A stretch of DNA of 37,902 nt, from assembly GCA_019661895.1 (NCBI GenBank), contig JAIFWO010000003.1:1-37902 (forward strand), read 5' to 3'. Positions within the stretch are counted from its first letter, which is position 1. Every line of letters starts with the position of its first letter. Source of the DNA: Candidatus Parcubacteria bacterium. GTDB lineage: Bacteria > Patescibacteriota > Minisyncoccia > Phycocordibacterales > Zambryskibacteraceae. This document shows, piece after piece, positions 1-37,902 of this stretch. A program made the translations under genes and the position numbers. The notes under the pieces are model-generated. The model ran no database searches, was not told where the DNA came from, and worked only from the letters and a program-made list of their open reading frames with translations.

Positions 1-102
1 GGAGGGAGATTTTTAGAGAACTGTCTAGCATCACTATACACCTTTCGCCGTGATATGATACAAGCCAGATTAAGCTCATCCATAGCCATCCGAGGAGGCC
101 AT

Positions 103-1134
103 ATGCCATGCCCAAAATGTGCTTTGGTAGTTGTTTGGCTAGCGCTCTCAACGCTATGGGGTTGTACCACTGCCAAAAGCAAAGAGGAGGTAGTAACGCA
201 GTCGGGTTTAAGGAAGGAAGCGCCGCGCCCGAGGTTCATTCTCTCAACCAATAAGACTTTGTCTTATGGGCTCGACAGAATAGACCAAAGAAACGCGCAG
301 CTGGATGGGGAGTACACTCACATGGGAACGGGCAAGGGCGTCACAATATACGTTTTTGATGGCGGCATCTCGCCTGATCACCCGGAACTTGCCGGGAGGG
401 TGCGAGTCGGCTTCATAGGCTTTCCTGACGATCCAAAGATTTGCAATGCTCACGGTACGGCGGTTGCCAGTGCTGTGGCAGGAAGTAGTCTGGGTGCGGC
501 CACTGAAGCCCGGATCGTTGATATCAAGATGGTCCATTGCGGTAAGATGCGGGGCACTATCAAGTCCATCGTTGATGGCGTGGATTGGGTTATTGAGGAC
601 CATGAACGACATCCTGGCCCCGCGTTGGTAAACTGGTCCTTCATCGCCGATACATCAGATATACCGGCCCTAGATACCGCTGTGGAAAAGATGATCAGAG
701 CCGGTATGACCGTAGTCGTCTCGGCCGGTAACTTGGACATGGATGCCTGTCGCATCTCGCCCGCCAACGCCTTGGGAGTAATAAGCGTAGGTGCCGTATT
801 TTTAACGACCGATTCGTTCCATCAACTGATCGATAAACGGTCTCCGCGGACTGCCTTCGGGCCTTGCGTCGATATCTACGCTCCAGGCGACTCTGTGTTA
901 TTGGCGGGACTCGACAACGATGATAAACCGATTACGCAGCTCTGGAATGGTACTTCTATGGCTGCGGCTTATGTTAGCGGAGCGGTTGCGTTGTATTTCG
1001 AGAATCATCCCAACGCTGCTCCGGATGAGGCCAAACGTTACGTCTTAACCAGAGCCACCAAGGACGCGGTGAGCAACACCAGGTCTCTCTCAAATCGGCT
1101 GCTCTACGTTGGGCTCGATGATAAAAAGCCATAA
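103..1134 (+). CDS. S8 (subtilisin-like) serine peptidase, probable lipoprotein
   Basis: Catalytic motifs VFDGG (Asp), HGTAVAS (His), NGTSMAA (Ser); N-terminus MPCPKCALVVVWLALSTLWGC is a lipoprotein-type signal; GAGG ribosome-binding site upstream of ATG at 103. Confidence 0.9.
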   Translation: MPCPKCALVVVWLALSTLWGCTTAKSKEEVVTQSGLRKEAPRPRFILSTNKTLSYGLDRIDQRNAQLDGEYTHMGTGKGVTIYVFDGGISPDHPELAGRVRVGFIGFPDDPKICNAHGTAVASAVAGSSLGAATEARIVDIKMVHCGKMRGTIKSIVDGVDWVIEDHERHPGPALVNWSFIADTSDIPALDTAVEKMIRAGMTVVVSAGNLDMDACRISPANALGVISVGAVFLTTDSFHQLIDKRSPRTAFGPCVDIYAPGDSVLLAGLDNDDKPITQLWNGTSMAAAYVSGAVALYFENHPNAAPDEAKRYVLTRATKDAVSNTRSLSNRLLYVGLDDKKP

Positions 1135-1137
1135 ACT

Positions 1138-1164
1138 GCCGCCCTCCGGGGCGGTTTTCTTTAT
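1138..1164 (+). terminator. Intrinsic terminator after S8 peptidase
   Basis: CCGCCC-TCC-GGGGCGG stem followed by TTTTCTTT. Confidence 0.75.
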
Positions 1165-1212
1165 AAATTTGTTTTTATCTCTTGCCTTCGGTAAAATGTT
1201 AAAAACTTGCAG

Positions 1213-2436
1213 ATGAAAACTGAACTTTGGAGCATCGGATTCGAGACGATCAAGGAACTCGAGACAGAAGAGGGGATTTTGGCCTCCGACAAACAAGAAA
1301 TCTTCGGATGCATCTTCGGGCGCGATTCGCTCATTACCAGCCTCAAACTCCTAAAGACTTATAACAAGACGAAGGATCCGTACTTCCTGCTTCTGGTCAA
1401 AAAGATTCTAAGGAATCTGGCCAAGCTCCAGGGCCAGGACTTCAACATCGAGAGCGGGGAGGAGCCGGGCAAGATCATCCATGAGTTCCGAGAGACGGGC
1501 CATCAGCATCTGACCGGCAGAGTCGAGCGACCGTGGTTCCTGTACCCCGATAACGCTATGAAGAATTATGACAGCGTTGACAGCACGCCGCTCTTTCTTA
1601 TCGCCGTGGCGCGATACGTACAGCAGAGCGGTGATACGCAATTTGCCGAAGAAGTTAGGCCAAATGTGGAGATGGCGCTGGCCTGGGTCTTAGGAAGTAT
1701 GAAGGGGGATCGCCTCGGCTTCCTTAGCTATCAATTCCACCCCGACCGCAAGCATGGCGGCCTCGTGACTCAGAGTTGGATGGATAGCCACGAGTCGATC
1801 TTCCACGAGGATGGAGCGCCGACTCCATACCCGATCGCTCCGGCCGAGGTGCAAGCCTATGCCTACTTGGCCCTGCGCTTGTGGAAGCACGATGACGCGG
1901 TAAAATCGTTGAAAGAAAATTTCCACAAGCATTTCGTCTTCGACGACGAAGAATGTTTGATCGCCTTCGGCCTCGACGGCCATGGCAAACCGATGCTCTC
2001 GGCTCGTTCGAGCATGGGCCACCTTTTATGGGCCAGCTTAAATAGCGATTTGGACGGTGTCTTGGATTGTATCCTCGATAAAGCTTATCTCCCGAGGCTT
2101 GCCCAGAGGATCATGCTCCCAGATCTCTTCGAGCCTAAGGCCGGAGTCCGGACCCTTTCCAAGAAGTCTCGATGCTTCGACCCCTTGAGTTACCACAACG
2201 GCTCCATATGGCCGCATGATACTGCCATGATCGCCGAGGGCTTGGCCAATTTCGGCTTCGCCCACGAGGCGGCAGAGATGCGCGCCTCGCTTTGGTACGC
2301 CTGGGACTTCTTCAAGACGCCGATTGAGCTCTTCACTTATACCGACAAGGGTTACCGAGAATATGAGTCCGCTCACGGCCAGAGGGCATGCAAGAAGCAA
2401 GCCTGGAGCGCGGCCTCCATCCTCTCCGAACTATGA
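1213..2436 (+). CDS. Amylo-alpha-1,6-glucosidase / glycogen-debranching-like glycoside hydrolase
   Basis: YHNGSIWPHDTAMIAEGL motif and (alpha/alpha)6-barrel-like pattern; ATG at 1213. Confidence 0.75.
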   Translation: MKTELWSIGFETIKELETEEGILASDKQEIFGCIFGRDSLITSLKLLKTYNKTKDPYFLLLVKKILRNLAKLQGQDFNIESGEEPGKIIHEFRETGHQHLTGRVERPWFLYPDNAMKNYDSVDSTPLFLIAVARYVQQSGDTQFAEEVRPNVEMALAWVLGSMKGDRLGFLSYQFHPDRKHGGLVTQSWMDSHESIFHEDGAPTPYPIAPAEVQAYAYLALRLWKHDDAVKSLKENFHKHFVFDDEECLIAFGLDGHGKPMLSARSSMGHLLWASLNSDLDGVLDCILDKAYLPRLAQRIMLPDLFEPKAGVRTLSKKSRCFDPLSYHNGSIWPHDTAMIAEGLANFGFAHEAAEMRASLWYAWDFFKTPIELFTYTDKGYREYESAHGQRACKKQAWSAASILSEL

Positions 2437-3456
2437 CTTCATAAGAATTTGTTTGTACACGCGCTCGTATCCGTCGGCCATCTTCTTCTCATTGAAGTTT
2501 GAGAGCGCATGCTCTCGGCACTGCGCTCGGTCAATGCTCCCGATAGAGAGCACCGCGTCGATCATCTCTTCCATGGTATTGACGGTAAAGCCAGTTTTGC
2601 CATGCACGATGATCTCTGGAATGGAACCAATGTTGAAGGCTACTACTGGGCAGCCGCAGGCCATGGCCTCGATGAGCGTGAGCCCAAACGGCTCTCGCCA
2701 AGTAATGGCATGGATAAAGCACAAGGCCCTGCTCATTAAGTGATTCCTTTCCGCCTCGTCTACTTCGCCGATCCATGTGATCTTCTCCGATAAATATGGC
2801 TCTACATAAGTGTGGAAGTATGGCTGGTCGACATCATCGAGCTTAGCGGCGATAATTAGCGGCAGGTCCAAGTTAAGTGCTATTTGGATGGCGTTGTGCA
2901 CGCCCTTTTCCATCGATATGCGCCCGACGAAGAGCAGATAGCCCTCATGGTCATTAGAGAAGGGATAATGTGCAAGATCAAGGCCGTTGTAAATGGTGTC
3001 GATGTAATTGAGACCGGGGACAATAGCTTGGGATTTGGAGATAGTCACAAGGTAAGGTCGCGAGAGCTTCCTAAAGATGTGCCTATTCTCCACGGTGAAG
3101 GGGCCATGATAGGTCATGACCACCGGAGTCTCACAGATGTTGGCCGTCGGCAAAGAAATGTATCCGTTGTGGTCATGCATGATGTCGAACTCCTGCTGGT
3201 GGGCGTAGGCCTCGCCGATGTTAAAGAGCGTCCAAGTATTGAGACCATAGATCTCCTTCAGCTTGGCCTCGCGGAGGGCGCGTGGATAAATGGAAAAGAG
3301 CTTGGCCGAGGTCAGAGAGTCGCCGCTGGCAAAGAGAGTGACCTCATGTCCGCGTCTGACCAGCTCCTCGGTAAGCGTGTGTACGACGCGCTCGGTGCCC
3401 CCATACTTCTTGGGCGGAATACGCTCAATAATAGGGGCAATTTGGGCAATTTTCAT
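2431..3456 (-). CDS. Glycosyltransferase family 4 (GT-B)
   Basis: MKIAQIAPIIERIPPKKYGGTERVVHTLTEELVRRGHEVTLFA N-domain; FVGRISMEKG and EPFGLTLIEAMACGCPVVAF C-domain motifs. Confidence 0.9.
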   Translation of the reverse strand: MKIAQIAPIIERIPPKKYGGTERVVHTLTEELVRRGHEVTLFASGDSLTSAKLFSIYPRALREAKLKEIYGLNTWTLFNIGEAYAHQQEFDIMHDHNGYISLPTANICETPVVMTYHGPFTVENRHIFRKLSRPYLVTISKSQAIVPGLNYIDTIYNGLDLAHYPFSNDHEGYLLFVGRISMEKGVHNAIQIALNLDLPLIIAAKLDDVDQPYFHTYVEPYLSEKITWIGEVDEAERNHLMSRALCFIHAITWREPFGLTLIEAMACGCPVVAFNIGSIPEIIVHGKTGFTVNTMEEMIDAVLSIGSIDRAQCREHALSNFNEKKMADGYERVYKQILMKS

Positions 3457-3514
3457 AGTTGTGCCTTGATATAGACGCAAGGGGCGGCGTGGTATTACTC
3501 GGGCTGGTTCGTGG

Positions 3515-3552
3515 TATAATATATAGACCTTACAAACCGTTAGGTTGTAAGG
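3515..3552 (+). promoter_or_regulatory. -10 box (TATAAT, 3515-3520) followed by 5'-UTR hairpin CCTTACAA/TTGTAAGG (3528-3552)
   Basis: Perfect 8-bp stem beginning about where transcription would start; directly upstream of ATG at 3581. Confidence 0.5.
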
Positions 3553-3580
3553 CTTGTCAGTAATTATCTGTATTCAACTC

Positions 3581-4501
3581 ATGTCAATTACTAAAAAGGT
3601 TGTCGGGGCAGCTCTCGGGCTTGGAATGCTTATTCCATTGGCCTCGTTTGCAGAGACGTCCTCGACGAGCATAAGTGCATTACTTGAGCAGATCAAAGCT
3701 CTTCAAGCTCAAATCGTCAGTCTTCAAACACAGCAGAGCACTGCGGTGGCTTCTCTCGTCGATACCCTCAAGCAGGGTTCAAGCGGCGACCAAGTAGCAG
3801 TGCTCCAGGCGCTCCTTGCGGCAGATCCTGATATCTACCCAGAGGGCCTCATCACTGGATTCTTCGGACCGAAGACCGCCGCCGCCGTGTCACGCTTCCA
3901 AAAGAAGAATGGCCTGGAGAGCGTCGGTAACGTTGGTCCAAAGACTCTCGCTAAGTTGAACAATCTTTTGAGAGAGTCACCTGTGGCTCTCGAGAATGGT
4001 ACCTCGACCAATGGCCAGGGCAAGCGACCTTGCGCTATCGTGCCTCCAGGGCATCTCATTGCCCCAGGCTGGCTTAAGAAGAATGGGGGAGTCAGACCAA
4101 TCGTTCCCGCCTGTCAGACATTGCCCCCGGGTATCGCCGGCCTCTTGAACGGTTCAACCACCAAGGGCACGACTACTCCTCCAGTGGCTACCACTACTCC
4201 CGACACCACCGCTCCGGTGATCTCGGCTGTCTCGACCTCCGGTGTCTCCTCAACGAGCGCCATGGTCTTGTGGGTAACCAACGAAGCCGCTACCTCTAAG
4301 ATCTACTTCGGTACGACTACGCCGTTTGACATGGCCAGTTCTACGAACTCGACCATGACCAACAGCTCTCTTACTACCAGTCACAGCTTTACCCTAAGCA
4401 ACTTGACGGCCAGTACGACGTACTCATTCGTCTTAGAATCGAAGGACGCAGCCAACAACACTGCTACCACTTCGACCCAGAGCTTCGTCACTACCAACTA
4501 A
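3581..4501 (+). CDS. Secreted peptidoglycan-binding (PG_binding_1) protein with C-terminal Fn3-like domain
   Basis: Signal peptide; LKQGSSGDQVAVLQALLAADPDIYPEGLITGFFGPKTAAAVSRFQKKNGL; Thr-rich linker then Fn3-like domain. Confidence 0.85.
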   Translation: MSITKKVVGAALGLGMLIPLASFAETSSTSISALLEQIKALQAQIVSLQTQQSTAVASLVDTLKQGSSGDQVAVLQALLAADPDIYPEGLITGFFGPKTAAAVSRFQKKNGLESVGNVGPKTLAKLNNLLRESPVALENGTSTNGQGKRPCAIVPPGHLIAPGWLKKNGGVRPIVPACQTLPPGIAGLLNGSTTKGTTTPPVATTTPDTTAPVISAVSTSGVSSTSAMVLWVTNEAATSKIYFGTTTPFDMASSTNSTMTNSSLTTSHSFTLSNLTASTTYSFVLESKDAANNTATTSTQSFVTTN

Positions 4502-4517
4502 GCTCTCCTGTCTGGAA

Positions 4518-4543
4518 ACAAAAGCCCCGCCAGGGGCTTTTGT
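4518..4543 (+). terminator. Intrinsic terminator
   Basis: CAAAAGCCCCgccaGGGGCTTTTG stem-loop. Confidence 0.75.
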
Positions 4544-4559
4544 GTTATAATCGCATTCG

Positions 4560-5423
4560 ATGCCGCCAAAGGTTACGAAAAAATTTCTTGTCCCGATCGG
4601 TGCCCTTGTGCTCGCGGCGCTCTTCGGATTTGGCATTTACAGCTACTTGGAAGTGCGCAAAGAGAATTCCTCTCTTAAGACCGCCCTCGATGCGGCTCGA
4701 AGCAATCTGTCGGAGCTCAAGAGCGAGAAGCTGTCACTCGGCAATCAACTCCAAACAGCCGAGAGCACTATCGAGACCTTCCAAGGCCAGATCTCTACTA
4801 TCACCGACACGGTAGGGACCTTGAAGAAGTTAAGCGAGACCGACTTAGAGCTTTTGAAGAAGTACTCCAAGGTCTATTTCTTGAACGAGAATTATAAACC
4901 CGCGAGCCTCTCGGATGTCGATACTAAGTATCTTTACTCTAAAGATAAGCCGCTCCAATTTCTATCCGGAGCCTGGCCCTTCCTGCGCTCACTCCTCGAC
5001 GCCTCTCTGGAGAAGGGACTGGATCTTAGAGCTATATCGGCTTACCGTTCCTATAGCACGCAAGGCGGCCTCAAGAGCACCTACAAGGTCACCTACGGGG
5101 CTGGCACAGCCAATCAATTCTCGGCGGAGCAGGGCTACTCGGAGCACCAGTTAGGCACGGCCGTCGACTTCACTACGCTAAAGACCGGAGCCGCCTTTAC
5201 CGGCTTCGATAAGACACCCGAATATGCATGGCTTACGGCAAACGCCTATAATTACGGCTTCATCCTCTCCTATCCTAAAAATAATGCCTATTACATCTAC
5301 GAGCCATGGCATTGGAGATTCATCGGCGTGCAACTGGCCACCAAACTCCATGACGAAAACAAGTACTTCTACTATCTCGACCAGCGCGAGATCGATGATT
5401 ACTTAGTACACCTTTTTGATTAG
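4560..5423 (+). CDS. M15 family D-alanyl-D-alanine carboxypeptidase (VanY-like), membrane anchored with coiled coil
   Basis: YSEHQLGTAVDF and EPWHWRFIG metal-binding motifs; N-terminal TM segment. Confidence 0.9.
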   Translation: MPPKVTKKFLVPIGALVLAALFGFGIYSYLEVRKENSSLKTALDAARSNLSELKSEKLSLGNQLQTAESTIETFQGQISTITDTVGTLKKLSETDLELLKKYSKVYFLNENYKPASLSDVDTKYLYSKDKPLQFLSGAWPFLRSLLDASLEKGLDLRAISAYRSYSTQGGLKSTYKVTYGAGTANQFSAEQGYSEHQLGTAVDFTTLKTGAAFTGFDKTPEYAWLTANAYNYGFILSYPKNNAYYIYEPWHWRFIGVQLATKLHDENKYFYYLDQREIDDYLVHLFD

Positions 5424-5872
5424 ATACAGAGGTCAGTACCGCCTACATCGATAGTGCTGATACCGGCTGTTCCGTCGCTGTCGACACACCATGCAGTAGT
5501 GGAACCGGAAGCACTGGCACCAGGCAATATAGCTGAGACGGCCCAAGTGGCACCTGTAGAGTCGCACGTGAGAGTGGCGCCAGCAGGGTAGTTGTCTTGA
5601 TCGGTCAGCTTGCTCATACCGGAAGCTGTGTCTCCCCACATAGAACCATCGGCTCCAGTGCAGTCGGCGCTCACCGGTCCGAAGTTGCTGTTGTCATCGG
5701 CGTATATGGCAGCAGCGTTCTTGACACCGGCAAGCTGGGACTTGACCTTGGCATCCTGACCCTTACCACGAGCACTGTTAAGCGATGCGAGCACAACTGA
5801 CGAGAGAATACCGATGATGGCGATAACTACGAGAAGTTCAATGAGAGTAAAGCCTTTTTCGTTTCTAAACAT
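5420..5872 (-). CDS. Type IV pilin / pseudopilin
   Basis: Prepilin signal KGFTLIELLVVIAIIGILSSVVLASLNSAR. Confidence 0.93.
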   Translation of the reverse strand: MFRNEKGFTLIELLVVIAIIGILSSVVLASLNSARGKGQDAKVKSQLAGVKNAAAIYADDNSNFGPVSADCTGADGSMWGDTASGMSKLTDQDNYPAGATLTCDSTGATWAVSAILPGASASGSTTAWCVDSDGTAGISTIDVGGTDLCI

Positions 5873-5949
5873 TGTTATTGAATTACTAAGTAATCTATAT
5901 ATTGTAACTCAACCATGGATTTTGAATAGAGGTGTTATACTACTCCCGC

Positions 5950-7386
5950 ATGAATGCGCTCAGAGACAAAGTTTTTGCCATAGTTGACGTCGAGACCACC
6001 GGTTCGAGCCCGACGGGCGATCGAATCATCGAAATCGGCATTTTGCGCGTTCTAAATGGCAAGGTCGTGCAGACCTTCGAAACTCTCATTGATCCAGAGC
6101 GATACGTGCCGCCCACCATCGAGAGTATTACCGGGATCAAGGCGTCCGACCTCGAGGGCGCTCCCACCTTTGCCGACATCCGCGCCCAAGTCGCCCAGTT
6201 GCTTGAAGGTGCGGTATTCGTCGCTCATAATGCCCGCTTCGATTATGGATTCATTAAAAATGAGTTCAAGAGAGAGGGCGTCAGCTGGAGCGCCAAGTGC
6301 CTCTGCACCGTGCGTCTCTCAAGGAAGTTGTATAGCCGAGAGAAGAGGCATGACCTTTCTTCGATCATAGAGCGCTTCGGTTTTGAATGTCCGCGCCGGC
6401 ACAGAGCCTTCGACGATGCGCGAGTGCTTTTCGACTTCCTCAATCACATAGAGAGAAGCGGGCGCGAGGAGGAGCTCAAGGAAGCGGTCAAGGCTCTTCT
6501 CCAAGAGAATACTTTGCCCCAATTCTTGGATGAGAAGAGCATTCGAGCCTTGCCAGAAGGTCCGGGGGTATACACCTTCTTAGGACCTGAGGGAGAGGTT
6601 CTCTATGTAGGTAAAAGCCTAAACATCCGCCATCGAGTGCTCTCGCACTTTTCAAATGATCACAGCACGACCAAAGAGATGCACTTATGCCAAGAGACTA
6701 GGAGAGTGGAAGCCGAGGAAACTGCTGGAGAATTGTCCGCTCTTCTTCTCGAGTCCGAACTTATCAAAGCCTTATCTCCTTTGTACAATCGCCAGCTGCG
6801 CCGTCGCTCAGAGCTTGTGGTAGTCAAGGGGTTTAAAAAAGATGGCTATATGAACGCTAAGATCGAGAGGCTCCGAGAGGTCAGTCCCGAAGAATACAAA
6901 GAGATCTTGGCAATATTTAGGAACGTCAGACAAGCCAAGGAATTCCTTTCCGCCTCCGCGTACGAGCACGGCCTCTGCTCGAAGCTGCTTGGGATCGAGA
7001 AGGCCAATGGCGCATGCTTCGCGCATCAGATAGGAAAGTGCAGCGGAGCTTGCCTTGGCAAAGGGGAGCCCAAGGACTACAACCAGAGGGTCAAGGAAGT
7101 CTTTAAGAAGAGGAAGCTCCGGGCGTGGCCCTTCGCCGGCGCTATTAGGATCGAGGAGAGGAGAGATGATGACGAGAGTCATGTCTTCATCCTTGATAAT
7201 TGGTGCTTGCTCAAAGACGCTAAGATAAGCATGTATGACACGGAAGTGCGCTCGCACCCGGGCCGCTTCGACTACGATGCTTATAAGATATTTATGCGCT
7301 ATATCAAAAATCCTCTGAACAAAAAGCGCATCAAGCACTTGAGCCAAGAGGAGGAAAGAGTTGTGGAAATGGATTCGTCTTTATAG
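5950..7386 (+). CDS. Fusion: DnaQ-like DEDD 3'-5' exonuclease plus GIY-YIG (UvrC/Cho-like) nuclease
   Basis: FAIVDVETTGSSPTGDRIIEIG ... HNARFDYGF ... HRAFDDA (DEDDh); then GPGVYTFLGPEGEVLYVGKSLNIRHRVLSHF (GIY-YIG). Confidence 0.9.
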   Translation: MNALRDKVFAIVDVETTGSSPTGDRIIEIGILRVLNGKVVQTFETLIDPERYVPPTIESITGIKASDLEGAPTFADIRAQVAQLLEGAVFVAHNARFDYGFIKNEFKREGVSWSAKCLCTVRLSRKLYSREKRHDLSSIIERFGFECPRRHRAFDDARVLFDFLNHIERSGREEELKEAVKALLQENTLPQFLDEKSIRALPEGPGVYTFLGPEGEVLYVGKSLNIRHRVLSHFSNDHSTTKEMHLCQETRRVEAEETAGELSALLLESELIKALSPLYNRQLRRRSELVVVKGFKKDGYMNAKIERLREVSPEEYKEILAIFRNVRQAKEFLSASAYEHGLCSKLLGIEKANGACFAHQIGKCSGACLGKGEPKDYNQRVKEVFKKRKLRAWPFAGAIRIEERRDDDESHVFILDNWCLLKDAKISMYDTEVRSHPGRFDYDAYKIFMRYIKNPLNKKRIKHLSQEEERVVEMDSSL

Positions 7387-7420
7387 TTGTGCTCGACCTT
7401 ATTCGCTAATTTTTACTACT

Positions 7421-7591
7421 ATGGGAGCCAAAGAAGACGCAGAGAATGAAGTCAAGGATGCTGAAGGCGATGAAGCTGAGGCCAAAAGGGCCGATGCTGA
7501 CGCTGGTCGCCGTGTGGCCGATGCGACAGATGAAGTAGCTGATGAAACGGACAAGGAAGCCGACCAGAAGGAGGAGCACTCGGAAAGCTGA
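7421..7591 (+). CDS. Small highly charged hypothetical protein
   Basis: MGAKEDAENEVKDAEGDEAEAKRADADAGRR...; low-complexity, Asp/Glu/Ala-rich; tight spacing to next gene. Confidence 0.4.
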   Translation: MGAKEDAENEVKDAEGDEAEAKRADADAGRRVADATDEVADETDKEADQKEEHSES

Positions 7592-7603
7592 TATACTAAA
7601 TAT

Positions 7604-7984
7604 ATGAATATCAACACCAAAGCCACCGGCATTGAATTGACCCCGGCCATTTCGGCCTATATCGATAAGCGCTTGCAAGGTGTCGAGAAATATTTAAACA
7701 ACAAAGCCGCCTACATGCAGGTGGAGGTCGGAAGGAGCACTGGGCACCACAAGCAGGGCGAGGTGTTTAGAGCCGAGGTGCGTATTGCCGGCGACGGTGC
7801 TGACTATTATGCAGTGAAGGAGGCCGAGGATCTCTATGCCGCTATCGATATGGTCAAGGACGAAGTGGTCCAGGAGATCAAGAAGGCAAAGGGCAAGAAG
7901 CGCGAGCTCCTGCGCCGCGGCCAGAGAGCTATCAAGGATATGGTCAAAGGCTTTCCTTGGCTTCGTCGTGGAAAAGGTGAATAA
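7604..7984 (+). CDS. hpf: Ribosome hibernation promoting factor (HPF/RaiA, short form)
   Basis: Sigma-54 modulation/S30AE pattern: MNINTKATGIELTPAISAYIDKRLQGVEKYL...AEVRIAGDGADYYAVKEAEDLYAAIDMVKDEVVQEIKKAKGK. Confidence 0.85.
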   Translation: MNINTKATGIELTPAISAYIDKRLQGVEKYLNNKAAYMQVEVGRSTGHHKQGEVFRAEVRIAGDGADYYAVKEAEDLYAAIDMVKDEVVQEIKKAKGKKRELLRRGQRAIKDMVKGFPWLRRGKGE

Positions 7985-7991
7985 TAAAGGG

Positions 7992-8153
7992 ATGCAATAC
8001 CGCCGAACCTATTGGAGTCAGGTCGCCAGTCCTTGGGTCTCGATGTCGGTGCTTATTGGCGGCATGGTGAGCGCCATTCTTCTATATGGGCTTGTCCGCT
8101 TCGACAACATGGCCGAGAACAATTCTTTGTATAACTACAGCACTCTAAATTAA
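7992..8153 (+). CDS. Small single-pass membrane protein
   Basis: MQYRRTYWSQVASPWVSMSVLIGGMVSAILLYGLVRFDNM...; one TM helix. Confidence 0.45.
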   Translation: MQYRRTYWSQVASPWVSMSVLIGGMVSAILLYGLVRFDNMAENNSLYNYSTLN

Positions 8154-8944
8154 CGGCCTCTCAGATAGTCGGAGTAGGACATCTCCTTCTTGCCGGGAGG
8201 GATGACTTTATCTAGAACAAGAGCGCCCTCCTCCATATGCGCATCGGTGATGATCAATTCGCCCATGCGGGCGCGGGGCCAGACTTCAAAGGCCTTAATC
8301 TTTCGTAAAGCTGCTTCAGGCGAGTCATTGGAGATGTCTGCCTCGCTCTTCTCTATCATATGCGTGTATGTAGCCTGCGCACGGTCCTGTTCTATCTCAG
8401 GAAGTTCTCCGTTGACCCACTTTGGCAGCACCAGAGCGAGCATCTTTCCGCCTACTTCGCCAAGCTTCCTCTCTGCCACGCTGTATTTCTCAGGCCAGGT
8501 GTCGAAGGTGACTTCTTGTTGCACGACGATCGGGCCCTCATCCATCTTTTCGTCGATGCGCATGATGGTCACTCCCGTTTTGTCTTCATGGAGGATCGCG
8601 CCTTGGATCGGAGCCGGGCCTCGCAGCTTGGGTAGGAGAGAGGGATGAACATTCAAGGTCTTATATTTCGGTCGATAGATAAGATCGGCTGGCAAGATCC
8701 TGCCATACGAGGCTACCACATAGACGTCGGCCTGAGGCGCTTCATCACGTTTCTCAAACACCCTAATGTTGTGTGTGAGAGCCCAGGCTTTAACGGGATT
8801 TGGAGTTAGTACTAACTTACGGCCTTGAGGCTTGTCTGGGAAGGTGACGATTCCCATCGGTATCAAGTTCTTTTTAAAAAGCTCTTCGAGCACATATACC
8901 GAGAAGGTTGAGGTCCCGAAGAAGACGTAAGAAATGCTACTCAT
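8150..8944 (-). CDS. fmt: Methionyl-tRNA formyltransferase
   Basis: FFGTSTFSVYVLEEL, SYGRILP, LNVHPSLLPKLRGPAPIQGAIL, GVTIMRIDEKMDEGPI; compact C-terminal domain. Confidence 0.92.
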   Translation of the reverse strand: MSSISYVFFGTSTFSVYVLEELFKKNLIPMGIVTFPDKPQGRKLVLTPNPVKAWALTHNIRVFEKRDEAPQADVYVVASYGRILPADLIYRPKYKTLNVHPSLLPKLRGPAPIQGAILHEDKTGVTIMRIDEKMDEGPIVVQQEVTFDTWPEKYSVAERKLGEVGGKMLALVLPKWVNGELPEIEQDRAQATYTHMIEKSEADISNDSPEAALRKIKAFEVWPRARMGELIITDAHMEEGALVLDKVIPPGKKEMSYSDYLRGR

Positions 8945-9485
8945 GCTTTTCGGGTGGAATGTCCTCGACGTTCTCCGCTTTGTCTATGAAGAGGATGCCG
9001 TTCAAGTGGTCGACTTCGTGCTGGAAGATCTGAGCCATGAGTCCCGAGGCGCCTCTTACAAACTTCTTGCCGCTTTCGTCATATGCTTCGATGGTGGCCT
9101 TCTCACTCCTCTCTACCTCGCCGTAGAGCCAGCGCACGGAGAGACATCCTTCCTCCATCTTTTTCTTCTTCCTTGAGAGCTTTGAGATCATCGGATTTAT
9201 GTACACTTGGTCCGGATATGTGGTGGCGTCGAGCTCCTCCTCGCCATGCGCACCGCGCTTTCTGTTCAAGAGCTCCTGAGTCCTTCCGGCGATAACGAAT
9301 ATCCTCAAACTCTCACCGATCTGCGGAGCGGCAATAGCCACGCCGTCGCTCTCGGCCTGTAGGGCTAGTCGCATCCTTTCGACCACTTTGCGGATCTTCT
9401 TCGAGGTAATGTCCTTATGCAAGACCTCCTTGGCCACTTCGCGTAGTTTGGGGGAATCCTTTTGGAGGATGGTGGGCTTTTTCAT
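8937..9485 (-). CDS. def: Peptide deformylase
   Basis: GVAIAAPQIG, EEGCLSV, QHEVDHLNG motifs. Confidence 0.95.
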   Translation of the reverse strand: MKKPTILQKDSPKLREVAKEVLHKDITSKKIRKVVERMRLALQAESDGVAIAAPQIGESLRIFVIAGRTQELLNRKRGAHGEEELDATTYPDQVYINPMISKLSRKKKKMEEGCLSVRWLYGEVERSEKATIEAYDESGKKFVRGASGLMAQIFQHEVDHLNGILFIDKAENVEDIPPEKHE

Positions 9486-11359
9486 AATATGCTCTCAGGA
9501 TCTACTTTAATCAAAAATTCAGGAGAGAGCAAAAGGAGTTTGTCTTTGATCTCAGAAACTGGCCAACTCTCTCTCGGGATGCGCAGGACCATGTTGAGCA
9601 TGCGCTTCCCGGAGGGAGTGCCGCGATTCTCCACAATGAAGTGCGGTTTGTGATCCTTGAAGAGGCTCTGGAGATAGACCGCCTTCTTCTCAAGAGCCTC
9701 GCGGGTGCCAAGAGTACTTACTTTAACAAAGATCGAGAAGGGTGGATACAAGAGTTCCTCACGCTCTTTGATCTCAGCTCGGTAGAAGTCTAAGATATTG
9801 CCATCAGCCGCTAGGGAGAGTATTTCTTCCCCAACATTCCTTGTTTGGACCAAGAAGCTCTCGGCCGTCAATTGCCTTAAGCGGGTGACGAGGTAGAAGA
9901 TGCGTTCATTCATGCTGAAGTCGGGTACCGAGAAGAGGGCGTCGAGTGAGACCACAGCGGCGTACGAGACACTTGTGAGATGGAGGAAGGCAAGCTCGGT
10001 GCCCACGAGCACGCCGCCTTCGCTCTCGAAGCGCTTGGCAATGACTCGCGCTCGAGTGGCGGTCTCGGCATGATCTTTGTCTAAGACGAGGACGGGCACA
10101 GAAGGGAAGAGGGCCTCCACCTCGGCCACTATCCTGTCTATCCCGACGCCGAGAGCATTCAATTTCCAACTATTGCAGGTGTCACAGCGGGTTGCAGCAC
10201 TCCGCCTGGCGCCACAGTGGTGGCAGATATAGAGGCGCGACTCGCCCTCATTCGGTTTAGATTTATCATGCGTTTCGTGCAAGACAAGCGGGGCCTGGCA
10301 GTTGTCGCAGAGGAGGAGCGAGCCGCAGTCTCCGCAGACTGTTGACGGGGCCAAACCCTTGCGCGCACCGAAGAGGAAGACTCTTTTATTCTCCTGGATG
10401 GCCCGAGTGAGCATGTCTTTTAATTCTGGAGACATAACTTCGAACTTGCGTTTGCGCATGTCCACAAGCTTCGACGGGGCAGTATATTTTATCCGCCAGG
10501 TAAGAGGCGCCGCTTCCGAGTACGTGCCCCCTCGCTCCTTCCACAGGGTCTCAAGCGAGAGCACTGAGTCACCGAAGATCAAGGTCTTGCCCGATTCGCG
10601 AGCGTAATATTCGAGGAAGGTCTTCAAGTGGATATGCGGCCGCGAGAGAGTGCGGTATGAGCGCGAGTTCTCACGGTCAACGATAATAGTTTCGAGGTCC
10701 GGTCGGTCGAAGGCGAGGAAGGCCGGAGTGGTGATGAAGACTATCGGATGCTTCTCCTTATGCGCCTTCCACAAAATGGCTTTGATCTCTTTCGGTTTGC
10801 GGCCAACGGCTGAGTGGACATAATTTTCTATACCGTTTGAAAGGGTCTCTAGGGCGCGCACGGCATCCTCGCGCGTAGGAGTGACGAAGGTGACCGAGGT
10901 CTTACGGGCAAAGGCCTCACGAATGATTCCTTTGTACTCACGCAAACGCTCCACCTCCGGCAGTTGCACCAACTTCACCTCGCGGAAGGTTCGTTCCTCC
11001 AGATCCGCTTTGCCGAGGAGCTCTGGGGATTCTAAAAATATCTTGGGTAAGAGCGCACTCAGCACGCTCCCTAGAGTGGCGGCGTAGTAGTCAGCGGTTT
11101 TCTCGGCCGCGCGCATAAAGGCCGGTGAGAGACGGCCGGCTTTGTCGATCCTAGCGAGCTTCTTTAAAGAATAAGTGGCTTCCTTGAGCTCGGCCTTGGC
11201 TTGTCTGGCTGGGAAGCTCTTGACGACGATGCCGAGAGCCGTGCCGCTGCGTACGGGCACTCGGACGAAGCTGCCGGGCTCAAACTTATCTTTGGTGAAG
11301 TAGGTCAGGGTCGATTTAGTGATGCCTTTGACGACGGGGATGACTTCGACGACCTGCAT
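9482..11359 (-). CDS. priA: PriA-like primosomal protein N' (helicase motifs degenerate)
   Basis: Zinc-binding CGDCGSLLLCDNCQAPL...CHHCGARRSAATRCDTC; PriA-type C-terminus; operon position priA-def-fmt. Confidence 0.82.
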   Translation of the reverse strand: MQVVEVIPVVKGITKSTLTYFTKDKFEPGSFVRVPVRSGTALGIVVKSFPARQAKAELKEATYSLKKLARIDKAGRLSPAFMRAAEKTADYYAATLGSVLSALLPKIFLESPELLGKADLEERTFREVKLVQLPEVERLREYKGIIREAFARKTSVTFVTPTREDAVRALETLSNGIENYVHSAVGRKPKEIKAILWKAHKEKHPIVFITTPAFLAFDRPDLETIIVDRENSRSYRTLSRPHIHLKTFLEYYARESGKTLIFGDSVLSLETLWKERGGTYSEAAPLTWRIKYTAPSKLVDMRKRKFEVMSPELKDMLTRAIQENKRVFLFGARKGLAPSTVCGDCGSLLLCDNCQAPLVLHETHDKSKPNEGESRLYICHHCGARRSAATRCDTCNSWKLNALGVGIDRIVAEVEALFPSVPVLVLDKDHAETATRARVIAKRFESEGGVLVGTELAFLHLTSVSYAAVVSLDALFSVPDFSMNERIFYLVTRLRQLTAESFLVQTRNVGEEILSLAADGNILDFYRAEIKEREELLYPPFSIFVKVSTLGTREALEKKAVYLQSLFKDHKPHFIVENRGTPSGKRMLNMVLRIPRESWPVSEIKDKLLLLSPEFLIKVDPESIL

Positions 11360-11396
11360 TGCCTCATTATAACAACGCGAGTATCATAAGCCCATC

Positions 11397-12410
11397 ATGA
11401 CCTCCTTTGGAAAGAAGCTCGGCATTGACCTAGGCACCACTACCATCCTAGTTTTCGTGCCTGGCAAGGGTATTGTCTTGAACGAGCCCTCGGTGGTGGC
11501 AGTATCAGAGGACGATAACAGGATCTTGGCAATAGGAGCTGAGGCTAAGACCATGATCGGCCGCACGCCGGAAAATATCGTGGCCTATCGCCCGATGAAG
11601 GACGGAGTCATTGCTGATTACAGGGTGACGGAGGCCATGCTTCGTTACTACATCAACAAAGCGCTCGGCAAGTGGAACATATTTAAGCCCGAAGTTCTGG
11701 TCTCCGTGCCTGCTGGAGTAACCTCAACGGAGCGCCGGGCGGTGGTCGAGGCGGCACTTAAAGCGGGTGCCAAGAGTGCCTATGTGGTCAAGGAGCCTAT
11801 CTTGGCAGCCATTGGCGCGGGTATCCCGATCCACGAAGCCGAAGGGCACATGATCGTTGACATTGGCGGCGGCACTACCGACGTAGCCATGATCTCATTG
11901 GGAGGCATCGTCGCCTCGACCTCTGTCAAAGTGGCCGGCAATAAACTCGACGCGGCTATTCAAGATTATATGAAGAAGACATATAACCTGGCGATCGGCG
12001 ACAAGACCGCTGAGGAGATCAAGATCCAGATCGGCTCAGCTATCCCACAAGACGAAGAGCTGTCTATGAGCGTGAAGGGTCGCGACTCGATCCTCGGCCT
12101 GCCGCGCACCGTTGAGATCAAGACCAATGAGATCACCAAGGCTATTTCCAAAGAGCTGCGCGAGATGATCAAGGCCATCAGGGATGTCTTGCAGGAGACG
12201 CCGCCGGAGCTCTCCTCGGACATCATCGACGAAGGAATCATCATGACCGGAGGCTCCTCACAGTTGCGCAACTTCCCAGAGCTTGTCTTCCGTCGCACCG
12301 GGGTGAAGGCGGTGTTGGCCAAGGATCCGCTCTATTGCGTGGTCAACGGCACTGGCGTGGCCCTCGAACATTTGGATATGTATAAAAAGAGTATCGTCGC
12401 CAAGAGGTAA
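11397..12410 (+). CDS. mreB: Rod shape-determining protein MreB
   Basis: LGIDLGTTTILVFVPGKGIVLNEPSVVAV; MIVDIGGGTTDVAMISLGGIV; IIMTGGSSQLRNFPEL. Confidence 0.95.
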   Translation: MTSFGKKLGIDLGTTTILVFVPGKGIVLNEPSVVAVSEDDNRILAIGAEAKTMIGRTPENIVAYRPMKDGVIADYRVTEAMLRYYINKALGKWNIFKPEVLVSVPAGVTSTERRAVVEAALKAGAKSAYVVKEPILAAIGAGIPIHEAEGHMIVDIGGGTTDVAMISLGGIVASTSVKVAGNKLDAAIQDYMKKTYNLAIGDKTAEEIKIQIGSAIPQDEELSMSVKGRDSILGLPRTVEIKTNEITKAISKELREMIKAIRDVLQETPPELSSDIIDEGIIMTGGSSQLRNFPELVFRRTGVKAVLAKDPLYCVVNGTGVALEHLDMYKKSIVAKR

Positions 12411-12416
12411 CAAAAA

Positions 12417-12437
12417 CCGGATGACAGAGTCATCCGG
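12417..12437. terminator. Shared hairpin terminator between convergent mreB and minus-strand gene
   Basis: CCGGATGAC-AGA-GTCATCCGG, 9-bp perfect stem; T-tract on minus strand; minus-gene stop codon lies in the stem. Confidence 0.7.
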
Positions 12438-12957
12438 CGCAAACCTGACCTTCTTCACTAAGCCCCGCAAACTTTCTGAAGGCTTTGACCCTGTGATCTG
12501 ATGGGCCTAGTTCCTTGATCTCTGCAAACTCATCTTGAGTGCGAGACTTATCTCGGAGCTGTTGAAAGAGCTTGTCTGCATCATCCACGGACATTGCGAG
12601 TGGACGTTGCTTGTCCCACGCAACCTCGTACCGAATTGCTTCGGTAAGAAGAGCTGCCCGACTTAACTTGGCAAAGTCCCTTTTCGCTGGTGGAGGCGTT
12701 TCTGGTACGCCAACAATTTTGACCGAGGGCTCAATCGCTGGCTCCGCCTTTCCTGCGAAGTTACTTCTTCGCACCGGGTGCAGGAAGAGTTTGCCCCTAT
12801 TGTCCCTGCGGCGCTGCCGTAGGATGGTCCTCACTATCACAGCCGTTACCACGAGGGCCACTGCCACGATTGCTGCGATCGCTACGAGCATCACTTGGCG
12901 AGATGGGATGTGGCTCGTCACCAGGGTAAAGAGCTGGCTGAGCAGTTTCTGAAGCAT
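12430..12957 (-). CDS. Hypothetical single-pass membrane protein
   Basis: MLQKLLSQLFTLVTSHIPSRQVMLVAIAAIVAVALVVTAVIVRTILRQRRR; GAGAGGAAGCG upstream of ATG. Confidence 0.6.
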   Translation of the reverse strand: MLQKLLSQLFTLVTSHIPSRQVMLVAIAAIVAVALVVTAVIVRTILRQRRRDNRGKLFLHPVRRSNFAGKAEPAIEPSVKIVGVPETPPPAKRDFAKLSRAALLTEAIRYEVAWDKQRPLAMSVDDADKLFQQLRDKSRTQDEFAEIKELGPSDHRVKAFRKFAGLSEEGQVCAG

Positions 12958-13053
12958 CGCTTCCTCTCTGGTTGAAGTGAGGTTCTGGTCTTCTGTTAGA
13001 TTATAACTTTTACAGGTTTTGTCAAGTAGCTGTGAATCTGCTACTCTAAGCAG

Positions 13054-14256
13054 GTGAAGCCTATAACATTTGCTATAGAAAAAGAGCTCGAAGGCAAACT
13101 TGGCCGGGCCGGTGTACTTGAGACGCCGCACGGCGTTATAGAGACCCCCGCCTTCGTTTCTGTCGGTACCAAGGCGGCTGTTAAAGCCCTTTCGCCTGAA
13201 GATGTCAGAAGCCTGGGCGCGCAAGTGGTGCTTTCCAATACCTACCATCTCTACTTACAGCCGGGTGACGAGCGGATAAAGAAGTTGGGCGGCCTCCATA
13301 AGTTTATGAATTGGTCTGGTCCGCTCATGACAGATTCTGGAGGCTTCCAAGTCTTCTCACTCGGAGCGGCATATGGCAAAGAGCTTTCTAAGGTAGTCTC
13401 TATTACCGACCCATCACAACTCTTGCATGAACGTTCCGGCGAAGGGGAGCAGCCAAGACTCGCAAATATTGGTGCAGACGGCGTCTCGTTCCGCTCGCAC
13501 TTAGACGGCAGCCTGCACTACATCACACCAGAGAAGTCGATTGAGATTCAGCATAATCTTGGAGCCGACATCATCTTTGCCTTCGACGAGTGCACGTCGC
13601 CGCAAGAAGACTTCCGTTATCAGGAAGAGGCGCTTGAGCGCACGCATAGATGGGCACAAAAGAGTTTGGATTATCACAAGTCTAAAAATAATTCTGAGAG
13701 GCAAGCCCTTTTCGGTATTGTCCAAGGCGGTAGGGAAGAGAGTTTAAGGAAGAGGTCAGCCGAGTTTATGAAGAGTTTAGACTTCGATGGCTTCGGCATC
13801 GGAGGCTCGTTTGCTAAAGAGGACATGGAGACGGCGGTCAAATGGGTCAATGAGATCTTGCCGAAAGAGAAGCCCAGGCACCTCCTTGGCATCGGCGAGC
13901 CCGAAGACCTGTTTATGGGGGTCGAGAATGGAGTCGATCTTTTCGATTGTGTCGCCCCGACCCGTAACGGCCGTGGCGGCACGCTCTATACCTCAAGCGG
14001 TAAAGTTAATATCAGAAATGCAGAATTTAAGGAAGATATGGGCCCGATTGACAGCGAGTGCGATTGCCATGTCTGCAAGACTTACTCACGGGCATACCTT
14101 AATCATCTCTACCGCGCCCACGAGATGCTCGGCGGCACCTTGGGCTCGATGCACAACCTCCACTTCATCATCTCGCTTGTCGCGCATATGCGCCAAGCAA
14201 TTCTAGATGGAAATTTCCAAGAATTTAAAACAGATTTTCTCTCGAAATATAAATGA
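13054..14256 (+). CDS. tgt: tRNA-guanine(34) transglycosylase
   Basis: TPAFVSVGTKAAVKAL, LSNTYHLYLQPG, MTDSGGFQVFSL, FGIVQGG, FDCVAPTRNGRGGTLYT, zinc site CDCHVCKTYSRAYLNHL; GTG start. Confidence 0.96.
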   Translation: MKPITFAIEKELEGKLGRAGVLETPHGVIETPAFVSVGTKAAVKALSPEDVRSLGAQVVLSNTYHLYLQPGDERIKKLGGLHKFMNWSGPLMTDSGGFQVFSLGAAYGKELSKVVSITDPSQLLHERSGEGEQPRLANIGADGVSFRSHLDGSLHYITPEKSIEIQHNLGADIIFAFDECTSPQEDFRYQEEALERTHRWAQKSLDYHKSKNNSERQALFGIVQGGREESLRKRSAEFMKSLDFDGFGIGGSFAKEDMETAVKWVNEILPKEKPRHLLGIGEPEDLFMGVENGVDLFDCVAPTRNGRGGTLYTSSGKVNIRNAEFKEDMGPIDSECDCHVCKTYSRAYLNHLYRAHEMLGGTLGSMHNLHFIISLVAHMRQAILDGNFQEFKTDFLSKYK

Positions 14257-14302
14257 AGCAGCCCCGACACATAAGTGCGGGGCTGGCGAATCTCGTCGTC
14301 GC

Positions 14303-14404
14303 TTACTGCGGTACTCGGGTCAGGAATCCGATGGCAATCAGGAGCAGAGCGACGCAAAGGAAGGCGGCGTAGATGCGGGAGGGCGAACGTAGGAACGCGA
14401 GCAT
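14303..14404 (-). CDS. Very small membrane peptide (33 aa)
   Basis: MLAFLRSPSRIYAAFLCVALLLIAIGFLTRVPQ with GAGAGGATAACCCCATG ribosome-binding site. Confidence 0.4.
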   Translation of the reverse strand: MLAFLRSPSRIYAAFLCVALLLIAIGFLTRVPQ

Positions 14405-14522
14405 GGGGTTATCCTCTCGGGGTGGAATGGTTTCTACCTCTCTGCTACTAACATAGCATAGCTTTATTAATTTGTCAAGAAGAAATTGCAAAATGCCAGA
14501 AAACCTTGTAAAATAAGGCTAA

Positions 14523-16595
14523 ATGTCAATATTTAAGATTAACAACGAGTTTAAGCCGGCGGGGGATCAGCCTAAGGCTATCCAAGGTCTCACTGAAGGG
14601 GTCGAGAAGGGCGAGCGGTATCAAACCCTTCTTGGTGTGACTGGCTCGGGCAAGACCTTCACCGCGGCCAACGTCATTGCCAATATTGGTAAGCCGACAC
14701 TTGTCATTGCCCACAACAAGACCCTGGCGGCCCAGCTCGCTCAGGAGTATCGCGAATTCTTCCCGGAGAATGCGGTGCACTACTTCGTCTCCTATTACGA
14801 CTTCTACCAGCCGGAGGCTTACCTGCCTGTGACGGATACTTACATCGAGAAGGAGGCCATGATCAACGAAGAGATAGATCGCTTGCGTCACGCCTCCACT
14901 CAATCCTTATTGACTCGTCGTGATGTTATCGTGGTGGCTTCCGTCTCGTGCATTTACGGCTTAGGCAGTCCTGAGGAATATGAGAAGGTCAATATGAAGA
15001 TCGAGAAGGGGGCAAATATATCGCGTGCCGACTTCATCCGCGAGCTCATTCGCATCCACTTCACTCGCACCAACGCCGACGTCAACCCAGGCCAATTTCG
15101 AGCTCTTGGCAGCGCGGTGGAGATCATGCCGACTTCGGAGCGCAATATCTTCCGCATAGAAATCGAAGAGGGCACGATCTCGAAGATCTCGCGCATCGAT
15201 GGTGTGACGCGCTCTATCATTTCCGAGCCAGAGGTCTTCTTCCTCTTCCCGGCCAAGCACTTCATTACGGCCGAGGATCAACTCGAGCGAGCCTTTAATA
15301 GTATTAAATCAGAGCTCACAGATCAGTTGGAGTTATTTAAAAAAGAAGGGAAGATCTTAGAAGCCGACCGCTTGAAGCGACGCACCTCATACGACTTGGC
15401 TCTCATCCGCGAGGTGGGCTACTGCAATGGGATCGAGAATTATTCCCGCCACTTCTCTGGCAAGAAACCGGGTGAGGCACCAGACACTCTGCTCTCATAC
15501 TTCCCGCACAAGGCCGATGGTTCGCCCGACTTCTTGACCATTATCGACGAGTCGCACGTGACCATTCCGCAAATTGGCGGCATGTATGCCGGAGACAAAT
15601 CTCGTAAGGACACCCTCATTGAACACGGCTTCCGTCTGCCTTCCGCGCGCGACAATAGGCCTTTGAAGTTTGAAGAATTCGAGAAGAATGTGGGCCAAGT
15701 GATCTTCACCTCCGCTACCCCAAGCAAATTCGAGAAGGAGCACAGTACCAAAGTAGTCGAGCAAGTTATCCGCCCCACAGGACTTATCGACCCGGAGGTC
15801 TTAGTGCGGCCAATACAAGTAGGGCAGACCCGCCTGCCAGCGCCTGATGCCGCAGGCTATGGCGGGCAGGTCTTCGACTTCATTAAGGAAGCCGAGGCGG
15901 TCATCAAGAAAGGTGGTCGAGCCATTGCCACCACTCTTACCAAGAAGATGGCGGAGGATCTCTCAGAATATTTGAAGGAGAAGAAGATCAAGGCTAGCTA
16001 TCTGCATAGCGACATCAAGACCATCGAGCGCATTGAGATCTTGACCGCTTTCCGTCGCGGGGAGTTCGATGTGCTTGTCGGAGTGAATCTCCTACGAGAA
16101 GGTTTGGACTTGCCGGAAGTGATGTTTATCGGCATCTTAGACGCAGACAAAGAGGGCTTCTTGCGCTCTGAGACCTCGCTTATCCAAATCATTGGCCGTG
16201 CCGCGCGCAATGTGGAGGGGAGAGTGATCCTATACGCCGACACGGTAACGGGCTCAATGGAGAGAGCGATTGGAGAAACCAACCGCCGCCGGGGCATCCA
16301 GGTCGCCTACAACACCAAGCACGGCATTACTCCGAAGACGATCATCAAGAAAATCAAAGACATTACAGACACGCTGGATCGCGAGCACCACCAGGCTGTC
16401 GACACGCTTCTTGAGACCGACGCCAAACTCTTCGAGAAGAATCCCAAGAAGCTTATCAAAGCCAAGATGAATGAGATGGAGGAAGCGGTCAAGGTCCTCG
16501 ACTTCGAGAGCGCCGCCATCTTACGCGATGAACTCAAAGTTCTCGAAAGCAGATTAGAAAAGTCCGAAAAATCAAAAAAGAAAAAAGCCGCCTAA
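14523..16595 (+). CDS. uvrB: UvrABC system protein B
   Basis: LLGVTGSGKTFTAANVI, YYDFYQPEAYLP, VIDESHVTIPQIG-like IIDESHVTIPQIGGM, GVNLLREGLDLPEV, IQIIGRAARN, C-terminal UVR motif. Confidence 0.98.
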   Translation: MSIFKINNEFKPAGDQPKAIQGLTEGVEKGERYQTLLGVTGSGKTFTAANVIANIGKPTLVIAHNKTLAAQLAQEYREFFPENAVHYFVSYYDFYQPEAYLPVTDTYIEKEAMINEEIDRLRHASTQSLLTRRDVIVVASVSCIYGLGSPEEYEKVNMKIEKGANISRADFIRELIRIHFTRTNADVNPGQFRALGSAVEIMPTSERNIFRIEIEEGTISKISRIDGVTRSIISEPEVFFLFPAKHFITAEDQLERAFNSIKSELTDQLELFKKEGKILEADRLKRRTSYDLALIREVGYCNGIENYSRHFSGKKPGEAPDTLLSYFPHKADGSPDFLTIIDESHVTIPQIGGMYAGDKSRKDTLIEHGFRLPSARDNRPLKFEEFEKNVGQVIFTSATPSKFEKEHSTKVVEQVIRPTGLIDPEVLVRPIQVGQTRLPAPDAAGYGGQVFDFIKEAEAVIKKGGRAIATTLTKKMAEDLSEYLKEKKIKASYLHSDIKTIERIEILTAFRRGEFDVLVGVNLLREGLDLPEVMFIGILDADKEGFLRSETSLIQIIGRAARNVEGRVILYADTVTGSMERAIGETNRRRGIQVAYNTKHGITPKTIIKKIKDITDTLDREHHQAVDTLLETDAKLFEKNPKKLIKAKMNEMEEAVKVLDFESAAILRDELKVLESRLEKSEKSKKKKAA
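15828..15871. repeat. GC-rich palindromic element, copy A (in-frame inside uvrB)
   Basis: ACCCGCCTGCCAGCGCCTGATGCCGCAGGCTATGGCGGGCAGGT; reverse complement aligns to copy B; encodes TRLPAPDAAGYGGQ. Confidence 0.8.
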
Positions 16596-16608
16596 GGTTC
16601 AGGCGGCT
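16586..16608. terminator. Bidirectional terminator between uvrB and minus-strand small gene
   Basis: AGCCGCC-TAAGGTTCA-GGCGGCT; the loop holds both stop codons (TAA for uvrB, TCA=TGA for the minus gene). Confidence 0.75.
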
Positions 16609-16853
16609 CTGGTTGCGAATCGGCTTCGCTTGCCGGTGAATCGCGCTCCGGCGCGTTTTTTATGCTTTCGGGTCCTCAATATAGGGTTACTGGTCGGATG
16701 TCCCACGTGATACTTGTCGCAGTAAGAGCAATGGTAAGGCTTTACTCCATGACCAAGCCTTTGTGCATGCTGCCAGGCCTCCTTGCGTGTGTCGTAAGAA
16801 AACTCCTTACTCGTGCAGGAACGCCATCGTAGCTCACTGGGTGACATCTTCAT
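16599..16853 (-). CDS. Small Cys/His-containing (zinc-finger-like) hypothetical protein
   Basis: YHCSYCDKYHVGHPTSNP...RKHKKRAG; CxxC plus histidines, basic tail. Confidence 0.55.
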   Translation of the reverse strand: MKMSPSELRWRSCTSKEFSYDTRKEAWQHAQRLGHGVKPYHCSYCDKYHVGHPTSNPILRTRKHKKRAGARFTGKRSRFATRAA

Positions 16854-16937
16854 CCGGGATTAAGGGAAGAACAAACACTTCTGCATTAAACATACACCCA
16901 AGCTCATCTATGGCAAGGAAGTAATACACAGATACAA

Positions 16938-16965
16938 AAAGCCGACACTAACTAGTGACGGCTGG
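16938..16965 (-). terminator. Terminator hairpin overlapping CDS 3' end
   Basis: AGCCG/CGGCT with CACT/AGTG inner stem, followed on minus strand by TTTTTG; stop codon of 16948 gene inside. Confidence 0.55.
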
Positions 16966-17319
16966 AGATGTTTGCTTGGGATATCGCCCGCGTTCGATTA
17001 ACGTGGTGAAGAGAATTCTAAGCAAATCATCTCGCTGGTTTGGATGGTCTGCTTCGAATTTCTGGATGATCTTGTAGATGTGGATCTCGTCTTGTGGGCA
17101 TGGACGATACTGCTTGAGCAAGGCCGCAATCGTGCGGCGATTTTCAAACGTATGATTTTGCGGTACATCATGCCGGATAAGCGTAAGTATCTCTCGAACC
17201 TTTTCGAGAGAGAATCCGAATGCATTACCCAAGCCCTGAAGATCCACTGATTCTAGCTGAGACTCAACAGTGTCCATAGGGACCCCAAATGTGAGTGAGA
17301 AGAGCGTTCCATTCATCAT
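16948..17319 (-). CDS. Hypothetical protein
   Basis: ORF of 123 aa, MMNGTLFSLTFGVPMDTVESQLESVDLQGLGNAFG...; flanked by terminator. Confidence 0.5.
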   Translation of the reverse strand: MMNGTLFSLTFGVPMDTVESQLESVDLQGLGNAFGFSLEKVREILTLIRHDVPQNHTFENRRTIAALLKQYRPCPQDEIHIYKIIQKFEADHPNQRDDLLRILFTTLIERGRYPKQTSPAVTS

Positions 17320-17377
17320 TCTAACATGCTATAATGCTCCTATACACCCCCTAGGCTTGCCCCGGGGTCATATTCAT

Positions 17378-19996
17378 ATGGCTAAGAATAATCAAGACAA
17401 GATCATTGTCCGCGGCGCCCGCACGCACAATCTCAAGAATATTACCGTTGAGATGCCGCGCAATGCCATGATCGCCATCACAGGACTCTCAGGAAGTGGA
17501 AAGTCGTCTTTGGCCTTCGACACTATTTTTGCCGAGGGACAGAGACGCTACGTCGAGTCGCTATCTTCATACGCGCGGCAGTTCTTGCACCAGATGCAGA
17601 AGCCAGATGTAGACGAAATTATCGGCCTCTCTCCCGCTATCTCTATCGATCAGAAGAGCCGCTCCAATAACCCTCGCTCAACGGTGGCGACTATTACCGA
17701 AATTTATGACTACTTGCGCATCCTCTATGCGCGCATTGGCAGGCCGCACTGCTTGGTCTGCGGGCAGGAGATCAAGAAACTCTCAAATGAAGAAATTAAA
17801 AACTTCGTGCTCGAGAGAGTGGACGATAAGGCTAAAGAAATACCAAAAGACAAGAAAATTACCCTGCCCACATATGTCGAGATCTTCTCGCCCATTGTCC
17901 GCGGCAGGAAGGGTGAGTACTACCAACTCCTCTACGACCTCTTGGGCAAAGGCTACACGGAGGTCCTGGTGGATGGCGTACGCAAGAACTTGCGCGAGCG
18001 CATTGAGCTTACCAAGACGAAGACCCACTCCATCTCTGTCTTGGTCGACTCCATCAGTTTGAACGAATTTATCACCGACGAGAAGGCGGCCCACGAACGC
18101 CTCTCAGAAGCGATCGAGAAGGCCATCCACGAGTCTGAGGGCCTGCTTGTCATCCGCTTCCGCGATATGGCTGAAGAGCAAAAGCCTGTGAAGGAACGAA
18201 CACCTTCTGAGGAATTCTTGATGTCGGCCAAGTGGGCGTGCCCCAATGACGGCTTCTCCTTCCCGGAGATAGAGCCGCGTCTCTTCTCCTTCAATTCACC
18301 TTACGGCGCCTGCCCAGATTGTAACGGCTTGGGTACCAAGTACTTGTTCGGCAATCAGCCATGTCCGCGCTGCAAGGGCAAACGCTTGCGCGAGGAGGCT
18401 TTGCACGTGCTCATTGGCGGGAAGAATATTGTGGACTTGACCACCTTGTCGATCAAGGATTCTGACGACTTCTTCAAAAAGGTCAAACTTACGCTGCGCG
18501 AGAAGAATATTTCTAAAGTAGTGATAAAGGAGATCTGCTCGCGGCTTGAATTTATGTTGAACGTCGGTATCGAGTATCTCTCGCTCGACCGTCGCGCCCA
18601 TACGCTTTCGGGCGGCGAGGCCCAGCGCATCCGCTTAGCTTCGCAGCTCGGCTCTGGTCTCGTGGGAGCGCTCTATGTCTTAGATGAGCCGACCATTGGT
18701 CTCCACTCTCGCGATAATGGCCGCCTGATCCAAACTCTCCTCAATCTGCGCGACCTCGGCAACACGATCATCGTGGTCGAGCATGATGAGGATACTATCT
18801 ATTCGTCCGACTACATCATTGATATCGGGCCAGGCGCAGGGATACACGGTGGCAAGGTGGTAGTAGCGGATTATCTTGAGCCGCTTTTGACGGCGAAGAG
18901 GAATGATTCGAAGTCTCTGACTCTCTCTTACTTGCGTGACGAAGAGAAGATCGAGGTACCGGAGGAGAGGAGAACTTCAGAGAAGGGTAGTATTCAGATC
19001 CGCGGCGGCAAGATCTTCAACATCAAGCATATGAATGTCGATATACCTTTGGGCAAACTTATTTGCGTTACCGGAGTCTCTGGTTCCGGCAAGTCTTCCT
19101 TTGTCTACGAAATTTTGTACAAAAATTTGCAAGCCCGCCTCGAGAAGCGCTATAGAAGCGCACAGACCTTCAACGCCCAGTCGTTTGCCGGGACAGAGTA
19201 CTTGGGCCGGGCCATCCTCATCGATCAATCAGCCATCGGCCGCACCCCGCGCTCGAACCCGGCCACCTACACGGGCGCCTTCACCTTCATCCGAGAACTC
19301 TTCGCCGAGTCTTCTGAGGCGCGAGCAAGAGGTTGGAAGGCCAATCGCTTCTCCTTCAACGTCAAGGGCGGCCGCTGTGAGACTTGCCAAGGCAATGGAG
19401 TGATCGAGGTGGAGATGCACTTCCTGCCGACCGTCTATGTGCCTTGCGATGTCTGCCAGGGTAAGAGATTCATGAAGGAAACCTTGGAAGTCGAATACAA
19501 GAAGAAAAATATCTTCCAGATCCTCGAGATGACCATCGAGGAGGCACTCAACTTCTTCGAAGACATCCCGGCTATTTATGACAGGCTCAAAGTACTAAAT
19601 GACGTGGGCCTCGGCTATCTTAAGCTTGGCCAGAGCGCCACCACGCTCTCAGGCGGTGAGGCTCAGCGCGTCAAGATTGCTTCCGAGCTCTACCGTCCGC
19701 ACATGCAAAAGACGATCTATATTTTGGACGAGCCGACCATAGGATTGCACTACGCCGACGTCAAACTCTTGATCGAGATCCTCCAGAAGCTTGTTGATAA
19801 AGGCAACACGGTCGTTGTCATCGAACACAATCTTGATTTGGTGAAGAATGCTGACTACGTGCTTGATATTGGCCCGGAGGGAGGCGAAGGAGGAGGGAAG
19901 TTGGTGGCCAAGGGTACTCCGGAAGAAGTCGCCAATACCGATACGCACACAGGAATGTATTTGCGCAAAGCATTGAAGAAAAGTAAGAGAAAATAA
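17378..19996 (+). CDS. uvrA: UvrABC system protein A (shortened)
   Basis: [69 protein letters not shown]; second ABC module [11 protein letters not shown]; zinc module [27 protein letters not shown]. Confidence 0.98.
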
Positions 19997-20000
19997 AAGC

Positions 20001-20017
20001 ACCAAGATTACTTGGCG
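20001..20017. terminator. Short hairpin between convergent uvrA and minus-strand ORF
   Basis: CCAAG-ATTA-CTTGG; minus-gene stop codon in the loop. Confidence 0.4.
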
Positions 20018-20199
20018 CTGAGTTTAACCGAGTGGTATGTGGTTGGAGTAATCTGTTGAATCACTTTCCCTTCGTGATCCTTGATTACACCGATGATACG
20101 ATTTGGATCATAGTCGCGAATAATCTCATCGACAGAGCGGAGACTGCCATCTGCCATGCGATTTCTATTCGTAGACCATTGGTTGTTGCCAGCCAACAT
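20008..20199 (-). CDS. Small hypothetical protein (63 aa)
   Basis: MLAGNNQWSTNRNRMADGSLRSVDEIIRDYDPNRIIGVIKDHEGKVIQQITPTTYHSVKLSAK; ORF with plausible start. Confidence 0.5.
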   Translation of the reverse strand: MLAGNNQWSTNRNRMADGSLRSVDEIIRDYDPNRIIGVIKDHEGKVIQQITPTTYHSVKLSAK

Positions 20200-20255
20200 G
20201 AGTGTTTCTCCCGTTGAGTTTGTGCGTTTCCGGCAGATATAGTAAATTACAAATA

Positions 20256-21521
20256 ATGAATAGTCAACCTGCCCGCCATCGCAACGCTCAGGCGTTAGCA
20301 GGCGGGGACCTACAACAACTCGATCTGCCTGATAGCCCCGGAGTGTATTACTTCCTGGGGCCGAAGAAGGAGATATTATACGTGGGCAAGGCCACCTCTC
20401 TTCGTGATAGGGTGAAAAGTTATTTTGCCAAAGACCTTTTAACCGCTCGCGGCCCGCTCCTTGTGAAGATGATAGATGAAGCTGTGTCACTAGATTGGAT
20501 GACCACCGACTCGGTGCTCGAAGCGCTCATCTTCGAGGCCAATCAAATTAAGAAGCACAAGCCTCCTTACAATACCGCTGAGAAGGATAATAAAAGCTTC
20601 AACATGGTCGTGGTAACGGACGAAGATTTCCCACAAATCTTCGTCATGCGCTCACGCAGCGTAGCTCACTGGAATTCGATCTCCAAAGGTTTGAAGCTTT
20701 CTGCCGCCTACGGCCCCTTCCCACATAGTGGAGAATTGCGCGAGGCTTTGAAGATCATTCGCAGGATCTTCCCGTACAGGGACAATAAATGCAAACTCAC
20801 AGGCAAACCCTGCTTCAACGCTCAGATCGGCCTTTGTCCGGGAGTGTGCGCTGGCTGGATGGGCAAGCGCGAGTATAGGAAGCAGGTCAAGCGCATCAAG
20901 CTCTTCTTCGAAGCCAAGAAGACAGAACTCGTTAAAGATCTTGAGAAGGAGATGCATTCGTGTGCCAAGGAAAGGAAGTTTGAAGAGGCCGAGAAGTTCA
21001 AGCGCATGCTCTATGCTCTTGAGCACATCCAGGACATTGCTCTCATCAAGCACGACATGGAGCGCTCCGAGAGTGGAGAATTCCGCATCGAGGCCTATGA
21101 CATCGCTCATCTATCAGGCAAGGAGGCCGTGGGAGTCATGACCGTAGTTGAGGATGGCGAACTTGTCAAAAACCAATACAGAAAATTTAAAATTAAAATC
21201 GATAAAAATGATGACGTTCGTAATTTGCGCGAGGTCTTGGAACGCCGCTTCAACCACCCAGAGTGGAAGTGGCCGCAACTTATTGTCGTCGACGGCGGGG
21301 TGGCTCAGATCAACGCCGCGCAGGAAGTTTTGAAAGAAAAGGGATTCAATATCGATGTCGTCTCAGTGGTAAAGGATAACCATCATAAAGCCAAGGGAGT
21401 AGTTGGCAGTAAGCAGTATGTAGAAAGGTGGGGCAAGTCAATTTTACTCGCTAATTTCGAAGCTCACCGCTTCGCCATTACTTATCACCGCAAACTGCGC
21501 GGCAAAGGCTTCAGGATATAG
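20256..21521 (+). CDS. uvrC: UvrABC system protein C, lacking C-terminal HhH region
   Basis: SPGVYYFLGPKKEILYVGKATSLRDRVKSYF (GIY-YIG); UVR motif region; RNase H-like IEAYDIAHLSGKEAVGVMTV and IVVDGGVAQINAA. Confidence 0.93.
   Translation: MNSQPARHRNAQALAGGDLQQLDLPDSPGVYYFLGPKKEILYVGKATSLRDRVKSYFAKDLLTARGPLLVKMIDEAVSLDWMTTDSVLEALIFEANQIKKHKPPYNTAEKDNKSFNMVVVTDEDFPQIFVMRSRSVAHWNSISKGLKLSAAYGPFPHSGELREALKIIRRIFPYRDNKCKLTGKPCFNAQIGLCPGVCAGWMGKREYRKQVKRIKLFFEAKKTELVKDLEKEMHSCAKERKFEEAEKFKRMLYALEHIQDIALIKHDMERSESGEFRIEAYDIAHLSGKEAVGVMTVVEDGELVKNQYRKFKIKIDKNDDVRNLREVLERRFNHPEWKWPQLIVVDGGVAQINAAQEVLKEKGFNIDVVSVVKDNHHKAKGVVGSKQYVERWGKSILLANFEAHRFAITYHRKLRGKGFRI
20268..20308. repeat. GC-rich palindromic element, copy B (in-frame at N-terminus of uvrC)
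   Basis: CCTGCCCGCCATCGCAACGCTCAGGCGTTAGCAGGCGGGGA; encodes PARHRNAQALAGG directly after MNSQ. Confidence 0.85.
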
Positions 21522-21533
21522 TATAATTTCCGC

Positions 21534-22418
21534 ATGCGTGTAGCAGTCTTACGTGGCGGACCATCTGCCAACTATGAAGAGTCGCTGGCCACAGGCGAGC
21601 ATGTGCTTAAGATCTTGCGCGGAGAGCCGGAGCGCTACGAACTGCTTGATATTTTCATCTCCCGAGACGGGCAGTGGCACAAGCGCGGCGTGGCTATAAA
21701 GCCAGAGGACCTTCTCCTCCATGTCGACACCGTCTTCAACGCCCTCCACGGCTCATATGGAGCCAGTGGTGAGGTGCAGCAGTTCTTATCTGCCCATGCC
21801 ATTCCTTACACTGGCACGGATGCCGTTAATTCCGCTCTCGCTCTCCAGCAACACTTGGTGCGGGAGCGCCTCGCGAGCGAGGGTCTTAGGCTGCCGCGGC
21901 ATGTGGTGCTTGAGGGCCGGGTAACTTTGTCTGATGTACACAAACTTTTCAGAAGCTTTATGTACCCTATGACCGTCATGCCGGTGAGAGATGGCACTCT
22001 GTTTGGCAAGCGGGTGGTGAAGAGCTTCAATGATCTCACTGAGGCCATCGCGGAAGCCTTCCACCACTCCTCGCAAGTGATGGTCGAGGAATCTGTCCGC
22101 GGCAAGGAAGTGGACTGCGGGATCATAGAGAACATTCGCGGCGAGAAGTTGTATGCCCTCCTGCCGCATCCGCACTTGAGTACGGAGCAGAATAAGCTGG
22201 TCGAGAATATGGCTCGCCAGGCTCACTCGGCACTTGGCCTCAGGCATTATTCCTCCTCGCACTTCGTCATCACTCCTCGAGGCAATATTTATATCGTCGG
22301 CACCACCCCGCATCCGGAGTTGCATGAGAATTCTCCTTTCGTCGAGTCGCTCCAGTCCGTTGGTATGACTCCTCGGGAGTGCGTGACGCATCTTATCAAC
22401 CTCGCGCTAGAAAAATAA
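21534..22418 (+). CDS. D-alanine--D-alanine ligase-like ATP-grasp protein (degenerate)
   Basis: MRVAVLRGGPSANYEESLATGEHVLKIL, FNALHGSYGASGEVQQFLSAHAIPYTGTDAVNSALALQQHLVRERLASEGL match Ddl N-terminal half. Confidence 0.8.
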   Translation: MRVAVLRGGPSANYEESLATGEHVLKILRGEPERYELLDIFISRDGQWHKRGVAIKPEDLLLHVDTVFNALHGSYGASGEVQQFLSAHAIPYTGTDAVNSALALQQHLVRERLASEGLRLPRHVVLEGRVTLSDVHKLFRSFMYPMTVMPVRDGTLFGKRVVKSFNDLTEAIAEAFHHSSQVMVEESVRGKEVDCGIIENIRGEKLYALLPHPHLSTEQNKLVENMARQAHSALGLRHYSSSHFVITPRGNIYIVGTTPHPELHENSPFVESLQSVGMTPRECVTHLINLALEK

Positions 22419-23045
22419 ATGCAGCAAATAGGTCAAGGTTATTACTACACGGTATACGATCTTCTAAATGGCCGGGTTTTGAAGCGGGTCACAGGCCATC
22501 GCCACAGACTTAAAAAGTTACTCGCTTGGTATGGCAAAACTCGGTCAGCTAGGCTGCGAATCATTGCGTTTTATCCGCGCCAGATCCTAAAGGACCGCCG
22601 TTCGCTCCGGCTCTCAGCCAAAACTTACGAAATTAACCCGGAGATCTTCGGCAATCCTAAATTCCTCAATCAGCTTGAATACGAGCAAGATAAGGCTATA
22701 ACTCTTGAGGATTATTTTGAAAGTCACACCTTCGAGGAGAATAAATTAGCTTTCAACGATTATCCGAATTTAGTAAAAATCCTTTGGGTACATGGTCTCT
22801 CAGACACTGTATTCAACTTCACCAGGAATACGGGTATCTCACTACAGACAAATAAGCTCCTCTATATCGACTTCAATGAATTTAGCCAGAAAAAGGATAA
22901 AGTGCGCAGATGCATTGAAACTAAAAAGTGGCGGACACAGAAATCTCTGCGAGATATGCAGGAAGGGGAGTTGAAGGATTATATTATCAAAAGGATCGAA
23001 GCCGAATTGACTCTAGAGAAACTCGAAGAACTCTGGCCAAAATAA
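22419..23045 (+). CDS. Hypothetical protein, possible kinase-like fold
   Basis: GQGYYYTVYDLLNGRVLKRV glycine-loop-like start, later HGLSDTVFNFTRN and LLYIDFNEF; abuts the Ddl-like gene. Confidence 0.5.
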   Translation: MQQIGQGYYYTVYDLLNGRVLKRVTGHRHRLKKLLAWYGKTRSARLRIIAFYPRQILKDRRSLRLSAKTYEINPEIFGNPKFLNQLEYEQDKAITLEDYFESHTFEENKLAFNDYPNLVKILWVHGLSDTVFNFTRNTGISLQTNKLLYIDFNEFSQKKDKVRRCIETKKWRTQKSLRDMQEGELKDYIIKRIEAELTLEKLEELWPK

Positions 23046-23047
23046 AA

Positions 23048-23088
23048 GCCCGCCCGCTAACGCCTAAGCGTAGCAATGGCGGGCGGGC
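23048..23088. repeat. GC-rich palindromic element, copy C (intergenic, terminator-like)
   Basis: GCCCGCCCGCTAACGCCTAAGCGTAGCAATGGCGGGCGGGC; reverse complement matches copy B (CCCGCCATnGCnACGCTnAGGCGTTAGCnGGCGGG). Confidence 0.88.
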
Positions 23089-23090
23089 AC

Positions 23091-23288
23091 CTAATCTTTG
23101 TTGGCTGGCGCGTGAGATTGCTTGCTGAATGCATACAGACGTTTAGCTTCTACGTCCACATGAGGAAGTTCCGGCATATTAGGATCTTCACTCGGCGGGC
23201 CGAACATCCAGTTCTTGAGGAGGAGCCAGGCCATGAAAGCCACAGCACCATATCGCATCTCATCGAAATGTTCTGCCAGAAAGTGCAT
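23091..23288 (-). CDS. Small hypothetical protein, possible TM segment
   Basis: MHFLAEHFDEMRYGAVAFMAWLLLKNWMFGPPSEDPNMPELPHVDVEAKRLYAFSKQSHAPANKD. Confidence 0.5.
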   Translation of the reverse strand: MHFLAEHFDEMRYGAVAFMAWLLLKNWMFGPPSEDPNMPELPHVDVEAKRLYAFSKQSHAPANKD

Positions 23289-23345
23289 GAGTAGCCTCCG
23301 TTTGTCTAGCTCAACTATACTATAAAAATAGAGGGGTGCGAGACT

Positions 23346-23612
23346 TTATGCAGTACGCGGCAGACGATCTTCGAGATAGGCGAGACGTCTATCATAATCC
23401 TCGATACGTTCTATAGCTGGCATGATTTCATCAAAACGCTGGTCAATATGTGTCGCGAGCGCCTGCATGGTGCTGTGAACTTCGACTATTTGGTTGTGAA
23501 CATCAGCCAGATCGTTCTTGGTAGCCATCTCCGAGCGCAAGACCACCAAATCGTCTTTGGACGCCATTTTGGCGAACTGCTCATCGAGGTATTTCTTAGT
23601 GTTCTGATCCAT
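23346..23612 (-). CDS. Small coiled-coil hypothetical protein
   Basis: MDQNTKKYLDEQFAKMASKDDLVVLRSEMATKNDLADVHNQIVEVHSTMQALATHIDQRFDEIMPAIERIEDYDRRLAYLEDRL heptad pattern. Confidence 0.6.
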   Translation of the reverse strand: MDQNTKKYLDEQFAKMASKDDLVVLRSEMATKNDLADVHNQIVEVHSTMQALATHIDQRFDEIMPAIERIEDYDRRLAYLEDRLPRTA

Positions 23613-23694
23613 GTGGGTATTGTATCAGACGTCTTACAGTCAGCATACTTGCATAATCTGTGGAGAGCATGTCCTGCCGGATGCGGCATAGTTG

Positions 23695-23768
23695 TGCACC
23701 TTGGAAGGCTCGAACTTCCGACCTCGCGAATGTGAATCGCGCGCTCTAACCAACTGAGCTAAAGGTGC
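23695..23768 (-). tRNA. tRNA-Val(CAC)
   Basis: Reverse complement GCACCTTTAGCTCAGTTGGTTAGAGCGCGCGATTCACATTCGCGAGGTCGGAAGTTCGAGCCTTCCAAGGTGCA folds as cloverleaf; anticodon CAC. Confidence 0.93.
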
Positions 23769-23777
23769 AATAGATTT

Positions 23778-23907
23778 TGTGGTCACGGATAATTTCTTCG
23801 TCGCCACTCAGAAATTTCTGCGACCCCGGCTCGGTATCTCGCACTGTTGCGCTCGATATACCTGCGCCTTCCACAAGCTGAAATCTGCTTCGCAGATCTC
23901 GCGCTTG
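23778..23907 (-). repeat. tRNA-Ala-linked palindromic trailer, copy 1
   Basis: On minus strand directly after tRNA-Ala(GGC): CAAGCGCGAG-ATCTGC-GAA-GCAGAT-TTCA-GCTTGTGGAAG ... GTGACCACA; homologous to copy 2 at 24136-24272. Confidence 0.65.
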
Positions 23908-23978
23908 TGGACCCACGGGGAATCGAACCCCGACCTGTTCCATGCCATGGAACCGTTCTACCACTATACTATGGGCCC
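23908..23978 (-). tRNA. tRNA-Ala(GGC)
   Basis: Reverse complement GGGCCCATAGTATAGTGGTAGAACGGTTCCATGGCATGGAACAGGTCGGGGTTCGATTCCCCGTGGGTCCA; anticodon GGC; G3:U70 pair. Confidence 0.92.
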
Positions 23979-24062
23979 GCTTGAATCGTTATTTTGATTG
24001 ATTTTTTAGGCTTTGTCGAGTATCATTGCAAATTGAAAATTGCGAATCGTAAATTTTCACCT

Positions 24063-24135
24063 GGGCCCTTAGCTTAGTTGGTAGAGCGCCTCATTTGCAA
24101 TGAGGAGGTCACCGGTTCGAATCCGGTAGGGTCCA
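24063..24135 (+). tRNA. tRNA-Ala(TGC)
   Basis: GGGCCCTTAGCTTAGTTGGTAGAGCGCCTCATTTGCAATGAGGAGGTCACCGGTTCGAATCCGGTAGGGTCCA; anticodon TGC; G3:U70 pair. Confidence 0.95.
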
Positions 24136-24272
24136 CAAACACGAAACAATCTGCTAAATGCAGATTTTTCGGTTTGTGGAAGCCGGAGCGCGGCGGCGCG
24201 AGGCGGGCGATCAGAGGATCGTGCCGGCGGAGGCTCGCGGACTTTTGCAGTAGCAAAATAGTTGTGACCACA
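24136..24272 (+). repeat. tRNA-Ala-linked palindromic trailer, copy 2
   Basis: CCACAAAC-CGAAA-AATCTGC-TAAAT-GCAGATT-TTTCG-GTTTGTGG (about 20 bp stem) starting in the tRNA 3' end; ends in GTGACCACA like copy 1. Confidence 0.65.
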
Positions 24273-24359
24273 TGCGGAAGCCGGTTATTCCTGACCACAG
24301 CATTGAATGGCATTTGTCGATGTGCTAGGGTGGCTCTAGACCCCGCACAGGAGAGATGC

Positions 24360-24989
24360 ATGTTGCCCGAAATCGAGTTCAAACATGTTGGCAGTAAAGG
24401 CGACGAACTGTTCTTCACCACCGAGCGTACTCTCGATCGCGTTTTGTCCCAAGGTAACACGGTCTACCTCCGACTCGAGTTACCGGGTATGCACACGTCA
24501 ATCGATGTTTGCTTCCCGACCTGGGGCTTCACCAGGATCCATTGGCGACACTTCCGCCAGGAAGGCATCATGGTCACCGAGCACGATCGACGGAGTGACC
24601 GACGCAAGAAGGTTCCGCAGGATGTGTCGTATCGATTTGGGATGAGGTTAGCTCCCTGGATGTTTGATGGTTGGATCAAGAGAGAGTCTGGCGAGCGCAT
24701 ACCACGCGACGTGACGGCGAATTATGCCGTCCTTGACCAGAGTTTCGGCCACTCCGGCATCTTGATTCGAGTGGCGAGAAAGACAGACAGAGCTAAGGAG
24801 TATCTGGAGCTCTACCATATCGATGATGGCAACGGCTATGAGTTCTGGGATAGGTGGCAAGCGTATTCCAACACCATTCTTCTTACCAGATTCATACCAG
24901 TGAACCCGGAGAATCCTCGACTGTATTGGGAACCAGAATCTCGGACCAAAGTCGAGCCGATCTACACAGAAGCCGCAGCACATTCGTAG
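24360..24989 (+). CDS. Hypothetical protein
   Basis: MLPEIEFKHVGSKGDELFFTTERTL...; AGGAGAG ribosome-binding site; the ORF upstream of this ATG overlaps a tRNA. Confidence 0.6.
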   Translation: MLPEIEFKHVGSKGDELFFTTERTLDRVLSQGNTVYLRLELPGMHTSIDVCFPTWGFTRIHWRHFRQEGIMVTEHDRRSDRRKKVPQDVSYRFGMRLAPWMFDGWIKRESGERIPRDVTANYAVLDQSFGHSGILIRVARKTDRAKEYLELYHIDDGNGYEFWDRWQAYSNTILLTRFIPVNPENPRLYWEPESRTKVEPIYTEAAAHS

Positions 24990-25007
24990 AAGCAGACTGC
25001 ACCAAAC

Positions 25008-25035
25008 AAGCGCCAAATCATCGGCGCTTTTCTTT
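25008..25035 (+). terminator. Intrinsic terminator
   Basis: AAGCGCC-AAATCATC-GGCGCTT followed by TTCTTTT. Confidence 0.8.
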
Positions 25036-25111
25036 TACATTCATTTGACAATTCCTCTAGCTGTGGAAAGCTTAGTGGAGACCACAGCACACACTCACAA
25101 TGGAGCGGAGG

Positions 25112-25633
25112 ATGACTAAACTCGTAAGCTGTATAGCCATGGTGGTCATGCTCGTTCTGCCGCCTAAGACGAAAGATGTGGTGATCAAGGATCTGCCAGA
25201 GGCGGTTGCTACCATCAATCGCTTCCTGGCTCCGGCTACGCCCAATAGGGTGACGAAGATGTCGGTGCGATACCGCTACCTCCTTACGAAGAACCACGAG
25301 GGCGACGAGCTTGTTGCCATGATCTTCGCCATGAAGATCGGCTGCATGGACATCAAGGCTCCTCGCACGCTCTTGGTCACCCTATCTTCGGACATCAAAC
25401 TTCCAGGGCATAAGGAGGGGGAGTGGCACAATGTAAGCACGGGCCGCTCTATGATCTTCCTGGCCTCGCTCAACAGCGCGAGGGGGAGTGGGCACGACTT
25501 CTCTCCCATGCTGCCCCTCATCGAGGATGTCTGCGAGATGGTGATACCTCGCAAGAGAAAAGAGGTTTTTGCCTCTCTCTGGGCCGACAGTACAGAGAAA
25601 CACTTCAAGCTCGACGCTAGATATGCAAACTAA
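25112..25633 (+). CDS. Hypothetical protein with N-terminal hydrophobic segment
   Basis: MTKLVSCIAMVVMLVLPPKTKDVVIKDLPEAV...; GGAGCGGAGG upstream. Confidence 0.55.
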   Translation: MTKLVSCIAMVVMLVLPPKTKDVVIKDLPEAVATINRFLAPATPNRVTKMSVRYRYLLTKNHEGDELVAMIFAMKIGCMDIKAPRTLLVTLSSDIKLPGHKEGEWHNVSTGRSMIFLASLNSARGSGHDFSPMLPLIEDVCEMVIPRKRKEVFASLWADSTEKHFKLDARYAN

Positions 25634-25640
25634 AGGCAAT

Positions 25641-25670
25641 ACGCCACCCGCTAAACGGGTGGTGTTTTTC
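25641..25670 (+). terminator. Intrinsic terminator
   Basis: ACGCCACCCG-CTAAA-CGGGTGGTGT-TTTTC. Confidence 0.85.
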
Positions 25671-25766
25671 TGAAATAGCCTACTGTTGAGCCATATTTTG
25701 CTTGTTTACACCCAAAAATTTTGCTATAATTCCTAGTGTGTGATTATAAGTTTAGCCAAGCTCTTT

Positions 25767-26177
25767 ATGTCAAAGTCGCTTACACAGGAGCAGACCACCA
25801 TGCTCTTCGCACCGCTTCCTCGCGAGGCGGTCAAACAACACCCAGCCAAGAGCTTTCTTTCTGTCATCTCACCGATCTATGTCGTTGAGAGGCTCAATCA
25901 AGTCTTCGGCGTCGGGAAGTGGGAGTATCGCACCGAGCCAGTCTCAGAAGTGGAGGCTCCCGGCAATCAGGCCAGGATGTGCGTCGTGAAGGGGATCATC
26001 GATATCCCTGAATACGGCATTCACCTCGAGCAATACGGCGGCAATAACAACCAGGACACCGGTGACGCCTACAAGGGCGCTGCTACCGATGCTCTGACGA
26101 AGATTGCCAGCTACTTGGGTATCGGATTCGATGTCTACAAAGGTCGGCGGATCAACACCACCTACGTAGCACGTTAA
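25767..26177 (+). CDS. Rad52/DdrA-like single-strand annealing protein
   Basis: AKSFLSVISPIYVVERLNQVFGVGKWEYRTEPV...GIHLEQYGGNNNQDTGDAYKGAATDALTKIASYLGIGFDVYKG resembles the Rad52-type annealing core. Confidence 0.7.
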   Translation: MSKSLTQEQTTMLFAPLPREAVKQHPAKSFLSVISPIYVVERLNQVFGVGKWEYRTEPVSEVEAPGNQARMCVVKGIIDIPEYGIHLEQYGGNNNQDTGDAYKGAATDALTKIASYLGIGFDVYKGRRINTTYVAR

Positions 26178-26209
26178 ACAAAAGCTCCGCGTAATGCGGA
26201 GCTTTTGTT
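26177..26209 (+). terminator. Intrinsic terminator
   Basis: AACAAAAGCTCCGC-GTAAT-GCGGAGCTTTTGTT. Confidence 0.85.
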
Positions 26210-26230
26210 ATCTCGAGCGAAGTCGAGAGA

Positions 26231-26488
26231 TTACTTCATGTGGGCCGAGACGAGCTTCGTCATCTCGAACATGGTGACCTCACCCTTGCCTCCAAAGAGG
26301 GGCTTGAGCTTGTCGTCAGCTAAGATGTTGCGCTTGTTCTTCGGATTCTGAAGGTCGTGCTTCTTGATGTAGACCCACATCTGCTTGACCACTTGCCCGC
26401 GAGGCATGGGACCCTTGCCGACCACCTCCTCGAGCTCAGGGGTGAGTTGCATGGGCTTTAGTAATGCTGGATTGGCTTGTCTTGCCAT
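26231..26488 (-). CDS. SWIB/MDM2-domain protein
   Basis: LLKPMQLTPELEEVVGKGPMPRGQVVKQMWVYIKKHDLQNPKNKRNILADDKLKPLFGGKGEVTMFEMTKLVSAHMK. Confidence 0.92.
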   Translation of the reverse strand: MARQANPALLKPMQLTPELEEVVGKGPMPRGQVVKQMWVYIKKHDLQNPKNKRNILADDKLKPLFGGKGEVTMFEMTKLVSAHMK

Positions 26489-26625
26489 AATGTTATTGTT
26501 TATTTTGCCTTAACTAATACGGTGTACTACACAATCATCTCTCTATTCTCCACATTGTCAACCTGTCGGTAAGCCTTGCAGAGAGATTCCGTTTGTACTT
26601 CAAGACCCTGCACAAGGAGAGAAAG

Positions 26626-27369
26626 GTGCCAAAAGCATGGAAATGGCTCATATTTATAGCCCTAGGAAGCGCTTGCAGAGACTCAACCACACCCCTAAAG
26701 GGAGGACAGATGGAGCCCAAAACCGGGATGGTCTCGCTTGCCTTCGATGACGGCTACATGTCGGCTTACACCAAGGGCTTGCCTATCCTCGCCACTTACG
26801 GGCTTAAGGCCACTTGGTACATCATCATTAACCGCACCGGCCCAAGTTACATGACGCAGAAGGAGTGGCTGGCTCTCGAGACCGCGGGCCACGAGATCGG
26901 CGGGCACACTCGTAATCACTTCCAGCTTGATACGGCAAGTGAGGCTCGGGCCCAAGACGAGATCGGCGGGGGGCGGCAAGACTTGCTCAAAGCGGGTGTC
27001 AAAGAGGTCACCTCCTTTGCCTACCCCTTTGGCAGCTACAAGGCCAGCACTCCGGATATCGTAGGCAGCGCCGGCATGACTACCGCTCGGACTGTGGAGA
27101 ACGATAAGCAAAACAGCGCTGCCACGAACCCGCGCCTCTTGAAGTCGTGGTCGCTTAACCCGAATTCGCAATTGGCGGATATAAGGGCTGCGATCGACAA
27201 GGCCATGCGGGATACCACCTGGTTTATCATCACCTTCCACCGCATCGACGAGGACGGCAACTCCATCAGTGTTCGGCACGAACTCCTCGAGGGCGTAGCC
27301 GCGTACCTGGTGGAGAAGAAGGTGCCCGTCTACACTGTCTCACAAGCTTATAAGCGCCTGCGGCTATAA
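26626..27369 (+). CDS. Polysaccharide deacetylase (NodB-like)
   Basis: VSLAFDDGYMSAYTKGLPILATYGLKATWYI; HEIGGHTRNHFQL; SFAYPFGSY; GTG start after AAGGAGAG. Confidence 0.9.
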   Translation: MPKAWKWLIFIALGSACRDSTTPLKGGQMEPKTGMVSLAFDDGYMSAYTKGLPILATYGLKATWYIIINRTGPSYMTQKEWLALETAGHEIGGHTRNHFQLDTASEARAQDEIGGGRQDLLKAGVKEVTSFAYPFGSYKASTPDIVGSAGMTTARTVENDKQNSAATNPRLLKSWSLNPNSQLADIRAAIDKAMRDTTWFIITFHRIDEDGNSISVRHELLEGVAAYLVEKKVPVYTVSQAYKRLRL

Positions 27370-27415
27370 CGCGGCGCTTTTTCTTTCCAAGCACGGCTGA
27401 TATAATAGGCAGACT

Positions 27416-27646
27416 ATGGGAATTCAAAGCTTTTTCTTGAAGCAGATGCTCAAGAGCAAGATGAAGGGCGTGCCCGAGGCGGAGCAGAAGCGCATTTTAG
27501 AATTGGTGGAGAAGAATCCCGACTTCTTCAAAAAGATCGCCGAAGAGATAGAGAAGAGGAAGAAGAGCGGCCAGAGTGAGATGCAAGCTAGTATGCAAGT
27601 GATGCGTGAGCACCAGGCAGAACTTCAGAAATTGATGCAGCCATGA
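27416..27646 (+). CDS. Small charged hypothetical protein
   Basis: MGIQSFFLKQMLKSKMKGVPEAEQKRILELVEKNPDFFKKIAEEIEKRKK...; 4-nt ATGA overlap with next gene. Confidence 0.6.
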   Translation: MGIQSFFLKQMLKSKMKGVPEAEQKRILELVEKNPDFFKKIAEEIEKRKKSGQSEMQASMQVMREHQAELQKLMQP

Positions 27647-28230
27647 AGAAAGTTTTCATCCTCATGGGTCATCCGGACAGCGACTCTCTCAACTATACCT
27701 TGGCCAACGAATATGAACGCGGAGCGACTGAGGCTGGGCATGAAGTGAGGAGGATGAATTTGGGTGAGATGCAATTCGACCCCATCCTTCACCGAGGCTA
27801 CCGAGTGATCCAGGAGTACGAGCCGGACTTATTAGCTTTCCAAGAGAATGTGAAGTGGTGTGATCACTTCGTCGTTCTCTATCCCTCGTGGTGGTCAACT
27901 ATGCCAGCCCTCTTGAAGGGTCTCTTCGACCGCGTGTGGATGCCTCGCTTCGCCTTCCACTTCACGGGCGACTTCACCTGGGAGAAGCTCTTGAAGGGTC
28001 GCTCCGCACGCATGATCGTGACCTCAGACACTATTCCCTTTGCTCAGTCCCTGGTCTTCGGCAATACCACCAACGAGCTTGAGCGAGGAATTCTTTGGTT
28101 TGCCGGCTTCAGCCCGATCCGGATAAAAAAGTTTGGATATTTAAAGCATGTCGACTGGCTCGGCTTCGGCATGTGGCACCGAGAACATGTGAAGAGAAAG
28201 GTCTACAATCTCGGCCGAAAGGCGAAGTAG
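27643..28230 (+). CDS. NAD(P)H dehydrogenase (quinone)/flavodoxin-fold oxidoreductase
   Basis: MKKVFILMGHPDSDSLNYTLANEYERGATEAGHEVRRMNLGEMQFDP; LYPSWWSTMPALLKGLFDRVWMPRFAF. Confidence 0.9.
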   Translation: MKKVFILMGHPDSDSLNYTLANEYERGATEAGHEVRRMNLGEMQFDPILHRGYRVIQEYEPDLLAFQENVKWCDHFVVLYPSWWSTMPALLKGLFDRVWMPRFAFHFTGDFTWEKLLKGRSARMIVTSDTIPFAQSLVFGNTTNELERGILWFAGFSPIRIKKFGYLKHVDWLGFGMWHREHVKRKVYNLGRKAK

Positions 28231-28231
28231 T

Positions 28232-28909
28232 TTATTTGAATTTATCCGGGAACTGGGCGATGATGCCGTTGGAAAGGCCGTCGGCCATGGTAAGGATATG
28301 CGTGTAGACCGCGTCCCAAGCCTTAACCTCTCCGGTCCAGTCTTTCTTCACTCTGGCCATAAGCTCGTCGGTGGTCGTTTGCAAGTGCTTCTGCATCATT
28401 GTCTCCATCTCTTCTTTGGGCCACTTTGGATTAGCGGCTGCTAGGAAGTCGGCTATCTCCTTGCCGTTCGCATTCCAGGTATTGCTATCGGTGTTGAGCT
28501 TAGCGGTGTTGTTTGTCCTGGCATCCTCGACTATATCAACTGCGATGCCAATGTGGCTCTTCAAGAGAGCAGTGAGCTTGTTGCCGGCGTCAGCGCCATA
28601 ATAGCTTGCCACAGCAGCACCGATGTCATCTTGATTCTTAAGAAGCCGCGTGGCGATAGCGTCTTTGTCCGGAGTATTGGCTGTGCCGGCCACGATATAG
28701 CTGTGAGTAAGCACCGCATGGTCCGTCCAGTGCTTGCGCATGTCTTGCCTCAAAGTATCAGCTTTGGTCAGCTGCATGCCAGTCGAGCTTGCGTAATTGC
28801 CACCAATAATATTGCCACTCTTCGGCCAGGCGTAATGACCGACGATCAAACCCAAGATTATTCCAATAAGTAATCCCACCCCGATATTGCCTTTTGTATA
28901 TTTGTTCAT
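28232..28909 (-). CDS. Hypothetical membrane-anchored extracytoplasmic protein
   Basis: MNKYTKGNIGVGLLIGIILGLIVGHYAWPKSGN TM anchor followed by helical domain. Confidence 0.65.
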   Translation of the reverse strand: MNKYTKGNIGVGLLIGIILGLIVGHYAWPKSGNIIGGNYASSTGMQLTKADTLRQDMRKHWTDHAVLTHSYIVAGTANTPDKDAIATRLLKNQDDIGAAVASYYGADAGNKLTALLKSHIGIAVDIVEDARTNNTAKLNTDSNTWNANGKEIADFLAAANPKWPKEEMETMMQKHLQTTTDELMARVKKDWTGEVKAWDAVYTHILTMADGLSNGIIAQFPDKFK

Positions 28910-29004
28910 CTTAATTTAGACGTTACTGTCGAGGAAATGTTACGTATAGTTAATATTAGCTAACGGTTAGATAAAAGATCTTAAATAAGCTATTCTAGGA
29001 CTCT

Positions 29005-29823
29005 ATGTCACTGTCAATTGGAATCGTTGGGTTGCCGAATGTTGGGAAGTCCACACTCTTTAATGCCCTCACCAAGAAGAGTGTGCCGGCGGAAAATTAT
29101 CCTTTCTGCACCATTGACCCCTCTGTCGGCATCGTGCCAGTACCTGATGAACGCTTGGATAAACTCTCGGAGATGAGTAAGTCGAAGAAGACCATTCCCG
29201 CTGTAGTGGAATTCGTCGATATCGCCGGGCTCGTGAAGGGGGCGAGCGAGGGGGCCGGGCTTGGAAATAAATTCTTACAAAACATCCGCGAGTGCGACGC
29301 CATCATCGAAGTGGTGCGCATCTTTGAGGACAAAGATATCATCCACGTGCACGACAAAGTGGACCCAATGTTTGATATCGAGATTATAAACATGGAGCTT
29401 GAAGCGGCTGGAATTAAAAAGCCGACTTTATATGTACTCAACACTTCAGAGGCGAGCGAGGAGAATAAGCGCGACTTCATCTCACAACTCCCAGGCCCGC
29501 ATCTCGAAATTGACCCGATCTTCGGCACCGGGCTCGATCAACTTATTACTCGTTCGTACGAACTCCTCGACCTCATCACCTTCTTCACCACTGGTGAGAA
29601 GGAGAGCCGGGCTTGGACGACGAAGAGGAATGCGACTGCCCCATATGCGGCCAAGTCCATTCACACCGACTTCATGGAGAAGTTCATCCGAGCGGAAGTG
29701 ATCGAATGGGACAAACTCCTCGAAGCCGGCTCCTACGCCGCCGCCCGTGCCAAAGGCTGGGTGAGAACGGAAGGGAAGGAGTACATTGTACAAGACGGTG
29801 ATGTCGTTGAATTTTTGATATAA
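29005..29823 (+). CDS. ychF: Obg-family GTPase YchF, lacking the internal helical domain
   Basis: GIVGLPNVGKSTLFNALTKKSVPAENYPFCTIDPSVGIVPVPDERL; FVDIAGLVKGASEGAGLGNKFL; C-terminal TGS-like RAEVIEWDKLLEAGSYAAARAKGWVRTEGKEYIVQDGDVVEFLI. Confidence 0.95.
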   Translation: MSLSIGIVGLPNVGKSTLFNALTKKSVPAENYPFCTIDPSVGIVPVPDERLDKLSEMSKSKKTIPAVVEFVDIAGLVKGASEGAGLGNKFLQNIRECDAIIEVVRIFEDKDIIHVHDKVDPMFDIEIINMELEAAGIKKPTLYVLNTSEASEENKRDFISQLPGPHLEIDPIFGTGLDQLITRSYELLDLITFFTTGEKESRAWTTKRNATAPYAAKSIHTDFMEKFIRAEVIEWDKLLEAGSYAAARAKGWVRTEGKEYIVQDGDVVEFLI

Positions 29824-29853
29824 TTAATACTTAATACGTCGGCGCTAAATCAC

Positions 29854-30801
29854 ATGAAAATAACAGCAAAAGATTTCTTTATCCAAGTTGGGGCGATCGC
29901 GGCCTTCTATGCCAGCGCGGTGGCTCTTATCACGCTCCTCTTCGAGGTCATTAACTTCGCCTATCCAAAGATCACTAACGCTTACTATTATTATTCTCCC
30001 TCCATCAGTCTCCAGGTGGCAACGCTCATAGTAGCCTTCCCGCTCTTCCTGCTTCTCTCCTGGCTACTCCAGAGGTCGTACGCAGTAGACCCTAGCCTTC
30101 GTGAGGCAGGACTGCGCAAGTGGCTCTCGTACATTACGCTCTTTGTCGCTGGACTGGTCGTGACCATCGACCTCATCACGGTCATCTACATGTTCCTCGA
30201 CGGGCAAGAATTGACGAAGGGCTTCCTTCTTAAGGTCTTAGTGTTACTAGTCGTCGCCGGTGGGATCTTCTTGTATTACTTGCGAGAGATTCGTAATGTC
30301 ATCGCCTCATCTGAGCGCAATATCTGGCGAGTAGTAGCGGTCCTTCTTATCTTGCTCTCCATTGGCATCGGCTTCTCGGTCATCGGCTCTCCGGCAGCAC
30401 AGCGCGCCTACCGCTACGACAACCAGCGCGTCACTGACTTGCAGAACTTGCAATGGCAAGTGCTTAACTACTGGCAGCAAAAGAGCACTGTTCCTACGAA
30501 GTTGAGCGACCTCGATGACTCGCTTAAGGGCGGCTACGCCTTCACTGATCCGCAGACCGGTCAGCCGTATGAATATGCGAAGACGGGCAATCTCTCCTTC
30601 AACCTCTGTACCACCTTCAGCCGAGAGACTAGACTCGGCAAGAGGCCAATTGATGGATCTGTCACTCGACCGATCATGAGCGGCGGATACATGGGCCCGG
30701 AAGGAGAGAACTGGGAGCATCAGGCCGGTCGCCACTGCTTCGAGCGCACTATCGACCCAGAACTCTACCCTCCATATCCAAAGACCGTGCCCGTAAGATA
30801 A
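29854..30801 (+). CDS. Multipass membrane protein (DUF5671-like)
   Basis: Several TM helices: FFIQVGAIAAFYASAVALITLLFEVINFAYP...YITLFVAGLVVTIDLITVIYMFLDG. Confidence 0.7.
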   Translation: MKITAKDFFIQVGAIAAFYASAVALITLLFEVINFAYPKITNAYYYYSPSISLQVATLIVAFPLFLLLSWLLQRSYAVDPSLREAGLRKWLSYITLFVAGLVVTIDLITVIYMFLDGQELTKGFLLKVLVLLVVAGGIFLYYLREIRNVIASSERNIWRVVAVLLILLSIGIGFSVIGSPAAQRAYRYDNQRVTDLQNLQWQVLNYWQQKSTVPTKLSDLDDSLKGGYAFTDPQTGQPYEYAKTGNLSFNLCTTFSRETRLGKRPIDGSVTRPIMSGGYMGPEGENWEHQAGRHCFERTIDPELYPPYPKTVPVR

Positions 30802-30873
30802 TTATGTAACGTGAAGAGATAATCACGGAGGGCAATCACTAAGGGCGCTTATTCACAAATAAAACAACCAGCG

Positions 30874-31266
30874 CTATCTGCTGGTTGTGTCCGCACCCGA
30901 TTCGAGTCCTCGCTTCTCCGCCATCCGACGCTTGACCACTTGCGAGATAAGTGTATTCCAATCTGTATCCTCACCCATCTCGCGCAGGATCCGAGACATG
31001 TTCTCGGCGAAAGCTTCCACCATGTCCAGATCCTTATCGTGGTTGCCGAGCCCATGGCTTGGAAGATGCACGCCAATATGATCTCCGCCTGTCTCCTGCA
31101 AGATAGAGAGAAAGATCTTGTAGAAATCCTGAGATGTACAATGAAGCCGTGCTTTACCTTTTTCGATCTCAATCCTGCATCTATGGAGCGAAGGGGATTG
31201 GAGATCGAAGATGTATTCGCTGCCATTTCCTTTACTGACGATACCCAGCTGTGGATACTCGGCCAT
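30874..31266 (-). CDS. Hypothetical protein
   Basis: MAEYPQLGIVSKGNGSEYIFDLQSPSLHRCRIEIEKGKARLHCTSQDFYKIFLSILQ... Confidence 0.5.
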   Translation of the reverse strand: MAEYPQLGIVSKGNGSEYIFDLQSPSLHRCRIEIEKGKARLHCTSQDFYKIFLSILQETGGDHIGVHLPSHGLGNHDKDLDMVEAFAENMSRILREMGEDTDWNTLISQVVKRRMAEKRGLESGADTTSR

Positions 31267-31352
31267 TGCTACCTCGATTTAAGTTCTGGGTTGAAATTAG
31301 CAGTATCTTCCAAGTTAGTCAAACTAGTCTTTTTTTTGTATAGTTTCCTTAC

Positions 31353-34124
31353 ATGAATGATTATGATCCGAAAGACATGGAGCCGAAGTGGCAGAAGATT
31401 TGGGAGGAGACAAAACCATATGAGGCCAAGGGGAGCGATAAGCCCAAGTATTATGCACTCGTAGAATTCCCATATCCATCTGGTGAGGGTCTTCACACAG
31501 GCCACGTAAGAAGTTATACAGCCATGGATATTGTGGCTCGCAAACGGAGGCGAGAGGGCTTCGATGTGCTCTATCCGATAGGCTGGGATGCGTTCGGTCT
31601 TCCCGCAGAGAATTATGCTATTAAGACCGGCATACACCCATCTATTACTACGCAAAAAAATATTGAAACGTATCGCAAGCAACTCAAGGCTCTTGGTATC
31701 TGGTTCGACTGGTCTCGCGAAGTTGATACCACCGATCCGAAGTACTATAAGTGGACGCAATGGATCTTCTTGAAGTTCCTTGAGCATGGCCTGGCTTATA
31801 AGGCGAAGACGGTAGTGAATTGGTGCCCGAAGGATAAGATAGTGCTTGCGAACGAAGAGGTGGTCAGTGGCAAGTGCGAGCGCTGCGGCACTGAGGTCGA
31901 GAAGCGCGAGAAGGAGCAATGGATGCTCGCTATTACCAAATACGCCGAGAGACTCGATAAAGACCTGGACGATGTGGATTATTCGGAACGTATCAAGCTC
32001 CAGCAAAGAAATTGGATAGGAAGGTCGGAAGGCGCACTCATTAAATTTGGCGAGATCGAGATATTCACAACTCGTCCAGACACTATTTTCGGCGCAACTT
32101 TCGTGGCCATCGCACCGAGCGTAGCGAAGAGGCTCACAGGCAAAGACTTCGGTATCGTTTCTGATACGGACCGGGAAAATAAAGAGAAACTTGGCGTAGA
32201 TACTGGTCTCAGAGTTAGAAATCCTGCCACGGGCGAGGATGTGCCCGTCTGGGTGGTGAACTACGTCTCAGCAGACTACGGCACTGGTGCCATCATGGCC
32301 GTGCCAGCACATGACGTGAGAGATTTTGAATTTGCTGAGAAATATGGACTGCAGAAGAAATATGTAGTGATTCCAAGAATACCGGACCTGACTAATCCGC
32401 ACGTCCCTGGAAAAGAGATAGTTTTTCGGAATGGAGTAATGGCTATCGTTCGTAACCCTAAAGATGGAAAGATTATTAACCTGAAATGGAAGAAGCAACC
32501 GTGGACTACATTTGTAATGGGCGGTATCGAAGAAGATGAGAGTCCTGAGGTGGCCGCAAGACGAGAAATACATGAAGAGACTGGCTATAAGAATTTGAAA
32601 TTTGTTCGAATTCTTGGTGGTCCAGTCCAATCAGAATTTTTTGCTGCGCACAAAGACCTGAATCGCGTGGCCCATACATGGCAGATACTTTTTGATCTTG
32701 AGAATGATGAAAAGGACGAAATAGGCGAGGAGGAGAAAGAGATGCATGACATTGTGTGGGTAGATGTTGAAGAACTCAAGTCTGTGAGGCTTTCGCATGC
32801 CGAAGCAGAGCTTGTAATTGATAGATTAGTTAACGGTGAGAAGCCATATACTGGCGAAGGAATCCTCATAAACTCAGAAAAGTTCAACTGCCTCGAAAGT
32901 GCAGATGCTAAGAAAAAAATTACTGACGCAGTGGAGGGTAAGTGGGTTACCAAATACAAACTCCGGGATTGGATCTTCAGTCGTCAGCGATACTGGGGGG
33001 AGCCGATACCAGTTATTCATTGTGAGAAGTGCGGCTATGTGCCAGTACCGGAAGCTGACCTGCCCGTCCTCCTGCCCGAAGTGGCTGCATATCAACCAGG
33101 TCCCGACGGTGAGTCTCCGCTTGCCAATATCTCTGAGTGGGTCAATACCACCTGTCCGAAGTGTGGAGGCAGCGCTAAGCGCGAGACGGACGTCATGCCC
33201 AACTGGGCAGGCTCCTCTTGGTACTTCTTACGCTATGCCGACCCGCATAACAATACAGAGTTTGCCTCCAAAGAGGCGCTGAAGCACTGGATGCCGGTGG
33301 ACTGGTACAACGGCGGGATGGAGCACACCACGCTCCACCTGCTTTACTCGCGCTTCTGGAATAAATTCCTATTTGATATCGGTTTAGTACCCCAGAGCGA
33401 GCCGTACACCAGGCGCACATCGCACGGACTCATCTTGGCCGAGGGTGGGGAGAAGATGAGCAAATCTAAGGGGAATGTAGTTAACCCAGACACGATCGTC
33501 AACCAATTTGGCGCGGATACTTTGCGAGTGTACGAGATGTTCATGGGCCCTTTCGATCAGGCTATTGCCTGGAGCGAGGCCTCTTTAGTCGGGCCAAGAA
33601 GATTCCTTGAGAAGGTGTGGAGGCTTAAAGAGAAAATAAATAATAAGGAAATAGAAAATAAGAATGCTGAGATTCTTATGCACGAGACTGTTAAGAAAGT
33701 TTCGGATGATATCGAGAGCCTGGCCTTCAACACGGCTGTCTCGGCTCTTATGATCTGGACGAACTCTTTGGAGAAGAGGGAAGCGGTAAGCGAGGAGGAA
33801 TTTGAAACTTTGCTCAAACTTCTGTCGCCATTTGCTCCACATATGACGGAAGAATTGTGGGAGAATCTGGGCCAAAAAGGCTCTATTCACGAAGAGGCCT
33901 GGCCCGCATTTGACAAGGCAAAATTGAGTAAAAAAGAAACAGTAATAGTTATCCAAGTCAACGGCAAAGTAAGAGCAAGCCTCACTACACCGTCTGATAC
34001 TACAGAGGTCAAGCTGAAGGAAATGGCTCTACAGAGCCCCGGAATACAGAAATGGCTTGAGGGTAGACAAATTGTCAAGTTTATCGTTATCCCGAACAGG
34101 GTGGTGAATATCCTAACCACTTGA
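31353..34124 (+). CDS. leuS: Leucyl-tRNA synthetase with NUDIX domain inserted in the editing region
   Basis: FPYPSGEGLHTGHVRSY; WCPKDKIVLA; TTRPDTIFGATF; VPAHDVRDFEFA; NUDIX box GGIEEDESPEVAARREIHEETGY; GEKMSKSKGNVV. Confidence 0.95.
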   Translation: MNDYDPKDMEPKWQKIWEETKPYEAKGSDKPKYYALVEFPYPSGEGLHTGHVRSYTAMDIVARKRRREGFDVLYPIGWDAFGLPAENYAIKTGIHPSITTQKNIETYRKQLKALGIWFDWSREVDTTDPKYYKWTQWIFLKFLEHGLAYKAKTVVNWCPKDKIVLANEEVVSGKCERCGTEVEKREKEQWMLAITKYAERLDKDLDDVDYSERIKLQQRNWIGRSEGALIKFGEIEIFTTRPDTIFGATFVAIAPSVAKRLTGKDFGIVSDTDRENKEKLGVDTGLRVRNPATGEDVPVWVVNYVSADYGTGAIMAVPAHDVRDFEFAEKYGLQKKYVVIPRIPDLTNPHVPGKEIVFRNGVMAIVRNPKDGKIINLKWKKQPWTTFVMGGIEEDESPEVAARREIHEETGYKNLKFVRILGGPVQSEFFAAHKDLNRVAHTWQILFDLENDEKDEIGEEEKEMHDIVWVDVEELKSVRLSHAEAELVIDRLVNGEKPYTGEGILINSEKFNCLESADAKKKITDAVEGKWVTKYKLRDWIFSRQRYWGEPIPVIHCEKCGYVPVPEADLPVLLPEVAAYQPGPDGESPLANISEWVNTTCPKCGGSAKRETDVMPNWAGSSWYFLRYADPHNNTEFASKEALKHWMPVDWYNGGMEHTTLHLLYSRFWNKFLFDIGLVPQSEPYTRRTSHGLILAEGGEKMSKSKGNVVNPDTIVNQFGADTLRVYEMFMGPFDQAIAWSEASLVGPRRFLEKVWRLKEKINNKEIENKNAEILMHETVKKVSDDIESLAFNTAVSALMIWTNSLEKREAVSEEEFETLLKLLSPFAPHMTEELWENLGQKGSIHEEAWPAFDKAKLSKKETVIVIQVNGKVRASLTTPSDTTEVKLKEMALQSPGIQKWLEGRQIVKFIVIPNRVVNILTT

Positions 34125-34161
34125 CACCGTTTGCAGAGGGTGATAGAAATGAGAGAAAGAT

Positions 34162-35199
34162 ATGACAGAAAAGATCACACTGAGCTTCAAACCAAAGCAG
34201 GTCACCAAGCGGCTCCTTTCTGTCCTCACCAAACGCGGTCAAGACGTCATTGAGAATCGCTATGGTCTCGGAGCCAAGGCCACTCGCATGACTTTGGACG
34301 CTATCGGCAAGAAGTATGACATCACTCGCGAGCGCGTGCGCCAGATCGAGAATCATTCCCTTGCTCTCATTCGCAAGTCGAAGGAGTACAAAGATCTCCA
34401 GAGCGTCTTCGACGAACTCAAAGCCACCATCCTCGAGCTCGGCGGCATCGTCTCTGAGAAGGATCTCTTGAAGCACCTCTCCAAGGATCTTTCTACCCAA
34501 AATCATTTGAACTTCCTCCTCATCTTGGGCGAGTCCTTTACCCGTGAGAAGGAGGACGAAGAATTCGTTCACCGCTGGCACGTGGATGCTGATCTTTCCA
34601 AGAAGATCCAGAACGCTCTCCGCAAGCTCTACTCGAGACTCTCAGACGACGAACTCGTCCTCGAGAGCGACCTCATAGACGACTTCCTCGAGGAAGTGAG
34701 AGATTTGAATGATAAATACAAGAACGAAGAGGTCATCAAGCGCTGGCTCTCGATCTCGCACAAGATCGGCAAGAACCCTCTTGGAGAATGGGGCCGCACC
34801 GACTCACCCAACGTCAACGCCAAGGGTATGCGCGACTACGCCTTCCTAGTGATCCGCAAGCACGGTTCGCCCATCCACTTCAAGGAAGTGGCCAAGGCCA
34901 TCTCCCAGTACTTCGACAAGAAGGCTCACGTAGCTACTACGCACAACGAACTTATCAAGGATCCTCGCTTCGTCCTCGTGGGACGCGGTCTCTATGCTCT
35001 GGCCGAGTGGGGTTACATGTCTGGTGTGGTCAAGGATGTCATCAAAAAGATTATTGAGAAGGAAGGGCCTCTCGCCCGCGAAGATGTCATCAAGAAGGTG
35101 CTCAAGGAGCGTTACGTGAAGGAGAACACCATTATGGTCAACCTCCAGAATCCGAAATATTTCAAGAAAGACAAAGAGGGCCGCTACCACATCGTTTAA
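34162..35199 (+). CDS. Sigma-70 region 4-like HTH fused to HARE-HTH (RpoE-delta-like) domain
   Basis: VLTKRGQDVIENRYGLGAKATRMTLDAIGKKYDITRERVRQIENHSLALIRK; C-terminal IHFKEVAKAISQYFDKKAHVATTHNELIKDPRFVLVGRGLYALAEWGY. Confidence 0.85.
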   Translation: MTEKITLSFKPKQVTKRLLSVLTKRGQDVIENRYGLGAKATRMTLDAIGKKYDITRERVRQIENHSLALIRKSKEYKDLQSVFDELKATILELGGIVSEKDLLKHLSKDLSTQNHLNFLLILGESFTREKEDEEFVHRWHVDADLSKKIQNALRKLYSRLSDDELVLESDLIDDFLEEVRDLNDKYKNEEVIKRWLSISHKIGKNPLGEWGRTDSPNVNAKGMRDYAFLVIRKHGSPIHFKEVAKAISQYFDKKAHVATTHNELIKDPRFVLVGRGLYALAEWGYMSGVVKDVIKKIIEKEGPLAREDVIKKVLKERYVKENTIMVNLQNPKYFKKDKEGRYHIV

Positions 35200-35219
35200 G
35201 CTTTGTGTACAATAAATGA

Positions 35220-36464
35220 ATGCTGCATGAATTCTTCTCGCAATTCGACACTGCGTTTTTAAGATCGATGCTCCACTCCGTGTTTGCTTGGGCGCCGGTG
35301 TGGGTACCGATCCTTTTTGCTATTGTCTGGTTCGACCTCTGGCTGCATTACAAACAGCGCGAATGGATCAAGAAGCAGGAGAGCGTTCTGCTTGAGATAC
35401 GCTTGCCGCAGGAGCTTCCGAAGTCGCCGCACGCCATGGAGCTTTTCATCAACACCCTCTACGACGTCTTCCCAGGCAACCTCATCAAGGTTTACCTCGA
35501 AGGCGCTCAGCGGCAATGGTTCTCGCTCGAACTTGTCTCGATCGACGGCACCATCCACTTTTATATCTGGTGTCTCAAGGCCCGCAAGAACCGCGTCGAG
35601 ACCCAGCTCTACGCCCAGTTCCCAAACGTCGAAGTCCACGAGGTGCCGGATTACACTCTCGGCGTTCATCACAATCCGGACAAGCTTAGCTTCGGTTGGA
35701 TCGGACAGCTTAAATTGACTAAAGCCGATGCGTATCCGATCAAGACCTATATCGAATACGGCCTTCATGAAGATCCTGATGAAGAGTTTAAGCACGATCC
35801 GCTCGTCTCGCTGCTTGAATTCTTAGGCTCGCTTAAGAAGGGCGAGCAAGCCTGGGTGCAAATCTTGATCCAAGGACATACTAAAGAGGGGCTCACCTTC
35901 CACCGCTTGTTTCCCAAGGCAGACTGGAAGGGCGGAGTGGAGAAGGAGATCAAAGAGATCTTGAAGAAGGGCCGCTTGAAGCCCGAGGATGACAAGACGC
36001 TCGACTCGACCAAGCACCTAAGCCAAGGTCAACGCGATGTGATCGAAGCTATTGAGCGCAATGCCTCTAAGACCGCGTTTGACGCCATGATCCGCACCAC
36101 CTACTTCGCCGAGAAGGAGGTGTTTAATCCGGGCAACATCGGCGGGCTTCTGGGCAGCTTCAGTCATTTCAGTTCTCAAGATCTAAACGGCTTCCGACCC
36201 GACTTCAAAGCCAGTTTCGACTATCCTTGGCAGGATCTCTTCGGCAAGAAAAAGGCCTACAACGAGCGGCAACTCCTCGCGGCCTACAAGCGCCGATCCT
36301 TCTTCAGCCCTCCCTTCAAACATTTCCACGCCCATCCATTTATTCTAACCACTGAGGAGCTGGCCACCCTCTTCCACTTCCCATCTGGTATCGTGGCTGC
36401 TACTCCGACCCTTGAGCGCATCCCTTCGAAGAAGGCACAAGCTCCTGCCAATCTGCCCGTGTAG
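35220..36464 (+). CDS. Conserved membrane-anchored hypothetical protein (possibly the N-terminal part of a type IV secretion/coupling-type family)
   Basis: N-terminal TM helix WAPVWVPILFAIVWFDLWLHYKQREW; LLEIRLPQELPKSPHAMELFINTLYDVF; LFHFPSGIVAATPTLERIPSKKAQAPANLPV. Confidence 0.55.
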   Translation: MLHEFFSQFDTAFLRSMLHSVFAWAPVWVPILFAIVWFDLWLHYKQREWIKKQESVLLEIRLPQELPKSPHAMELFINTLYDVFPGNLIKVYLEGAQRQWFSLELVSIDGTIHFYIWCLKARKNRVETQLYAQFPNVEVHEVPDYTLGVHHNPDKLSFGWIGQLKLTKADAYPIKTYIEYGLHEDPDEEFKHDPLVSLLEFLGSLKKGEQAWVQILIQGHTKEGLTFHRLFPKADWKGGVEKEIKEILKKGRLKPEDDKTLDSTKHLSQGQRDVIEAIERNASKTAFDAMIRTTYFAEKEVFNPGNIGGLLGSFSHFSSQDLNGFRPDFKASFDYPWQDLFGKKKAYNERQLLAAYKRRSFFSPPFKHFHAHPFILTTEELATLFHFPSGIVAATPTLERIPSKKAQAPANLPV

Positions 36465-36465
36465 T

Positions 36466-37404
36466 ATGGAGAACCCTTTCTACGAAAAAGCGAGTGCCAG
36501 TCTTGACCGTCTTTACTCATGGTCTCAAATGTACAAAAGAGACTGGCGCGTGTATGCAGGAATGGTCCTGGTCCTTATCATTCTTAGCTTCGGATACTCC
36601 TTCTCAGCGCCAAAGAACTTCCCCGTGCACGGCATCGTTACCCTTCGGCAAGGAGCCGGGCTCTCAGAACTCTCGCTGACGTTGAAGCGAAATCATGTGA
36701 TCCGCTCTGCCACCTGGTTTAGGGTCACGGTCATCATTCTCGGCGGCGAGAGAGGCATCCAAGCGGGGGATTATTACCTCTCCAAGCGCGAGAGCTCGGC
36801 CCGTCTCGCCTGGAGAATGGTACACGCCGATCGCGATCTCTCTCTGGTGCGGATCACTATCCCGGAAGGATTCACGGTCAAAGATATCTCCAAACTCTTC
36901 GATGAGCGCTTCCCGCTCTTCAGCCACAAAGACTTCGAGGCCTCCGCGCCAGAAGGGTATCTCTTCCCAGATACATACTTCGTGTACGTAAATGCCACTG
37001 CCTCCTCGACCATCGGCTTCTTCCAAGATAATTTCCACAATAAGGTCGATCCATTGGCCGACGAGGTTAAGGCTTCAGGCCACAGCATCTATAACATCAT
37101 CGTCTTAGCCTCGATCCTTGAGGCGGAGACCAAGACCCCAGAGGACATGGCCGTAGTCTCGGGCATCATGTGGAAGAGGCTCAAGCTCGACATGCCGCTC
37201 CAAGTCGACTCAGCTCCTGAAACTTACAAGACCAAAGGCTTGCCTAGGGCACCCATAAACAATCCCGGTCTTGTGGCTATCAAAGCCGCTATCCATCCCA
37301 AAGATTCTCCTTACCTCTACTTCATTAGTGACAAACAGAACCAAATCCACTACGCTAAGACCCTCGATGAGCAAACCGCTAATATCAACAAGTATTTGAA
37401 ATAG
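36466..37404 (+). CDS. mltG: Endolytic transglycosylase MltG-like
   Basis: ITIPEGFTVKDISKLFDERFP; EGYLFPDTYFV; ILASILEAETKTPEDMAVVSGIMWKRLKLDMPLQVDS; PINNPGLVAIKAAIHPKDSPYLYFISD. Confidence 0.92.
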   Translation: MENPFYEKASASLDRLYSWSQMYKRDWRVYAGMVLVLIILSFGYSFSAPKNFPVHGIVTLRQGAGLSELSLTLKRNHVIRSATWFRVTVIILGGERGIQAGDYYLSKRESSARLAWRMVHADRDLSLVRITIPEGFTVKDISKLFDERFPLFSHKDFEASAPEGYLFPDTYFVYVNATASSTIGFFQDNFHNKVDPLADEVKASGHSIYNIIVLASILEAETKTPEDMAVVSGIMWKRLKLDMPLQVDSAPETYKTKGLPRAPINNPGLVAIKAAIHPKDSPYLYFISDKQNQIHYAKTLDEQTANINKYLK

Positions 37405-37407
37405 TCC

Positions 37408-37435
37408 TTGACAAATTTATAAGAGGGTGTATACT
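37408..37435 (+). promoter_or_regulatory. Consensus sigma-70-type promoter
   Basis: TTGACA (37408-37413), 16-nt spacer, TATACT (37430-37435). Confidence 0.8.
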
Positions 37436-37441
37436 TCTCAT

Positions 37442-37733
37442 CAGGAAGCCTAACGCCTCTACCTGTGACCAGTAGAGGGCAAGTGTGAACGGGGGCTAGT
37501 AGTGGTCACAAGATGTAAAACTCATAGGCAGTTTGGAAGTTGTAGGAATTACACATGTTGCTGTAGTCCTCACTCCGCGCTTCTCAGAGACGGAAGCGAT
37601 GGAGTCTACCCCACCGGTATCGAGTAACATCTATAGTACCTTTCTGATCCGTTCACACGGTTGGGTATGATGAGATGTATTAGGAGCGTCTAGAAGTTAT
37701 GGCTCCGAAAAAACTCGTTAGTGGGGTTTTTCT
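37442..37733 (+). ncRNA. Unassigned structured non-coding RNA candidate
   Basis: No convincing ORF; hairpin CCTCTAC/GTAGAGG; perfect long-range helix GTGTGAACGG/CCGTTCACAC; loop TGTGACCA complementary to TGGTCACA; hairpin ACTCC-CGCTTC/GAAGCG-GGAGT; terminator AAAAACTC/GGGGTTTTT. Confidence 0.7.
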
Positions 37734-37763
37734 ACCACCATGCGGCATAGCCGCTTCACATAT

Positions 37764-37795
37764 AAGCGCTCCCTTCGGGTGAGCGCTTTCTCTTA
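37764..37795 (+). terminator. Intrinsic terminator / attenuator upstream of last CDS
   Basis: AAGCGCTC-CC-TTCG-GG-T-GAGCGCTT then TTCTCTT; UUCG tetraloop. Confidence 0.75.
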
Positions 37796-37808
37796 ACACG
37801 GAGGATCG

Positions 37809-37902
37809 ATGCAATCGCTTGGACGCTTTGTCACGTGGGAAGATGTGCACAACAAGGCTAAAGGCCTTCTTCAAAAAGGACAGCTCGATGCGGTGTTGTT
37901 CA
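37809..37902 (+). CDS. Partial CDS truncated by window end
   Basis: GGAGG ribosome-binding site then MQSLGRFVTWEDVHNKAKGLLQKGQLDAVLF, open to the end of the window. Confidence 0.5.
   Translation, partial: MQSLGRFVTWEDVHNKAKGLLQKGQLDAVLF

Follow-up and report, generated by a model that had tools for sequence, protein, structure and literature searches.

Why does the uvrC gene of a Parcubacterium open with a palindrome in its reading frame, and where did this palindrome come from? The window considered here is a stretch of 37,902 nt from a Candidatus Parcubacteria genome (contig JAIFWO010000003.1). In it, uvrC (20256-21521, + strand) encodes a 421-aa protein with GIY-YIG, UVR, and RNase H domains (Pfam). 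The gene starts with ATG AAT AGT CAA (20256-20267), which is followed by CCTGCCCGCCATCGCAACGCTCAGGCGTTAGCAGGCGGG (20268-20306, + strand; 39 nt) and then by GAC CTA, the arrangement that an earlier note on this DNA had described. In the uvrC frame, the 39 nt encode 13 residues, PARHRNAQALAGG, placed between MNSQ and DLQQLDLPDSPGVYYF of UvrC. The palindrome is imperfect: its arms, CCTGCCCGCC and GCAGGCGGG, pair with a T.G wobble and a CxA mismatch. Even when three mismatches are allowed, a 41-mer at this site has a single occurrence in the window (expected number, 0).

An Exact Insertion in uvrC

The earlier note proposed comparing uvrC 5′ ends in sister genomes for presence or absence of the palindrome, and this comparison gives a direct answer: the relatives have exact empty sites. 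In G002 and G007 the gene starts with ATGACTAGTCAAGACCTACAG and ATGAATAGTCAAGACCTACTA, respectively, that is, ATGAxTAGTCAA|GACCTA; the present genome (G000) reads ATGAATAGTCAA-[39 nt]-GACCTACAA, identical there except for exactly 39 additional nt. At the protein level, MxSQ is joined straight to DLQ in UvrC of the relatives, and the element peptide is absent from all 29 relatives fetched for this comparison. The empty sites also fix the ends of the inserted unit and reveal no target duplication at uvrC. Thus, uvrC of this lineage has received a copy of a dispersed palindromic element, exactly at the junction of codons 4 and 5. That the feature as a whole represents an inserted, dispersed, and translated element is very probable; how such an element moves is far less certain.

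Other Copies in the Same Genome

The 621-kb genome (33 contigs) contains seven copies of the element, five of which lie in frame in uvrC, uvrB, dnaK, grpE, and dinB. Besides the uvrC copy, two are found in the window. The 690-aa uvrB product (14523-16595, + strand) hosts a 42-nt copy (15829-15870, - strand) that has the same arms as the uvrC copy and a different loop; its + strand reads RLPAPDAAGYGGQ. A 39-nt copy with perfect arms, CCCGCCCGCC and GCGGGCGGG, is intergenic (23049-23087, - strand) and lies 3 nt past the stop codon of an ORF at 22419-23045; the earlier note had overlooked this one. Elsewhere, copies are present in dnaK (C7:2777-2806), grpE (C7:4758-4783), a dinB-like polymerase gene (C14:3900-3925), and outside any long ORF (C23:22165-22203); the last one (L294) is flanked by two near-copies of a different repeat, AAAGCTTTCGCTCACTTCGCTTGGTA. 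Yet another repeat pair, CCCGCGCAGGCGGGATGTTTGTG or similar, occurs near apparent tRNA ends at L038 and L046 (G000:C6 and C31).

The uvrB copy does lie in the opposite orientation and a different reading phase from the uvrC copy, as had been noticed at first sight; the accompanying idea that both strands of the element are open holds only in part, since the uvrC copy has stops in three of its six reading frames. In the dnaK and grpE/dinB copies, none of the six frames contains a stop.

All five in-frame insertions are missing from relatives. Compared to these, grpE is longer by 27 nt and dnaK by 30 nt; dinB has gained an exact 26-nt insertion plus approximately 4 nt just upstream, 30 nt in total, so that the frame is kept, and this cleanly resolved site shows no target duplication. 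In uvrB the net gain is 27 nt, with the loop rearranged. The same uvrB site is occupied by a 45-nt element in G220, a member of another family of the order, in which the protein reads YGGQ-TRLPAPEAGLG-YGGQ and the insertion adjoins host sequence that resembles the end of the element itself. The suggestion that this is a mobile repeat tolerated by proteins is therefore well supported by the exact empty sites, the five in-frame insertions in this genome, and many more in the order.

A Patchy Family in Patescibacteria

How widespread is the element? The arm pair of the uvrC type (TC/AG; pattern CCTGCCCGCCN{2,30}GCAGGCGGG) is present in 51 of 397 genomes of the order, mostly drafts, with a patchy distribution, and a control search with the reversed pattern found none; together with the seven copies in 621 kb, these counts argue that the element is not a product of chance. 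Within the genus, the TC/AG form is confined to the present genome, and the CC/GG form occurs as a single copy in G005 and in G007. This perfect form is present in 11 of 64 genomes searched; perfect variants of this sort (CC/GG, TT/AA) are in the minority. Two perfect palindromes composed of the same letters were considered as the true arm form and rejected, having 0 and 3 matches in the 51 carriers. The copy number can be high: G111 contains 16 exact copies.

Among named genomes, 41 stretches match the 39-nt form, the majority from several lineages of Patescibacteria (Taylor-, Vogel-, Davies-, Gottesman-, Levy-, Roizman-, Curtiss-, Portnoy-, Doudna-, and Berkelbacteria); a few matches are in metagenome-assembled genomes labeled Deltaproteobacteria, Desulfobacteraceae, and Actinomycetota, labels that are given as deposited. 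Carriage by phages was rejected, as no viral contig with the 39-nt form was found.

Across the family, units of 21-48 nt combine constant arms with a variable loop, which is often self-complementary. The T.G wobble and the CxA mismatch are kept in nearly every stem. In the 39-nt class the inner stem covaries, with 11 double-changed cells vs. 3.9 in shuffles, more than in any slid register. Two pairing registers are open to the arms, and in one of them (CCCGCC/GGCGGG) a 5′ CCTG stays unpaired. The element ends in CCTG and CGGG; 91% of copies are preceded by a purine (A or G at position -1), and the flanks contain no conserved tetranucleotide. Direct repeats of at least 7 nt flank more copies than expected (11 vs. 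approximately 0.3 when shuffled); a target-site duplication was nevertheless rejected, as these repeats are at least in part pre-existing tandem 7-mer targets and none is present at clean sites. Six loci (L150, L243, L205, L240, L141, and L139) have elements in or beside tandem 7-nt repeats (such as GAATATG and GAAATTA) that mimic 7-nt flanking direct repeats.

Comparison With Known Palindromic Repeats

We found no paper on such repeats in Patescibacteria/CPR among the open-access papers searched. In-frame coding insertions of mitochondrial GC clusters are present in yeast var1. Like the present element, mitochondrial GC clusters and repetitive hairpin-forming elements are short hairpins scattered in a small genome with an unsettled mechanism of spread (PMC2800124); however, they belong to an organelle and have other sequences.

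Among bacterial repeats, the closest in kind are intragenic REPs and Rickettsia palindromic elements (RPEs). REPs are short palindromes with a consensus and multiple copies per genome, a description that fits the seven copies here and the 16 exact copies in G111, but they seldom overlap protein-coding regions (PMC12306157), whereas 78 of 128 copies of the present family, and five of the seven in this genome, are inside ORFs (of at least 150 aa in the case of the 78). The GTAG and CGTC palindromes are likewise short, dispersed, imperfect, and sometimes intragenic; many of their intragenic copies are in excision repair genes, a bias that was remarked upon, and more broadly in uvr, polA, recombination, and tRNA-related genes, and recB is occupied at nearly the same site in two species (Di Nocera, 2013; PMC3733652). 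The present element differs in that it has no terminal GTAG or CGTC tag, is mostly found inside genes, varies in length by steps of three, and resides in Patescibacteria, which are not among the hosts listed in that study (PMC3733652). RPEs are palindromes inserted in frame into many unrelated genes of a small-genome bacterium and apparently tolerated as an extra peptide (PMC10969869); in-frame insertion into unrelated genes is what is seen here too. Yet RPEs are approximately 150 bp long and encode a conserved peptide (PMC10969869), vs. 21-48 nt, six frames, and another sequence in the present case. The clean uvrC and dinB sites lack the target-site duplication that marks a MITE. The palindrome family is apparently undescribed, of the same kind as an intragenic REP or an RPE, without the GTAG/CGTC tags of the former and shorter than the RPEs reviewed.

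How Might the Element Move?

No dedicated or autonomous transposase was found linked to the element. The family could spread as a non-autonomous selfish repeat, either as a hairpin-forming single strand or by capture at breaks; insertion would be blunt, preferentially after a purine, and carried out by an enzyme supplied in trans, with a Y1/RAYT-type transposase and a GIY-YIG nuclease as candidates.

A possible, still tentative, route is that of REP-type repeats: a Y1 (RAYT) HUH transposase would act on a single-strand hairpin whose CCTG tag stays unpaired in one register, and would leave no target duplication. The blunt insertions and the CCCGCC/GGCGGG pairing, which can free the 5′ CCTG, are consistent with such a mechanism, as is a weak excess of Y1_Tnp in carriers (36 of 40 vs. 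26 of 40 non-carriers, p = 0.014, a difference confounded by relatedness); G000 has the most Y1_Tnp matches in its genus (three). However, a GTAG tag is lacking and the copies are mostly intragenic; most non-carriers also have Y1_Tnp; it was not found in carriers G014, G016, G220, and G403 (G220, with six copies of the element, is 71% complete); and eight Y1_Tnp loci inspected for flanking arms had none, yielding just one unrelated partial arm match.

Capture at DNA breaks, such as those that small tRNA-associated GIY-YIG nucleases might make, followed by copying in through template switching at micro-homology, appears more doubtful. What points to it is a recurrent neighborhood, in which a 78-79-aa GIY-YIG ORF is followed by an intact tRNA and immediately preceded by the 5′ half of a tRNA, a partial copy. 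Four copies of the element occupy the D-arm of such a half or adjoin what is left of it (the tRNA is tRNA-Thr in G039, G241, and G005 and tRNA-Lys in G220; L123, L194/L302, L312/L276, L314). The fetched DNA (approximately 580 kb) yielded five unique free-standing GIY-YIG ORFs, of which four lie 18-29 nt from an element, with a Poisson probability of about 5e-7 at a rough expectation of 0.06 and 0.002 at 0.5, figures that come from loci chosen for their elements. The uvrB insertions of G000 and G220, both adjoining host sequence like the end of the element, would also fit template switching. On the other hand, only approximately four of more than 128 copies adjoin such ORFs, and insertion points in the tRNA half are spread over approximately 12 nt. 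The GIY-YIG/tRNA association remains a lead. The tRNA sequences that hold the element are partial copies; interruption of genuine tRNA genes was rejected, as removal of the element yields no complete tRNA. In G039, two further loci (L121 and L197) have a partial 5′ tRNA copy (Phe and Ile) with the element in its D-arm, directly before an intact tRNA and without a nuclease ORF.

A bolder reading, and a rather unlikely one, would make the spread of the whole Patescibacteria-wide palindrome family dependent on tRNA-embedded GIY-YIG nuclease genes: the tRNA 5′ half, whose D-arm holds the palindrome, the 78-79-aa ORF, and the intact tRNA would form the autonomous unit, and the bare palindromes in uvrC, uvrB, dnaK, and other genes would be its non-autonomous offspring.

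Host Genes and Reading Frame

Whatever moves it, the inserted element has to be compatible with its host genes. The length is divisible by 3 in 109 of 128 copies: in 73 of the 78 inside long ORFs, and also in 36 of the 50 outside them. Because copies are not independent, this excess is in part due to inherited unit lengths. All six reading frames are used across the family.

The 56 hosts identified (55 by Pfam and grpE by its relatives) are mostly housekeeping genes. They comprise uvrA (two), uvrB (two), uvrC (two), uvrD, recJ (two), polA, dinB, and topA, to which genes for an exonuclease III-like and an HhH-GPD protein may be added. Further hosts are tsaD (four), dus (three), aminoacyl-tRNA synthetases, translation-factor GTPases, and secA (two); the remaining named hosts include the MraW methylase gene (two), dnaK, trigger factor, thyA, alr, murD-like, gapdh, and others. 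In G039 an element (L196:733-774) is inside the tmRNA gene, ssrA (L196:556-993), in a variable pseudoknot region. Thus, reduced Patescibacteria genomes carry a patchy, dispersed hairpin element that becomes part of core proteins and of tmRNA, and short in-frame inserts are to be expected in genome annotation and protein alignments in these lineages.

Are repair genes special? The earlier note took the presence of the element in uvrB and uvrC, two partners of one repair complex, as a hint of a mobile, protein-tolerated repeat. Both genes do carry it, but a special link to Uvr partners does not follow, as the family is also in dnaK/grpE, dinB, tsaD, and secA; still, uvrA/B/C are over-represented, making up six of the 56 hosts vs. 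approximately 0.6 expected by length (P 3e-5), or four of 51 without this genome (P 0.002). One could imagine that inserts are kept for altering DNA-repair proteins, a mutator-like advantage of the kind speculated about for REPs in uvr and rec genes, and the uvrA/B/C excess speaks in its favor, as does the comparable bias reported for unrelated REPs (PMC3733652). This is an unlikely explanation: unrelated housekeeping genes are common among the hosts, the two modeled insertion sites are a tail (UvrC) and a loop (UvrB), numbers are small, and the finding was itself selected for uvr genes. The element forms a third, differently ended palindrome family beside the two also found in uvr and other repair genes, and a long-standing question, why inserts of this sort accumulate in repair genes, can now be tested by comparison.

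A Probable, Tolerated N-Terminal Tail

Under the favored interpretation, an inserted and translated element, the uvrC copy would be transcribed and translated as a disordered N-terminal tail of 13 residues. What probably makes this tail tolerable is that the insert length is divisible by three, that the frame used has no stop, and that the site lies outside the folded GIY-YIG domain; frame-keeping insertions in loops and tails would survive. AlphaFold models agree: UvrC residues 1-16 have pLDDT < 50 and the GIY-YIG core that follows mostly 70-93, and UvrB residues 433-446 form a loop between a strand and a helix with pLDDT < 50, in a modest model (mean pLDDT 66.8).

It is highly improbable that uvrC translation begins downstream and that the element is 5′ UTR, even though in other bacteria a REP at an annotated N-terminus is frequently not translated (PMC3733652): the ATG and xSQ 5′ of the element (MNSQ here, 20256-20267, + strand; MxSQ in relatives) are conserved at exactly the same place in relatives, which supports the upstream ATG as the start; past the element, no in-frame ATG, GTG, or TTG is met before the GIY-YIG motif, which itself contains a GTG; and four more in-frame copies are gene-internal. 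Of the two ways in which the earlier note could have failed, neither applies: a downstream start is opposed by these observations, and a peptide that is ordinary UvrC sequence by its absence from the 29 relatives. Its idea that a hairpin just behind the start codon affects translation gains no support from folding, as ViennaRNA finds the uvrC start codon about equally unpaired with and without the element. Elsewhere in the window (5932-7386), a 484-aa protein with RNase T exonuclease and GIY-YIG domains is a second UvrC-like nuclease of this genome.
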